Below, in pieces: positions 1 to 64,000 of a stretch of 64,000 nucleotides of DNA (positions within the stretch are counted from its first letter, which is position 1; every line of letters starts with the position of its first letter). A program made the position numbers and the translations under genes. The notes beneath the pieces are model-generated. The model was not told the DNA's origin. It searched no databases and saw only the letters and a program-made list of their open reading frames with translations. Source of the stretch: an uncultured Clostridia bacterium. GTDB lineage: Bacteria; Bacillota; Clostridia; Oscillospirales; Ruminococcaceae. The stretch lies in contig CANQVG010000006.1 in NCBI GenBank assembly GCA_947627235.1, positions 17,309-81,308 of the forward strand, read 5' to 3'.

Positions 1-569
1 ATTCCGATTTCGGGCAGTGATATCTGCGGCTCAATGCCGCGCTCGGTGAGGGCGGCGTAGAAACCGGCTATACTGTCTTCGAGCGAAGCACGGATATCAA
101 GGTCTTCAAGGACCATATCCTCTGAGGTAGAGATTATGACGGAATACCGAAAAAGCTCCTCGGTAAGCTGCTTCATAGCCTCGGCGCGGTTGCGTATGAA
201 CCCGATGTACCGCTCAACCGCTTCGCTCTTGGGTTCACGCTCCAAAAGTTCGAGATAGCCGCATATAGCGGTCAGCGGGGTTCTCAGGTCGTGGGAAATG
301 TTGGTGACGGCGTCTTTGAGTTCTCTGCCGCCGCTTTCATACTGCCTTTGCAGGCGCTTGAGTTCTTTAAGATGACGGTTGAGACCGGCGGCAAGCTCGC
401 GGACGGCTTTGTCGCCCGAGCTTACCGATATAAGTCCGTTTGTATCTTCTTTGAGAAGCTCGCCGAGGTCGCGGCAGACGTCCCTGACGCTGCGGCGGAC
501 GAGATACAGTCTGACCCCGAAAAACACCGCAGCGAAGCCGAAAACAATACATAAAATCCACGAAAGCAC
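1..569 (-). CDS. Sensor histidine kinase, C-terminal part cut by window edge
   Basis: Reverse strand reads ...LKDAVTNISHDLRTPLTAICGYLELLERE... (HisKA H-box) after one N-terminal TM (LSWILCIVFGFAAVFFGV); GTG start with GGAGG just upstream. Confidence 0.9.
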   Translation of the reverse strand, partial: MLSWILCIVFGFAAVFFGVRLYLVRRSVRDVCRDLGELLKEDTNGLISVSSGDKAVRELAAGLNRHLKELKRLQRQYESGGRELKDAVTNISHDLRTPLTAICGYLELLEREPKSEAVERYIGFIRNRAEAMKQLTEELFRYSVIISTSEDMVLEDLDIRASLEDSIAGFYAALTERGIEPQISLPEIG

Positions 570-654
570 AGCGCCACCTCCTTTTTTAAAATTATACCCG
601 GGCGGTCGGGAGATGTCAACATATGACAGATAGCGTAGGAAAGAAGCGCTACCT

Positions 655-810
655 GACGTCGGGGACAGTTTCGGAGAGAGGGGAAGGCTAAATAATGCTT
701 CCTCTCCCCAAACCCCTCCCCCTCATAGAGAGGGAGGGGCTTCACCCCGTCACCCGGTCGCTCGCCGTTCGGCGAACGACACGACCCCTCCCCTCAAGGG
801 GAGGGGTATT
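655..810. repeat. Hairpin-rich intergenic repeat-like element
   Basis: cccctcccc-tcaa-ggggagggg (785-806) perfect; gtcgctcgcc-gttc-ggcgaacgac (757-780) one mismatch; imperfect gagaggggaag/cttcctctc upstream. Confidence 0.55.
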
Positions 811-947
811 AAAGTTCCTCGAAAGCGCGTTCAGCGGTCGGAATTTGGTGCAGCTCTTTCGGGTGCGAATGCGCATCTCCGCGTCGCTTTTCCTCACTGG
901 CGTGTCTTTTTGGTTCACTCCAACGGAAGTGATGAGAGGTATAGATC

Positions 948-1790
948 TTACTTTAAATTTCTTCTCCTGAAAACAATATACCCCGCTGCGGTTGGCACCG
1001 CAAGCCACAGTGCCTCGAATCCAATCACTCGCAGAGGTCGTTCGACCTCTAACCACACGCTCTGGACAGCCGCACCTCCGGGCAGGAAGTCATAGAGAAA
1101 CTCGAGCGCTTTTCGCTCCTCCGGCGTGGGATACTCGGGGTTGGGGATAAGCCTGTCGCCCAAGTCGGGGAGGTTCTCGTTGATTTCAACAAACTCAAGA
1201 TCCGAGACGCTCAGATATTCCGACTCTTTGAGCTTAAGTTCTATCTCCGCACCGGAAACTATCATCGCAATGACCGCAGCAGCGCAGACTGCCGCAGGGA
1301 GAGCCTTTGACTGCGTGCAGAGCGTTATCACCGCCGCGAGGACGGTCATAGTCAGTGTGGACAGTATCCCGACAGAAAAGAGCAGGGCAAACTCCGCAAA
1401 GGAAATTCTCAGAGCACCTAAAAGCGGCAGTCCGACCACAAAATGCACTGCCGCCGAGAGGATGCACATCGCAGCCGAAGCGAGCGCCGAAACGGTCATA
1501 TAGGCAAAATACACCTCCGCCCTTGTGTGTCCCACGATAATCTTGTTTCTGACCGTTTTGTCGGAAAACTCCGTCCCGAGGATAATGGCGGTAAAGGGAG
1601 CCGCAAACATCGGAATAAAGAATGAGAAGCCGAAAATCGTGTATTCCTGCCCCATTTCGGGTTGGTTAATATATGTCGAAATCGCGCTCAGCGCTCCGCA
1701 GATCGCCGAAAACGCTGCAAAAAACCAGAACGCCATATTTCGGGAAAGCCGGTAGACTCCGGCGGATATGAGCTTTTGCAAATTTATCAC
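948..1790 (-). CDS. ABC-2 type permease (paralogue 4 of 4)
   Basis: Six-TM-like protein with LGTEFSDKTVRNKIIVG motif shared with neighbours. Confidence 0.85.
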   Translation of the reverse strand: MINLQKLISAGVYRLSRNMAFWFFAAFSAICGALSAISTYINQPEMGQEYTIFGFSFFIPMFAAPFTAIILGTEFSDKTVRNKIIVGHTRAEVYFAYMTVSALASAAMCILSAAVHFVVGLPLLGALRISFAEFALLFSVGILSTLTMTVLAAVITLCTQSKALPAAVCAAAVIAMIVSGAEIELKLKESEYLSVSDLEFVEINENLPDLGDRLIPNPEYPTPEERKALEFLYDFLPGGAAVQSVWLEVERPLRVIGFEALWLAVPTAAGYIVFRRRNLK

Positions 1791-2582
1791 CTACATTATG
1801 TTTTTTCGGCGGAACGCCCCGAGACCTATCAGAGTGAATATTACAGCCTCGGCGAGCGAGCAAAGTATTACTCTAAGGCATACGGAATATAAGTCATGCG
1901 CCATAACCTCAAGCGCCGAGGAGGACGGCAGAACGGATTCAAAAAAGCCTAAAACCACCCTTGCCGCCCCGCCGACATAGCGGTAATTGGCGGTGCCGTC
2001 GGAGAGAAACTTCGGCTCGCTATAGTAAGCAAAGGCAAATACCCCCGAAATCATCAGCACGAGGGAGATGAGTATATTTGCCACCGAAGCCGCGGCTATC
2101 CTTGAGCAAAGCATAGATATCATCGTGAAGAGCGAAGCGCAGGCCGCAACGTTGAATATCGCGCAGATGACCTTTATAAAGAGCATCGACGGGAGCACGA
2201 CAGGTCCGATAAGCAAAAGCCCCACGGCAAGGAAAACAACTATATGCGTGAGCAGGACGGCCGTCCCTGCAAAGCAGCATATGATGAGGTTTGAAAGATA
2301 GATGTTTTCCCTCGTCTGCCCGACGGTGATTTTATTTCGGATAGTGCCGTCGGAGTAGTCGGTGCCGATATAAAAGCCGCAGAATATCGCCTCGGCGACG
2401 CAGATATAAAACATCGGCATAAATGCGGAAAGATTGAGGTTTCCCCTTATGTTGCCATAATAATACAGCAGCCAAGCCAAAAACGCGCCCCAAGCCGTCT
2501 CGGCGGCGATAAAGAGCCAGAAAAGCCTGCTCTTACGCAGCCTTACGAATCCCGCAGAAAGAAGGTTCAGCATAAGTAACAC
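1791..2582 (-). CDS. ABC-2 type permease (paralogue 3 of 4)
   Basis: IGTDYSDGTIRNKITVG motif, multi-TM, C-terminal FRRKN. Confidence 0.85.
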   Translation of the reverse strand: MLLMLNLLSAGFVRLRKSRLFWLFIAAETAWGAFLAWLLYYYGNIRGNLNLSAFMPMFYICVAEAIFCGFYIGTDYSDGTIRNKITVGQTRENIYLSNLIICCFAGTAVLLTHIVVFLAVGLLLIGPVVLPSMLFIKVICAIFNVAACASLFTMISMLCSRIAAASVANILISLVLMISGVFAFAYYSEPKFLSDGTANYRYVGGAARVVLGFFESVLPSSSALEVMAHDLYSVCLRVILCSLAEAVIFTLIGLGAFRRKNIM

Positions 2583-2584
2583 CC

Positions 2585-3460
2585 CTATTTAAGGTCTTTA
2601 TGTTTAAAGTGCATAAGTCCGAGAGCAGTAAACGCCGCCGTTATCGCGAGAGACGCGCAGTAGGCATAGATCGGCAGATCGAGCTGCTCTTCGCCGGAGC
2701 TGACGGTGTTGGCAAGAAGTATAGCCTGACCGCTCGGGAGCGCGTTCAGGATCCGCTTATAAACGCTGCGCTGCGGTTCGGGAATATAGTCGGGGTTGGG
2801 GTGGGGCGCGATCGGCTCCAATACCGTTTCGCCGTTTTCATTGGTCGAGATAGTAACTCCGTTCGACGCCATTTCGGGTTCTAAAAGTGTATTGTATAAA
2901 AAGCTCCCCGCCATAATTACCGCGAGCGCGATAACTATCTCGAAAACCGCGACGGCGGCTTTATTTGTGATGATATGGCTTATAAGGCAGAGTACAGCCG
3001 AAAACGCCACGCAGAACAGCGCGCTTTTGAGCACCAGAAGCAGCCATCCGAAGACTCCGACGCTCCATAGCCCCAGCACCGGCAGCGCCGAGAGCGAGCC
3101 GATATGCCACGCCGCGCAGAATACGAGCGAAGCCGCCGAAACGGTAATAAAGTTCGCGAGGTAGATGCGCCCGCGCCTGTTCCCGACAACTATCTTGTTT
3201 CTCATCGTTCCGTCTGAAAACTCGGTTCCGAGAAACATCGACGCGAACACGGGTATTACCAGCAAAACGACCGGACCGCTGTCGAAGCAGACCGATTCGG
3301 GAACGGCTTTCGCGTCGCTGTAAGGACCGGGTCTGTACAAAATATTGCATGCATTGTCGTATGCCGCCACTGCCGACCATACGAGCAGACAAAACGTTAA
3401 GATCCAGAAGAGCTTATTTTTGAACAAACGGTTGAAATTTGCCGACAAAAGATTTCTCAT
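2585..3460 (-). CDS. ABC-2 type permease (paralogue 2 of 4)
   Basis: LGTEFSDGTMRNKIVVG motif, multi-TM, C-terminal FKHKD. Confidence 0.85.
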   Translation of the reverse strand: MRNLLSANFNRLFKNKLFWILTFCLLVWSAVAAYDNACNILYRPGPYSDAKAVPESVCFDSGPVVLLVIPVFASMFLGTEFSDGTMRNKIVVGNRRGRIYLANFITVSAASLVFCAAWHIGSLSALPVLGLWSVGVFGWLLLVLKSALFCVAFSAVLCLISHIITNKAAVAVFEIVIALAVIMAGSFLYNTLLEPEMASNGVTISTNENGETVLEPIAPHPNPDYIPEPQRSVYKRILNALPSGQAILLANTVSSGEEQLDLPIYAYCASLAITAAFTALGLMHFKHKDLK

Positions 3461-3474
3461 AATTAACTCCTTTG

Positions 3475-4401
3475 CTAATTTATATTTTTTCTCTTAAAAA
3501 GCAGGACGCCGACGGCGGTGAAAAAGGCCGCGGTGCAGGCCGAGCGGGCAGCCAAAGACAGCACATTTTTCAAAAGCTTTGCGTCAGCAGGGTCGTCGGC
3601 TCGCGGCAGCTTTATTATCTGCCCGAAAGGAAGGAACTTCTCCGCAAAGCCGTATATCGCCCGCCTTGCGCCGCCTATATATTCTTCATTGGGATATGTA
3701 ACCGTAACGTCTATCCAGTCTTCGGTCTTCTTTACCTCTGCGTCGGGATACATCTCAAGAACTTTTTCAAGCGGGATAAGCTCTTTTTGCTCGCTGCCGT
3801 CGCAGGAGTATTCGTAAATGTGGGTCTCAAACTCAGGCTTCGAGAGCTTAAAAAACATACTCATTTCACAGACGAGCAGAACGGGCATTATCATAATGCA
3901 GATCGCGACGGCGGCGGTCTTTCGCCTAAGCGCCGCGACTGGCAGCATAAGTATGGCCGTGAGCGAGAAGCATATAAAGACCACGCACGCCATACTCAGT
4001 AAATAATTGGGCATAGTGGGTATGGGTGCCATTTTTTCGGTGATCGCTATGCACAGCATACCCGTGAGCTCGAATACCGCGTAATTGAGATACAGCGCCG
4101 CAGAGCAGACGGCCGTGAGCGATATATAAATGTTATGTCTTTTTGCCCCTACGGCTATGCGGTTCTTCGCAAGGCCGTCGGAGAGGTCTTTTCCGGCAAA
4201 AATGGCGCAAAAGAGCGGCGGGAACACCCCAAACACATATATCAGCAAAAGGACGCTGATAAGAATGAGAGACACGGGATCGTCTTTGAAATCAAGTTCT
4301 ATGCTCATACCCAAAGCGGCCGACGCCGCAAGCGATATCCAAAAAAGCCTGCTCCTCACAAGCCTTGCAAAATCGGCGTTGAGAAGATTCCGTAAGCTCA
4401 T
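3475..4401 (-). CDS. ABC-2 type permease (paralogue 1 of 4)
   Basis: AGKDLSDGLAKNRIAVG motif; start set at MSLRNLLNADF behind GGAGG. Confidence 0.82.
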   Translation of the reverse strand: MSLRNLLNADFARLVRSRLFWISLAASAALGMSIELDFKDDPVSLILISVLLLIYVFGVFPPLFCAIFAGKDLSDGLAKNRIAVGAKRHNIYISLTAVCSAALYLNYAVFELTGMLCIAITEKMAPIPTMPNYLLSMACVVFICFSLTAILMLPVAALRRKTAAVAICIMIMPVLLVCEMSMFFKLSKPEFETHIYEYSCDGSEQKELIPLEKVLEMYPDAEVKKTEDWIDVTVTYPNEEYIGGARRAIYGFAEKFLPFGQIIKLPRADDPADAKLLKNVLSLAARSACTAAFFTAVGVLLFKRKNIN

Positions 4402-4423
4402 TTTCCCACCTGCCTCCTTTTTA

Positions 4424-5329
4424 TCAATTTCCTCCCACGAGGTTGATATAATAGCTCTCGAGACTCTCATCGCGCTCCTGAACCGAAACAAGCTCGCAGC
4501 CCTCGGCAGAGAGGGCGTTGGTGAGAGAAGTGATATTCAGCTTTGCAAAGACATCGGCTTCGGTGTCGGAGAGAATCTTATACTCAATGCCCATACCGTC
4601 CAGCACCCTTGCGAGCGCGGGCGCGTTGGTGACTTCGATGCGCATGCACTTGCGGCAGGCGGCGTCGAGCTCTTCCGCAGAAAGCTCCTTTACCATTCTG
4701 CCGCCGTCGATAAAGCCGTAGTGGGTAGCGAGCTTTGAAAGCTCCGAGAGTATATGGCTCGAAATCAGAACGGTTATGTTTTTTTCACGGTTGAGACGCA
4801 GTATAAGTTCGCGTATCTCGACTATTCCCTGCGGGTCGAGACCGTTTACAGGCTCGTCGAGGACCAAAAAGTCGGGGCTGCCGCAGAGTGCTATCGCTAT
4901 TCCGAGGCGCTGTCTCATTCCGAGAGAGAAGTTCTTTGCCTTTTTCTTCCCCGTGTTTTCCAGTCCGACAAGTGTGAGAAGCTCGTTTATCCCCTCAAAC
5001 GACGGCATACCGAGTACGCGGTACTGTTCCTTGAGGTTCTCCTCTGCCGACATATCGAGGTATATCGAAGGAGTCTCAACTACCGCGCCCATTCTGCGCC
5101 TTGCCTTTACTATCTTCGAGCTGTGGCTGCCGATTCCGTATAGGGTGTAGCAACCGAGCGTGGGGTTCTGAAGCCCGCAGATTATCCTTATAAGGGTGGT
5201 CTTGCCTGCGCCGTTTTTGCCTATGAGTCCGTAGATTGCGCCCTTTGGCACTCTCATATCAAGACCGCAGAGCGCCTTGAAATTTCCGTAGCTTTTATAA
5301 AGCGAGTTTACCGTCATAACATAATCCAT
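4424..5329 (-). CDS. ABC transporter ATP-binding protein
   Basis: Walker A GKNGAGKTTL, signature FSLGMRQRLGIA, Walker B DFLVLDEPVNGLD. Confidence 0.95.
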   Translation of the reverse strand: MDYVMTVNSLYKSYGNFKALCGLDMRVPKGAIYGLIGKNGAGKTTLIRIICGLQNPTLGCYTLYGIGSHSSKIVKARRRMGAVVETPSIYLDMSAEENLKEQYRVLGMPSFEGINELLTLVGLENTGKKKAKNFSLGMRQRLGIAIALCGSPDFLVLDEPVNGLDPQGIVEIRELILRLNREKNITVLISSHILSELSKLATHYGFIDGGRMVKELSAEELDAACRKCMRIEVTNAPALARVLDGMGIEYKILSDTEADVFAKLNITSLTNALSAEGCELVSVQERDESLESYYINLVGGN

Positions 5330-5430
5330 TAAATTATCTCCTTCCGTTTTTCGGACATTTGTCCGTATACCCATATTACCGCCGCGTGGTTAAGAAAGCG
5401 GTAAAGAAATGCGTTAAGATTTCGTTAAAA

Positions 5431-6093
5431 TCACAGTTTGCGAAGCTTAAAGCCTATCCCCCAGACGGCTTCGATGTATTCCTTGCCGGAGGGTTCGCGG
5501 AGCTTTCGCCTTAGGTTTGAGATGTGAATTTTCAGTGAGCTTTCGGTGCAGTCGGGAGTGTCGCGGGAGATTTTGTCCAAAAGCTGAGACTTCGTAAAGA
5601 CCTGCGAGGGACGCTGCATCAAAAGCTTTAAAATCGCGTATTCGGTGCGTGTGAGTTTCACGTCACAGCCGTCAACCGACGCCGTGTGTAGCGAGGTGTC
5701 GAGTTCAATGTCGTCAAATCTGAGGATTCCGCCCTCAGAGACGTCGGCGTTCCGAAGCCGGACGGCTATACGCGCCATAAGCTCTCTTAGGTCAAAAGGC
5801 TTTGTGACATAATCCTGCGCGCCGCCGTATAGCAGACCCGTTTTCGAGGCGATGTCAGCCTTGGCAGATACCACGATAACGGGTATGTCCTTTATTTTCG
5901 GAAGAAGCTCCTCGCCCGAAAGTCCGGGCAGCATAAGGTCTAAAAGTATGAGGTCGGGCTTGCGGGATTCGAGGAGCAAAAGCGCTTCGGTGCCGGAGTA
6001 AGCCCGCATAACGGCGTAGCCCTCCTGTCCGAGAGCCTCGGTGAGCATGTTGCCGATGTGGACATCATCGTCTATTATAAGTATAGTTTTCAC
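5431..6093 (-). CDS. OmpR-family response regulator
   Basis: Receiver domain ILIIDDDVHIG...DLILLDLMLPG...KPF, winged-helix C-terminus; GTG start at 6093 behind GGAGAGGAG. Confidence 0.92.
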   Translation of the reverse strand: MKTILIIDDDVHIGNMLTEALGQEGYAVMRAYSGTEALLLLESRKPDLILLDLMLPGLSGEELLPKIKDIPVIVVSAKADIASKTGLLYGGAQDYVTKPFDLRELMARIAVRLRNADVSEGGILRFDDIELDTSLHTASVDGCDVKLTRTEYAILKLLMQRPSQVFTKSQLLDKISRDTPDCTESSLKIHISNLRRKLREPSGKEYIEAVWGIGFKLRKL

Positions 6094-6275
6094 ACAAATT
6101 TCTCCTCTCCGCAGTTTTCTGTAAAACTCTCCGCTCACAAACTTTTAGCGATTGTTGCGCGGAGGCATAGCCGCCGCCGACGCGCAACAATCAACGCAGC
6201 TGCGCAAACGTGCGGGTGCGCAGGCAGTCGCGCTGCGTTTATCATCGTCTATTATAAGTATAGTTTTCACGCAAA
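6064..6275. repeat. Palindrome-rich insert bounded by ~35 bp direct repeats
   Basis: atcatcgtctattataagtatagttttcac at 6064-6093 and 6241-6270, followed in both by (a/g)caaa; inverted repeats gattgttgcgcg/cgcgcaacaatc and aacgcagc/gctgcgtt between. Confidence 0.8.
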
Positions 6276-6335
6276 CACTTCCTATTTGAATCTATAATCC
6301 GATTATATAGTATTTTCAGTGTGAGCGCAATAAAA

Positions 6336-6363
6336 TTCCCCCGAAATTAAGCTTTCGGGGGAA
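6336..6363 (-). terminator. Rho-independent terminator of the XRE regulator gene
   Basis: ttcccccgaaa-ttaagc-tttcgggggaa, T-run on the minus strand. Confidence 0.85.
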
Positions 6364-6379
6364 AATCTTAACCTTTTGT

Positions 6380-7582
6380 TTACTTTTTTTCTTCATAGAC
6401 TGCCAGCGCTTTTACCCTTTCAACACAGTCTTTATACCTCGGCTCGTTTCTTATCGGATCGAAGCCTTCAAAGCCGTTTGCGGCGATGAGACGGTATAGG
6501 TATCGGGACGGATAGATACAGGAGCAGGTGGTAACTTCGCCGTGGTCGTAGTGCATATAAATACTGCGCTCCTTCGGCTGAGTAGGGTTGTTGTCGGATT
6601 GACTCCAATCCTCGTAAGCCTCGGCGGATATGTCCTTTATCCAAGGCGAGCCGAAACCTATCTTTTCCGGCTTTGTTATCTTCATCACCTTTTCGAGGTA
6701 TCCTACGGTGTCTTCAAGAGCCGCAAGAGCGCCCTCCTTGTCGCCCACAGCGCCGAGGCAGCAGGCTCTGTCGATCCCGAGATCTATTCTCGCAGTGGCG
6801 AAGAAGTCTATTTCGCCCTTCGGGGCTATCGGGTGCTCCGGAGTCGGGGTCTCGCCGCAGAAGCTCTGAAGAAGCCCCAGACTGAAGCCGTTCATCTTAA
6901 GGCTTTCCTCGGGGTTGGCGGGCTTGCGGCTGTCGCCTAAGTCGGCGCCGATGAGCAGATCTATAAGTTCTGCGTTCCGATACTGCTTTAGGACCTCAAA
7001 TTTGTCCTTTTCGCCCCTGACCTGATATCTGCGCCTGAGCAGGTTGTCATATAAAAGGTCGATGCTGTAGGAATATTTCTTCAAAAATTCCTCGATGTGC
7101 TCGTCGTCCTCGATTTCGACCATCGCGTTGATGGTATTGCTGTCCTTCGGGTTCTCCTCTAAGATAAGCTCAGCCAAGCGCCTGTATTCGGGGAGCATTT
7201 CCTTTGAATTGCGGACGCGGTAGTTACATTCGAGCCAGAGCCGCCACATCGACCAGTGATAGCCGTCGCGCCTGATCTCTGCGAGCATTGATTTAAGCTT
7301 TTCAAAGTCGGTCGGGGTCTCGAAGGTCGCCTTGCAGAAATCGTCTATCATTCTGCGCTTCTTTGCGTCTTTCTCCTCGTTCGGCATACCCAAAAGCTCG
7401 TCGATGCTGACCCCGAACAACTGCGCCAGCGGCGGCAAAAGCTCCATATCGGGGTAAGCGGTGCCGTTTTCCCAGCGGCTTACCGACTGATAGGTAAGCC
7501 CGAGCCTGTCGGCTAACTGCTCCTGAGTCATATCCATTTCGCGGCGGAGCCTGCGAATGTTTTCTCCTATTGTAAGTTTCAT
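6380..7582 (-). CDS. XRE-family HTH transcriptional regulator with long C-terminal domain
   Basis: IGENIRRLRREMDMTQEQLADRLGLTYQSVSRWENGTAYPDMELLPPLAQLFGVSIDELLG. Confidence 0.93.
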   Translation of the reverse strand: MKLTIGENIRRLRREMDMTQEQLADRLGLTYQSVSRWENGTAYPDMELLPPLAQLFGVSIDELLGMPNEEKDAKKRRMIDDFCKATFETPTDFEKLKSMLAEIRRDGYHWSMWRLWLECNYRVRNSKEMLPEYRRLAELILEENPKDSNTINAMVEIEDDEHIEEFLKKYSYSIDLLYDNLLRRRYQVRGEKDKFEVLKQYRNAELIDLLIGADLGDSRKPANPEESLKMNGFSLGLLQSFCGETPTPEHPIAPKGEIDFFATARIDLGIDRACCLGAVGDKEGALAALEDTVGYLEKVMKITKPEKIGFGSPWIKDISAEAYEDWSQSDNNPTQPKERSIYMHYDHGEVTTCSCIYPSRYLYRLIAANGFEGFDPIRNEPRYKDCVERVKALAVYEEKK

Positions 7583-7649
7583 AATTATTCTCTCCTTAAA
7601 TTTGTTTTGATTTTTTCTCTCTGCAAAGAGTTTTCCTGTCGACGATATA

Positions 7650-7715
7650 AGTATAACCTGCCCGCAAGACTAAATCAATAACTCATAAAGTGAGATTTTT
7701 TCACTCATTGAGTGA
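7650..7715 (-). promoter_or_regulatory. Promoter of XRE regulator with upstream palindromic operator candidates
   Basis: Minus strand TTGATT-17-TATACT (7650-7678); TCACTCA-T-TGAGTGA palindrome at 7701-7715 and related ACTCATAAAGTGAG at 7681. Confidence 0.65.
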
Positions 7716-7772
7716 GAAAGCGGACAAAAAATTCCCGATATGCAGTGATTTAGGCTGTATATCGGGAAAGTT

Positions 7773-9107
7773 TTACTGTATTGTCACATGTGTATTGTAT
7801 TCCGCGTCGGGGTCGCGAACGCGCGAGTAGTCGTAAACAAGGTTTAGCTCATACTCTCCGGCTTCAAGTTCGAGCGAGAAGGTCACGATGCAGGTGCCGC
7901 CGTAGTTTTCCTCATACACCGCCTCTCCGTCCGAATCGTTTATCTGAACGAAGACATATGAATCCGAATCCGACGGTTGGCTCTTTACGGTCACGGTGTA
8001 ATTGCCGTATTTGTCTATTTCAAATATCGCACGGTAGCCGAAGACGTCTTCGCCCTCCCAAGCGCCGCTGTGGGTTACGTCGAGCGTGGACTCGCCGAAT
8101 ATATCCCCAAAGGCTCCAGAAAGCTGCGCGTCAAAATCTGGGCTCAGCGCCACGCTGCCGAAGAAGAGCATTACCGCGCATATGATAAAAACGATTATGG
8201 CGCGGTCGAGCGACTTTCGACTCTTAAGGTTAGTCGCGAAGTTTACGGTCATAATGAGGCTGCGGTCGTTTCTTAAGGCGTCGAGGGTGGACTTGTCGGC
8301 AAACATCTCGGCGAGTTTTCTGCGGCGGAGCAAAACGAGCGTGACGATTATATATGGCACCGTAGAGGTTATCGCCTGAAGCGGGGTGTAGCCGCCGATA
8401 GCTTCGGATATAGTTCCGCCGAAGAAGCCTTCGGAGAAAAGCGCGCAGAAATCGAGGAAAGCATGCAGGCACACCGTGACCCATAGGTTGCGGCAGCGGT
8501 AGTAGATAGCCGTCAGCGCCATTCCCATAGCGGCGGCAGCGAGCATCTGGACAAGCACTCCGGAAGCGATCGCGGCTTGGAAGTTTATGCCGTGCATAAG
8601 CCCGAAGATAAGCCCGGAGTAGATAGTCGCCGTCCAGACGCCGGCAGGGTCTTTGGCGTGCTTGTCCCAGAAGAGGTTCGAGATTATCCCGCGGAAGAAC
8701 ATCTCTTCGCAGAAGCCCACTGTAAACATCGCCACGGCGAAAACGAATATCTTCCAGAGAGGGAGCATTTCGGAGAAGAATCCGCTTCCCCGCGCGCCGA
8801 GCTCATAAATCACCGTGGACGACAGCGATATCAGCGATATAACAATGAAATATCCGCCGCTCAAAAGCCCCGAGCCAAAGTTTTCGGTGCTGTTCCACAC
8901 CTTGACGTAGCCGAATATCAGCATTATCAGCAAGCCTATCAGACTAAGCAGACTTTCAGCGACGAGCTGCATCAAGAATTCGCCGTTTGCTCTGAAAATC
9001 GGGTTGCTGAACATCAGGAAGAATGACGAGAGATACATTGAAGCTATAAACAGCGCCACTACTATTATCGACGAGAATATCGGGTGCCTGACAGCCGCTT
9101 TGCGCAT
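7773..9107 (-). CDS. CPBP-family intramembrane metalloprotease with C-terminal extracytoplasmic domain
   Basis: Motif CEEMFFRGI and later H motifs (GLMHG, HAFLD) in TM segments; extra C-terminal TM and beta-rich tail. Confidence 0.85.
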   Translation of the reverse strand: MRKAAVRHPIFSSIIVVALFIASMYLSSFFLMFSNPIFRANGEFLMQLVAESLLSLIGLLIMLIFGYVKVWNSTENFGSGLLSGGYFIVISLISLSSTVIYELGARGSGFFSEMLPLWKIFVFAVAMFTVGFCEEMFFRGIISNLFWDKHAKDPAGVWTATIYSGLIFGLMHGINFQAAIASGVLVQMLAAAAMGMALTAIYYRCRNLWVTVCLHAFLDFCALFSEGFFGGTISEAIGGYTPLQAITSTVPYIIVTLVLLRRRKLAEMFADKSTLDALRNDRSLIMTVNFATNLKSRKSLDRAIIVFIICAVMLFFGSVALSPDFDAQLSGAFGDIFGESTLDVTHSGAWEGEDVFGYRAIFEIDKYGNYTVTVKSQPSDSDSYVFVQINDSDGEAVYEENYGGTCIVTFSLELEAGEYELNLVYDYSRVRDPDAEYNTHVTIQ

Positions 9108-9182
9108 AGAATTACCAGCCTTTCTTTAAAATATGCCGCCCGCAAAAGCCCTTCGCGGGCGGCTCGGTTTTGCTTTTGGATA

Positions 9183-11804
9183 TTATCCGAGCGCCTTCAG
9201 GGACTGCTCGATTTTTTTCAGCTTTTCAAGGGCAAGCTCAAGCTTTGTCCTTTCGGCTTCGACTACCTGCGCGGGCGCCTTCGCGACAAATCCCGCGTTA
9301 TTAAGCTTGCCGTTGATTATTGCGATGTCCTTTTCGGCGGAAGCCTTTTCCTTATTTAGACGCGCGAGTTCTTTATCCTTGTCGATTATCTCGGAGAGCG
9401 GGATAAACAGTCTTGCCGAGCTTGTGACAATAGTCACCGAATCCGCAGGTTCGCAGTGTTCGGAAATCTCGACTGAGGAAGCCGATGCAAGCCTTTCAAA
9501 GAACATAACGCCCTTTTCGTAGACCTCTTTCTGGGAGGTCTCTATGAACAGCTCCGCCTTTTTGGAGGGAGGGACGTTCATCTCGGCGCGGCGGTTTCTT
9601 ATTGCCTTTATGGCCTCGATTATCTTTTCAAAATCGTTCTCCTCCGAGGGATACGCGAGCGCGGAATCGTAAACCGGGAAGCTCTCGAGCATTATCGGCT
9701 TGCCGCTGCCGTCGAGCGCCTGCCAGATCTCCTCGGTGATAAACGGCATAAACGGGTGAAGCAGCTTGAGGATTCTCTCCATCGCCCATACGAGTACGTT
9801 CTGAGCCGCCGCGGCGGTCTCTCCGCCCGCGTTGATGCGGGGCTTTGTAAGCTCAATATACCAGTCGCAGTAGACGTCCCAGATGAAGTCGTAGACCTTC
9901 TGCGCAGCTACGCCTATCTCGAATTTATCGAGGTTGTCGCCGACCTCCTTGGCAAGAGTGTTTATCTTCGAGACGAGCCATTTGTCCTCGAGCGCGAGGT
10001 TTTCTGGGAGATTCTTCGGCATCTCGAATCCGTCCGGGAGGTTCATCATAATGAATCGGCTGGCGTTCCAGAGCTTATTTGCGAAGTTTCTGCTCGCCTT
10101 TACCTTTTCCTCGGAATAACGCATATCGTTTCCGGGCGAGGTCCCGGAGGCAACCATAAATCTCAGGGCGTCGGCGCCGTATTTGTCTATGACTTCGAGA
10201 GGGTCTACTCCGTTGCCGAGCGATTTCGACATCTTTACGCCGTTCGGGTCGCGTATAAGCCCGTGAATCAGAACGGTGTCAAACGGCTTTTGGTGCATAT
10301 GCTCCATTCCGGCTACTATCATTCTCGATACCCAGAAAGTTATGATGTCCCAACCGGTGACGAGGGTGGAGGTGGGGTAGAAATATCTCAGCTCAGGGGT
10401 GTCGTCGGGCCAGCCGAGTGTGGAGAACGGCCAGAGTGCCGAGCTGAACCAAGTATCAAGCGTATCGGGGTCCTGCCTCATCGGCTTACCGCACTTCGGA
10501 CAGACGGCGCTGTCCTCTTTGGTTACAATCATCTCGCCGCAGTCGTCGCAGTAGAACGCGGGTATGCGGTGACCCCACCAGAGCTGGCGGGAAACGCACC
10601 AGTCGCGGATATCCTCCATCCAGTTGAAGTAATTCTTTTCAAACCGCTCGGGAACGAATTTGATATCGCCCGACCTGACGGCTTCTATCGCGGGCTTGGC
10701 GAGGTCCGCCATTTTTACGAACCACTGAAGCGATACTCTCGGCTCGATGGTTGTGCCGCAGCGGTAGCAGGTTCCTACGTTGTGGGAGTAGTCCTCGATT
10801 CTCACGAGATAGCCTCCGGCTTCGAGGTCGGCTACAATCGCCTTTCTCGCTTCAAAGCGGTCCATACCGGCGTATTTCGGGTAATCTTCGGTTATCTTCG
10901 CGTCGTCGGTCATAACGTTGATTACGGGAAGATTGTGCCTCAGCCCGACCTCGAAGTCGTTCAGGTCGTGGGCGGGAGTTATCTTCACGACGCCTGTTCC
11001 GAATTCCATATCGACGTAGCTGTCTGCCACTACGGGGATTTCCCTGCCCACGAGCGGCAGAGTGACGGTCTTGCCGACGAAGCTCTTATAGCGCTCGTCC
11101 TTGGGGTTTACGGCTACGGCGGTATCTCCGAGAAGCGTCTCGGGACGGGTAGTGGCAAGTTCAAGCCAGCCGCTTCCGTCGGTAAGCGGGTATCTGAGGT
11201 GCCAGAAGTGTCCCGCCTGCTCCTCATATTCGACCTCTGCGTTCGAGATAGAGGTCAGGCAGTGAGGACACCAGTTTATAATGCGCTCGCCCCTGTAAAT
11301 AAGTCCTTTTTCGTAGTATTTGACGAATACTTCCTTGACCGCCTTTGAGCAGCCCTCGTCGAGGGTAAAGCGTTCGCGTTCCCAGTCGCAGGAAGAGCCG
11401 AGCTTTTTGAGCTGATTGATAATAGTGGAGCCGTATTTTTGCTTCCACGCCCACGCGCGCTCAAGAAAGCCGTCTCTGCCGAGATCGTCCTTTGTAAGAC
11501 CCTCTTTTTTCATCTCCGAGACGATTTTTGCCTCAGTCGCGATGGAAGCGTGGTCGGTTCCGGGGAGCCAGAGGGTTTCGTAGCCCGACATTCTCTTGTA
11601 GCGAATCAGTATGTCCTGAAGAGTGTTGTCGAGGGCGTGACCCATATGGAGCTGCCCCGTGATGTTCGGCGGGGGAATGACTATGGTGTAGGGCTTCTTA
11701 TCGGGATTTACCTCGGCGTGGAAGCAGCCCTTTTCCAACCAGTAGCCGTAAATTCTGTCCTCAACGGACTTCGGCTCATAGAGCTTTTCAAGTTCTTTTT
11801 TCAT
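9183..11804 (-). CDS. valS: Valine--tRNA ligase
   Basis: HIGH-type PPPNITGQLHMGHALDNTLQD, KMSKS in GVKMSKSLGNGVDP, Val-type editing domain; T-box upstream. Confidence 0.97.
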   Translation of the reverse strand: MKKELEKLYEPKSVEDRIYGYWLEKGCFHAEVNPDKKPYTIVIPPPNITGQLHMGHALDNTLQDILIRYKRMSGYETLWLPGTDHASIATEAKIVSEMKKEGLTKDDLGRDGFLERAWAWKQKYGSTIINQLKKLGSSCDWERERFTLDEGCSKAVKEVFVKYYEKGLIYRGERIINWCPHCLTSISNAEVEYEEQAGHFWHLRYPLTDGSGWLELATTRPETLLGDTAVAVNPKDERYKSFVGKTVTLPLVGREIPVVADSYVDMEFGTGVVKITPAHDLNDFEVGLRHNLPVINVMTDDAKITEDYPKYAGMDRFEARKAIVADLEAGGYLVRIEDYSHNVGTCYRCGTTIEPRVSLQWFVKMADLAKPAIEAVRSGDIKFVPERFEKNYFNWMEDIRDWCVSRQLWWGHRIPAFYCDDCGEMIVTKEDSAVCPKCGKPMRQDPDTLDTWFSSALWPFSTLGWPDDTPELRYFYPTSTLVTGWDIITFWVSRMIVAGMEHMHQKPFDTVLIHGLIRDPNGVKMSKSLGNGVDPLEVIDKYGADALRFMVASGTSPGNDMRYSEEKVKASRNFANKLWNASRFIMMNLPDGFEMPKNLPENLALEDKWLVSKINTLAKEVGDNLDKFEIGVAAQKVYDFIWDVYCDWYIELTKPRINAGGETAAAAQNVLVWAMERILKLLHPFMPFITEEIWQALDGSGKPIMLESFPVYDSALAYPSEENDFEKIIEAIKAIRNRRAEMNVPPSKKAELFIETSQKEVYEKGVMFFERLASASSVEISEHCEPADSVTIVTSSARLFIPLSEIIDKDKELARLNKEKASAEKDIAIINGKLNNAGFVAKAPAQVVEAERTKLELALEKLKKIEQSLKALG

Positions 11805-11837
11805 CGAGTACCTTTCCTTTCGCCTTTTTAGGCTTGA

Positions 11838-12106
11838 TTTTCGGGCAGAGGCGATAAAAAACCGCCCCAAAGCCCCTGCTTTGAGACGAGAAAATTCCCG
11901 CGGTACCACTCAAATTGCGCGGCTTGCCGCGCCTCTTAACGCGCTTTAACGTTCGCATAACGGGATAGGTCTACTCGCGGCGGGACCGCTTTCTTCTTTC
12001 CGGCTCACGGGCTACAGTTCCGCAATGTACTCCGGCGGCTTTCACCAAAGCGCCGCCTCTCTGAAAAAGCACACGGGAGCGGAACCCTCCCGGTCATCGC
12101 CATTAT
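11838..12106 (-). ncRNA. T-box leader of valS
   Basis: Minus strand GAGTGGTACCGCGG T-box followed by CGTCTCAAAGC-AGGG-GCTTTGGGGCG-TTTTTT terminator; leader directly upstream of valS. Confidence 0.9.
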
Positions 12107-12112
12107 AAGGTA

Positions 12113-12141
12113 ATATTATCACAAACGCTATAAAAAGTCAA
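12113..12141 (-). promoter_or_regulatory. Sigma-A-type promoter of valS T-box
   Basis: Minus strand TTGACT-17 bp-TAATAT. Confidence 0.75.
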
Positions 12142-12222
12142 CAGCAAAAACAGGCAAATACATGGTATCTTTTTTCAAAATCTGACCATAATATCGCTGA
12201 TAATAATAAAGGAGAGATTAAA

Positions 12223-12669
12223 ATGAGGGTGTTAAAATCGCTTTCGGTATTTACGTTCGGCGGACTCTGCTACGGTCTGCTTGAGATTCTTTATCGCGGA
12301 CACACGCATATTTCGATGTTTGCGGTCGGAGGACTCTGTTTTCTTCTGATGACGGTGCTTGACAGCTACTGTGTTTTCGGAGGGAGTCTACTTTTGGAAG
12401 CGCCGATATGCGCTGCTATAATCACGGCGGTGGAATTTTTCTCGGGAGTTCTCATAAATATAAGGCTCGGACTTGGAGTGTGGGACTATTCTGCGCTGCC
12501 GCTCAACCTTATGGGACAGATATGTCTGCCGTTCTCGGCGATATGGCTGGGACTTTCGGTGCCGGCGATACTCGTCTCGCGCCTTTTGCGACACTTTATC
12601 TTTGAGGATGATTTGCCTCCGTTAAGGCTGCTGCCTGCCAAAACCGCTCCCGCAGAGGAGCAAAGCTAA
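12223..12669 (+). CDS. Putative ABC-transporter type IV (PF06541-like) membrane protein
   Basis: FGGLCYGLLEILYRGHTHISMFAVGGLCFLL family pattern, four TM segments. Confidence 0.7.
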   Translation: MRVLKSLSVFTFGGLCYGLLEILYRGHTHISMFAVGGLCFLLMTVLDSYCVFGGSLLLEAPICAAIITAVEFFSGVLINIRLGLGVWDYSALPLNLMGQICLPFSAIWLGLSVPAILVSRLLRHFIFEDDLPPLRLLPAKTAPAEEQS

Positions 12670-13112
12670 ACCCCGCGCAGGTCAAAAGAAGACATCGGCG
12701 CGGACCGCAGCGCCACAAGCACATAGCAGTTTTCAGGCAGGGACCCGAGGCTTATGCCCATTCCAACGAGTTCCTCCGGCCACTTTTCGATATATGCGTA
12801 TCCCCTGAAAAGCGCTGTAGCCCTCTTCGGGTCGATCGGGACATCGGAGGATATCGCCACTGCCACGCATAGCTCTGTGTGGTCGCCGGTGCCTCCTGTA
12901 TTGGCGCAGGTGCTGTCATAGCAAATAACCTCCGCGCCGTCTGGGAGGTTAAGGCATTTAATGACCTCTCTTTCAAACTGAGCGCAGGCCGCGTTGTCCA
13001 CGGCTATCGGGAAAAATATCAGTATCATAATGAGACGTATCGCCGCAGCAGGCAGGGCAAGGATTATCAAAGCGCCTAAGCCGAGGGCGTTGGAGTTGAT
13101 TCTGTTCATCAT
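12666..13112 (-). CDS. Hypothetical protein with N-terminal TM
   Basis: 148 aa ORF; convergent with the previous gene, stop codons overlapping (12666-12669). Confidence 0.6.
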   Translation of the reverse strand: MMNRINSNALGLGALIILALPAAAIRLIMILIFFPIAVDNAACAQFEREVIKCLNLPDGAEVICYDSTCANTGGTGDHTELCVAVAISSDVPIDPKRATALFRGYAYIEKWPEELVGMGISLGSLPENCYVLVALRSAPMSSFDLRGV

Positions 13113-13248
13113 ATCGCCGCCTTCTTTTCTTTATACGACTATGATATCCCCCGAAAAAGCCGCTGTCAAGGCGATTTACCGTATTGTAACCATATGTTGC
13201 CGTATTGTAATAAAATCCCGGAGCCGCTTAGGTACTCCGGGATATTTT

Positions 13249-14367
13249 TTATTTTTCTATCTCCCCGTTTGAGAGGGCTTTTAGATAGGCGTTGATGAAT
13301 CCGTCGAGGTCGCCGTCCATAACTGCGTGGACGTTTCCGTTTTCATAGCCTGTGCGGTGATCCTTAACAAGTGTGTAGGGCATAAATACATACGAGCGTA
13401 TCTGCGAACCCCACGCGATTTCCTTCTGCACGCCCTTGATGTCCTCGATTTTAGCGAGGTGTTCGCGCTCCTTTATCTCGACGAGCTTCGCAACGAGCAT
13501 TTTCATCGCGTAGTCGCGGTTCTGCGCCTGTGAGCGCTGGGTCTGACAGGAAGTGACGATGCCCGTCGGGAGATGCGTCAGTCTTACCGCGGACGAGGTC
13601 TTGTTTATATGCTGACCGCCCGCGCCCGACGAACGGAAAACGTCCATCTTAATGTCTTCGGGGCGGATCTGCACGCTCATATCGTCGTTTATTTCCGGCA
13701 TTACCTCAACAGCCGAGAAAGATGTGTGCCGCGAGCCAGAGGCGTCGAAAGGAGATATCCTCACAAGGCGGTGTATACCCGACTCGCTCTTCAGATATCC
13801 GTAGGCGTTTTCGCCCTCTATTATCATAGAGGCGCTCTTGATTCCTGCATCGGTGCCGTCGAGGGTGTCGAGTACCGAGACCTTATAGCCGTGATTTTCG
13901 CCCCAGCGGATATACATTCTCAGGAGCATTTCTGTCCAGTCCTGAGCCTCGGTGCCGCCTGCGCCGGCGTGGAAATTCAGAATGGCGTTCGAGCTGTCGT
14001 ATTCGCCGGTGAGGAGCGTCCTGAGCGTCAGGCTGTCGATTTTTTCGGATAGAGCGTCGAGCTCCGCCTTGATTTCATCGAGCATCGAGTCGTCCGGCTC
14101 CTCGCCGTACATCTCTATGAGGGTTTGGATGTCCTCCGCCTGACGGTGGAGCCTTTTGTCGTCCTCAACTGTGTTTTCGAGCGATTTTGTGCGCTGCAAT
14201 ATCTTCTGCGACTTCTCGGCGTCGTCCCAGAAATTCGGCTCCGAAGCCTTAAGGTGGAGCTGCTCTATCTCCTCCTTGGCGGCGTCGATATTCAGGACAG
14301 AATGGAGTTCCCGAAGCTTTGGGGCATATTCGGCGAGCCGCTGCTTGAGTTCGTCTATCAGTAACAT
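13249..14367 (-). CDS. prfB: Peptide chain release factor 2
   Basis: GGQHINKTSSAVRLTHLPTG catalytic motif and RF2-type domain; single uninterrupted frame. Confidence 0.96.
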   Translation of the reverse strand: MLLIDELKQRLAEYAPKLRELHSVLNIDAAKEEIEQLHLKASEPNFWDDAEKSQKILQRTKSLENTVEDDKRLHRQAEDIQTLIEMYGEEPDDSMLDEIKAELDALSEKIDSLTLRTLLTGEYDSSNAILNFHAGAGGTEAQDWTEMLLRMYIRWGENHGYKVSVLDTLDGTDAGIKSASMIIEGENAYGYLKSESGIHRLVRISPFDASGSRHTSFSAVEVMPEINDDMSVQIRPEDIKMDVFRSSGAGGQHINKTSSAVRLTHLPTGIVTSCQTQRSQAQNRDYAMKMLVAKLVEIKEREHLAKIEDIKGVQKEIAWGSQIRSYVFMPYTLVKDHRTGYENGNVHAVMDGDLDGFINAYLKALSNGEIEK

Positions 14368-14489
14368 AATTCCTCCGAAAATCTTTATTCCATACGATTT
14401 TACCATATCGTGGGGGAAAATGCAAGAGGGGCGCGAGAGACATAGGGAGTATTTTTGCATCGCCGCGCAAAAGTCCCCCTCTCGGGGGC

Positions 14490-15617
14490 TTATTTTATTA
14501 TCCTCGCGCTCTTTTCGTACTCAGTAATGCTCTCGGTATTCTGCCCGCAGAGGCTTTGCAGCCTCGAACCGAGTTCGGTAAGCTCCGCCTGACGTTTCGC
14601 CTCCGGCGAGAGCCTTGAAAGCTCCGCAAGAGAGCTGCCTAGCGGTATTTTCGACGTTTTCCGGCATATCTTCAGTATCTCCGCGCCTTGCCCGTTCAGC
14701 GCGAGCACCCGCGCAAAAGCCGGTTCTTTCACGTCGTCTTCGGTCACTCCGAGCGCCGCGAGCATTACCGCGCGTCTCACCCTCGACTGCGTTACGTTTC
14801 TCGGCTTCACCCGCGAATAAAGCTCCTCAAGGCTTCCCACCCGCCGCGACGCCTCAAAAAGCCGGCCTGCGAGTTCGCCGCAGCAGGGGGTTGCTGCGAA
14901 GTCTTCCTTTTTCATATGAGAAAGCCGCCACAAAATTGCTTTTTCACCGTTTTCGACAAAATACGGCTCGCTCTCAAAGCGGTACCCGAGAAAAGCTTCG
15001 GCATTTTTTCCGTCTTTTAACAGACTTCTTATATGAGACGCCGAGGCAAAGTGTCCCTCTGCCTCCGCTCCGTCGTGCGGGACGGTCCTTTTTACGGCAA
15101 ACGGGGCTATGCCGCTGCCCTCAAGGGCGCGGATATATTCAAGCGCGAGAATGTTGTTGGGGCAGAGCATCTCTGCTACGCTCTCTCCGCAAGCCTCCGC
15201 CGCTGCCTTGGGATACGTCTTTCCCTCCGACATCAGCACCTTGATTTTAAGTTCGGCATTTACTATATTTCCGAGAGCCGACCGCAGCGCCTCTACGTCG
15301 TCGGTCTCGGCTCCGAAAGAAAGCATGTCCACACACCCGAGTCGACGCAATATGCCTATTCCTGCTTTTGCGAAGTCCCGCGCCGCTCCGAGGGAATACT
15401 CCGGTGACAGTTCCAAAACGAGGTCTGCTCCGCCGTGCTTTACCGCCTCCTCGGCGCGGCTGTAAGTGTCGCATACCGCGACGTCTCCGCGCTGGACAAG
15501 GCTTCCGCTCATCACCGCCACGATGTGTGTGGCGCCCGCTTTGCGGGTCATTTCAAGGTGGTATTTATGCCCGAGGTGAAAGGGGTTATACTCCGCGATT
15601 ACTCCCGCAATCTTCAC
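14490..15617 (-). CDS. tmcAL: tRNA(Met) cytidine acetate ligase (TmcAL)-like nucleotidyltransferase
   Basis: MKIAGVIAEYNPFHLGHKYHLEMTRK...AVMSGSLVQRGD. Confidence 0.9.
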   Translation of the reverse strand: MKIAGVIAEYNPFHLGHKYHLEMTRKAGATHIVAVMSGSLVQRGDVAVCDTYSRAEEAVKHGGADLVLELSPEYSLGAARDFAKAGIGILRRLGCVDMLSFGAETDDVEALRSALGNIVNAELKIKVLMSEGKTYPKAAAEACGESVAEMLCPNNILALEYIRALEGSGIAPFAVKRTVPHDGAEAEGHFASASHIRSLLKDGKNAEAFLGYRFESEPYFVENGEKAILWRLSHMKKEDFAATPCCGELAGRLFEASRRVGSLEELYSRVKPRNVTQSRVRRAVMLAALGVTEDDVKEPAFARVLALNGQGAEILKICRKTSKIPLGSSLAELSRLSPEAKRQAELTELGSRLQSLCGQNTESITEYEKSARIIK

Positions 15618-16420
15618 TTTTCTTCTCCTTTATATTTGCGTATGTAGTTGAACAGATATAACTGCGCTATCCCGCGGGTCTCATAAAACTCCTGAGGAAG
15701 ACCGTCTTTATAATATTCCTCCATGACCCGTTTCATCCATACGTCTAACGGAAACGCCTCGGTCCGATACATTCCGCTGAGCAGAACGCAGTCCGCGACC
15801 TTTGGTCCCACGCCCTTTATCTTCATAAGCTCCGCCCTTGCTTCATCATAGGGGAGCGAGGCGGCCTTTTTGAGGTCGACCTCTTTGGAAGCTACCTTTT
15901 GCGCCGCGTCGACGATATATTTTGCGCGGAAGCCGGCGCGCAGATACCCGAGGCTCTCGGCAGTCTCGGCGCTCAGTTCGGAAGCGGTCGGGAAGTGACC
16001 GTAATGCTCGGCAAGACGCGCTATTATACCCTTGATTCTTTTGATATTGTTGTTCGACGAGAAGATAAAGCTCACAAGAGCTTCCCAACTGTCCTGTCGA
16101 AGCAGACGTATTCCGCGCGAAAAGCCGCAGGCGGAGCAAAGCACGGGATCGTTGGAATAGAGCGTCCGAAGCGCCGAGTAGTCGGTTCCGAGGTCGAAAT
16201 ATCCGACCCAGACGTTCAAAAAGTCGTCTTCGGTGGTGTTTTTGAGAATAAACCTGCCGTTCGTACCGGATATCTCAAGCGGGTGGTCGAGACAGTATCC
16301 GAAATATGCGTTTTCTCCTACCTTGTTCCACCTGAAAGCCTGACCCGTGTCCAGAACGTCGTCAAGTTCGAGGTCGTCCTCGTAAAGAATTATGTCTTTT
16401 CCCGAAATTTCGTATCTCAT
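15614..16420 (-). CDS. 8-oxoguanine DNA glycosylase (OGG1-like)
   Basis: GQAFRW, helix-hairpin-helix LMKIKGVGPKVADCVLL and catalytic FPLDVWMKRV. Confidence 0.9.
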   Translation of the reverse strand: MRYEISGKDIILYEDDLELDDVLDTGQAFRWNKVGENAYFGYCLDHPLEISGTNGRFILKNTTEDDFLNVWVGYFDLGTDYSALRTLYSNDPVLCSACGFSRGIRLLRQDSWEALVSFIFSSNNNIKRIKGIIARLAEHYGHFPTASELSAETAESLGYLRAGFRAKYIVDAAQKVASKEVDLKKAASLPYDEARAELMKIKGVGPKVADCVLLSGMYRTEAFPLDVWMKRVMEEYYKDGLPQEFYETRGIAQLYLFNYIRKYKGEEK

Positions 16421-16510
16421 AATTTCCTCCAAAGGGTTGTAATTGCCGTTAAAATCTATTATACTGTTATTAGACGAATATTTCAAGAATTTTTTGAAAA
16501 GGAGAGAATT

Positions 16511-17200
16511 ATGAGAGAAAGTATTTTAACGATTCCGGTGAGCGAAATTTTTGAGCCTCGTGAGGGCTGCCCCATCTGCCGAATGAGGGATATGCTCGAA
16601 AAGCGCACCACTGAGTATATAATGGGCGCGGCGATGATGGAGCCTGACGTGAGAATCGAGACAAACCGTCTCGGCTTCTGTAAGACTCATTTAGACCAGA
16701 TGCTCAAGCAGAAAAACCGCCTTTCGCTTGCTCTTATGCTTCAGACGCGCCTTGAGACCGTCAGCAGAGAGGTTTTTTCAAAGCCGTCGGTATTCGAGAG
16801 CAGGCAGAAGAAGGTCAAATCTCTCGTTAAGCACAACTCAACCTGCTTTGTTTGCTCAAAGGTCGATTGGGCTATGGAGCGGCTTATGGTGACCGTATTC
16901 GAGCAGTATAAGGTTTCAAAGGAATTTCGCGAGCTGTTCAGGTCGCAGGAATACATCTGCATGCCTCACTGCGAGATGCTCTGCAATATGTCTTTCGACG
17001 CTGCGGACAAGCGTACCGCCTCAGACCTCAGGGACGACTGTGTGGCTCTTGCCGGAAAGCACATTCAGGAGCTTTATAAAGACGTTTCGCACTTCTGCTC
17101 GATGTTTGATTACCGAAATAACGGAGAGAACGCCGACTGGGGAAACTCAAGGGATTCGGTTGAGCGCACGGTGGAGTTTCTGACCGCAAGAAAACCGTAA
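16511..17200 (+). CDS. DUF6062-like protein with multiple Cys/His motifs
   Basis: EPREGCPICRMRDMLEKRTTEYIMGAAMMEPDVRIETNRLGFCKTHL; RBS GGAGAG; promoter TTGTAA-17-TATACT upstream. Confidence 0.7.
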   Translation: MRESILTIPVSEIFEPREGCPICRMRDMLEKRTTEYIMGAAMMEPDVRIETNRLGFCKTHLDQMLKQKNRLSLALMLQTRLETVSREVFSKPSVFESRQKKVKSLVKHNSTCFVCSKVDWAMERLMVTVFEQYKVSKEFRELFRSQEYICMPHCEMLCNMSFDAADKRTASDLRDDCVALAGKHIQELYKDVSHFCSMFDYRNNGENADWGNSRDSVERTVEFLTARKP

Positions 17201-17271
17201 TGAAAGCTTTATGCAGGGCGTGAATAAATGTCCGCATTTTTGTACTTAATCCAAAAAATACCGCTGAAAAA

Positions 17272-17313
17272 CGCCGCCCGTCAGCTTAGTGAAAAAAGCT
17301 GATACGGGCGGCG
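17272..17313 (+). terminator. Terminator-like hairpin
   Basis: cgccgcccgtcagctt...aagctgatacgggcggcg. Confidence 0.65.
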
Positions 17314-17662
17314 CTTCATTTCGGGCAATTTTTAAACCCGCCTTTTTTCGACCTTTTTCGGTTCATCTTGTGATTGCTCAGGAGCGTTACTGCAAAAAAG
17401 GTGAATAAAGATTTTTTTACCGTCTGTATAACCCAAAAACACTCGCGGTTGAAAGTAAAAACACGAAAAAACGCGGGATTTCCAACTTTTCAACCGTTTT
17501 TTCAACAGCTTTGCTTTACCAAAGCAAAAGTTTTCAACGCTTTCAACCGAGTTTTTAACTTTGGCGTTGGAAATTGCTTATACAGAATGTATACCTGTAG
17601 GCGCCTGCGGGCATAATTTAGGGTGAAATCTCAGGAAAATAACGGAATTACGAGGTGTAAGA

Positions 17663-17935
17663 ATGTTAAAAGGAGTTACAAAGAGAATAGTTGAGATTAA
17701 AAGTCCCGCGAGCGACTATTTTGAGCGCGCTGTGCTTTATCTTCGCGCGGATAAGCCGTACCCAAAAAAGAGCGAGGCTATTTCGCTCGCAAACGACTAC
17801 ATTGAGTCGCTTGAGCCGGAAAATATCCGCAAATCTCCGAAGAATTTGAGACTTACGGTAGCGGTTCTGGCGCTGAGTCTCGGGGTCACTCTCACCGCGC
17901 TTGCCGCCGTATTGCTTCTTTATACAAAAATTTAA
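17663..17935 (+). CDS. Small hypothetical protein with C-terminal TM
   Basis: 90 aa, LTVAVLALSLGVTLTALAAVLLLYTKI; good RBS (AAAAGGAG). Confidence 0.65.
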   Translation: MLKGVTKRIVEIKSPASDYFERAVLYLRADKPYPKKSEAISLANDYIESLEPENIRKSPKNLRLTVAVLALSLGVTLTALAAVLLLYTKI

Positions 17936-18038
17936 TGTATATTTTGGCGAGTATTCCCGAAAAAAGGACTTTTCAAATCTTTAAGTTTGTGCTATAATAG
18001 TACCTGTATAAATTTGTTTATTTACCGAAGGACGTATT

Positions 18039-18806
18039 ATGGACAGAAAACCTTTGAACCAATCCGGGCGGAGCGACCTCATAATCGGCCGCAATCCCGT
18101 TTTGGAAGCGCTTAAGGCCGGACGCCCGATTGACAGTGTTTACATTTGCGGTGAGGGCGGTTCGCTTAACCTCATAGTAAAGCTTGCAAAGGAACGCGGC
18201 GCGGTCATAAAACAGGCGAGCCGGCAAAAACTCGACGAAATGTCCGGAGCAGCTTCACATCAGGGGGTCGTAGCAGTCGGAGCGTGCGCCGAGTATGTGG
18301 AAATACGGGATATACTTGAAGCCGCAAGGGCAAAAAACGAGCCGCCGTTTGTCATCATATGCGACGAGATAGAGGACCCTCATAACCTCGGCGCGATAAT
18401 CAGAACCGCAGAGTGTGCCGGAGCTCACGGCGTAATAATTCCCAAGAGGCGTTCGGCGTCGCTCAACGATACGGTATTCAAGACTTCGGCGGGCGCGGCG
18501 AGTTGGGTACCCGTGGCGAGGGTTCCAAATATTCCCGCGGCCATTGACGAGCTTAAGGAGCAGGGTCTTTGGATTTACGGTACCGACGCTTCCGGCGAGG
18601 ACTGCTCAAATGCAGATTTGAAAGGTCCTATAGGGCTTGTTATAGGTTCGGAAGGCTTCGGAATGGGCAGACTCACCGCTTCAAAATGCGACTTTATGCT
18701 CAGACTTCCTTTAAAGGGAAAGATTACATCTCTAAACGCCTCTGTGGCGGCAGGAATATTTATGTATGAAATTTTGAGGCAGCGTGACGCAGCCGACGGC
18801 AAGTAG
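18039..18806 (+). CDS. rlmB: SpoU-family 23S rRNA 2'-O-methyltransferase (RlmB-like)
   Basis: GRNPVLEALKAG, DEIEDPHNLGAIIRTAECAGAHGVI, GLVIGSEGFGMGRLT. Confidence 0.93.
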   Translation: MDRKPLNQSGRSDLIIGRNPVLEALKAGRPIDSVYICGEGGSLNLIVKLAKERGAVIKQASRQKLDEMSGAASHQGVVAVGACAEYVEIRDILEAARAKNEPPFVIICDEIEDPHNLGAIIRTAECAGAHGVIIPKRRSASLNDTVFKTSAGAASWVPVARVPNIPAAIDELKEQGLWIYGTDASGEDCSNADLKGPIGLVIGSEGFGMGRLTASKCDFMLRLPLKGKITSLNASVAAGIFMYEILRQRDAADGK

Positions 18807-18820
18807 ACGGGAGGACAATT

Positions 18821-21478
18821 ATGGCAGACAATAAATTTTCTGTTGACGACATTATCAACGAATACTCTGGCAAGACAGCGGGAAAGCGTCACAGCGAGGA
18901 AACCCTTGATCTTGACGCGCTTATAAACAGTCTCGACCACAGCGGCGACCGCGAGGCGGCTTCCAAACAGGCGGCAAAGGTCGGCCCGAAGACCGAGATA
19001 ATAGAGGACGTGCTTGAAATCGGTGACAACAGCTATGCTTTTACTCCCGAAGACGAATCTTTGCAGCCGGAGTCGGAGCCGCAGCACGAAGGAGAATCCT
19101 TTGCGTCTGAGGAAGCCGGTCCCGCCGAGAGTCAGATAAAAGAAGCGCCTGAAATGAGCGAGACGGGAATAATATACGAAAAGCTTTCCGAACCGCTGAA
19201 TATAGAGCCGGAACAAAAGGACGACGTTGCGCTTGAAATCGGAATCCGTCACGCGAAGAACACCGAGCAGGGTACAGACGTAATTGAGAGAGTGCTAAGC
19301 GACGAAGAGCCGCAGAGCGTCAAGACCGAGCAAAAACCTGTGCAGAAATCCGAGACTAAGCCTAACGAACATAAGGTTCAGGCGGTTGAGGATACTATTC
19401 ACCGCACCGAGCAGCCCATAAGACCCATTCGCGAAAACGGTTCCAATACTGCAATTATGGAAGGGCTTATGAAGCTCAAGAGGGAGAGGGGAGCGCCGAA
19501 ACATAAGGAATCGAAGGTGCCGCCGGTCAACCGTGCGTCGATTGACGATATAGAGCTTGATATCGGCTCCAAGATAATTCCGAACACGGAAATAGATCTT
19601 GACGAAAATGCCACCGAGGAGGAACGCCTTGCTTTTCTCAATGCAAAGCGCCGTGAGAGGGTAAAGCAGTTTGTCATATCTTCCGATGAGGAGGAAGCGC
19701 CCTCAAAGGACGACGTAGCCGACTTCACGGGATTTGATCAGGCCAAGGAGATGGCGGGCAATATATCGTCGCTCAAGGCAAGTCTTGTGGTGCGTCTGTG
19801 CGTGCTTCTTGTAACCTCGATAGTTTCCGCCTATGTCGCCATTGCCAACGATATGGGTCTTCCGGTGATATCGCTTCTTTCAAAATCCGAAAATCAGGGT
19901 ATGCCATATCTCTTTGTGAACGTAATACTCGGACTTGCCGCATGTTTTGTTTCTTATACGGTGTTGATTGTCGGACTGAAGAAGCTCTTTACTCTCAAGG
20001 CTGACAGCGACAGTCTTGCCGCAGTCTCGGCGCTCTTGAGCATAGGCTCGGGTATAGCGCTTCTGACCGACACCGAACTTGTTCAGCTCTCTATAGTCAA
20101 CGTTTATATCAGCGTGTCGATTATAGGTCTTTTGATAAATACCGTCGGCAAGCTTTTGATAGTAACCCGCACCGAGCGCAATTTCAGGTACGTCTCGGGC
20201 GGATATTCAAAGTATGCAGTTATGAAGGTTGACGACGAGGACGTAGCCTCTAAATTCACAAAGGGCGCGCTTACGGATTTCCCGTCGCTCACGACCTCGC
20301 GCAAGACTGAATTTGTCAGCGATTTTATCAAGAACAGCTATTCCGCCGATATGACAGATTCGTTCTGCAAATACTATGTTCCGATCATCACGGTGATATC
20401 GCTTATAGTCGGAGTTATCTCGGCGTTTTTGCACCCCGAGGCCGTAACCGACGGCACGAGAATATTTATGTACGGTTTCTCCTGTGCAGCGGGCGCCTAC
20501 GCGATATGCTCCGCCGCGGGAATGATGCTTGTGACAAATATTCCTCTTGCAAAGGCGTCGAAGAAATATCTGCAATCCTCAGCGGTGATGCTTGGATATT
20601 CGGCGGTCGACACCTTTGCTGATACCAATTCCATACTTATTGACGCCATCGACCTTTTCCCCGACGGAATGGTGGAGATAGTCAACATAAAGCCTACAAA
20701 GAAGACCCCGATTGAGGACGGAATCATATACGCCGCATCGCTCTGCTGCCAGACCGAGAGTATTTTAAGACCCACGTTCTATAAGATGATAAAGGGCAAG
20801 ACCGAAATGCTCTTCCCTGTCGAGAGCTACCTTTATGAGGACGGTCTCGGGCTTTTGGGCTGGATTCAGAACAAGAGGGTGCTGTTCGGCAACCGTGCGC
20901 TTATGGAGAGCCACTCGATTGAGGGACTGCCGACTCCCGAAAAGGAAGCGCAGTATGCCAAGGACGACGCAAGCCTGCAATATCTCTCGATAGGCGGCTC
21001 TCTCGCGATGATTTTTGTCATCAAGCTCAAGGCTTCTGTGACCGTCGCAAAGGGTCTGAGAGACCTTGAAAAGCAGAACCTGACGGTTATACTCCGCTCT
21101 GTTGACTCGCTTCTGAGCATTTCGAGAATAGCGGAGCTGTTTGGAGTAGCTCCGAATATGTTCAAGCTCCTGCCGTTCAGATATCACAGCGAATACGACG
21201 AATACACCTCGTACGTTGAAAAGATGTCCTCGCCGATGATTTATTCGGGGCATTTTGCTTCGCTCGCAATGCTTATAACAGGCACAAAGAGGCTTCAGCG
21301 TTCGGCTGCTGTCGGAATAGGCGTGCAGATGCTTTCGGCGGTGCTCGGGGTGATACTATCTGTCGTGCTGTCGCTGGTGGGCATATTCACCGGCGTTCTC
21401 ACAGCTTCGACCGTCATAGTCTATACGATAGTGTTTGTCGCCATTACGGCTATTGTTCAGGCAATAGCTAAGACCTGA
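18821..21478 (+). CDS. Large membrane protein resembling a degenerate heavy-metal-type P-type ATPase (pseudoenzyme candidate)
   Basis: TM layout plus SILIDAIDLFPDG in the place of TVVFDKTGTLTEG, and VLFGNRALMESHSI as in CopA-like proteins; no TGE, DKTGT, TGDN or GDGxND; ~300 aa acidic N-terminal region. Confidence 0.65.
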   Translation: MADNKFSVDDIINEYSGKTAGKRHSEETLDLDALINSLDHSGDREAASKQAAKVGPKTEIIEDVLEIGDNSYAFTPEDESLQPESEPQHEGESFASEEAGPAESQIKEAPEMSETGIIYEKLSEPLNIEPEQKDDVALEIGIRHAKNTEQGTDVIERVLSDEEPQSVKTEQKPVQKSETKPNEHKVQAVEDTIHRTEQPIRPIRENGSNTAIMEGLMKLKRERGAPKHKESKVPPVNRASIDDIELDIGSKIIPNTEIDLDENATEEERLAFLNAKRRERVKQFVISSDEEEAPSKDDVADFTGFDQAKEMAGNISSLKASLVVRLCVLLVTSIVSAYVAIANDMGLPVISLLSKSENQGMPYLFVNVILGLAACFVSYTVLIVGLKKLFTLKADSDSLAAVSALLSIGSGIALLTDTELVQLSIVNVYISVSIIGLLINTVGKLLIVTRTERNFRYVSGGYSKYAVMKVDDEDVASKFTKGALTDFPSLTTSRKTEFVSDFIKNSYSADMTDSFCKYYVPIITVISLIVGVISAFLHPEAVTDGTRIFMYGFSCAAGAYAICSAAGMMLVTNIPLAKASKKYLQSSAVMLGYSAVDTFADTNSILIDAIDLFPDGMVEIVNIKPTKKTPIEDGIIYAASLCCQTESILRPTFYKMIKGKTEMLFPVESYLYEDGLGLLGWIQNKRVLFGNRALMESHSIEGLPTPEKEAQYAKDDASLQYLSIGGSLAMIFVIKLKASVTVAKGLRDLEKQNLTVILRSVDSLLSISRIAELFGVAPNMFKLLPFRYHSEYDEYTSYVEKMSSPMIYSGHFASLAMLITGTKRLQRSAAVGIGVQMLSAVLGVILSVVLSLVGIFTGVLTASTVIVYTIVFVAITAIVQAIAKT

Positions 21479-21494
21479 ATTTTGCCGCAAAAAT

Positions 21495-21595
21495 ATGCCG
21501 GACTTTGCGCGCGGCGTTTTGTACAAGAGAACGGGCAATCAAGCGTTTAGGATTGCAAAGTACAAAACCTGCCTGCATTTTCCGGCATTTTTTAT
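21495..21595 (+). terminator. Elaborate nested hairpin / structured 3' region ending in a U-run
   Basis: atgccgga/tccggcat, gttttgtac/gtacaaaac and gcaatc/gattgc nested, followed by tttttatt. Confidence 0.6.
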
Positions 21596-21664
21596 TCCGC
21601 TGTGCAATTATTTGCCTCCGAAAAGAGTATTACTATTGAAAACAGTTTGAAAGGAAGTATGATT

Positions 21665-22930
21665 ATGAAGCGGTTTATGATAATTTTGCTCGCGGCGCTA
21701 TGCCTTGTCGGCTGCACGTCGCAAAAGCCGGACGTAGGGCAAAGCGGCGTTGTCTCGGAGGATATTTCGTCCGAGCCTCCGTCGACCGAGCCGGACGCAT
21801 TCCCCGACGAGGTCGAAAAGCTCAGAAGCTTACTTGACGAGGCGGGACTGCTCAAAGAGGTAAGGCGGGAAAACACCGAAGATTACAGTTTTGAGGGCTT
21901 CGAGCACATCCCCGAAGAGTATTACGTTCTGGAGCTTAACGGCGATGAGGCGGCTTATATAAGGCTTTATGACAGTCCCGAGACCGCAGCCGACGAGGCC
22001 TCGAACTATGGCGAAGACGGCAGCGAATACAGCTTTGACGGCGGAGGAATGGTGATCGACTACGCCTGTCCGATACACTTCTGGCTCTCGGGGAACGCGA
22101 TAATCGAATACGGCTCATTTGAAAACGACACCGCGCGCCTGCTCAAAGGGCTTTACGGAAAGCAGTTTGCGGGAACTCCCATTCCGGAGAACGGCGCTTT
22201 GGCATTTAACTATTCGAGCGTTGAGGCGAGCGCGGGCGAGACCGAGCTTCCCGACGCCGCGCCGATAAACACCCGCGAAGAGCTCGAGGAGTATTATCAG
22301 GCTCTCAAGGACAGCTATTACTGGTCGCTTGAAAACGAGCCGCAGCTCTCGGAATTTGAGGCAAAAATTGAGGATTACCCCGAGGAGTGGTTTGAGGAAA
22401 ACTCCCTTATCATCATTTACGCCTATTCCGGCACAAGTCCCGCAGATTTTTGCGTATCCGGAATTACCCGCAAGGACAGCGAATATATGATCGTCCTTTC
22501 GGGCTGGCTCGGCGATGAAGACGCAGTAGTTGAAAAATATATTTTCGTGGAGCTTATGGGCGTAAAGCTCGAGGAAAACGCCAAGCTCGTCCTTGTAAAC
22601 GCCTATCCGCGTCCGACATATGCCGTCGACAACAGGGAGAGGCTGTCCATTGAAAACCTTATTGAAATTTTAAGCTCTGAGGATGGCGTGACTTGGTCCG
22701 ACTTTGAAAACTACCGCAGCGAGGATATCGGCTCGGGAATGTATATCCTGCGGTTTTTCCTTGAAGACAGAGGGTATATGCTTACGGTCGCAGGCGTCGA
22801 CCCCGACCCCGACACGAAGCCGCAGAAATTGGATTTGCACTATATTACTGCCGACGAGGAGCTCAAGTGTGAAATCGGCAAGGACGACCTGACTGAGTTT
22901 CTTATCAACACCGGTTATGTCGCAGGATAG
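21665..22930 (+). CDS. Hypothetical lipoprotein
   Basis: MKRFMIILLAALCLVGCTSQ lipobox; RBS AAAGGAAG. Confidence 0.7.
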   Translation: MKRFMIILLAALCLVGCTSQKPDVGQSGVVSEDISSEPPSTEPDAFPDEVEKLRSLLDEAGLLKEVRRENTEDYSFEGFEHIPEEYYVLELNGDEAAYIRLYDSPETAADEASNYGEDGSEYSFDGGGMVIDYACPIHFWLSGNAIIEYGSFENDTARLLKGLYGKQFAGTPIPENGALAFNYSSVEASAGETELPDAAPINTREELEEYYQALKDSYYWSLENEPQLSEFEAKIEDYPEEWFEENSLIIIYAYSGTSPADFCVSGITRKDSEYMIVLSGWLGDEDAVVEKYIFVELMGVKLEENAKLVLVNAYPRPTYAVDNRERLSIENLIEILSSEDGVTWSDFENYRSEDIGSGMYILRFFLEDRGYMLTVAGVDPDPDTKPQKLDLHYITADEELKCEIGKDDLTEFLINTGYVAG

Positions 22931-23000
22931 TGAGTCGGCGAGAAAGAAGAGCCTACGCTCAAGTATTTTGCAGACGCCTTCCTAAAATTTGAGACAACAA

Positions 23001-23027
23001 AAAAGCAGCCCCCGAAAGGACTGCTTT
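23001..23027. terminator. Convergent-gene terminator hairpin
   Basis: aaaagcagcccccgaaaggactgctttt. Confidence 0.65.
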
Positions 23028-23038
23028 TAGTTTTAATT

Positions 23039-24490
23039 TTATCCGAGGCTCGCGATATAATCCTTGATAATATCGCTCTGCTCTACGAGATAGTAGTCGA
23101 GCTGGTCTTTATATTCTTCCTTGACCTGCGCCCAAGAAGTGGCTCCCGTATCTCTCGCTACCTTATCGCGGAATGCGTTATAAGCGTTGTTGACATTGTC
23201 GGTGAGGTTGCCGTTGAGATACATACCCGAGTTCTTGAGTATAATTCTGCGGCACTCGTCGTACATATCGAGCATTTCATCGGTCCAGAGATACTTTTCC
23301 TTGAGCTGCTTCTTATCAATGTTCATAACGACGGAGTCCATACGCTTGAAGCGGTCGCAGGCTGCGTAAAGCGCAACGCCTTCGGGGTTTCTCGCGTTTT
23401 CGACAAGCATAAAGCCCTCGGGAATGGAAGAAAGATAATATTCGCCGTCACCGTTGTCATATCTCGGAAGAGGAGCAAACATAAACTCATGGTTATGCAT
23501 ATCGCCCCAGAGTGCTTCCATTTCCGCAACGGTATTTACAATGTTGTCGTAAAGGCATATGTAGAAGAGAGTCAGACCTTCCTTGACGCCTGTGCCGGCT
23601 TCTTTCGGGCTGGTTCTTCCTGCCCAGTAGTCAGTGCCTTTATGATAAACGCAGCCGTTCTTCTTGAGGTTGTAAAGAAGTTCGTTTGCAGCCTCGATAT
23701 ACGGGTCGTCGACAACGGCGTAATAGTTGCCTTCTTCGTCCTTGCGGATTATCTTGCGGCCGGTTGATTCCTGAACGAGAGCACCGTTATAAGCGTCGCC
23801 TTCAAGAGCAAACTTATCAAGATCTTCGTCGGAGAAGTCCATGCACATTTCATAGAATTTGTCCCAGGTCCACTCGTCGTTCCAGTAGAGGTCGGCGGGG
23901 TCGTCGTAGCCGTATTCCTCGATAACTCTGCGGTTGTAAGGAACGATGTTGCGGAAGTTGATGTCGGTTACAAAGGCGAAGTGCCTTTCGCCGAGTGCGA
24001 ATGCCTCAGCAGCGTCCGCCATAGCTGCCCAGAGGGGCTCGGTGTAGTCGACGTATTTATCTACGGGCTGGAAAGAGCCGTTGATGCAATACATCGGGAA
24101 AGTGGCTTCGGAGCTTACGCCGGCCTGGAAGAAGTCCGGCGGATCGCCGCCGACGATAGAGGTGGCGAGCTTATCAAAGCGCTCCTGGTATGTAGTTTCC
24201 ATGAAGATGACCGAACAGCCGTACTTTTCGCGGAAAGTCCAGAAACCGGTGTTGACAATCTGGTCTTCCGAGTAGTTGTTCATAAGGTCTTTGGCGCCAA
24301 GATAAATAATAGAAGTGCCTGCGGCAGCGGTTTCTTCTTTTTCCGGCAGTCTTATGCCTGCGGCGTTAAGAATAGCCGCCGAGTCTTCAGACGAGAGAGT
24401 AAGGATGATCGGCTTACGCTTATTGTTTCCGCACCCTACGAGTGCGACGATCATAAGCAGAGTAAGAGCGATAGCTAAAAATCTTTTCAT
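23039..24490 (-). CDS. Extracellular solute-binding lipoprotein
   Basis: MKRFLAIALTLLMIVALVGCGN lipobox; family-1-like SBP reading (DPADLYWNDEWTWDKFYEMC...). Confidence 0.85.
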   Translation of the reverse strand: MKRFLAIALTLLMIVALVGCGNNKRKPIILTLSSEDSAAILNAAGIRLPEKEETAAAGTSIIYLGAKDLMNNYSEDQIVNTGFWTFREKYGCSVIFMETTYQERFDKLATSIVGGDPPDFFQAGVSSEATFPMYCINGSFQPVDKYVDYTEPLWAAMADAAEAFALGERHFAFVTDINFRNIVPYNRRVIEEYGYDDPADLYWNDEWTWDKFYEMCMDFSDEDLDKFALEGDAYNGALVQESTGRKIIRKDEEGNYYAVVDDPYIEAANELLYNLKKNGCVYHKGTDYWAGRTSPKEAGTGVKEGLTLFYICLYDNIVNTVAEMEALWGDMHNHEFMFAPLPRYDNGDGEYYLSSIPEGFMLVENARNPEGVALYAACDRFKRMDSVVMNIDKKQLKEKYLWTDEMLDMYDECRRIILKNSGMYLNGNLTDNVNNAYNAFRDKVARDTGATSWAQVKEEYKDQLDYYLVEQSDIIKDYIASLG

Positions 24491-24513
24491 AATCTCTTTA
24501 CCTTTCAATTAGT

Positions 24514-24541
24514 ATTAAGCAAATGCTTAATTTAAATTATA
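24514..24541 (-). promoter_or_regulatory. Operator palindrome next to -10 of the solute-binding protein gene
   Basis: Perfect 18 bp palindrome attaagca-aa-tgcttaat (24514-24531), minus strand TGTGGTATAAT at 24536-24541. Confidence 0.65.
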
Positions 24542-24605
24542 CCACAACTTACACAGAAATTCCTTGCAAAAAAGCAAATTTTTATTGAAAATATGATGCG
24601 ATTTC

Positions 24606-27600
24606 TCATAACAGTCTTATGGAGCCGAGGTCGAAGTCACATCCCGGCAGGAATAAAAGCGTAATGCCGACGGTTCCCGCGGGTATCTCAACGTCATAGC
24701 TATGGGATGCGTATTCCTCGGAACGGGGGAAACTTACGGTGTAAAGCTTTTCCGACGAGCCGAAGTCGAAGATAAGTCTTATGCTCTCGGATTCGTTGCG
24801 GGTTCTGCCGGTGATTTCGATTGCGCGCGCGGGCGAATCGAGTCTGAGACCGTCAAACACTACGGTCACGTTGTTTCCTATGCGCTCAATGGCGGTTTCG
24901 GTTTCGGTGAAGTCGTCGCCGAATACGCTGTCTCTGTCAGATGCCGGAATAACGGTTCCGAGAACGGGAGTAGGAGTAAACTCAAAGCCTTCAAACCTCA
25001 GCGACTCGGTGAATCTGAACCTTATATCCGTAACTCCCTTATATCTGCGGCTGAGTTTAAAGGTGTTGTACTGATATGTGTTCCAGATGCTGCGCGCCTG
25101 ATATATAAGGTGTTCAAGGACGTTTCCGTCGCCGTCGCATAGGTCAAACGGAATTGGGTTGCTTGAATAGCTGAATATCCCGACGGTAAGTTCGTCCGAG
25201 CCGGTTTTGCCGAGGCCTGTGCCGTCAAACTCAATCCACCCCTCGCCATAAGGCGTCTGAAGTCCGCCCTGCATAACGACCTGAAGCGGTTCGCTGGACG
25301 AGGAGCAAAGAGATGCGCTCACGATGCCTTCGTAAGGGTTGAAGCCTGCTCTTCCGAAGCCCTCGTTTTTAAACTCAATTTCCGAGAGTATGGCGTCGAA
25401 CGGCGTACCGTTTTTGCAGTATGCCCTCAGGCGGTATCTCCCGTCGCCGACGGCGCGCACGGCAGCCCTGCCGTCTTTATATTCTACCTTCGCGAGGTTA
25501 GTGACCACTCCCGCGTCGCTCGTCGCCTTAAACATTATGTCGGACGGCAAAAAAGTGGTGTTTTCGGGCAGAAGCTTTGCTTCTGCGGTCACGGTCGGAT
25601 GCTCGGGACCGAGGGTTTGCGAGCTTACGCTAAGCTCAATTTTTCTCACCGGAATTTCGTCGCTAAGATTGCTCGGGGTATTTTCTGCGGTGCAGCAGGC
25701 GGCTTCGCCATCAAACGGCAGCGCTTTGAGAGTGAGGCGTTCGTCAGGCAGACCGCGCGAGCTAACTGTCACGTTTATGTCTCCCGCGAAGTCCTTTGCG
25801 GCGATTATCGCGAGGAGTTTGCCGTTAAAGAGCCTGCGCGAGGTACCTTTATACTGGTCAAAGTCGGTGGAATCGCCGTTGTCAAGACCCACGAGCCGTC
25901 CGGCGCCGCTCACTCTCACGTTTACCCGCGAGCGGTCGTTTTCGACGGGATTTCCGCTTTGGTCGAGCATACCGATTTCGACAAATATGAGGTCCTGACC
26001 ATCGGCGATAAGCTCCCGCTTGTCGGGCTTTAGGGATATTTTTTCGGCGTCGCCGAAGCTGCGTCGAATCATTTCAGCGACCTTTTCACCCTTTTCGTTG
26101 TAGCCTACAGCCTTTATTTCTCCTTTGTGATATGGTACCTGCCAGCGCCCCGAGAGCTTTCCGAAGCCTGTGTGGTCGTGTTTATGCCTGCCGAGACGCT
26201 CGCCGTTGACCCAAAGCTCGGATTCAAAGCAGTTGGAAAAGATGAATAGGTCTATAAGCTGACCCTCGTTGAAGTCCCAGTAGGGATAAAGATAGACGAA
26301 CGGCTCGCAGTTTCGGTTCCATTCGGCTTTGTAGGCATAGAAGGTATCCTTTGGAAATCCTGCGGTATCGGCGTGACCGAAGTGGGAGTTTTTGGTGTGA
26401 TACGGCGTAGGCTCGCCTATGTAGTCAAGCGCGGTCCATATAAACTGCCCGAGCGAATACTCCTTTACGCGGTCGATTGTGATGTTGTACTCAGAATTTA
26501 TCGCGCCGTAGCTCGTCGCGCAGTTCAAAAGTGAGGAACACTGTTCGTCGTCGAAGGTAGAGGTGGTCATCGAGGCGGGGAAGTGGTATACTCCGCGCGA
26601 CTGGTAGGTCGAGGAAGTCTCGGAGCCGTAGATTATCCAGTCGGGATATTTTAAGTGGTGTTCGTCATATAGGCGTTCAAGGTAGTTGTAACCCACTGCG
26701 TCGAGTACCTTGGCACTCTCCTGACCGCCCGGACTGTGCATCGAATTTGAGCCGAGGGTGACGGGGTACATTTTTTTATAGTCGTAAAGCCTGACAAGCT
26801 CTTTGAGCTCTTTTGACAGCTCAACGCCCCGTTGGGAATATGTCTCGCCTATCTCGTTTCCGATGCTCCACATAAACAGGCTTGCGCGGCTGCGGTCTCG
26901 GCGCACCCAGCTTTTTACGTCGCGCGCGTGCCAGTCAGGGAAGAAGCGAGCGTAATCGCAGGCAGTCTTTCTCTGCTCCCACATGTCAAAGCACTCGCTA
27001 AGCACCAAAAAGCCCATTTCGTCGGCGAGGTCCATAAATTCCGTCGACGGTGGGTTGTGCGAGGTTCTGAGCGCGTTTACGCCCATTTCTTTCAAAATTG
27101 TAAACTGCCTGCGTATGGCGCTTTTGTTGGTCGCCGAACCCAAAGCACCCATATCGTGGTGGATACAGGTTCCGAGAAGCTTATAATGCTCTCCGTTGAG
27201 AAAGAAGCCCTTATCGGCGAAAAATTCCACCGTCTTGTACCCGATTTTTTGGGTAACTTCGTCCACTGTCTCCCCGCTCTGAATAAGTTCGGTCTTAAGG
27301 GTGTAAAGATTCGGACTTTCGGGGCTCCAGAGCTTTGGTGCAAACGGCGGGAGCGTCTGCGTAAGAGTTAAGGCTTCGGCACCGAGGGCGGTTTCGGTCT
27401 CGGCGAAGCTGACAATACCGCCGTCGGCATCAGTGACGGTCTGTCGCAGAACAGCGCTGCCCGAGCCTTTTATCTCGGTGTCGATTTCGGTGGCAAATAA
27501 ACCGTCGGTAAGCTTTCTCGGAGTGACGTATACGCCGTCCGGGAGGATTTCGCTGTCACCCTTTGCGGTGAGCCAGACGTTTCTGTAGACTCCCGCGCCG

Positions 27601-27965
27601 GAGTACCACCTCGAATTGGGACTGCGGTACCTCACGAGCACTTCAATGAGGTTATCGCCCGAGGCTATGCCGTCAAGCGGAACGTCAAAGGTCGTGTAGC
27701 CGTATTTCCACTCGAATATCTTTTTGCCGTTCAGAATAATGTCGCAGTCCTGATAAACGCCCTCAAAGCGCAGCGCATAATGCCTTTTATCGCCTTCGGG
27801 TACGGTTATCACGCGGCGGTAACGGCCGTCGCCGTCTTTATAGAGGTTTTTCGCGTCGTAAATAAGCCAGTCGTGGGGAATATCCACCGGCGCGAAGTCT
27901 GTCGGATTTTCGTCGGGCGGGCAGAGACAAAACTGCCAGCCGCGGTTAAGAAGAATCTTTTCCAT
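24606..27965 (-). CDS. Glycoside hydrolase family 2 (beta-galactosidase-like)
   Basis: GH2 N-domain (LNRGWQF...DIPHDWLIYD...RYRRVITVP), acid/base MWSIGNEIGE, nucleophile region YGSETSS; C-terminal Ig-like domains. Confidence 0.93.
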   Translation of the reverse strand: MEKILLNRGWQFCLCPPDENPTDFAPVDIPHDWLIYDAKNLYKDGDGRYRRVITVPEGDKRHYALRFEGVYQDCDIILNGKKIFEWKYGYTTFDVPLDGIASGDNLIEVLVRYRSPNSRWYSGAGVYRNVWLTAKGDSEILPDGVYVTPRKLTDGLFATEIDTEIKGSGSAVLRQTVTDADGGIVSFAETETALGAEALTLTQTLPPFAPKLWSPESPNLYTLKTELIQSGETVDEVTQKIGYKTVEFFADKGFFLNGEHYKLLGTCIHHDMGALGSATNKSAIRRQFTILKEMGVNALRTSHNPPSTEFMDLADEMGFLVLSECFDMWEQRKTACDYARFFPDWHARDVKSWVRRDRSRASLFMWSIGNEIGETYSQRGVELSKELKELVRLYDYKKMYPVTLGSNSMHSPGGQESAKVLDAVGYNYLERLYDEHHLKYPDWIIYGSETSSTYQSRGVYHFPASMTTSTFDDEQCSSLLNCATSYGAINSEYNITIDRVKEYSLGQFIWTALDYIGEPTPYHTKNSHFGHADTAGFPKDTFYAYKAEWNRNCEPFVYLYPYWDFNEGQLIDLFIFSNCFESELWVNGERLGRHKHDHTGFGKLSGRWQVPYHKGEIKAVGYNEKGEKVAEMIRRSFGDAEKISLKPDKRELIADGQDLIFVEIGMLDQSGNPVENDRSRVNVRVSGAGRLVGLDNGDSTDFDQYKGTSRRLFNGKLLAIIAAKDFAGDINVTVSSRGLPDERLTLKALPFDGEAACCTAENTPSNLSDEIPVRKIELSVSSQTLGPEHPTVTAEAKLLPENTTFLPSDIMFKATSDAGVVTNLAKVEYKDGRAAVRAVGDGRYRLRAYCKNGTPFDAILSEIEFKNEGFGRAGFNPYEGIVSASLCSSSSEPLQVVMQGGLQTPYGEGWIEFDGTGLGKTGSDELTVGIFSYSSNPIPFDLCDGDGNVLEHLIYQARSIWNTYQYNTFKLSRRYKGVTDIRFRFTESLRFEGFEFTPTPVLGTVIPASDRDSVFGDDFTETETAIERIGNNVTVVFDGLRLDSPARAIEITGRTRNESESIRLIFDFGSSEKLYTVSFPRSEEYASHSYDVEIPAGTVGITLLFLPGCDFDLGSIRLL

Positions 27966-28179
27966 AGGTAGTCCTCCGTCAAATAAGCGGTTGATACAAT
28001 TATGGCGGTTTCAGATGCAAGACCTTGCAAAATATCGGATATTTTTTGCAAAAGCTCTTGTGAATATTCTACACTTTTTACTTCGTTTTGTCTACAAAAT
28101 TTTCAAAAATTTTCTGCGGGTATTGAATTTTTCGCCGCACGGTGGTATTATTGATAAAAAAGTATAAAGGAGCGAGATT

Positions 28180-28809
28180 ATGTCAAACGTCACAATTTTT
28201 GACCACCCTCTCATCAAGCACAAGATTTCCCTTCTGAGGGATAAAGCCACCGGAACCAAGGATTTTCGCACTCTTATCGAGGAAATAGCCACTCTTATGG
28301 GCTACGAGGCTTTAAGAGATTTGCCGCTCGATATGGTTGAGGTCGAGACCCCGATATGCAAAACGGTACAGCCGATGGTAGCCGGTAAGAAGCTCGCCAT
28401 AGTGCCGATTTTAAGGGCAGGACTCGGTATGGTCAACGGCATACTCGCTCTGGTGCCGTCGGCGAAGGTCGGGCATATAGGAATGTATCGCGACGAGGTC
28501 ACGCATATTCCCCACGAATATTACTGCAAGCTCCCCGAGAACATCGGAGAGAGGCTGATAATCGTTTTGGATCCGATGCTTGCGACGGGCGGCTCGGCTG
28601 TCGACGCTATAAATCTCATAAAGCAGCGCGGCGGCAAGCATATCAAGTTTATGTCTATAATCGCTGCTCCGGAGGGACTCAAGGCATTGACCGAGGCTCA
28701 CCCCGACGTCGAGGTCTACTGCGGTCATCTCGACGATGGTCTCAATGAGAACGCCTATATCGTCCCGGGTCTCGGCGACGCGGGCGACAGAATCTACGGA
28801 ACGAAGTAA
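28180..28809 (+). CDS. upp: Uracil phosphoribosyltransferase
   Basis: [22 protein letters not shown]..., PRPP motif [12 protein letters not shown]. Confidence 0.97.
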
Positions 28810-28968
28810 AACGTTATAAAAAACAGCACCCTGAGAGGGGTGCCGTTTTTTACTCAGTATTTATTGTCATAGAGATTAAAAGTAAACAGCTCAGTTATTT
28901 CAAGCTCAGCAGGTGGGGAGGGACTCCTGAAATGTGTACTATGCGACATATCTTTTTATCTCTCCCTC

Positions 28969-28997
28969 TTGATTTTTTCACATTCGTGTGCTATACT
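28969..28997 (+). promoter_or_regulatory. Sigma-A-type promoter of Cys T-box operon
   Basis: TTGATT-17 bp-TATACT. Confidence 0.7.
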
Positions 28998-29005
28998 GCA
29001 TATAA

Positions 29006-29240
29006 TAACAAAAAGCGATGAACGGAAAGAGTAACCCTTGAGTGCCGTCAAAGAGAGCGGGGAGCGGTGTGAGCCCCGTACGGCGCCGTCGGCGAAGTGC
29101 GTCCGCGAGCCCGGCGGGGGAACCCTAAGTATCCCGCCGCGTATGCCGCGTTAAGGCCTTAAGCTACAAATCAGAGTGGAACCGCGCTTTTTGCGCCTCT
29201 CATATACCGGAGACCCCGGGTTGAGAGGCGCTTTATATTT
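29006..29240 (+). ncRNA. T-box leader, probable cysteine specificity, upstream of cysE-cysS
   Basis: GAGTGGAACCGCG T-box; candidate TGC specifier in GAAGTGCGTCCGCGAG; terminator gcgcctctc...gagaggcgc-tttatattt. Confidence 0.88.
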
Positions 29241-29268
29241 CGCGAGTATGACAAAAAGGAGAATTGCT

Positions 29269-29928
29269 TTGAATCTTTCGGATATGTACAGACGTTTTAA
29301 AGAGGAGATAAACTCCGTCCGCGAGCGCGACCCCGCCGCGCGTTCCGGGCTTGAAATCCTTCTCACCTATTCCGGGCTTCACGCGGTGATGATCTATCGC
29401 GTGGCTCACAGGCTTTATATCAACAACTTTAAGACCTCGGCGCGCGCGCTTTCGCAGTTCGGGAAGTTTTTGACCGGCATCGAGATACACCCCGCCGCCA
29501 AGATAGGCAAGGGACTGTTTATCGACCACGGCTCTGGAGTTGTAATCGGAGAGACCGCCGAGATAGGCGACAACTGTCTTTTGTATCAGGGCGCAACCCT
29601 CGGAGGAACCGGCAAGGGCAAAGGCAAGCGTCACCCGACTCTCGGCAACAATGTCATGGTGGGGTGCGGGGCGAAGGTTCTCGGACCGTTCAAGGTTGGG
29701 GACAACGCCAAAATAGCCGCAAACGCAGTGGTGCTGGACGCAGTTCCCGCCAATGCGACGGCGGTTGGAGTTCCGGCAAGGATAGTGAGGCGCGACGGCG
29801 TGAGGGTCAACGATCTCGACCAGATCCACATTCCGGACCCCGTTTCGCAGGAGCTTTGCCGTCAGCGTGCCAAGATAGAACAGCTCGAAGAAGAAATAGA
29901 ACGGCTCAAAAAAGCCAAAGGAGAATAA
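29269..29928 (+). CDS. cysE: Serine O-acetyltransferase
   Basis: Hexapeptide repeats IHPAAKIGKGLFIDHGSGVVIGETAEIGDNCLLYQGATLGGTGK; TTG start behind AAAAAGGAG. Confidence 0.93.
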   Translation: MNLSDMYRRFKEEINSVRERDPAARSGLEILLTYSGLHAVMIYRVAHRLYINNFKTSARALSQFGKFLTGIEIHPAAKIGKGLFIDHGSGVVIGETAEIGDNCLLYQGATLGGTGKGKGKRHPTLGNNVMVGCGAKVLGPFKVGDNAKIAANAVVLDAVPANATAVGVPARIVRRDGVRVNDLDQIHIPDPVSQELCRQRAKIEQLEEEIERLKKAKGE

Positions 29929-29930
29929 AA

Positions 29931-31337
29931 ATGAAGCTTTATAACAGTCTGACAAGAAGAAAAGACGAATTTACGACCCATACTCCCGGCAGGGTGGAGA
30001 TGTATACCTGCGGACCGACGGTATATCATTACGCCCACATCGGCAACCTGCGCTCATATATAATGGAGGACGTCCTCGAAAAGTATCTGAGGTGGTCGGG
30101 CTACGACGTGAACCGCGTTATGAATATCACCGACGTCGGACATCTGACCTCGGACGGCGACACCGGCGACGACAAGATGCTCAAGGGCGCAAAGCGGGAA
30201 CATAAAACGGTTATGGAGATAGCGAAATTCTACACCGACGCCTTTTTTGCAGACTGTGAAAAGCTCAATATCCGCAAGCCCGACACCGTAGTCCCCGCGA
30301 CGGGTTGTATCGGCGAGTTTATAAAGGTCATTTCCTCGCTCATCGAAAAAGGTTTTGCATACGAAGCGGGCGGGAATATCTATTTTGACACCTCAAAGCT
30401 CGAAAAATACTATATTTTCAACGATTTTGCCGAAGAAGACCTTGCCGTCGGGGTGCGCGAGGGCGTCGAAGCCGACGGCAACAAGCGAAATAAGACAGAT
30501 TTTGTGCTTTGGTTCACGAAGTCGAAGTTTGAAGACCAAGAGTTAAAGTGGGAGTCGCCTTGGGGACTCGGCTATCCGGGCTGGCACATCGAGTGTTCCT
30601 GCATCTCGATGAAAAACAACGGAGAATACCTCGACCTCCACTGCGGCGGCATCGACAACGCTTTCCCGCACCATACCAACGAGGTGGCGCAGTCGGAGGC
30701 ATATCTCGGTCATCCGTGGTGCGGCTTCTGGTTCCACGTCCACCACCTCAACACCGACAGCGGCAAGATGTCGAAGTCAAAGGGCGAATTTTTGACGGTC
30801 TCGCTTTTGGAGCAAAGGGGCTATGACCCGCTTGTTTACCGTTTCTTCTGCCTGCAATCCCACTACCGCAAGTCGCTCGTGTTCAGCTACAATAACCTCG
30901 ACAACGCCGCTGCGGCGTATTCAAAGCTTGTCGCGAAGATTGCCCAGCTTGACAATACAGGAGAAATCGACCAAGACGAATACCGCCGCCTGCGCGACGG
31001 CTTTATGGCAGCGATGGACAACGACCTCAACACATCGCTCGCGATAACCGCGCTCTACGACGTCCTGAAATCCGGGCTTTCGGACGCGGGTAAGTTAGAG
31101 CTTATAGCCGACTTCGACAGCGTTCTCTCGCTCGGACTGATTGAAGCCGCAAAAAGGCTCAAATCCGACAAGCCCGCCGATGAAGTTCCCGCCGAGGTGT
31201 CGGAGCTTCTCGAGATGCGCAGAGCCGCGAGAAAGGAAAAGAACTTCGCCCTCGCCGACGAGCTGAGAGACAAAATATCCGCTCTCGGCTACGCTGTCGA
31301 GGAGACCCGCGAGGGGACAAAGCTCAGAAAGCTTTAA
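29931..31337 (+). CDS. cysS: Cysteine--tRNA ligase
   Basis: YTCGPTVYHYAHIGNLRSYI, GWHIECSCIS, GKMSKSKGEF. Confidence 0.97.
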   Translation: MKLYNSLTRRKDEFTTHTPGRVEMYTCGPTVYHYAHIGNLRSYIMEDVLEKYLRWSGYDVNRVMNITDVGHLTSDGDTGDDKMLKGAKREHKTVMEIAKFYTDAFFADCEKLNIRKPDTVVPATGCIGEFIKVISSLIEKGFAYEAGGNIYFDTSKLEKYYIFNDFAEEDLAVGVREGVEADGNKRNKTDFVLWFTKSKFEDQELKWESPWGLGYPGWHIECSCISMKNNGEYLDLHCGGIDNAFPHHTNEVAQSEAYLGHPWCGFWFHVHHLNTDSGKMSKSKGEFLTVSLLEQRGYDPLVYRFFCLQSHYRKSLVFSYNNLDNAAAAYSKLVAKIAQLDNTGEIDQDEYRRLRDGFMAAMDNDLNTSLAITALYDVLKSGLSDAGKLELIADFDSVLSLGLIEAAKRLKSDKPADEVPAEVSELLEMRRAARKEKNFALADELRDKISALGYAVEETREGTKLRKL

Positions 31338-31355
31338 AGGAAAGGTCGTGACGGT

Positions 31356-31943
31356 ATGAAATTTCACTACTGCGGAAAATTTGACGGCAACCCCGACAGT
31401 CTGCCGTCCCGCGAACACGAGGAGGGTTATGTTCCCTTTAAGGAGCCGAGCGAAAAAAAGCTGATGATTGTTATAAACGTAATCGCGTTAGTGATAACGG
31501 TTCCGCTTATAATCTGGGTGACGGCTGTCGATACCTTGAGAGGCTCGAAGCATATTATTTCGCTATGGTTTGCACTTGCAGCGTTTTTTGTGTCGATATT
31601 TCCTCACGAGGTTTTACACGCTCTCTGCTTTAAAAGCGACGTATATATGTATACCTATTTAAGTAAGGGCGCCTGCTTTGTTGTCGGACCCGAGCTGATG
31701 AGCAAGCTGAGGTTTGTGTTTATGTGCCTGCTTCCGAACCTTGTTCTCGGCTTTGTTCCGTTTATAATATGGCTCATATTCCCAAGTCTCACGTTTTTAG
31801 GATACTTTGGCGCTTTCGCAATAGGCGCAGGCGGCGGAGACTATATGAACGTCTTCAACTGCCTGACGCAGGTGCCGAAAGGTGCGAAGACATACATGCA
31901 CGGAATGAACAGCTTTTGGGTCAGAACCGATAAGGAGAATTGA
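31356..31943 (+). CDS. DUF3267-type membrane protein (putative zincin)
   Basis: FPHEVLHALCF (HExxH) in a multi-TM protein. Confidence 0.75.
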   Translation: MKFHYCGKFDGNPDSLPSREHEEGYVPFKEPSEKKLMIVINVIALVITVPLIIWVTAVDTLRGSKHIISLWFALAAFFVSIFPHEVLHALCFKSDVYMYTYLSKGACFVVGPELMSKLRFVFMCLLPNLVLGFVPFIIWLIFPSLTFLGYFGAFAIGAGGGDYMNVFNCLTQVPKGAKTYMHGMNSFWVRTDKEN

Positions 31944-31945
31944 AA

Positions 31946-32737
31946 ATGGAAGAATACAAAAATCCGAACAAAAAAGTACCCAACCCGCTTCAGAACCCCT
32001 ACTTCAAAAAGTATCTCGGCTTTTCGATGGTCGCGATATTTGTAATTCTCGCGTTTATCTTCTTTGTATGGGCGGCGGGAGGAAAGCAGGGCAATATCCC
32101 CGACGAAATAGACTTCATACAGCTTAAGACTCCCGAAGATAACGCGCCGGTCGTCGTATACGAGACGAATATCGGCACGGTTAAGGCGGTGCTTTACCCC
32201 GAGGAGGTTCCGGAGTATTACACATATTTCCGCAATCTGGTGGAGTCGGGCTACTACGACGGCACATACGTATGCGCGGTGGTTGACGGAGCCTACGCCC
32301 TCGGCGGGACGAAATCGCCCTCTCCCGAGGCGGAGGCGGGTGAGGAGTCGGATATGACTCAGCTTAAAGCCGAGATTTCGGACAACCTCTGGCCGATAAA
32401 AGGCTCGATATGCTCATTTATAGGTTCAAGTCTCGGGCGCAATTACGCAGGCTCGAGTATGATATTCATAAACGACGTAACCGAGGTAAACGAGGCTTAT
32501 ATGGACGCCGACGCTCTCAAACGCGCCTACGGAGACGAGCTTGGCGGGGTGTTCTCCGAAAAAGGCGGAATACCCAACTTTTCACGGAAATACACAATAT
32601 TTGCTCAGATATACGACGGCTGGGACGTCTTCGAAAAGATAATGTCAGCCGAGACGCTCTCTACATCGCAGCCATCAGAGGACATAATCCTCGAACATGT
32701 TTACATTTCGACATACGGCAAAGAGCAGTCAGAATAA
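31946..32737 (+). CDS. Membrane-anchored cyclophilin-type peptidyl-prolyl isomerase
   Basis: Single N-terminal TM, then VVVYETNIGTVKAVLYPEEVPEYYTYFRNLVESGYYDGT...SMIFIND. Confidence 0.8.
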   Translation: MEEYKNPNKKVPNPLQNPYFKKYLGFSMVAIFVILAFIFFVWAAGGKQGNIPDEIDFIQLKTPEDNAPVVVYETNIGTVKAVLYPEEVPEYYTYFRNLVESGYYDGTYVCAVVDGAYALGGTKSPSPEAEAGEESDMTQLKAEISDNLWPIKGSICSFIGSSLGRNYAGSSMIFINDVTEVNEAYMDADALKRAYGDELGGVFSEKGGIPNFSRKYTIFAQIYDGWDVFEKIMSAETLSTSQPSEDIILEHVYISTYGKEQSE

Positions 32738-32755
32738 AAAACTTTCAAAAAGGTA

Positions 32756-32784
32756 TGGACATATCTGTCTTTTTATTGTATAAT
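32756..32784 (+). promoter_or_regulatory. Sigma-A-type promoter
   Basis: TGGACA-17 bp-TATAAT. Confidence 0.65.
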
Positions 32785-32846
32785 AATCAAGTATGCCGAG
32801 AAAGTCGGCGAAATAACCGAAATTTTTGAAAAGAGGAATACCGAAA

Positions 32847-34070
32847 ATGAATCTGTTGAAAAGAATTGCCGCCTCCGTTCTTATTTTCTGCATGGCTCTT
32901 TCGCTCGCGGGCTGCGGCGATACCACCTGGATAGCCAATGTTGACGGTGAGAATACGGTGCCGAGCGGTCTGTATATCTATTATCAGACCGAGGGCTACG
33001 GAGCCGCCACCGAAAAGCTATATGAGGAGAACAACGACAATCTTGCCTATTATCTCTACTATATCAATTACGGCTATGTCGACCCCTCTGTGTTTGATAT
33101 GACCCTTGAGAGCGGAGAAACCGTCGAGGAATTTATCAATCAGTATGCGCTTGATATGTGCAAGCAGTCAATTGTAGTGGACAGGCTCTTTGACGAGCTT
33201 GGACTTGAATTTACCGCTGATGAAAAAGCTCTTATCGACAGCCAGATGCGCACCGCCTGGAACAACAGCAGCGATTCGTGGGAAAAGATAGGCGTAAGTC
33301 AGTCTTCCTACGAAAAGGCGGTATATGCGGCACGCAAGGAGGAAAAGGTCTTCGACGCCTATTATGAGATCGGCGGTCTGAACGGCACCACCGAGGAAGA
33401 AATCGAGACATACTTTTCCGACAATTATGCGAGAATCAAATATATGACCTTCCAGTATGTAGACAGCGTTGAGGACGCTATCGACGAGGCGAGAAAGGAT
33501 TCTCAGCTCAAGCTCGCAAATTCCTATCGCGACCGCGCAATGGCAGGCGAAGCTATGAACGACCTTATCGAGGAATATAACGAGGTTCTCGCGAAGCTTG
33601 ATGAGGAGAACTCTGAGGACGATGCCGCCGACGGAGAGGAACCCGCCGAGGAGTCCGATTCAGGCTCAGATGTAGAGCAAACCGAGACTGGGGAGGAAAC
33701 CGGTGAAGAAGCCGACGATGAAGCCGACGCCGGAGACGAGACCGTTGACGAATACCTCAATGAAAACATAATCAGCAAAGAGGGCACCTATCCCACCGAA
33801 AAGTTTGTCAATTACATCTTCACCACCTGTCCGGTAGGCGAGTACACCGTTATTCAGGACGATACCTGCTTCTATCTCGTCGAGAGACTTGATATTCTTG
33901 AACGCGAGGGTCTTTACGAGAATTACCGCGACCACATTCTTACAGACCTGTTCGATGCCGATTACACCAAGCTTATCAACGACAGGCTTAAGACCTACGA
34001 CGTCGTGGAGAACGCAAAAGCCATTAAGCGCTACGACGCCAAGAAAGCTTTCCCGGGCGTATTTGATTAA
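32847..34070 (+). CDS. PrsA/SurA-like foldase lipoprotein with acidic insert
   Basis: Lipobox LSLAGCGD; SurA_N-like helices; ~60 aa Glu/Asp-rich insert. Confidence 0.65.
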   Translation: MNLLKRIAASVLIFCMALSLAGCGDTTWIANVDGENTVPSGLYIYYQTEGYGAATEKLYEENNDNLAYYLYYINYGYVDPSVFDMTLESGETVEEFINQYALDMCKQSIVVDRLFDELGLEFTADEKALIDSQMRTAWNNSSDSWEKIGVSQSSYEKAVYAARKEEKVFDAYYEIGGLNGTTEEEIETYFSDNYARIKYMTFQYVDSVEDAIDEARKDSQLKLANSYRDRAMAGEAMNDLIEEYNEVLAKLDEENSEDDAADGEEPAEESDSGSDVEQTETGEETGEEADDEADAGDETVDEYLNENIISKEGTYPTEKFVNYIFTTCPVGEYTVIQDDTCFYLVERLDILEREGLYENYRDHILTDLFDADYTKLINDRLKTYDVVENAKAIKRYDAKKAFPGVFD

Positions 34071-34087
34071 ATTCATCCAAAGCATCA

Positions 34088-34115
34088 AAAAGGAGCCGAA
34101 ATCTCGGCTCCTTTT
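34088..34115. terminator. Bidirectional terminator
   Basis: aaaaggagccga-aatc-tcggctcctttt. Confidence 0.85.
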
Positions 34116-34159
34116 GTGTTGGAAGAATTGATGCAGAGTTCAAAACGCTTCACCGCGTT

Positions 34160-35398
34160 TTATTCTTCATCTTCACTCATCTTTTCGTTGAGCATTTCCG
34201 CTGCGGCCTTAGCCATCGCTTCATAGCCTGCGGCGTTGGGGTGCAGAGAGTCGCCGCTGTCGTAGTCAGACTGAAGCTTTGAGTCATTTTCGGCGCGGCA
34301 GAGTATAGTGGCAAAATCGACAAATCCGTCGAAGCCGGAGTCGGCGCTCATAATGAACTCGTTTACTGATTTGCGTATTTTTTCATGAAGCTCGGAATAA
34401 TAGAGCGTGTTGCCCTCAAAAGGCGGAATCGTGCCTGCGTATACAGTTATTCCGCGGCGGTGGCAGGCTTCGGTTAAATCTTTGTACGCGTCCGCCATCT
34501 CGGACGAGATGTCATACTGCGCGCTTTTGATGTCGTCGCCGCCGATAAGCAGCATCACCGAATGTACACCGGGCATATTCAGAACGTCGTTTTCAAAGCG
34601 CCGCTTTGCCGATGAGCTTCCTTCGGAAAACAGCCCGAGTTCGGAGACCGATGCGCCGACGACCGAAATATTCTCTGTTTTCGGGTCTGAATTAAGAATT
34701 TTCGCGAGAGCCTCGGGATAGCTGTCAAAGCCGTTGTATGAGGAGCCTGCGCCGCCGGTCACGGAGTCGCCGAAGCAGACGAGGGTTTCGGTGCCGGCAA
34801 GCGCGTAAGTATCAATTCGCGAGAGGAAATAATAGCTCGACATAAGACCCATAGTCGTAAAGGTTTGGTCGCTCACCCTGTCGCCGCTGACGACCCAAGT
34901 CGTGCAGGAGGCGTTTTTGTGACAGGACGGTACGTTAGGCACATCGCCGAATTTGACCGTTACCGAAAGCATATCCATAGCCTCAAATGCGAAGGAGATT
35001 TCGTCGGAGGTAACGCTGCTTCCGCCTTTTACCGTCGTTCCGGATGAACCGGAAAAGGTCACTGCGGTGTCGGTAGCCGTATCAATCGCGGGACTTCCCG
35101 CCGAGACAAGGTGAGCTATATGCACCGATTCGATGACAAGGTTTCCGCTGCCGTATTCGTTTGAAAACGTGAGCTTGATTTTGTCGCCGCCCAGCGACGC
35201 TCTTACCTGCTGACGGCAGGTGTTGCCGCTCAAAAGCGGATTTCGCGGTATTTCGGAAAGCTCCGCCGCTTCTGGCGCTGCCGCCCAGACGGTATACCAA
35301 CCGTCGGCAGGCTCAATCACGGGTCTTTTCCCGCACGCGGTCAGGCCGGCAAGCGTTATTATGCAAAGAAAGACCGCAGTGATTTTTTTGAGGCGCAT
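34160..35398 (-). CDS. SGNH/GDSL hydrolase lipoprotein
   Basis: Lipobox LAGLTACGK; block I VCFGDSVTGGAGS, block V DSLHPNAAGYEAMA. Confidence 0.88.
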   Translation of the reverse strand: MRLKKITAVFLCIITLAGLTACGKRPVIEPADGWYTVWAAAPEAAELSEIPRNPLLSGNTCRQQVRASLGGDKIKLTFSNEYGSGNLVIESVHIAHLVSAGSPAIDTATDTAVTFSGSSGTTVKGGSSVTSDEISFAFEAMDMLSVTVKFGDVPNVPSCHKNASCTTWVVSGDRVSDQTFTTMGLMSSYYFLSRIDTYALAGTETLVCFGDSVTGGAGSSYNGFDSYPEALAKILNSDPKTENISVVGASVSELGLFSEGSSSAKRRFENDVLNMPGVHSVMLLIGGDDIKSAQYDISSEMADAYKDLTEACHRRGITVYAGTIPPFEGNTLYYSELHEKIRKSVNEFIMSADSGFDGFVDFATILCRAENDSKLQSDYDSGDSLHPNAAGYEAMAKAAAEMLNEKMSEDEE

Positions 35399-35439
35399 AA
35401 TACTTCTCCTTTCCCGTATCGGCTGTAAATGCTGATAAT

Positions 35440-35468
35440 ATTATACCACCTGTGTCGCAAAAGGTCAA
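35440..35468 (-). promoter_or_regulatory. Sigma-A-type promoter of SGNH hydrolase gene
   Basis: Minus strand TTGACC-17 bp-TATAAT. Confidence 0.75.
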
Positions 35469-35559
35469 TACGGACAGACGGAAGACCGAAAGCAGAGGCA
35501 AAAGGTCAGGAATTAAAACAGCAGCCGGCGGCGCAGAACACCCGACGCCGCTTTAACGG

Positions 35560-35798
35560 TTTTTGTTTTCTGTTTGGAATTGTTCGGTCAAGGGCATAAA
35601 ACAAAAAGTTTTCGATCGAGCCTTTTTCAAAAGGCTCGCGGGGTCGAGGGGCGGCGCCCCTCGGCGCAGCCCTCAGGCTGCGAAATTCTTGCGGAGCGAA
35701 GCGCAGGAGGGTAGGCAAAACAGTCCGGTGGACTGTTTTGCCGTAGGGAACCCTCGCCGGGGGTTCCCTGAAATATGCGCGCTTTTTGTTTTCTGTTT
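35560..35798. repeat. Multi-hairpin element bounded by 16 bp direct repeats
   Basis: tttttgttttctgttt at 35560-35575 and 35783-35798; five perfect hairpins between (35618-35637, 35646-35662, 35666-35681, 35714-35742, 35745-35769). Confidence 0.8.
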
Positions 35799-35868
35799 TC
35801 CGTACTTGACTAATACCTTTCAAGGTGGTACAATACTATGGATTATAGATATAAACAGAGGTGATATT

Positions 35869-36654
35869 ATGCCCCTTTATAAATATGAGACCCATATGCA
35901 CACGTCTCAGGGTTCTGCCTGCTCGTCCTGTTCCGGCGCTGAGATGGTCGAACGGCTTTATGAGCTGGGCTATACCGGTTGCTTCATAACCGACCACTTT
36001 TTCGGAGGAAACACCGCTGTTGACCGCAGTCTGCCGTGGGACGTAAAGATTCATCTTTTCTGTCAGGGCTATGAAGACGCCAAACGCCGCGGCGACGAGT
36101 TGGGGATTCAGGTGTTCTTCGGGCTTGAATTCGGTTGGTTCGGCACGGAGTTTTTGACCTACGGTGTAGACAAGCAGTTTCTTTTGGATCATCCCGAAAT
36201 AGAGCATATGGAAATAGACCGCTTTGCCGGGCTTGTTCATCAAAACGGAGGCTTTGTGGTTCACGCTCACCCGTTCCGAGAGGCGCCGTATCTTAGGGGG
36301 ATAAGACTCTATCCGCGCTGCGTCGACGGTGTGGAGGCCGTGAACGCGAGTCATAACGGCTCAGAATTTAACGACCGCGCGGCGGCATACGCGAAGTCCT
36401 ACGGACTGCCGATAACGGGCGGCTCCGACGCGCACCACATCTGGAATCACCCGCAGGGCGGAATACTTCTTGAAGAAAAGCTCTCCGAGCCAGCCGACTA
36501 TCTTGAACAAATGAAGTCGGGCGGAATAGTGAAAATACTCGAACGGGACGACAGCCGCAGTCTGCCTTGGCCGGAGGACGCTTGGAGCCATGCCGTTCGA
36601 CCGGATATTGAGCTTTTGCCCGAGGAGCTAAAATTAAAAATTCACGGAAATTGA
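35869..36654 (+). CDS. PHP-domain phosphoesterase-like protein
   Basis: ETHMHTSQGSACS...CFITDHFFGGN...VHAHPFRE...GSDAHH; promoter TTGACT-17-TACAAT at 35806-35834. Confidence 0.85.
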   Translation: MPLYKYETHMHTSQGSACSSCSGAEMVERLYELGYTGCFITDHFFGGNTAVDRSLPWDVKIHLFCQGYEDAKRRGDELGIQVFFGLEFGWFGTEFLTYGVDKQFLLDHPEIEHMEIDRFAGLVHQNGGFVVHAHPFREAPYLRGIRLYPRCVDGVEAVNASHNGSEFNDRAAAYAKSYGLPITGGSDAHHIWNHPQGGILLEEKLSEPADYLEQMKSGGIVKILERDDSRSLPWPEDAWSHAVRPDIELLPEELKLKIHGN

Positions 36655-36662
36655 GGAATTTT

Positions 36663-37562
36663 ATGATTTCGATAGTTGTACCCTCCTACAATGAGGAGGA
36701 AAACATTTTTGAAGCCGCAAGGGCAATATCAGGTGTGCTCGCCGGTTTGGAATATGAGATTATATTTGTCGACGACGGCTCTTCGGACGGAACTTGGCAA
36801 AAAATCAGCGAAGCCGCTTCGGATACGCATATAAGAGGTCTGCGCTTTTCACGCAATTTCGGCAAAGAGTCGGCTATAAGAGCGGGACTCGAAGCCGCTT
36901 TGGGCGACGCCTCGGTGGTTATCGACTGCGACCTTCAGCACCCTCCGAAGGTTATTCCCGAGATGATTGAGAAGTGGAATAACGGCGCGAGGGTGGTCGA
37001 AGGGAAAAAGTCCACCAGAGGAAGCAAAGGCAGGTCCTATGGAGTATTCGCGAAAGTGTTCAATTCGGTAATGACCCGTGCGACGGGCTTTGATATGAGC
37101 GGCGCGTCCGATTTTATCCTTCTTGACCGAGATGCTGTGAAAGCGGTGCTTTCCTACAGTGAAAACGGCAGCTTTTTCAGGGCGCTCGCGCAGTATGTCG
37201 GTTTTGAATCGGAAGCGGTGTATTACGACGTCGCCGAACGAGAGCGCGGCAGCGGAAAGTGGACATTTTTCAAGCTTATGAGCTACGCGTTCAGAAACAT
37301 CGCTGCGTTTACCTCGGCACCGCTTCTTGCAGGGTTCGGAGCCGGAGCGCTTATCTGCGCGGCGGCTTCGGTGCTGTTCATACTCAAATGGTGCGGTGTG
37401 CCGCTCGGCTCTTTCAGCGCGGGCATACTTACCCTTATGCTCGTCGGCGGACTTGTTCTTTTAACGCTCGGAGTTATCGGATACTATCTTTCGAGGATAT
37501 ACGACGAGGTCAAGCGCCGTCCGAAATATATAATTTCGGCTGATACAAAAGAAAGGAAATAA
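36663..37562 (+). CDS. Glycosyltransferase family 2 (polyprenol-phosphate hexosyltransferase type)
   Basis: ISIVVPSYNEEENIFEAA...IIFVDDGSSDGTW...DCDLQHPP; two C-terminal TMs. Confidence 0.9.
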   Translation: MISIVVPSYNEEENIFEAARAISGVLAGLEYEIIFVDDGSSDGTWQKISEAASDTHIRGLRFSRNFGKESAIRAGLEAALGDASVVIDCDLQHPPKVIPEMIEKWNNGARVVEGKKSTRGSKGRSYGVFAKVFNSVMTRATGFDMSGASDFILLDRDAVKAVLSYSENGSFFRALAQYVGFESEAVYYDVAERERGSGKWTFFKLMSYAFRNIAAFTSAPLLAGFGAGALICAAASVLFILKWCGVPLGSFSAGILTLMLVGGLVLLTLGVIGYYLSRIYDEVKRRPKYIISADTKERK

Positions 37563-37565
37563 AAT

Positions 37566-40424
37566 ATGACAGACAACGAATTAAACGGCGCTTCGGGCGA
37601 AGCCCTTGACAAAGCCCTCGGCGACGCCGATGAGGTCCTTACCGACCTATTGGAGCAGCTTCCCGCCGAGGAAGCCCCGAAAACGCCGCGCCTAAGACTC
37701 TTTTTTGAAAGCAATAAGTTTTTAAGGTGGCTCTATAAGCACCGCTGGAAGTTTCTCATATTCTTCCTGCCCGTCGCGATAATGTATCTCGTATATGCCT
37801 GCTTCGGGGTTCACCCGTTCGGCGATATGTCGGTGTTGGTACTCGACCTCAACGGTCAGTACGTCAGCTATTATGAGATGATGCGCGACGCCATCTGGGG
37901 CGACGGCAGCCTCATCTATAGCTGGTCGCGGAACCTCTCGGGCGAGACGATGGGAATGTTCGGCTACTACCTTGCAAGCCCGTTTATGTGGATAGTTATT
38001 TTGCTGCCGCGCACGATGATTTGCGGCGCCATTGAAATAATGGAGCTTGCAAAAGTCGGCTGCTGCGGACTTGCTATGGCATACTATCTTAAAAGAAGCA
38101 AGGGCGCTTCGATTTCTTCGCAGGTCATCTTCTCGGTAAGCTACGCGCTGATGACATATATTGTCGTAGAGCTTATGAACCCGATGTGGATTGACGGAAT
38201 GATATGGCTCCCGATAATTTTGCTCGGAATCGAGCGGCTTGTCGACGAGGGAAAGATGCTTCCGTTCATTCTGCCGCTGACAGTGATGTTTATTTCGCAC
38301 TTCTACATCGGCTATATGATAGGCTTCTTCTGCGCGCTCTACTTTGTCTACTATATCTTCTCCCGTCCGGGCAGAGTTATAGCTCCGCACTGGCTCACGG
38401 GGGGACTCAAATTCGCGGCGTCAGCGGGGATATCGGTTCTCAGCTCAGCGATAGTGCTTATACCCGTTTACAACTCCCTCAGCCTCGGAAAGCTTGAGTT
38501 TTCGACTCCTGATTTTACACCGAAAAATCAGTTTGACGTTGTGCAGTTTCTCTCAAAGCTTTTTGACAACAGCTACGACACCGTACGCCCCGAGGGTCTG
38601 CCGATGATAGCCTGCGGCACAATTATGCTGATTCTCGTGCCGCTGTTCTTCCTCAATACCAAGATAAAGCCCAAGGAAAAAATCTCGATAGGGCTTCTGA
38701 TGCTTGCCGTTTTTGGCTGCATGTATGTCTCCACCGTCGACATCGCATGGCACGGTTTTCAGGTGCCGAACTGGCTCCCTTACCGTTATTCATTTACGTT
38801 CTCATTTATGATGATTGTCTGCGGGTTCAGGGCGTTTGAAAACCTCGACGGTGTATCATATAAAGAGATATGCCTCACGGCTTTTGGCTGGGTGGTTCTG
38901 CTTATTTACATCACTCAGCAGGACTACTATTATATGTATCTCTTCGAGACCGTCTGGTTCAGCGTGCTGGCGCTGTCGGTTCTTGCGGGAGCCGTCTATT
39001 TCTGCAAAAAATACCCCAAGCCTGTTACAGTGATAATTACCTGTGTGATAGTTTGCGTTGAGATATTCATAAACAGTCTCTGGACGGTCTACTCGATAGA
39101 TTTTGATGTTGTTTACAGCACCTATTCATCTTATGCTCCCTATTTCAAAGACGGCAGGGAGATAGTCTCGCAGCTTGAGGAACGCGACGACGGGCTTTAC
39201 CGCGTCGAAAAGACCTTCCACCGAACCGTCAACGACCCGATAGGAATGGGGTACGCGGGTATTTCCCATTCAAGCTCTACTATGAACACGCCGGTTCTTA
39301 AGATGCTTAAGTCTTTGGGATACGGAATGCAGGGGCATTACACCAAATACACCGGTCAGACTCTGCTTACGGATTCGCTGTTCGGCATAAAATATCTGAT
39401 GTATAAGGAGTCGAAGCCCGACGAGGACGCCGTGAACACCGACGATGATCTCAGACGCATAGGCTATGAAAACGAGATAAAGCGTCCGTACAGGCTTTAT
39501 GAAAGGATAATGACCCCCGAGACCACGGGAGTTGACGATATAGAGGTCTATGAAAACCCATACGCCCTGCCGATAGGCTATATGGCGGACTATGATATTC
39601 TCGAGACGTCTGTGGCGTCAAACAATCCGTTTGCCAATCAGCAGGCGGTTCTTGGCGGAATTACCGGTGACGCTTCAACGAGGGTTTATCATCAGATTTA
39701 TCCGCGCTTTACCGATACCGTAAACTGCACTACCGCCACCACCGGCGACCATATGATGTACACCACAACCGTCGACGGCAAGGACAGCTACATCGAATTT
39801 GTACTGGACATCGACACCGACGAACCCATCTATGCTTTCTTCCCGACGGTCTATCAGCGCCAGTGCAATATGTGGCTCAAGGCGGATTCATGGGACGTGC
39901 AGAACTATGCTTTTGTCGACTACTTCTTTACAGGCGAACACTACAGCATACTCAATCTCGGCTCCTTTGAGCCGGGCGAGACTGTCCGTATGAGAATGAC
40001 CCTTGCCAACGGCGAGGCGATATTCAGCGACGTGCTTTTCTACTCGCTCGACACCGAATTGCTCGGCAAGCTTTACGCCGACATATCCAAGGGGGGCTGG
40101 GACATCACCGAGCACTCCGACACCTATCTTAAGGGAACCGTCACAGCCGAAAAGGACGGTATCCTTATGACGACTATCCCCTCAGAGCCGGGCTGGACGA
40201 TAACGGTCGACGGCGTGAAAACCGAACCCGTGCTGCTTCTCGATTCGCTTATCGGAATAGAGCTTAAAGCCGGAGATCACGAGGTAACAATGAAATTCTT
40301 CCCCGACTACCTCAAGCTTGCGATAATAGTGGAGCTGATAGGGCTGTCGTTTATAGCGCTTGTGGCGGTCTTTGAGGTAAAGGACGGCGCTCTGATAAAA
40401 AAGATACTCCGAAAAACCGCTTGA
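37566..40424 (+). CDS. YfhO-family membrane protein
   Basis: Multi-TM with FGVHPFGDMSVLVLDLNGQYVSYYEMMRD, long C-terminal extracytoplasmic part ending in PGWTITVDGVKTEP. Confidence 0.88.
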   Translation: MTDNELNGASGEALDKALGDADEVLTDLLEQLPAEEAPKTPRLRLFFESNKFLRWLYKHRWKFLIFFLPVAIMYLVYACFGVHPFGDMSVLVLDLNGQYVSYYEMMRDAIWGDGSLIYSWSRNLSGETMGMFGYYLASPFMWIVILLPRTMICGAIEIMELAKVGCCGLAMAYYLKRSKGASISSQVIFSVSYALMTYIVVELMNPMWIDGMIWLPIILLGIERLVDEGKMLPFILPLTVMFISHFYIGYMIGFFCALYFVYYIFSRPGRVIAPHWLTGGLKFAASAGISVLSSAIVLIPVYNSLSLGKLEFSTPDFTPKNQFDVVQFLSKLFDNSYDTVRPEGLPMIACGTIMLILVPLFFLNTKIKPKEKISIGLLMLAVFGCMYVSTVDIAWHGFQVPNWLPYRYSFTFSFMMIVCGFRAFENLDGVSYKEICLTAFGWVVLLIYITQQDYYYMYLFETVWFSVLALSVLAGAVYFCKKYPKPVTVIITCVIVCVEIFINSLWTVYSIDFDVVYSTYSSYAPYFKDGREIVSQLEERDDGLYRVEKTFHRTVNDPIGMGYAGISHSSSTMNTPVLKMLKSLGYGMQGHYTKYTGQTLLTDSLFGIKYLMYKESKPDEDAVNTDDDLRRIGYENEIKRPYRLYERIMTPETTGVDDIEVYENPYALPIGYMADYDILETSVASNNPFANQQAVLGGITGDASTRVYHQIYPRFTDTVNCTTATTGDHMMYTTTVDGKDSYIEFVLDIDTDEPIYAFFPTVYQRQCNMWLKADSWDVQNYAFVDYFFTGEHYSILNLGSFEPGETVRMRMTLANGEAIFSDVLFYSLDTELLGKLYADISKGGWDITEHSDTYLKGTVTAEKDGILMTTIPSEPGWTITVDGVKTEPVLLLDSLIGIELKAGDHEVTMKFFPDYLKLAIIVELIGLSFIALVAVFEVKDGALIKKILRKTA

Positions 40425-40480
40425 CCGATAGCAAAAAGAGTAGTAAACTGAAAGCAGTAAGATAAAAAGGAGAGATAACC

Positions 40481-41155
40481 ATGAAAAAATTATTTGCTTT
40501 TGCAGCCACGGCGCTTATTCTTCTGACCGCTTGCGCAAGCAAGACCGAAGCCGAAAAAGAGGGGACCGAACCCGCAGACGGCACTGCGACGGCGGCTTTG
40601 ACCGAAGCGCAGACCGACCCCGTTACGACCGAGGACGAGGCGCCGCTCGAAGATTGGGCTGTTTCCGCAGGAGTTACCCCCGAGGAAGGCTCCTTCCGGA
40701 ATCCCGCCGACGATTATGAGCCTCCCGAAACCGCAGCGACAACCGCGAGCGATAAGGAAAAGGTTTACGACGCCGCAGGAAACCTTCTTATGGATTACAA
40801 CCTCGACAACCTTTACGAGGGCGACGGTATAACGTTTACCGTCGATACGTCTGCGCTGTCCGAAAAACACATCGTCGGCGTGTTTACGAACAACACGGGC
40901 AAAACGATAACGATGCATAACCCGCTTTACGAGTTTCTTGTAAAGGGCGAAGACGGCGAATGGAAATATGTTTATTTCGAGGATCTTGAAGTCAACGCCG
41001 ATGATGTTCTGGAAACGCTTTACGATTCCGCTTCTTATACCGATAAGGCTTATATTGTGGGCGAGCTTCCCGCCGGAGAATACTGCCTTAAACTGAAGTT
41101 TACGCTCGACGACGCCGAATATCTCGCCCTTAGTGAACCTTTTGTTATCGAATAG
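40481..41155 (+). CDS. Lipoprotein with Ig-like (Big_14-like) domain
   Basis: Lipobox LILLTACAS; LPAGEYCLKLKF near C-terminus. Confidence 0.7.
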   Translation: MKKLFAFAATALILLTACASKTEAEKEGTEPADGTATAALTEAQTDPVTTEDEAPLEDWAVSAGVTPEEGSFRNPADDYEPPETAATTASDKEKVYDAAGNLLMDYNLDNLYEGDGITFTVDTSALSEKHIVGVFTNNTGKTITMHNPLYEFLVKGEDGEWKYVYFEDLEVNADDVLETLYDSASYTDKAYIVGELPAGEYCLKLKFTLDDAEYLALSEPFVIE

Positions 41156-41235
41156 CCGAAAAAATTTTGAGAGAGTGCAACATTCCGCGCCCCTCGTGCG
41201 TATTAAAGGTAGAAATATAAAAAGGAGTGTTCACT

Positions 41236-42210
41236 ATGAAAAAACTGTTAATTGCTATCATTACCGCATCGCTTCTATCTGCCTGCGCAGCCGCGCCCGA
41301 AAATATCAGCGCCGACGCTATGCACGATTTTCCCGAATCGGTGGCTGTGGCGACAGTCCCCGATGAGCCTGATACCGTTGATAAGACTCTTTCGACCGAG
41401 TTCGGCAGCAGCGCCGATCCGTCCGAGAACGACACCGAACCCGTTGCCGGCTCATCTGAGCCGCCGCTCGAGATATACACTCCCGAGAACGAGACTCCGG
41501 AGGGGCTTCACCTTGAAGTCGAGGCGTGGGATACAGGTGCGACATACCGCGTCATAAACGGCACCGAGGACGATATCACATTCGGAGATATCAACGATTA
41601 CTCGATTGAAGTCTTTGACCCCGAATTGGACGGCGGCTGGACAGAATTTGAAGCCCCGAACCGTCCCGTGAGCCTTATACTTGTCACGCTTCCTGCAGGC
41701 GACGTTTCAAAGTGTACCGTAGGCTGGAGCGACGTTTACGGCAAGCTTCCTGAGGGCAGATACCGCCTTGTAAAGAGCGTCAACGCGGGCGGCGAGAAAC
41801 CCGTTTACCTTTACGCCGAGTTTCAGATAAGCGGCGGGGATAACGCCTTTAACGGTATGCTCATAAACGCCTTTGACGGCGTTGTCATAGAGGTGAGCGA
41901 CGCTGTGCCTACCGGGCTGAAATATTCGCTTAAAAACGGCAGCGACTGCGTCATCGACAGCGGCACCGAATACGATTTCACCGTTCAGTTTTACGGAGAA
42001 AACGGCTGGGAGAATGTCCCCGGCGAATGGGCGGTAAACAGCATTGCGGTACTCATAGAGTCTGGCAAGAGCTTTGACGCCGAAATCGACTGGTCCGACT
42101 TTTACGGAGAGCTCCCCGAGGGACGGTATCGCCTCGTGAAATGCTTCTCGTCGGAGACTGCGCCGGAATGGTATGAAAACTTTTGCGTCGCTGCCGAATT
42201 TGAAATTTAG
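41236..42210 (+). CDS. Lipoprotein with two Ig-like (Big_14-like) domains
   Basis: Lipobox LLSACAA; GWSDVYGKLPEGRYRLVKSV and DWSDFYGELPEGRYRLVKCF. Confidence 0.75.
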   Translation: MKKLLIAIITASLLSACAAAPENISADAMHDFPESVAVATVPDEPDTVDKTLSTEFGSSADPSENDTEPVAGSSEPPLEIYTPENETPEGLHLEVEAWDTGATYRVINGTEDDITFGDINDYSIEVFDPELDGGWTEFEAPNRPVSLILVTLPAGDVSKCTVGWSDVYGKLPEGRYRLVKSVNAGGEKPVYLYAEFQISGGDNAFNGMLINAFDGVVIEVSDAVPTGLKYSLKNGSDCVIDSGTEYDFTVQFYGENGWENVPGEWAVNSIAVLIESGKSFDAEIDWSDFYGELPEGRYRLVKCFSSETAPEWYENFCVAAEFEI

Positions 42211-42245
42211 TTTTTAAAATTTTTGACATAAAAGGAGAAAAGAAA

Positions 42246-42818
42246 ATGAAATTCATTGTTGAAACATCCGCGCGCCATGTGCACGTCACCGAGCAGGACC
42301 TCAAGATTCTGTTCGGCGAAAACGCAACCCTAACCAAGAAAAAGGACCTTTCGCAGCCCGGGCAGTACGCCTGTGAGGAGAGAGTCACTGTTGTCGGCCC
42401 CAAGAAGGAGCTTCCGAACGTCTCAATTCTCGGACCCTGCCGCAAAGCCACTCAGGTGGAGCTTTCCGCGACCGATGCCCGCTCTATAGGAATTGCCGCC
42501 CCGATACGCGAATCGGGAGACCTTGAGGGCAGCGGAGCCTGCAAGCTCGTCGGACCCTGCGGAGAGATCGAGCTTTCCGAGGGTGTTATCGTCGCGAAGC
42601 GTCATATCCACCTCACTCCCGAGGACGCCGCTTCGCTCGGCGTAAAGGACAAGGACGAGGTCTGGGTACGCATTGATACCGACGGCAGAAGCGCCATTCT
42701 GGGCGACGTTGTCTGCCGCGTGAGCGCATCGTACGCCACCGCTATGCATATCGACACCGATGAATCCAATGCGGTCGGCTGCGGCAGAGAGCAGTACGGA
42801 GAAATCGTAAAAGTTTGA
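42246..42818 (+). CDS. PduL-like phosphate acyltransferase
   Basis: SARHVHVTEQDLKILFG, VSILGPCRKATQVELSATDARSIGI, VAKRHIHLTPEDAASLGVKD. Confidence 0.88.
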   Translation: MKFIVETSARHVHVTEQDLKILFGENATLTKKKDLSQPGQYACEERVTVVGPKKELPNVSILGPCRKATQVELSATDARSIGIAAPIRESGDLEGSGACKLVGPCGEIELSEGVIVAKRHIHLTPEDAASLGVKDKDEVWVRIDTDGRSAILGDVVCRVSASYATAMHIDTDESNAVGCGREQYGEIVKV

Positions 42819-42855
42819 CGATAGCAAAGGTTAAATAAAATCTGTGCTTTTATCA

Positions 42856-42884
42856 TTGTATTTTTCTGCGAAATTTAGTAAAAT
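42856..42884 (+). promoter_or_regulatory. Promoter of duplicated gene copy 1
   Basis: TTGTAT-17 bp-TAAAAT. Confidence 0.6.
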
Positions 42885-42934
42885 GTAAACAGGTAATTCA
42901 GTTACCAGACAAAATTTTTTGGAGGAATAGTAAA

Positions 42935-43654
42935 ATGAAAAAAGTATTAGCTCTTGTGCTTGCTTTGGCGGTTGCCCTTTGCGCGCTTTCCGTCACCGCT
43001 TTTGCCGACGAGAAGGTTGTTTTCGACAATGCTGAAGGCATAGTCCCTGATTCCTGCGACGAAGGTCCTTGGGGTTCTTTCGGTATTGTTGGTACTACTA
43101 TGGGTCGTGCCGACTGCTGCGACATCACTGTTGAAGATCTGGATGCTCTCTTTGCTGAGGGCGGCTGGACATTCACCTTTGTTTACAGCGGTACTCCTAA
43201 CAACTTCGGTATAGCAGCTAACCCTGATGCAAACCCGCAGTTTGTTGTAAACGAAGACTGGGATCATGGCGTTCAGACTACTCGCGTTGAACTCGGCGAC
43301 GGCAAATATCAGGCTACCATAGCCCTTGATGATATTCTCGCCTCTTATTCTGTTGCTGCTGACGCTGTTGCTCAGGCCTGCGTGCAGATTTACACCAGCG
43401 ATTTCAAGCTCTACTCTGCTAAGTTCACCAAGGGCGAAAGCGCGGCCGCTCCTGCCGATGAGACCCCTGCTGCTGACGAGACTCCTGCCGCTGACGAAAC
43501 CCCCGCTGCCGACGAGACTCCTGCTGCCGATGAAACTCCGGCTGCTGACGAGACTCCTGCCGACACCACTCCCGCTCCTGACACCGGTCTTGCCCTCGCG
43601 GTAATTCCCGCTGTTATGGCTCTTGCGGCTGTAGCTGTTTCCAAGAAGCACTGA
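42935..43654 (+). CDS. Secreted protein with (ADETPA)6 stalk and PDTG-type C-terminal anchor, copy 1
   Basis: Signal peptide MKKVLALVLALAVALCALSVTAFA; C-terminus TTPAPDTGLALAVIPAVMALAAVAVSKKH. Confidence 0.85.
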   Translation: MKKVLALVLALAVALCALSVTAFADEKVVFDNAEGIVPDSCDEGPWGSFGIVGTTMGRADCCDITVEDLDALFAEGGWTFTFVYSGTPNNFGIAANPDANPQFVVNEDWDHGVQTTRVELGDGKYQATIALDDILASYSVAADAVAQACVQIYTSDFKLYSAKFTKGESAAAPADETPAADETPAADETPAADETPAADETPAADETPADTTPAPDTGLALAVIPAVMALAAVAVSKKH

Positions 43655-43670
43655 TTAAGCAAACGAAATT

Positions 43671-43694
43671 CAAAGCTCCCTTAGGGGAGCTTTG
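43671..43694 (+). terminator. Terminator after copy 1
   Basis: caaagctccc-ttag-gggagctttg-ttttttg. Confidence 0.9.
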
Positions 43695-43751
43695 TTTTTT
43701 GTACAAAAATATTTTGTAGTTTTGTTGGTTTTGCCGAAAATAAAATTTTAC

Positions 43752-43780
43752 TTGACAAATTGTCAGAAATATGCGACAAT
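43752..43780 (+). promoter_or_regulatory. Promoter of duplicated gene copy 2
   Basis: TTGACA-17 bp-GACAAT with extended -10 TGc. Confidence 0.6.
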
Positions 43781-43839
43781 AAAGCTGTAGATTAAGCGGC
43801 ATATGCCGTGTCTAACAATTTTTTAGGAGGAATAGTAAA

Positions 43840-44559
43840 ATGAAAAAAGTATTAGCTCTTGTGCTTGCTTTGGCGGTTGCCCTTTGCGCGCTTTCCGTCA
43901 CCGCTTTTGCCGACGAGAAGGTTGTTTTCGACAATGCTGAAGGCATAGTCCCTGATTCCTGCGACGAAGGTCCTTGGGGTTCTTTCGGTATTGTTGGTAC
44001 TACTATGGGTCGTGCCGACTGCTGCGACATCACTGTTGAAGATCTGGATGCTCTCTTTGCTGAGGGCGGCTGGACATTCACCTTTGTTTACAGCGGTACT
44101 CCTAACAACTTCGGTATAGCAGCTAACCCTGATGCAAACCCGCAGTTTGTTGTAAACGAAGACTGGGATCATGGCGTTCAGACTACTCGCGTTGAACTCG
44201 GCGACGGCAAATATCAGGCTACCATAGCCCTTGATGATATTCTCGCCTCTTATTCTGTTGCTGCTGACGCTGTTGCTCAGGCCTGCGTGCAGATTTACAC
44301 CAGCGATTTCAAGCTCTACTCTGCTAAGTTCACCAAGGGCGAAAGCGCGGCCGCTCCTGCCGATGAGACCCCTGCTGCTGACGAGACTCCTGCCGCTGAC
44401 GAAACCCCCGCTGCCGACGAGACTCCTGCTGCCGATGAAACTCCGGCTGCTGACGAGACTCCTGCCGACACCACTCCCGCTCCTGACACCGGTCTTGCCC
44501 TCGCGGTAATTCCCGCTGTTATGGCTCTTGCGGCTGTAGTTGTTTCCAAGAAGCACTAA
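43840..44559 (+). CDS. Secreted protein with (ADETPA)6 stalk and PDTG-type C-terminal anchor, copy 2
   Basis: Same 239 aa as copy 1 except A to V near the C-terminus. Confidence 0.85.
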   Translation: MKKVLALVLALAVALCALSVTAFADEKVVFDNAEGIVPDSCDEGPWGSFGIVGTTMGRADCCDITVEDLDALFAEGGWTFTFVYSGTPNNFGIAANPDANPQFVVNEDWDHGVQTTRVELGDGKYQATIALDDILASYSVAADAVAQACVQIYTSDFKLYSAKFTKGESAAAPADETPAADETPAADETPAADETPAADETPAADETPADTTPAPDTGLALAVIPAVMALAAVVVSKKH

Positions 44560-44570
44560 GCTATTAAAGA

Positions 44571-44606
44571 CAAAAAAGACGTTCCCACGGGAACGTCTTT
44601 TTTGTG
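44571..44606. terminator. Bidirectional terminator
   Basis: acaaaaaagacgttcc-cacg-ggaacgtcttttttgt. Confidence 0.9.
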
Positions 44607-44610
44607 ATGT

Positions 44611-45024
44611 TTATTCCGCTTGCACGCCTATGATTTCAAAGTCGCAGGTCAGGTTTTTGACCTCGCCATCAACGGTCACATACAGGTGGAGCTTATAGAT
44701 GCCGCCTGCGAGTTCGCCGTAAACCGACGTCCAGTCGATGCTCTCGATTGCGGAGCCCTCCTCTATTTCGACGGCCGTTTCGGCATCTGCCTGAGTGTCG
44801 CTGCTCCCTTGGACCTCCGACCACGCGCCGCCCTCGTTGTGTTCAAGGTAGTAGTCGTTCGCTTTAAAGCTCAGCTTGCCATTGCCCTCAAGAGTGACTG
44901 TGTAGCTCAACCCCGTCGGAGTGACGCTTTCGGAGTCGATTGAGAGCTTAACCGTTGGCGGCTCGCCTCCGCATGCGCACAGCATCAGCGCAGCCGCGAG
45001 TATAAATGCCAGTATTCTTTTCAT
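44611..45024 (-). CDS. Lipoprotein with Ig-like (Big_14-like) domain
   Basis: Lipobox ALMLCACGG; IDWTSVYGELAGGIYKLHLYV. Confidence 0.75.
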   Translation of the reverse strand: MKRILAFILAAALMLCACGGEPPTVKLSIDSESVTPTGLSYTVTLEGNGKLSFKANDYYLEHNEGGAWSEVQGSSDTQADAETAVEIEEGSAIESIDWTSVYGELAGGIYKLHLYVTVDGEVKNLTCDFEIIGVQAE

Positions 45025-45037
45025 TTCAGTCTTCCTT

Positions 45038-45508
45038 TCATTTCTTTTTTGACTGCCGCAGCTTTCTGAAAAATTCGCTCAGCAGCGCGGCGGATTCGTC
45101 TTTTAATACGCCCGAGGTAATTTCGGGCGTGTGGTTGTAGCCAAGGTCGAACAGCCTGACGCGCGACTCCACCGAGCCCGCCTTTTCGTCCGATGTACCG
45201 TAAACTACCCGCTCGATGCGCGAGTTTATGATCGCCCCCGCGCACATCGGGCAAGGCTCAAGGGTGACGTAAAGCTCGCATCCGATTATGCGCCAGCCTC
45301 CGAGAGTGCGGCTCGCCTCGTCAAGGGCGATCAGCTCGGCATGGGCAAGCGGCGATTTAGCGGTTTCGCGGCGGTTATACCCCCGCCCGACAATTTCACC
45401 GTCCGATTTTCTCACCACCACCGCCCCGACGGGAGTTTCGCCCTCGGCGGCGGCGATTTCGGCAAGCTTGAGCGCCTCACGCATATAGTATTCGTCGTCA
45501 AATTTCAT
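45038..45508 (-). CDS. tadA: tRNA-specific adenosine deaminase
   Basis: [10 protein letters not shown] and [12 protein letters not shown] zinc motifs. Confidence 0.93.
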
Positions 45509-46109
45509 TTCTGTTTTCCAGAGCCTTATAAAGCGTGACCTCGTCGGCATACTCGAGAATCGCTCCTATCGGCAGACCGAATGCAAGACGGGTCACCTTG
45601 ATTCCGAGAGGCTTTAAAAGCTTTGAAATATACATAGCCGTAGCCTCGCCTTCGGGGGTGGGGTTGGTTGCCATAATAACCTCTTCAACGCCGCCCTGCT
45701 GTATTCGCCTGAGAAGTTCGGTTATCCGCAGTTTATCCGGCGTGATGCCGTCAATCGGGGAAATAAGCCCATGCAGAACGTGGTAGACGCCTTTGTATTC
45801 GCGTGTGCGTTCAAAAGCCGAAACGTCCTTCGGTCCTTCTACTACGCATATCGTCGAGCGGTCGCGTGTGCCGTCTTCGCAAATCGGGCAGATTTCGCGG
45901 TCGGTGAGGTTCTGGCATATCTTGCAGGCGTGGACGGTCTTGTGCGCGCGGACTATAGCGTCGGCAAAAGCCTTGGCTTCGTCCTCCGACATCGACATAA
46001 CAAAGTACGCAAGGCGCTGCGCCGTCTTCATACCTATTCCGGGGAGCTTTGCAAACTGTTCCGCCAGAATGGTCAGCGGGAGGGCGTTGGCGCCGTTCTG
46101 CGCCGGCAT
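45498..46109 (-). CDS. recR: Recombination mediator RecR
   Basis: [15 protein letters not shown], four-Cys zinc finger [16 protein letters not shown], Toprim. Confidence 0.97.
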
Positions 46110-46453
46110 CAGAACAGTCCCGGCATACTCATTCCGCCGGTTATACTGTTCATTCCCTCATTAGACGCGGTTTCGATATTTTTAAGTATCTCGTTGACTG
46201 CGCTTGCAACGAGATCTTCAAGCATTTCGGGGTCATCGGGGTCAATGACTTCCGGTGCGATGTGAACTCTTAAAACCTCGCGGCTGCCGTTCATAGCGAT
46301 TTCAACGGCTCCTCCTCCGACTGAGGCACTGAACTCCCGCCCCGCAAATTCCTCCTGAAAGGCTGCCATATCCTCCTGCATCTTCTGCGCCTGACGGATA
46401 ACCTGATTCATATTCTGCGGTCCGCTCATATTCTGTGGTATTCTTGCTTTCAT
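46109..46453 (-). CDS. YbaB/EbfC nucleoid-associated protein
   Basis: [42 protein letters not shown]; between dnaX and recR. Confidence 0.93.
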
Positions 46454-46474
46454 AACGATGCTCCTTTGAGTTTA

Positions 46475-48082
46475 TCATTCCACGTCGACGGGTATGTCGG
46501 CGCTTTTTGCCTTTTCTATAAGCTCGTCAACGGGACTTTTCCCGCCGTTCGAGCCGTTCTGCTCGCTTTTTGAGCATTTTGCCCTTATCGAGTAGTTGAT
46601 TCCGGTGACGTCGAGCGCCGCTTTTTTGAGTGACGCCGCGTTTTCCGGCTTTTTGAACAGCCCGAGGAAGAACTCGTTTTTAACGACGATATACATCATC
46701 TCGCCGCTGACGTATGCTTCGGAGCCGTTGAGAGCGCCCGCGCATCCGGGATTTTCAACGGTGAGGCGGTCAAGAATCTCTTCCCACCTTCGGCAGGGTT
46801 CAAGCTTATCGGAAGTTTCCTTTGCGGTAAATTCGGACTGCGGTGCCGAAGCGGTCTGAGTCGGTTCGCTCTCGGCGGGAGCAGGCTTTTTCTGCGGCTT
46901 TTCCGTAGGCACTGCGCCGCTTTTTAGCTTTGCAAGCTCGCTTTCAAGCTTTTCTATGCGCTTTTCAAGCGCCGAGCTGTCGGAAGAATATCCTCCCGAG
47001 ACGGGCGGATTGCAGAGCTTCACAAGCGCCATTTCCAATTCGGTGCGCTTAGAGACCGCTCTCGGCAGAGCCTCCGCGCAGGACTGAAGCACTTCGAGCC
47101 TCGAAAGTATGTCCCCGAGGGAGAGACGCTCGCATATTGATTTGAGTCGCTCTGCCTCGTTGTCGAGACAGGAAATAAGCTCCGGTTTGCCCGGAACGGT
47201 CTTTATCAGCATAAGGTTGCGCATCTGCATCAGAAGCTCATCGCAGAGGCGGGACATATCCTTGGACTTTGCGTAAAGCTCGTCTGTTACGGTCATAGCG
47301 CGCGGAGTGTCGTTATCCGCAACCGCTTCGAGAATGTCAAAAAGGTATTCTCTACCTGCGATTCCCGCCGCGTTGGAAACGGTTTCTCGGTCTATGCGGT
47401 CTGAAAAGGCGACGCACTGGTCTAAAAGCGAGAGGGCGTCACGCATAGCGCCGTCGGAAAGACGGGCTATAAGGGCTGCGGCGTCGCGCTCAAGTTTGAT
47501 TTTTTCGCAGCCGGCTATATACATCAGCCTGTCTACGATGTCCTCCTCGCGTATGCGGCGGAAATCAAAGCGCTGACAGCGTGAAATCACCGTTGCGGGA
47601 ACCTTGTGGACCTCGGTGGTCGCGAGAATGAATTTGACGTGTTCGGGCGGCTCCTCCATTATTTTGAGAAGTGCGTTGAAAGCCGACGGGGATATCATAT
47701 GAACCTCGTCGATAATGTAAACTTTGTAGCGGCAGCGCTCAGGAGTGTAAACCGCCGAATCCCTGAGCTCGCGGATATCCTCAACGCCGGTGTTGGAAGC
47801 GCCGTCGATTTCAATTATGTCCGAAAGAGTGCCGAGATCTGCCTCACGGCAAATTTCACATTCAAGACAGGGCTTGCCGTCCTTGGGGTGAAGGCAGTTT
47901 ACCGCCTTTGCGAGAATCCTCGCGCAGGTGGTTTTGCCGGTTCCGCGCGAGCCGGTGAAAAGATAGGCGTGGGCAGTCTTTCCCTCAGCGACCTGCCTCG
48001 AAAGAGTGGCGGTGATATGCGGCTGAGAGACGACGTCGTCAAAGGTCATGGGTCGCCATTTGCGGTAAAGGGCTGTATACAT
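46475..48082 (-). CDS. dnaX: DNA polymerase III subunit gamma/tau
   Basis: MYTALYRKWRPMTFDDVVSQPHI, GSRGTGKTTCARILAKAVNC, four-Cys zinc finger. Confidence 0.97.
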   Translation of the reverse strand: MYTALYRKWRPMTFDDVVSQPHITATLSRQVAEGKTAHAYLFTGSRGTGKTTCARILAKAVNCLHPKDGKPCLECEICREADLGTLSDIIEIDGASNTGVEDIRELRDSAVYTPERCRYKVYIIDEVHMISPSAFNALLKIMEEPPEHVKFILATTEVHKVPATVISRCQRFDFRRIREEDIVDRLMYIAGCEKIKLERDAAALIARLSDGAMRDALSLLDQCVAFSDRIDRETVSNAAGIAGREYLFDILEAVADNDTPRAMTVTDELYAKSKDMSRLCDELLMQMRNLMLIKTVPGKPELISCLDNEAERLKSICERLSLGDILSRLEVLQSCAEALPRAVSKRTELEMALVKLCNPPVSGGYSSDSSALEKRIEKLESELAKLKSGAVPTEKPQKKPAPAESEPTQTASAPQSEFTAKETSDKLEPCRRWEEILDRLTVENPGCAGALNGSEAYVSGEMMYIVVKNEFFLGLFKKPENAASLKKAALDVTGINYSIRAKCSKSEQNGSNGGKSPVDELIEKAKSADIPVDVE

Positions 48083-48111
48083 ATTTCCGCCTCCTTTAAA
48101 ATTCAATCCGG

Positions 48112-48226
48112 TCTGCAGACGCGCGGGCGGTACTGTGTCACACAAAGCAAACCGCTTAATGCTGCTCGGTTCCCCGCCTGACATGGTTCACAGCGCTCTG
48201 TTGCACAGGACCCACGCGCCTGCAGA
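48112..48226 (-). ncRNA. ffs: Bacterial SRP RNA
   Basis: Minus strand CTGTGAACCATGTCAGGCGGGGAACCGAGCAGCATTAAGCGG with complementary ends TCTGCAGGCGCG.../...CGCGTCTGCAGA. Confidence 0.88.
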
Positions 48227-48366
48227 TCGGATCGTTGATTCCGCGTCTTTGAAAAAATCGGCGCGGACTTTTACAAATGATATTCTACCACATATTTTTC
48301 TCATTTGCAAGAGCAAAATAAAAATAATCCACGCAATATTTTTTAAACCTTTTGCAATTTTTTATA

Positions 48367-48395
48367 TTGAAATATTGCGGCGATACTGCTATAAT
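48367..48395 (+). promoter_or_regulatory. Sigma-A promoter of sugar operon
   Basis: TTGAAA-17 bp-TATAAT; gcaatattt/aaatattgc inverted repeat (48333-48378) overlaps the -35. Confidence 0.75.
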
Positions 48396-48428
48396 ATTTT
48401 AAAAATTTTTCAGCACGGAGGTTTTTCT

Positions 48429-49277
48429 ATGGCTGACGGAAATTTGAAATTATACGCTTTTGCGGATGAGGCGGGAAACTCTGTTTCCGAACAGATAGCC
48501 GCTATCATCAGAAACGGACTGGATGGGGCAGAGCTGAGGGGTACCGAATACGGAAACGTGTCGGACATCAGCGCGGAGCAGGCAAAGGAGATAGCCCGCA
48601 GATTTTCGGACGAGGGTCTAAGGGTGTGGTCTGTAGGCTCGCCGCTCGGCAAAATAGGCATTACGGCGCCGTTAGAACCCGAGCTTGAAAGGCTCAAGCG
48701 CACGATCGAGACCGCGCATATACTCGGTTCGGAAAACATAAGAATGTTCTCGTTCTATATCCCGAGAGGAGAGGAGCCTGAAAAATACCGCAGTGAGATA
48801 ATTGACCGCCTCTCTCAGATGGCGAGCGTCGCTGCCGGCACCGGCGTCACTCTCTGTCACGAAAACGAAAAGGGCATTTACGGCGAGAACGACGTACGCT
48901 GCCTTGAAATCCTCAGAGATGTTCCCGGAATAGTAGGGGTTTTCGATCCGGCAAACTTCATTCAGTGCGGGGTGGACACTCTTTCCGCGTGGGAGCTTTT
49001 AAAGGCAAGAACGAAGTATCTTCACATAAAGGACGCTCTTGGGGACGGCAGAGTGGTTCCCGCCGGCTGCGGAGTGGGACACGTTGAGGAGATAGTTGCG
49101 GACTTTAGGTCGATGGGCGGACTTTCGCTCACAATCGAGCCGCATCTGACCGTCTTCAACGGTCTCGGCGCCCTCGAACGCGAGGGCGAGCGCTCGCAGG
49201 TAGGGGAGGTCTATACATATCCCGACCGCAATTCCGCTTTTGACGCCGCCTGCACGGCTTTAAAGGACATTCTTTAA
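48429..49277 (+). CDS. Sugar phosphate isomerase/epimerase (xylose isomerase-like TIM barrel)
   Basis: LCHENEKGIYG...VGVFDPANFIQCG...YLHIKDAL...TIEPH. Confidence 0.88.
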   Translation: MADGNLKLYAFADEAGNSVSEQIAAIIRNGLDGAELRGTEYGNVSDISAEQAKEIARRFSDEGLRVWSVGSPLGKIGITAPLEPELERLKRTIETAHILGSENIRMFSFYIPRGEEPEKYRSEIIDRLSQMASVAAGTGVTLCHENEKGIYGENDVRCLEILRDVPGIVGVFDPANFIQCGVDTLSAWELLKARTKYLHIKDALGDGRVVPAGCGVGHVEEIVADFRSMGGLSLTIEPHLTVFNGLGALEREGERSQVGEVYTYPDRNSAFDAACTALKDIL

Positions 49278-49289
49278 GGAGGCGCTGCT

Positions 49290-50039
49290 ATGAAAATCGG
49301 CGCTCAGCTCTACACCGTCAGAAACAGCGCGCAGAGTCTTGATGACTTTGCAAAAACGCTGAAAAAAGTCTCGGACATCGGATATAAGACTGTTCAGGTC
49401 TCGGGAACATGCGCGTTTCCCGCCGAGTGGCTCAGGGAGCAGCTTGTAAAAAACGGTCTTGAATGTGCCGTTACCCACACTCCGCCCGAGCGGCTTCTCA
49501 ATGAGACAGAAAAGGTCGCAGAGGAGCATAAAATCTTCGGCTGCCGGTATGTCGGGCTTGGCTGGAACGCATTCAGGCTCGATGAAAACGACACTCCCGA
49601 GGAATTTATAAAGAAGTACCTCCCCGTTGCGAAAACTCTTAAAAGCCGCGGCGTGAGCTTTATGTATCACAACCACGATCAGGAGTTTCAAAAAATAGGC
49701 GGCAGGAGGATAATTGAACTTCTGGCGGATGCCTTCACAAAGGACGAAATGGGTTTTATCGTCGACACCTTCTGGGTGCAAGCTGCGGGCGGCGACCCTG
49801 CCGAATGGATAAGAAAATTCAGCGGCAGAATGCCCTGTATCCACCTCAAGGATTTCGCCTACGGCAGAAAATTCGCCGTGATCGGCGAGGGCAATATGAA
49901 TTTCGACGCGGTATTTAAAGCGGCGGAGGACTCGGGCGTGGAGTATATGCTCGTCGAACAGGACGACTGTTACGGCGAGGACCCGTTTGAGTGTCTGAAA
50001 AGAAGCTACGAATATCTTAAGTCAAAGGGCTTTGAATAA
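49290..50039 (+). CDS. Sugar phosphate isomerase/epimerase (xylose isomerase-like TIM barrel)
   Basis: KIGAQLYTVRNSAQSLDDFAKTLKKVSDIGYKTVQVSG...YHNHDQEF...HLKDFAY. Confidence 0.9.
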   Translation: MKIGAQLYTVRNSAQSLDDFAKTLKKVSDIGYKTVQVSGTCAFPAEWLREQLVKNGLECAVTHTPPERLLNETEKVAEEHKIFGCRYVGLGWNAFRLDENDTPEEFIKKYLPVAKTLKSRGVSFMYHNHDQEFQKIGGRRIIELLADAFTKDEMGFIVDTFWVQAAGGDPAEWIRKFSGRMPCIHLKDFAYGRKFAVIGEGNMNFDAVFKAAEDSGVEYMLVEQDDCYGEDPFECLKRSYEYLKSKGFE

Positions 50040-50052
50040 AGGAGAATAACTT

Positions 50053-51228
50053 ATGGAAAGAATCAGACTCGGTATTATAGGCATAGGAAATATGGGCTCG
50101 AACCACGCAAGAAGCATCTTCAAGGGCAACTGTCCCGACTTTGTGCTGTCGGCGGTGGCAGACGTCAACCCCGCGCGTCTCGAATGGGCTAAGAACGAAT
50201 TTGGAGGGACCGTGGAGCTGTTTGCTACGGCGGAGGCGATGCTTGATTCGGGAAAAATCGACGCATGCATCGTAGCCGTGCCGCATTACGACCACCCGAA
50301 ATACGTTATCGAGTGTCTTAAGCGCGGTATACACGTTATGTGCGAGAAGCCCGCGGGAGTCTACACCCTTGACGTCCGCAGAATGAACGCCGAGGCGGAA
50401 AAGCACCCCGACGTCGTCTTCGGTATGATGTTCAATCAGCGCACCAACTGCGTCTACAGAAAAATGAGGGAGCTTGTACAGTCCGGGATATACGGTGGTC
50501 TTCGCCGCACCAACTGGATAATCACCGACTGGTACCGTCCGCAGGCATATTTCGACTCCGGAAACTGGCGCGCGACATGGTCCGGCGAGGGGGGCGGCGT
50601 GCTTCTGAATCAGGCGCCACATAATCTCGACCTCTGGCAGTGGATATGCGGTATGCCGGTGAAGATTTCGGCACATATGAAGTTCGGAAAATGGCACGAC
50701 ATCGAGGTCGAGGACGACGTCACCGCCTACTGCGAGTATGAAAACGGCGCGACGGGTGTTTTTGTCACCACCACCGGCGACGCCAAGGGTACCAACCGCT
50801 TTGAAATCCAGCTTGACCGAGCGAAGATAGTCGCCGACTACAGCGGACTCAGCGTAATAGAATACGATATGACAGAGCAGGAGTTTTCCGCAACCAATAA
50901 AGTCCCGTTCGGAAGCATCGGCTCTCACAAGGCGGAGATAGAACTCGACGGCAAAAACCCGCAGCACGACGGCGTTCTCAGGGCTTGGGGAGGCGCTATT
51001 CTGCGCGGAGAGCCGCTCGTCGCTCACGGAAGCGAGGGCATCTACGGTCTGACCATTTCCAATGCCATTCACCTTTCGGCTTGGCTCGGAAAGGAAGTCG
51101 ATGTAAGAAATCTTGACGAAAATCTGTTTTACAGCGAGCTTCAGAAGAGGGTGGCAACCTCGCGCCGCAAGGAGCATGTCGTAGAGCAGGTCGCCGATAC
51201 GAGCGGCACATACGCAGGTGCAAAATAA
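50053..51228 (+). CDS. Gfo/Idh/MocA-family oxidoreductase
   Basis: LGIIGIGNMGSNHAR, MCEKPAGV, GEGGGVLLNQAPHNLDLWQWICG. Confidence 0.93.
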   Translation: MERIRLGIIGIGNMGSNHARSIFKGNCPDFVLSAVADVNPARLEWAKNEFGGTVELFATAEAMLDSGKIDACIVAVPHYDHPKYVIECLKRGIHVMCEKPAGVYTLDVRRMNAEAEKHPDVVFGMMFNQRTNCVYRKMRELVQSGIYGGLRRTNWIITDWYRPQAYFDSGNWRATWSGEGGGVLLNQAPHNLDLWQWICGMPVKISAHMKFGKWHDIEVEDDVTAYCEYENGATGVFVTTTGDAKGTNRFEIQLDRAKIVADYSGLSVIEYDMTEQEFSATNKVPFGSIGSHKAEIELDGKNPQHDGVLRAWGGAILRGEPLVAHGSEGIYGLTISNAIHLSAWLGKEVDVRNLDENLFYSELQKRVATSRRKEHVVEQVADTSGTYAGAK

Positions 51229-52397
51229 TGCTGACCGTCAGAATGGGAATAATCGGGGTGGGCGGCATAGGCTCCGCCCACTTCAACTGCGTCGGCAGCG
51301 GGAAAATTAAGGGAATGACTCTCGGCGCGGTCTGCGATATAGATCCCGCGCGTCTTGATTACTGTAAAAGCGTTTTCCCTGACGTTTCCGTCTTTTCGGA
51401 TTATCACGAAATGCTTAAAAGCGGGCTTGTCGACGCGGTGATGGTATCGGTTCCCCACAGGCTTCACGCCGAAATATCAATCGAGGCGCTGAACCGAGGG
51501 ATTCACGTAATCACAGAGAAGCCGGAGGACATAACGGTATCGGCGGCGAGAAGACTCAACGAAGCCGCGAAAAGCTCGGGAAAAGTATTCGGGATAATGT
51601 TCAATCAGCGGACAAACCCTGTGTTTGCAAGGGCTCGGGAGATAGTCCGCTCGGGACAGTTGGGCGAACTCAAGCGCTCTGTATGGATTATAACCAACTG
51701 GTACCGCACGCAGCACTATTACGATACCGGCGACTGGCGCGCGACATGGTCGGGCGAGGGCGGCGGAGTGCTTTTGAATCAGGCGCCGCATAACCTCGAC
51801 CTCTGGCAGTGGATATGCGGTATGCCGAGCGAAGTGACCGCTTTTTGCAGCGTCGGGAAGTGGCACAATATCGAAGTCGAGGACGACGCCTCGATATTCG
51901 TAAAATACCCAAACGGCGCAACCGGCGCTTTCATCACTTCTACTGGCGACCTTCCCGGCTCCAACAGGCTTGAAATCGTCGGAACAGGCGGGAGCGTAAT
52001 AATCGAGCAGGGCAGGCTCACCTTTAAAAAGCTCAGGCAGGACGAGCGTAAGATATGCTTTACCGACGAACGGAGCTGGTTTGACCCCGAATATGACGTT
52101 GAAGTCTATGAGCCGTCGGACAACGGCGCCGCCCACGCGGGAATACTGCAAAACTTCGCAAATGCCGTGCTTTACGGCGAACCCCTCATTGCACCGGGCG
52201 AGGAGGGCATAAATCAGCTTATGCTCTCAAACGCCGCATATCTTTCGCAGTGGACGGGCGGAACCGTAGCTCTGCCGTTCGACGAGGAGCTTTTTGACAG
52301 GCTGCTCAGGGAGCGTCGGGAAAAATCAAGCCTCAAAACCGGCGGTCAGAAGCAGACGCATCAAAAATACAGCGAGCGCTGGCAGGTTATATTTTGA
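51228..52397 (+). CDS. Gfo/Idh/MocA-family oxidoreductase
   Basis: MGIIGVGGIGSAHFN, ITEKPEDI, GEGGGVLLNQAPHNLDLWQWICG; start overlaps previous stop (taatg). Confidence 0.93.
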   Translation: MLTVRMGIIGVGGIGSAHFNCVGSGKIKGMTLGAVCDIDPARLDYCKSVFPDVSVFSDYHEMLKSGLVDAVMVSVPHRLHAEISIEALNRGIHVITEKPEDITVSAARRLNEAAKSSGKVFGIMFNQRTNPVFARAREIVRSGQLGELKRSVWIITNWYRTQHYYDTGDWRATWSGEGGGVLLNQAPHNLDLWQWICGMPSEVTAFCSVGKWHNIEVEDDASIFVKYPNGATGAFITSTGDLPGSNRLEIVGTGGSVIIEQGRLTFKKLRQDERKICFTDERSWFDPEYDVEVYEPSDNGAAHAGILQNFANAVLYGEPLIAPGEEGINQLMLSNAAYLSQWTGGTVALPFDEELFDRLLRERREKSSLKTGGQKQTHQKYSERWQVIF

Positions 52398-52469
52398 AAA
52401 AGCGGCAATCGAATCGCTCAAGTCATAGTGACATATTCACAATCTTTTCATACGGTTTAATACCGCAGA

Positions 52470-52495
52470 AGCCCCGCCGCAAGGCGGGACTTTTG
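52470..52495 (+). terminator. Terminator of sugar operon
   Basis: agccccgcc-gcaa-ggcggga-cttttgtttt. Confidence 0.8.
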
Positions 52496-52554
52496 TTTTC
52501 GCAGCATTTGCAGTCCGCCGAAAAGTCCGAGATTTTTCAGGTTTCAAATATCCC

Positions 52555-52583
52555 TTGACAATTATAGCACTTTAGAGTAATAT
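52555..52583 (+). promoter_or_regulatory. Sigma-A promoter
   Basis: TTGACA-17 bp-TAATAT. Confidence 0.8.
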
Positions 52584-52638
52584 ACTTATATAGGCGTAAT
52601 TCGACCGTATTTACGGTAATATAGAGAGGAACATAAAA

Positions 52639-53262
52639 ATGCAGACGAGAGATATTTTGTATATACTCTGCGGCTATCTGTGCGGAAGCGTGCTTTTTGC
52701 TAGAATAGTAAGTCAGCTTATGTTCAGCCGCGATGTCACTGAGAACGGAAATGACAAAAACCCCGGCACCTCAAACGCTTTCAAGTACGGAGGCATGGTA
52801 TGCGGAATCCTCACCCTTCTGGGGGATCTTGCAAAGGGGATACTTCCTGTACATATGTATATGCGGGGCGTCGGCGAGGACTTCAATGTCTTTGCGCTTG
52901 CGCTTGTAATTGCCGCGCCTGTAATCGGGCATGTTTTTCCGATATTCTTCAAATTCAGGGGCGGCAAGGGCATAGCCGTATCATTCGGAACCCTGCTCGG
53001 GCTGTTCCCTTACTTTATAACTCCCGGACTGATTCTTGCGGCAACATTTATTTTCTTTTCGGTTGTAGTGAAGATTTCTCCGCACTACTACCGCACCATC
53101 GCCGCTTACGGAGCTTCGGTGATACTGATCGCTTTTTTATCGGAGAGTCCTTTGTCGGTGACTATGGGCTTTTTAATCAGCGCGGTGACCGTTACTTTCA
53201 GGCTTCTCAGAAGCACGGAGCAAAAAGATGAATTAGAGGTAAAACTTGCATGGAAGCACTGA
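52639..53262 (+). CDS. Glycerol-3-phosphate acyltransferase (PlsY-like)
   Basis: CGYLCGSVLFARIV, GTSNAFKYGG, FRGGKGIAVSFGTLLG. Confidence 0.88.
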   Translation: MQTRDILYILCGYLCGSVLFARIVSQLMFSRDVTENGNDKNPGTSNAFKYGGMVCGILTLLGDLAKGILPVHMYMRGVGEDFNVFALALVIAAPVIGHVFPIFFKFRGGKGIAVSFGTLLGLFPYFITPGLILAATFIFFSVVVKISPHYYRTIAAYGASVILIAFLSESPLSVTMGFLISAVTVTFRLLRSTEQKDELEVKLAWKH

Positions 53263-54365
53263 TACTGACCTGCTCTACGGGCGGAGGTCACAATGCCGCG
53301 GCATATGCCGTCGCCGAGGCTATGACTCAACGCGGTCATAACGCCAAGGTTATGGACCCTTACTCGCTGATCGGTGAGAGAATGGCAAAAGCCGTCGGCG
53401 GAACTTATGTGAGAATGGTGCAGATTTCGCCGTCTCTGTTCGGAATAATCTACAAGCTGGGCGACACTTATCGCCGTCTGCCCATAAAGTCGCCTGTTTA
53501 TGTTGTAAACGGCAGAATGGCGAAGCGGCTCGAAAGGTATTTTGAGGAAAACAAAACCGATGTTGTGCTTTGTACCCACATCTTTCCGGCAGAAATGCTC
53601 ACCTATATGAAAAACAAGGGCTTAAGGGTGCCAAAGGTTGTGTTTGTCGCGACCGACTATACCTGCGTACCCTTTACCGAGGAGATCGACTGCGATGCCT
53701 ACTGCTCGCCGTCACGCGATTTGAACGATGAGTATATCAAACGCGGAGTACCGGAGGACAGAATTGTGCATACCGGAATCCCCGTAAAAAGGGCGTTCAG
53801 CGAGGGCGTTTCAAAGGCTGAGGCGAGAAAGGCTCTCGGACTTGACCCTAATTCCGAGTATATAATTCTCTCGGGAGGAAGTATGGGCGCAGGAAAGCTT
53901 AGAACCGCCATACGCACTCTTGAACGCTGCCTCGAACCGGAGGACAAGCGCCTTATAGTTCTTTGCGGAAACAATGGCGGGCTATATTCGTCGCTTTGCG
54001 GGAGCTGCGCCCAAAACGACCGTATAACCGTGCTTCGCAGCACAAGCGATATGCCCCTTTACATACGCGCCTGCGATATATTCATCGGCAAGCCGGGAGG
54101 ACTTTCCTCAACCGAATGTGCCGCTGCGGGAGTGCCGACCTTATTTATCTCGCCGATCCCCGGCTGCGAGACCAAAAACTGCGAATTTTTTGTAAACAGG
54201 GGAATGGCTCTGACCGTAAGAAGCATCCGCCACAGGCTGATACCCGCAATAAAGCGGCTTGAGACCGAATCCGCCGCGGCTAAGATGAAGCGTCAGCAGG
54301 AAAAGTACATATCCGGCAGAGGCGGAGAGGAAGTTGTAAAGCTCTGCGAAAGTCTTGTCAAATAA
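53250..54365 (+). CDS. MGDG-synthase-type glycosyltransferase
   Basis: LILTCSTGGGHNAAAYAVAEA..., C-terminal GKPGGLSSTECAAAGVP donor site. Confidence 0.9.
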   Translation: MEALILTCSTGGGHNAAAYAVAEAMTQRGHNAKVMDPYSLIGERMAKAVGGTYVRMVQISPSLFGIIYKLGDTYRRLPIKSPVYVVNGRMAKRLERYFEENKTDVVLCTHIFPAEMLTYMKNKGLRVPKVVFVATDYTCVPFTEEIDCDAYCSPSRDLNDEYIKRGVPEDRIVHTGIPVKRAFSEGVSKAEARKALGLDPNSEYIILSGGSMGAGKLRTAIRTLERCLEPEDKRLIVLCGNNGGLYSSLCGSCAQNDRITVLRSTSDMPLYIRACDIFIGKPGGLSSTECAAAGVPTLFISPIPGCETKNCEFFVNRGMALTVRSIRHRLIPAIKRLETESAAAKMKRQQEKYISGRGGEEVVKLCESLVK

Positions 54366-54368
54366 AAT

Positions 54369-54397
54369 AATCCCCGAGTTTTCAACGCTCGGGGATT
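54369..54397 (+). terminator. Terminator
   Basis: aatccccgag...ctcggggatt-ttgc. Confidence 0.8.
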
Positions 54398-54498
54398 TTG
54401 CATTTTCGTTTAATTTGTCGGGCTTTAAGGTTCTGTCTTTATAGCGCCATATGCCGATGCGGTTTTGCCGGCAATCCCGATATTCGGGATTCGGGGGA

Positions 54499-55461
54499 TT
54501 ATTTGAATATAAACCTTAAAAAGTGCCAGAAGTGCGGTCTTATGGTGCTGCCGCCGTGTTCTCCGCTGTTTACGTAGTGCCAGACGTGAGGTACGCCATT
54601 TGTCGTCATCTGGTCGTGGTATCCCTGCGGAGTGGTATAAACTACGGTGTCGTTCGAGCCGGCGCTTAGGAATACAAGATAAGGCTCCTCACCCTCTTCA
54701 AATACCATTTCCTCCGGCTTTATGCAGTCTGTAGTCACACCGGGAGCGGGGCATACGGCTCCGATATAGCCGAAAAGCTCGGGATGCGAAAAACCTATGT
54801 AAAGAGACTCGCGTCCACCCATTGAGAAGCCGGTGATGGCGGTGTTGTCCCTGCCGGTCGCAACTGAATAGTGGGATTCAATATAGGGCATAAGGTCGTT
54901 TATCAGTTCGTTGATAAAGTTGTCGTAAGCCTTGTTGTTTTCATCGTTCATGCCGTCGCAGTCTTCTTTTGTGGCGTGACAAAAGATGTCCGGAAAAACG
55001 ACTATCATTTCCGCAGCGTCGCCGTCTTTAATAGCGTTGCCGAGAATTACCCGAATTTTAATGCTTGCGTCGCCCTGATCAAGAAGCGAGTATTCGTCGC
55101 CCCAGTAGCCGTGAAGAGCGTATAGCACGGGATACTTTTTAGTCTCGTCGTAGTTTGGCGGCAGCAGGACATTTGCCCAGCGCTCGCGGTCGAGCGTGGA
55201 TGATTTATAAGAAATGTGCTCGATTTCACCGTATGGCGTGGAGATAAACTCCTCGGTTGAAAGTGCCGGGATATGCTCCACAAGATTTTCTTCGGCATAG
55301 GCGAGCAGTTCGTCGGCAGACATTCTCACAATAGGTTCCTCCTCAGTTTCAGCGTCCGACGGCCCGTCGCCGCCCGATACCGTTCCGACCTTCTGACTGT
55401 CTCCGCAGGCGCAGAGAAGAAGCATTGTCAGCGCAAGAAGCATAATAAAAAGTCTTTTCAT
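54499..55461 (-). CDS. Lipoprotein esterase, Esterase-D-like alpha/beta hydrolase
   Basis: Lipobox LLLCACGD; ITGFSMGGRESLYIG; YALHGYWGDE. Confidence 0.88.
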   Translation of the reverse strand: MKRLFIMLLALTMLLLCACGDSQKVGTVSGGDGPSDAETEEEPIVRMSADELLAYAEENLVEHIPALSTEEFISTPYGEIEHISYKSSTLDRERWANVLLPPNYDETKKYPVLYALHGYWGDEYSLLDQGDASIKIRVILGNAIKDGDAAEMIVVFPDIFCHATKEDCDGMNDENNKAYDNFINELINDLMPYIESHYSVATGRDNTAITGFSMGGRESLYIGFSHPELFGYIGAVCPAPGVTTDCIKPEEMVFEEGEEPYLVFLSAGSNDTVVYTTPQGYHDQMTTNGVPHVWHYVNSGEHGGSTIRPHFWHFLRFIFK

Positions 55462-55644
55462 CTTATCCTCCGAAATTTATGTTGCAAAAACGGCAAGCGT
55501 TTTTTGCTTAATTTATTCTAACTCAATTCAGTCTGTTGCGCAAGCGGCATATTTTACATATTTAAATCGCTTTTATTAGTGACACTGCATAACGGCGGGT
55601 TTTTGAAATACGCTGCGTCATATTTGTCGGAGCAGTTTAAAAGT

Positions 55645-55674
55645 AAGGCGCGGTATATATAAATACCGCGCCTT
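55645..55674. terminator. Terminator hairpin
   Basis: aaggcgcggtat...ataccgcgcctttttg. Confidence 0.65.
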
Positions 55675-55695
55675 TTTGATACTTTTCAGATGCTG

Positions 55696-57042
55696 TTATT
55701 TTCCGGCGATAGTAAGTCCCTCGACCAACACCGACGGCGATGCGAAGTTGGTGATGCCGAACGAGCGCGGCAGTTTTACCTCTGAGGATATGGCAGCGAT
55801 ATTGCCGAGCAGGGTGTAAAAGTTTCCGGAGACGGTAAATGACTTGACGGCTTTTGTTTTCTTTCCGTTCTCTATCATATATCCCGAGCTTTGGAGCGAG
55901 AAGTCGCCCGAAACGGCGTTCGCGCCGGCGTGAAGTCCGCCCAATTCGTTTATATACACGCCGTTTCCAGCCTTTGCAATAAGCTCGTCTTCGGTCAGAC
56001 TGCCCGCTTCAAGGTAAAGCGTAAACGGTCTTATTCCCACGCCGGAGGAGTAGCCGGCTTTTGAGGCGTTTCCGGTGGTCTTTATGCCTGCGATATGCGC
56101 CGTCTTGAGGTTGTAAAGAAGAGTTTTCAGAACGCCGTTTTCGATGATGTTCTTGCGGTGAGCAGGAGAACCCTCGGCGTCAAAGTTTATCGGCATCGCG
56201 GAGTCCTTATAGAACGGATCGTCGACTATTGTCACAATGTCCGCGGCTATCTTCTGACCCTCTTTTCCGGCGAGCCTTGAAAGTCCTTTCTGAGCGTTTT
56301 CGGAGTTGAAGATCCCGCTGAAAGTTCCGAGCAGGCTTATCATAGCGTGGTGGGAGAAAACCACGGGATAGCTTCCGGTGGGAGCTACGTCGGCGTTCAT
56401 CATAGATTTTGCGTTCTTAACGGCTTCCTCGGCGGCTTCCTTAACGTCAATTTTCTTAAAGTCGCCGCTTTTTACACAGAAGTCGTTTGACATCTCTTTT
56501 CCGTCAGACACTACGGCGTCCGCATAGAACGCTGCGATATTATTTGTGTAGCTCAGGTCAAGACCGTTTGAGTTGAAGATAGCGATGGTCTGCCTGCCGC
56601 TCTGAGCGCCCGATGAGGTTCCGTCTATGACGGCAGGGTCGGCGGCATAAATTGCCTCCTGACCGGCAAGCGCGGTGTTTATCAGCTCCTCGGTGGTGGG
56701 TAGCTCGTAGGGAGTGAACGTTAACGGCTCATACTCCTCGCCGCCCGATACCAAAAACTGTTTGTCTTCGGTTTCAAGGGTGGATGCGTTTTCTTTTGCG
56801 CGTTTTACTATGCTCTCCGCCTGCTCGGCGTTTAGCTCCTCGGTAGATGCGTAACCCATCCTGCCGTCAACTATGCAGCGGAAGCACACGCCGCCGTCTA
56901 CCGAAGACGAGAAAGAGTTTATCTCGTGTTTGAAAACGTCTGCGGAGGTGCTTTCGGACGAACTGTAGTAAAGCTCATATTCTTTTATGCCGTACTTTTG
57001 GGCGGCGTCAATGACCGCCTGTTTAAATTTCAAAAAATCCAT
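55696..57042 (-). CDS. TldD/PmbA family, non-catalytic partner (TldE-like)
   Basis: TldD/PmbA fold reading without HExxxH; adjacent to TldD. Confidence 0.85.
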   Translation of the reverse strand: MDFLKFKQAVIDAAQKYGIKEYELYYSSSESTSADVFKHEINSFSSSVDGGVCFRCIVDGRMGYASTEELNAEQAESIVKRAKENASTLETEDKQFLVSGGEEYEPLTFTPYELPTTEELINTALAGQEAIYAADPAVIDGTSSGAQSGRQTIAIFNSNGLDLSYTNNIAAFYADAVVSDGKEMSNDFCVKSGDFKKIDVKEAAEEAVKNAKSMMNADVAPTGSYPVVFSHHAMISLLGTFSGIFNSENAQKGLSRLAGKEGQKIAADIVTIVDDPFYKDSAMPINFDAEGSPAHRKNIIENGVLKTLLYNLKTAHIAGIKTTGNASKAGYSSGVGIRPFTLYLEAGSLTEDELIAKAGNGVYINELGGLHAGANAVSGDFSLQSSGYMIENGKKTKAVKSFTVSGNFYTLLGNIAAISSEVKLPRSFGITNFASPSVLVEGLTIAGK

Positions 57043-57062
57043 AGTGGCTTACCTCCTTAAGA

Positions 57063-58451
57063 TTATCTTCCGCCGACGGTTATTTTGCTGACGCGGATAA
57101 GCGGTTCGCCGACGGTAGTGGGAATAGAGCCGCTTGATGCGCCGCACATACCGGTGCCGAGGTCGAGATTCTTTCCGACCATATCAATGTTCATTATGAC
57201 GTCCGAGCCTTTTCCGACGAGTGAGGCGCCGCGGACAGGTTCGCAAATCTTTCCGTTGCGGACAAGATAGCCCTCGTTGACCGCAAAGTTAAATTCTCCG
57301 GTGGTCGGATTTACCGAGCCGCCGCCCATAGACTTTGCAAACAGACCGTACTCCATAGAGGAGATGATGTCGTCGTTGTCGTCGTTGCCCTCGACGATGA
57401 ATGTATTTGTCATTCTGGAGGTTGTGGTATAGCTGTAGTCCTGACGGCGGGCGGAGCCTGTAGGTTCCATACCCATTCTTCTGCCGTTGAACTTGTCAAC
57501 CATATAGGTTTTGAGTATGCCGTTTTCGATAAGTACGTTGCGGCGTGCGGGAGTACCCTCGTCGTCGATGTTTATGGAGCCCCACGCGTTCGGAATAGTG
57601 CCGTCGTCCACGGCGGTGACCTTAGGACCGGCTATCTGCTGACCGAGTTTTCCTGCAAACTGCGAGGTGCCGTAAGCGACGCTCGAAGCCTCAAGCGAGT
57701 GACCGCAGGCCTCATGGAAGATTACGCCGCCGAAGCCGTTTCCTATCGCAACGGGCATAACCCCCGCCGGACAGTAGCCGGCTCCCGCCATAATTACCGC
57801 CTGTTCTGCGGCTCTTATACCGACCTCCTTGGCGTTGACCTCGTGTTCAAACATTTCCATACCCATTCTTCTGCCGGGGCCGAAGAAGCCAGTCTGAGTC
57901 TCGCCGTTCTTCTCGGCGACGGCGTTGATTGCTATTCTGGTTCTAATCTGCCTGTCCTGAGCATAAATGCCCTCGCTTGTTGCGATCAGGATATTGTGGT
58001 CGATATCCAAAAGGGTGCCTGTGACCTGCTTGATGCAGTCCGAATATTCCTTAGCTGCAAAGTAGCCGTCTTTCAGAATCTTGACCTTTTCGGAGTTGGG
58101 AACCGTTGCGGGAACGGTCTTTATGGGGTGAATGTCCCCGAAAAGCCTCTCTCTGAGGTCAATGGATATCTGTGCCGTGCCTTGGCCCAGAGCATCGGCT
58201 GCCTTTTCGGCGCATCTCAGAAGACCTGCCTCCGAGGTGTCTACCGTTGACGCCATTACGCTGCGCAGTCCCTTGAATACGCGGATGCCCGCTCCCGCAA
58301 TGACCGAATCGTTCACCGAATCCACTTTGTCGGCAATCATATTTATGGAATGATTGAGCGAGTGTTCGGCAAAGATTTCGGCGTAATCGGCGCCTGTGGA
58401 GACAGCTTTTGCGAGAACCCGCGCGCAAACTTCTCTTGAAATCATATGCAT
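57063..58451 (-). CDS. TldD-like metallopeptidase
   Basis: VIFHEACGHSLEASSVAYGTSQFAGKLGQQIA (HExxxH); MGGGSVNPTTGEFNFAV. Confidence 0.9.
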   Translation of the reverse strand: MHMISREVCARVLAKAVSTGADYAEIFAEHSLNHSINMIADKVDSVNDSVIAGAGIRVFKGLRSVMASTVDTSEAGLLRCAEKAADALGQGTAQISIDLRERLFGDIHPIKTVPATVPNSEKVKILKDGYFAAKEYSDCIKQVTGTLLDIDHNILIATSEGIYAQDRQIRTRIAINAVAEKNGETQTGFFGPGRRMGMEMFEHEVNAKEVGIRAAEQAVIMAGAGYCPAGVMPVAIGNGFGGVIFHEACGHSLEASSVAYGTSQFAGKLGQQIAGPKVTAVDDGTIPNAWGSINIDDEGTPARRNVLIENGILKTYMVDKFNGRRMGMEPTGSARRQDYSYTTTSRMTNTFIVEGNDDNDDIISSMEYGLFAKSMGGGSVNPTTGEFNFAVNEGYLVRNGKICEPVRGASLVGKGSDVIMNIDMVGKNLDLGTGMCGASSGSIPTTVGEPLIRVSKITVGGR

Positions 58452-58608
58452 ATGCTCCTTTACTTTTTATTAACCCTTGCGGGTATATTACTGTTAAATT
58501 ATATACCGATTTCCCGATGGTGTCAAGAGAGGAAATTTTACTCAGTATACGTTTTACGTGCGGGATATTTTTCCTCCGAACGGACATAATAGCTTTGAGG
58601 TGATATTT

Positions 58609-59907
58609 ATGAAATCTGTCTGGCAGGACGTGTCCGAGCCGGAGCGTTTCGGAGAGTTAAAAGGCAGCGTCAAAACCGACGTTCTTGTGATAGGCGGAGG
58701 AATGGCGGGACTTTTATGCGCACGGATGCTTAAGGACAGAGGAACGGACTGCGTTCTCATAGAGGCTGACAGGATTCTGTGCGGCGTTACCCGCAATACG
58801 ACGGCTAAAATTACATTCCAGCATGGTCTTATATACGATAAACTTACACGCACGTTTGGCGAGGATGCGGCGCGTGCATATCTTCAGGCAAACAATTCCG
58901 CGATTGCTGTCTACCGCGAAATGTGCAGGAATATCGACTGCGATTTTGAGGAAAAAAGCTCGTATGTTTATTCTTTATACAGCCGCCGCAAGGCGGAACG
59001 GGAAACCGCTGCTCTACAAAGGCTCGGGTGTCCGGCGCAGTTTGTTACCGAGCTGAGGCTGCCCTTTGAGGTCGCGGGCGCGGTCAGAGTAGACGGTCAG
59101 GCGCAGTTCAATCCGCTGAAATTCGGGCGTTCGATTGTTTCTGGACTCAGGATATACGAGAACACAAAGGCGCTTGAATTATCGCCGCACAGGGTTAAGA
59201 CAAACCGCGGATATATAGATGCCGAAAAAATAATTGTCGCTACTCATTTTCCGATTCTGAACAAGCACGGTGCGTTCTTTGTAAAAATGTATCAGGACCG
59301 CTCTTATGTTATTGCACTCAAAGACGCCCAGAATGTAGACGGAATGTATATAGACGAGTCCGGCAAAGGGCTTTCTTTCCGAAATTACAAGGACGTTCTT
59401 CTTCTCGGCGGAGGCAGTCACCGCACCGGAAAAAAGGGCGGCAACTGGGACGCTTTGGAAAAGTTTGCGAAAAAGTACTATCCCGACGCAAAGGAGGTGT
59501 GCCGTTGGGCGACGCAGGATTGCATCACCCTCGACGGGATTCCGTATATCGGTCAGTATTCCGCAAATACCCCCGACCTTTATGTCGCGACCGGATTCAA
59601 CAAGTGGGGTATGACCTCGTCGATGGTATCCGCACAGATACTGAGCGACCTCGTTCTCGGAGAGAAAAACCAATATGCAAAACTGTTTTCTCCTTCACGA
59701 AGTATTCTGCATCCGAAGCTTTTTTCAAATGCTTTCGAGACAGCTCTGAATCTTATCACTCCTACGGCTCCCAGATGTCCTCATCTCGGCTGCGCCCTAA
59801 AGTACAACACTGCCGAACATACCTGGGACTGTCCCTGCCACGGCTCCCGCTTTGAGAAAAACGGCAAGCTGATAGAGGGACCCGCAACCGACGACAAAAA
59901 GCTTTGA
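58609..59907 (+). CDS. FAD-dependent oxidoreductase with C-terminal Rieske [2Fe-2S] domain
   Basis: DVLVIGGGMAGLLCARML; CPHLGCALKYNTAEHTWDCPCHGSRF. Confidence 0.92.
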   Translation: MKSVWQDVSEPERFGELKGSVKTDVLVIGGGMAGLLCARMLKDRGTDCVLIEADRILCGVTRNTTAKITFQHGLIYDKLTRTFGEDAARAYLQANNSAIAVYREMCRNIDCDFEEKSSYVYSLYSRRKAERETAALQRLGCPAQFVTELRLPFEVAGAVRVDGQAQFNPLKFGRSIVSGLRIYENTKALELSPHRVKTNRGYIDAEKIIVATHFPILNKHGAFFVKMYQDRSYVIALKDAQNVDGMYIDESGKGLSFRNYKDVLLLGGGSHRTGKKGGNWDALEKFAKKYYPDAKEVCRWATQDCITLDGIPYIGQYSANTPDLYVATGFNKWGMTSSMVSAQILSDLVLGEKNQYAKLFSPSRSILHPKLFSNAFETALNLITPTAPRCPHLGCALKYNTAEHTWDCPCHGSRFEKNGKLIEGPATDDKKL

Positions 59908-59939
59908 TTCAACGCATAATAAGATTTTCCAAACAAAAC

Positions 59940-59972
59940 AGCCGAGATGATAAAAAGTCAATCATCTCGGCT
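59940..59972 (+). terminator. Terminator
   Basis: agccgagatgat-aaaaagtca-atcatctcggct-atttctg. Confidence 0.8.
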
Positions 59973-60017
59973 ATTTCTGTCATTGATATTGCGCCGAATG
60001 TCAGGTATTCTATAAGT

Positions 60018-60078
60018 ATGACAAAAGTTTTTGACGCGCCGCTCAATATTTATGCTATATGTGTAAAGCTTTTGTCAT
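60018..60078 (+). promoter_or_regulatory. Candidate regulated promoter bracketed by inverted repeat
   Basis: atgacaaaag (60018-60027) and cttttgtcat (60069-60078) flank TTGACG...TGCTATAT. Confidence 0.55.
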
Positions 60079-60137
60079 AACATCTGCGAATCACAATTCA
60101 AAATGAATACCCTAAAAGCATCTGAAAGGAGATTTAT

Positions 60138-61529
60138 ATGAAAAAACAGGCATTTAATCCTTATCTTCCGTCGTGGGAGTATATACCCGACGGCGAGCCA
60201 TACGTTTTCGGAGACAGAGTATACGTCTACGGTTCACACGACTTCTATAACGGCTACGTCTTTTGTATGGGGGACTATGTATGCTGGTCGGCGCCCGTCG
60301 ACGACCTCGGAAACTGGCGTTATGAGGGCGTTATTTATCCCAAGACTTCCGACCCCTTGAATCCGGACGGCAGAATGTGTCTCTATGCGCCCGACGTCAC
60401 TGTCGGCCCCGACGGCAGGTATTACCTCTATTATGTGCTCGACAAAGTGTCGGTCGTATCTGTGGCAGTTTGCGACACTCCGGCTGGAAAATATGAATTT
60501 TACGGCTATGTACACTATCCCGACGGTACCCGTCTCGGCGACAGAAAGGGCGACGAGCCGCAGTTTGACCCCGGCGTCATTACAGAGGGAAAAAGGACAT
60601 ATCTTTACACCGGCTTCTGCGGCAGGGGAGACCGCTCGCGCACCGGTGCTCAGGCGACTGTTCTCGGCGAGGATATGCTCACGGTTATCGAAGACCCCGT
60701 AATCATAGCTCCCGGCTGCATGTATTCCGCGGGAACGGGCTTTGAGGGTCACGCGTTCTTCGAGGCGCCGTCTATCCGCAAGATAGGCGATACATATTAC
60801 TTTGTATATTCCTCCGAGGTAATGCACGAGCTGTGTTATGCCACTTCCAAATCCCCGCGCGAGGGCTTCAAATACGGGGGAGTTATCGTCTCGAACGGCG
60901 ATATCGGAATTTCCTCCTACAAGCCCGCCGAGATGAACGTAGGCAACACCGGCAACAACCACGGCAGCATAGTAGAGATAAACGGCGAGTGGTACATCTT
61001 CTATCACCGCCAGACCAACGGAACGTGGTTCTCAAGGCAGGGCTGCGCAGAAAAAATAAAGGTAAACTCAGACGGAAGCATACCGCAGGTTGAGATGACA
61101 TCCTGCGGCTTAAACGGCGGACCGCTCGTAGGTAAAGGGGAGTTTCCTGCGTATCTCGCCTGCAATATTTTCAACGTCAACGAGGGCAGGCACTTCGGCA
61201 ACGCTAAGATAGTTCAGGACGGCAGGGACGGCGACGAAGAAACAGGCTACGTAGCGGGAATCGGCGACGGCACTACCGTAGGTTTCAAATATCTCGATTG
61301 CAGGGGCGTGAGCGACGTCAGGATAACTGCGCGCGGCTATATGCACGGCAAGGTCGAGGTGAGGACGGAGTGGAACGGTCCCGTGCTCGGAGAAATAAGA
61401 ATTGAAAGCTGGAACATATGGCACGAATTTAAGTCGGAAAAGCCGATAGCTATACCCGACGGCGTTCACGCTATTTACCTCACATTCAGGGGCGGCGGAG
61501 CGCATCTCAAATCGTTTACACTGGTGTAG
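60138..61529 (+). CDS. Glycoside hydrolase family 43-like protein with C-terminal CBM-like domain
   Basis: NPYLPSWEYIPDGEPYVFGDRVYVYGSHD, LYAPDVTVGPDGRYYLYY, catalytic-type FFEAPSIRKIGDTYYFVYS. Confidence 0.92.
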   Translation: MKKQAFNPYLPSWEYIPDGEPYVFGDRVYVYGSHDFYNGYVFCMGDYVCWSAPVDDLGNWRYEGVIYPKTSDPLNPDGRMCLYAPDVTVGPDGRYYLYYVLDKVSVVSVAVCDTPAGKYEFYGYVHYPDGTRLGDRKGDEPQFDPGVITEGKRTYLYTGFCGRGDRSRTGAQATVLGEDMLTVIEDPVIIAPGCMYSAGTGFEGHAFFEAPSIRKIGDTYYFVYSSEVMHELCYATSKSPREGFKYGGVIVSNGDIGISSYKPAEMNVGNTGNNHGSIVEINGEWYIFYHRQTNGTWFSRQGCAEKIKVNSDGSIPQVEMTSCGLNGGPLVGKGEFPAYLACNIFNVNEGRHFGNAKIVQDGRDGDEETGYVAGIGDGTTVGFKYLDCRGVSDVRITARGYMHGKVEVRTEWNGPVLGEIRIESWNIWHEFKSEKPIAIPDGVHAIYLTFRGGGAHLKSFTLV

Positions 61530-61558
61530 TTTATAAATACATTTAAAGGAGGAACATT

Positions 61559-63073
61559 ATGTTAAGAATCGTTAAAACCGAGAACGGAACCGTGCGCGGC
61601 ATCGAGGCCGCCGACCCGAGGATCACCGCTTTCAAGGGAATACCATTCGCGGCGCCGCCTGTTGGTAAAAACAGATGGCGCGCTCCCCAGCCCGCCGAAA
61701 ACTGGGAGGGCGTGCGCGACTGTTTCCGCTTCGCGCCTATATCGGTTCAGGACACTCCGGGTCTCGGAACCGACATCTACTGCCGCGAGTGGCACGTCGA
61801 CCCCGACATAGCAATGGACGAGGACTGCCTATATCTCAATGTCTGGACGCCGGCAAAGTCTGCCGACGAAAAGCTGCCGGTGTTCGTGTGGTTCTTCGGC
61901 GGCGGATTCCAGTGGGGCTATCCCGCCGAGATGGAGTTTGACGGCGAGCGCCTCGCCCGCAGGGGAATAGTGGTCGTAACGGTCAACTACAGACTGAATG
62001 TCTTCGGCTTTATGGCACACCCCGATATCACCCGCGACCAGCCCGACGCCCCTGCGAATTTCGGTCATCTTGACCAGCAGGCGGGCATCAAATGGGTAGT
62101 GCGCAATATCGCGGCGTTCGGCGGCGACCCGCACTGCATAACCATAGGCGGACAGTCGGCAGGCGGCGGAAGCGTAATGAATCAGATGGCAAGCCCGCAG
62201 AACGTAGGTCTGTTCCAGCGTGCGCTCGTTATGAGCGGCATAATCAGGAGTCCTTACGCTGCCGGCGGCTTCGGCACTCCGAACACCCTCGAAAACGCCG
62301 AGAAAAACGGCGCGGCGTTTGTGGAATTTTTAGGTTGCAAGTCGATTGACGAGGCGAGAAAGATAGACGCCAAGACCGTCCTTGCAAAATACAACGAGTT
62401 CGGGCGCAGAATGTTCGGCGTTCAGGACGGCAAATTCCTTGTCGGCGACGCTTCAAAGCTCTTCCTTGAGGGCAAATATGTCAACGTACCCGTTATGGCG
62501 GGCAACACCGCCGACGAGTTCCACAGCGGGATTATGGCTAAGACTCCCGAGGAATACGTCGCGAAGGTAAAGGAGATATTCGGCGACAGGGCGGAGGAGT
62601 TTTTGGCGCTCGACGAGGCGAAGTTCGACGAAAGCGGTTTCAGCGCCCGCACTGCGGGAATAGAGCAGTCGATAAAGGCGATGTTTGCGGAGCGCAAAAA
62701 GTCGGGCAACGAGATGAACGGCTACTACTACCGCTTTGAGCCGGACATTCCCGGTTGGGACAATCCCGGGACATTCCACTCCGTCGACCTGTGGTTCTTC
62801 TTCGAGACGCTTGCGAAGTGCTGGAGACCTTTTGTAGGTCGTCACTACGACCTCGCGCGCCAGATGGCGAACTATCTTGTAAACTTTATCAAGACCGGCG
62901 ACCCGAACGGCATTGACGCCGACGGCACCCAGATGCCCGAGTGGAAGCCTTTTAATGACGAAACTCCGGTTGAAATGCGCTTTACGTCAGAGGGTGCGAA
63001 GCCCGAGACGGAGAACGTCTCCAAATTCAGCGAAATGCTCCGCGAAAAGGTAATCGAGAGTCTGAAGAACTGA
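61559..63073 (+). CDS. Type-B carboxylesterase
   Basis: FKGIPFAAPPVGKNRWRAPQP, EDCLYLNVWTP, nucleophile elbow IGGQSAGGGSV. Confidence 0.93.
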   Translation: MLRIVKTENGTVRGIEAADPRITAFKGIPFAAPPVGKNRWRAPQPAENWEGVRDCFRFAPISVQDTPGLGTDIYCREWHVDPDIAMDEDCLYLNVWTPAKSADEKLPVFVWFFGGGFQWGYPAEMEFDGERLARRGIVVVTVNYRLNVFGFMAHPDITRDQPDAPANFGHLDQQAGIKWVVRNIAAFGGDPHCITIGGQSAGGGSVMNQMASPQNVGLFQRALVMSGIIRSPYAAGGFGTPNTLENAEKNGAAFVEFLGCKSIDEARKIDAKTVLAKYNEFGRRMFGVQDGKFLVGDASKLFLEGKYVNVPVMAGNTADEFHSGIMAKTPEEYVAKVKEIFGDRAEEFLALDEAKFDESGFSARTAGIEQSIKAMFAERKKSGNEMNGYYYRFEPDIPGWDNPGTFHSVDLWFFFETLAKCWRPFVGRHYDLARQMANYLVNFIKTGDPNGIDADGTQMPEWKPFNDETPVEMRFTSEGAKPETENVSKFSEMLREKVIESLKN

Positions 63074-63083
63074 TAATATAAGA

Positions 63084-63110
63084 AAAGAGCAGGCGCTGTG
63101 CCTGCTCTTT
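63084..63110. terminator. Bidirectional terminator
   Basis: aaagagcaggc-gctgt-gcctgctcttt. Confidence 0.85.
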
Positions 63111-63119
63111 TTGTCTGTA

Positions 63120-63764
63120 TCAATATCCGATTTTGAGGACAACCTCGGTGTCGGAACCGACGCCACTCTTAAAGACTTTGTCGGCTCCTTCGGTGCCTGC
63201 CATACCTCCGAAGTGCGTCGGTACGGCGATTTTCGGCTTCATTTTGTTGATAAATTCAGCGGCTTCCTTTGCATCCATTGTGAATTTTCCCCCGACAGGT
63301 ATCAGCGCGATACTGACAGGCAGAGCGGCTATTTCCTCAAGACCGTCGGTGTCTCCGGCGACGTAAACAAGCTCATCCTCGAGCGAAACGGCGTAGCCCA
63401 CCCATCTGCTCTCGGGAGTGTGGAATGGTCTGCCGATATTATAGGCGGGCAGGGTTTTAAAGCTTATCCCCGCGATTTCAGCGGTTTCACCGGGGTTGAC
63501 AAATAAGCATTTTGATGGCAAGATGCCTGCCTTTTCAAAGTCAGTCTTCATAGAAGCGGGCGCGACAAAGAGAGTCTCGGGCTTCGAGACCTTTTTTATG
63601 TCCTCCGGTGAGAAGTGGTCGGGGTGGGAGTGGGTAATAAAAATAATGTCCGCGTCGTGCGGCTCCGCTTTCAGCAGGAACGGGTCGAAGCGAAGAACTT
63701 TTCCCGAGTCGATTCTTATGCTGCTCTGGGCGTTTACGGTGATTCTGTCGATAAGCTTTGTCAT
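63120..63764 (-). CDS. MBL-fold metallo-hydrolase
   Basis: IIFITHSHPDHFSPED; VYVAGDTDGLEE; VPTHFGGM. Confidence 0.9.
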   Translation of the reverse strand: MTKLIDRITVNAQSSIRIDSGKVLRFDPFLLKAEPHDADIIFITHSHPDHFSPEDIKKVSKPETLFVAPASMKTDFEKAGILPSKCLFVNPGETAEIAGISFKTLPAYNIGRPFHTPESRWVGYAVSLEDELVYVAGDTDGLEEIAALPVSIALIPVGGKFTMDAKEAAEFINKMKPKIAVPTHFGGMAGTEGADKVFKSGVGSDTEVVLKIGY

Positions 63765-63842
63765 AGCTTTGCCTCCTTTTTTCTTCATTATAACGCAAAG
63801 CTCAGAAAATTTCAAGCGGTCCAAAAAAATCTCAAAAAAGGC

Positions 63843-63871
63843 TTGACAATCGGGGGCGTTTTGCGTATAAT
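63843..63871 (+). promoter_or_regulatory. Consensus sigma-A promoter of the tRNA
   Basis: TTGACA-17 bp-TATAAT. Confidence 0.9.
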
Positions 63872-63923
63872 CAAAATGTTACTGAAAACTGTTACTAAAA
63901 AATCTTTTAACTAAGTTCACCAT

Positions 63924-64000
63924 GGAGAAATACCCAAGAGGTGAAGGGGCTCCCCTGCTAAGGGAGTAGGTCGGGTAACCGGCGCGAGGGTTCAAATCCC
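63924..64000 (+). tRNA. tRNA-Ser(GCT), 3' end cut by window edge
   Basis: ggagaaatacccaagaggt..., anticodon stem-loop ctccc-ctGCTaa-gggag, long variable arm, T-loop ggttcaaatccc. Confidence 0.92.

Follow-up and report, generated by a model that had tools for sequence, protein, structure and literature searches.

Probable replacement of a CBM65-type surface-protein gene by the coding sequence of its array neighbor, under a retained promoter, in a Ruminococcaceae bacterium

Two nearly identical genes in one array

The window analyzed here, a 64,000-nt stretch of one contig from an uncultured Clostridia bacterium of the Ruminococcaceae, contains two neighboring genes for nearly identical, putatively secreted and anchored surface proteins (Table 1). 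Both are open reading frames (ORFs) of 239 codons, separated by a spacer of 185 bp with 905 bp from start to start, and both lie within a single 81-kb contig of a draft assembly of 37 contigs (1.65 Mb; estimated completeness, 97.6%). The copies match exactly from -14 to +699 (A of ATG as 0), the match ending in codon 233, and an exact repeat of 714 nt cannot be a product of chance. The lone coding mismatch, C/T at 43635/44540, changes GCT (Ala) to GTT (Val) and lies 18 nt short of where the last codon ends; the stop codons are also unlike, TGA in copy 1 and TAA in copy 2. Because none of 140 fourfold-degenerate sites differs between the copies, whereas type-1 orthologs of other species differ by at least 0.44 per site (about 0.44 for the nearest species), the event that made them alike would appear to be recent, or conversion between them recurrent.

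These results bear out the observations of a first-pass annotation of this DNA, made from the sequence, which had described two near-identical genes that could be told apart at one coding position (A to V): the perfect tract lies inside one contig, and the annotation's figures of 717 nt and 905 bp correspond to the coding sequence minus the stop codon and to the start-to-start spacing. The recency that it proposed is supported as well. The abrupt upstream end of identity that it reported was also recovered. Identity ends at ggaggaatagtaaa, beyond which an alignment of the upstream DNA of the two genes scores within the range of shuffled sequence (local score, 18; null maximum, 37). The two genes have different promoters and different terminators, as had been claimed; P2, T1, and T2 were all recovered by scanning, and P1, although missed by the scan, can be read in the sequence. 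The two copies may be regulated separately, as that annotation had proposed.

Table 1. Features of the two-gene array and its surroundings (window coordinates)
Feature	Coordinates	Strand	Evidence
pduL-type phosphate propanoyltransferase, upstream synteny anchor of the array	42246..42818	+	Pfam PTAC, 2.6e-80; precedes the type-1 gene in G026 and G029; its 3' end in G020
Candidate promoter P1 of copy 1, TTGTAT-17-TAAAAT	42856..42884	+	Read by eye; weaker, not picked by scan
Predicted leader hairpin of copy 1, GGTAATTCAGTTACC	42892..42906	+	Predicted fold, weak alone; similar placement in most family leaders
Perfect repeat unit, copy 1, 714 nt	42921..43634	+	Sequence comparison
Copy 1, gene for a type-1 secreted, anchored surface protein; putative donor by synteny	42935..43654	+	ORF and alignment evidence; type-1 flanks on the upstream side
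Signal peptide of copy 1, MKKVLALVLALAVALCALSVTAFA	42935..43006	+	Sequence; aligned in 9/9 type-1 members
Ligand domain of copy 1, CBM65-like beta-sandwich by predicted fold; boundary approximate	43007..43440	+	AlphaFold2 pLDDT 75; Foldseek PDB ranks 1-5 all CBM65
Acidic Pro/Ala linker of copy 1, 18-nt unit, (ADETPA)n	43452..43582	+	Tandem Repeats Finder
Sortase-anchor-like tail of copy 1, PAPDTGLALAVIPAVMALAAVAVSKKH	43571..43651	+	Profile A1
Terminator T1, after copy 1	43671..43694	+	Scan; fold z -6.5
Promoter P2 of copy 2, TTGACA-17-GACAAT, with TG before the second hexamer	43752..43780	+	Scan; ortholog of the type-3 (CBM65-type) promoter
Predicted leader hairpin of copy 2, TAGATTAAGCGGCATATGCCGTGTCTA	43788..43814	+	Leader z -2.9 vs mononucleotide shuffles; equivalent in G026 and G029 type-3 leaders
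Perfect repeat unit, copy 2; putative conversion tract, RBS to tail	43826..44539	+	Sequence comparison
Copy 2, type-1 coding sequence at the position taken by a CBM65-type (type-3) paralog in G026, G029, and G020	43840..44559	+	Synteny, flank alignments
Sole coding difference, A to V	44540..44540	+	GTAGTTGTT, the codon string of the G029 slot-2 gene
Terminator T2	44570..44605	+	Scan, fold; orthologous to the terminator of the last G026 type-3 gene (score 96, alignment runs into the next gene)
Big_14 lipoprotein, downstream synteny anchor	44611..45024	-	Pfam, 3.1e-9; also follows the array, by alignment, in G026 and G020

Protein architecture and anchoring

The ligand domain of the window protein has no match in Pfam, including its CBM65 profile. 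Predicted models place it near the CBM65 carbohydrate-binding modules: CBM65 structures are also the top PDB matches of a type-3 paralog's model (pLDDT 77; Foldseek ranks 1, 2, 3, and 5), and the type-3 paralog of the related genome G029 passes the Pfam CBM65_1 cutoff (26.8 versus 25 bits). Identity of the type-1 and type-3 models to the CBM65 structures is 12 to 19%, and because the TM-scores are 0.4 to 0.6 and the E values exceed 0.001, we describe the type-1 domain only as likely to be a CBM65-like beta-sandwich. These surface proteins would, on such models, probably bind sugars. Other matches were set aside. Those to BASP1, BAC, and acid shock Asr fell below the Pfam and NCBIfam cutoffs and were driven by low complexity or the signal peptide, and a weak match to dihydrolipoyllysine succinyltransferase (best E value, 0.005), obtained in a PDB profile search with the type-1 alignment, was taken as a chance or low-complexity hit.

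A tripartite sorting signal is present in the C-terminal tail, with an xPxTG motif, 15 to 20 hydrophobic residues, and SKKH (profile A1). No curated anchor model matched the window gene, and the Rumino_NPXTG model scored 14 to 15 bits in 4 of 10 paralogs against a cutoff of 23.5 bits. The genome encodes four sortases, one of class C and three class-B-like, the latter scoring under the equivalog cutoff. The class C gene lies between two large pilin-like ORFs (G000:C14, L078), one ending in an LPHTG and the other in a PPTGD-type sorting signal, and two class-B-like genes adjoin on the minus strand (G000:C7, L080, 428-1333 and 1360-2496); the products of the latter pair are candidates for anchoring the family.

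Synteny of the array positions

Related genomes (designated by G numbers) carry the same array between the same neighbors, and there its second position is held by other paralogs. The order is pduL, type 1, type 3, type 3, Big_14, tadA, recR, dnaX in G026 and pduL, type 1, type 6, type 6, type 3, Big_14 in G020; G029 has pduL, type 1, type 3, followed by an unlike downstream gene, and type 3 follows type 1 in the G003 array as well. In the window, a type-1 gene occupies both positions.

The flanking DNA of each window gene aligns with that of its position. DNA upstream of copy 1 aligned with that upstream of type-1 genes (scores of 178, 164, and 159 for G020, G029, and G026, respectively), and DNA upstream of copy 2 aligned with that upstream of type-3 genes (96 for G029, 75 and 73 for G026; null maximum, 37; maximum for genes other than type 3, 50). 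Downstream of copy 2, the sequence aligned with that after the last G026 type-3 gene (score, 96), the alignment running on into the Big_14 gene. The ribosome binding site (RBS) is tttggagga in copy 1, as in type-1 genes, and ttaggagga in copy 2, as in slot-2 genes; the codon string of copy 2 at the single-nucleotide polymorphism (SNP) is that of the G029 slot-2 gene, and its TAA stop is that of the last G026 type-3 gene. The RBS context, codon string, and stop codon of copy 2, each a weak marker, also fit a type-3 slot. A search of the window genome with the G026 and G029 type-3 proteins found no stand-alone type-3 gene elsewhere; a 700-amino-acid protein on its contig C1 carries a domain that is 32% identical.

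A genus-level gene family with homogenized 3' ends

Judged from its sequences, the family is a genus-level set of arrayed, secreted, anchored short display proteins, and the protein-family libraries that we searched do not describe it as a whole. Members share a layout of signal peptide, one variable ligand domain (CBM65-like or of unknown kind), low-complexity linker, and NPXTG-like sorting tail, the tail having P-x-TG, a proline-bearing hydrophobic stretch, and SKKH or similar. Family matches, mostly through the C-terminal tail, occurred in all 31 genus genomes searched, and in many of these the small genes stand in tandem arrays. The tail profile matched 7 to 14 times per genome in ten genus members; outside the genus, 5 of 118 genomes of other genera in the taxonomic family were matched, with at most four weak matches each. 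Among named relatives, those nearest to the window gene are metagenome-assembled genomes of uncultured Clostridia from samples labeled Lapin. The central domains of 89 genes of less than 330 amino acids cluster by sequence into 14 multimember types plus singletons. Viewed by eye and without statistics, the linkers look genome specific: (ADETPA)n in the window genome, (AEEPA)n in G020, and TEAPATTEAPK in G017. Our searches of the open-license literature found no paper on the family or the array.

The two ends of these genes have different histories. In the ten genus members, nucleotide identity of the tail is 0.90 (0.76 at third positions) between genes of the same array with different domains, compared with 0.77 (0.55 at third positions) between cross-species orthologs and 0.73 between genes on other contigs of the same genome; the same-array value exceeds those of all 2,000 within-genome tail shuffles. 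Identity of the signal peptide is 0.53 within arrays versus 0.65 among orthologs. Of 43 genes, 27 have a tail closer to that of an array mate than to that of an ortholog, but only 5 have such a signal peptide; in 36 of the 43 the signal peptide is closer to an ortholog's. From these comparisons it follows that homogenization within arrays affects the 3' cassette and largely spares the 5' end, signal peptides following orthology.

Individual loci record further exchange. At L077:2688-4221 (G025:C5), an exact match of 189 nt at the linker and tail connects two genes whose ligand domains differ. At L060:3263-5022 (G020:C24), an 880-bp tandem duplication comprises the intergenic region and a type-6 gene; the encoded proteins are identical, and all nucleotide differences fall within the final ~130 nt of the gene, which suggests that the crossover took place in the tail. 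Conversion of a whole gene was seen once among the genomes examined, and most homogenization is limited to the 3' end.

Origin of the second copy

Our results suggest that copy 2 probably arose by nonreciprocal gene conversion: a CBM65-type neighbor would have been overwritten, from the RBS to the tail, by the type-1 coding sequence, and the neighbor's promoter would have been kept. That an existing gene was overwritten is suggested because the copy-2 flanks belong to a different paralog in related species. In the ancestor, slot 2 of the array would have held a CBM65-type paralog under promoter P2, and RecA-type recombination between the neighbors would have copied the type-1 coding sequence over it, the tract beginning at the shared RBS and stopping about 18 nt short of the conserved tail's end. 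One binding domain would then stand under two different promoters, and another binding specificity would have been lost. Since the 5' boundary lies in the ~9 to 14 nt of shared RBS, the 5' homology would have had to come from the part of the gene that encodes the signal peptide, which is about 60% alike among paralogs. Both the direction of conversion and the nature of the lost paralog are deduced from other species (type-1 protein identity, about 65%) rather than from a conspecific strain.

Two of the earlier proposals have to be reworded in this light. The promoters are unrelated to one another, as had been said, but the flank alignments indicate that each was inherited with its own array position. 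Of the alternatives "very recent duplication or ongoing gene conversion," the second fits a copy that lies between the flanks of another paralog; the first does not, as no flank was copied and the copies do not abut. "Tandem duplication" is probably the wrong description, and the locus should, on this comparative evidence, be recast as coding-sequence replacement under an inherited promoter instead of duplication under new promoters.

A simple tandem duplication was rejected, since neither flank was copied, unlike in the 880-bp unit of G020. That unit does provide a precedent in the family for a longer route, in which unequal crossing-over produced a tandem duplication that then lost the CBM65-type coding region and became fused to its promoter and terminator. 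The G020 unit, however, includes the intergenic region, whereas the window pair has an unrelated 185-bp spacer with neither flank copied, and at least two further precise events would be needed, at the RBS and at the tail; we consider this route very unlikely. Just as unlikely, in our estimation, is allelic replacement by DNA from another cell: a double crossover with incoming DNA would leave the same sequence outcome as conversion by the neighboring gene, but perfect identity to the adjacent copy makes that neighbor the simplest donor.

The pair could also be an artifact of assembly: either the genome contains a single type-1 gene, with another gene in slot 2, and the type-1 path was traversed twice during assembly, or two real copies exist and minor differences between them were collapsed. 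The draft is in 37 contigs, a 714-bp repeat is longer than short reads, and a few SNPs inside the repeat could have been lost in short-read assembly. The one SNP that survives, 18 nt from the repeat end, is close to unique 3' sequence, a place at which a de Bruijn graph would be expected to keep the two copies apart. Identity within the repeat, which is known from assembled sequence only, is possibly inflated by such collapse. The junction of P2 with the type-1 sequence would be hard to produce falsely, because only 14 nt there are common with copy 1, too few for a graph assembler without spanning reads. Moreover, the other family genes of the genome have exact overlaps of at most 43 nt with the type-1 gene, and an orphan CBM65-type fragment was not found in the genome. 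We regard an artifact as unlikely, and conversion of the slot-2 gene by its neighbor is the reading that we carry forward.

Relation to known systems

The process proposed here, conversion of a coding sequence, is already known; the variant is new, and the family as a whole is new to the libraries searched. In Helicobacter pylori, the 3' segments of babA/babB and homA/homB undergo within-strain concerted evolution while the 5' segments diverge, and whole or partial coding sequences move between expression loci by gene conversion (PMC3960876). The window family resembles these genes in comprising paralogous surface genes with 3' concerted evolution and conversion between loci. It differs in that the H. 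pylori proteins are Gram-negative outer-membrane proteins from separated loci, whereas here Gram-positive-type anchored proteins are encoded in tandem arrays, with ligand domains that are unrelated or only remotely related and linkers that are particular to each species. For prokaryotic genes such as tuf and mtrA, concerted evolution over long periods has been described, and there whole housekeeping proteins are homogenized (PMC6053082). As with those genes, paralogs within a genome are more alike than orthologs between species; unlike them, this family is homogenized mainly in the linker and tail, and its ligand domains differ.

At the level of the domain, the nearest known relative is the CBM65 of Eubacterium cellulosolvens Cel5A (PDB 5afe, 4aem, 4afd, 4afm, and 4ba6; Pfam PF18259), to which the type-3 domain has a profile match and which both models match first. 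The domains of the window family, however, are not attached to an enzyme, and type 1 is without a Pfam match. The C-terminal xPxTG motif, hydrophobic stretch, and basic end recall the Ruminococcus-type NPXTG-anchored proteins (NCBIfam NF033846), although the family motif is APDTG, APNTG, or APKTG and the hydrophobic stretch carries proline.

Replacement of a coding sequence beneath a promoter that stays in place has so far been best known from H. pylori adhesins, and the locus would provide an example from a Gram-positive-type gut commensal. A genus-level family of CBM-like display proteins, anchored and encoded in arrays, comes to light as well. If the replacement is confirmed, it becomes testable how a gut commensal alters surface sugar binding without altering regulation. 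The locus also carries a caution that near-identical neighbors in draft genomes are not necessarily duplications. More tentatively, and with the balance of our expectation against it, we speculate that the genus might reassort its surface binding domains in general. In such a scheme, recombination would exchange whole ligand domains between arrays of fixed promoter-plus-leader slots and a homogenized linker-anchor cassette, and binding specificity would be shuffled independently of the expression program.

Leader regions of the family

In most family leaders, a small hairpin is predicted downstream of the -10 region and ahead of the RBS, in a comparable place and with varying sequence (76 leaders; mean z, -1.6 against mononucleotide shuffles), and an Rfam search of the leaders found no known RNA family. 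Protection of the 5' end of the mRNA is one possibility for such leader hairpins. At L070 (G024:C9), the leaders of the genes at 3031 and 3892, hairpin included, are identical, and the domains encoded by these genes differ; this is the opposite of the arrangement in the window. The type-2 genes, of which one was found per genome (L086, L088, L090, L093, L095, L096, L097, L101, L106, and L121), have a common conserved leader close to GTAAATGAAAGTGGGGAA and are without the usual GGAGG spacing.
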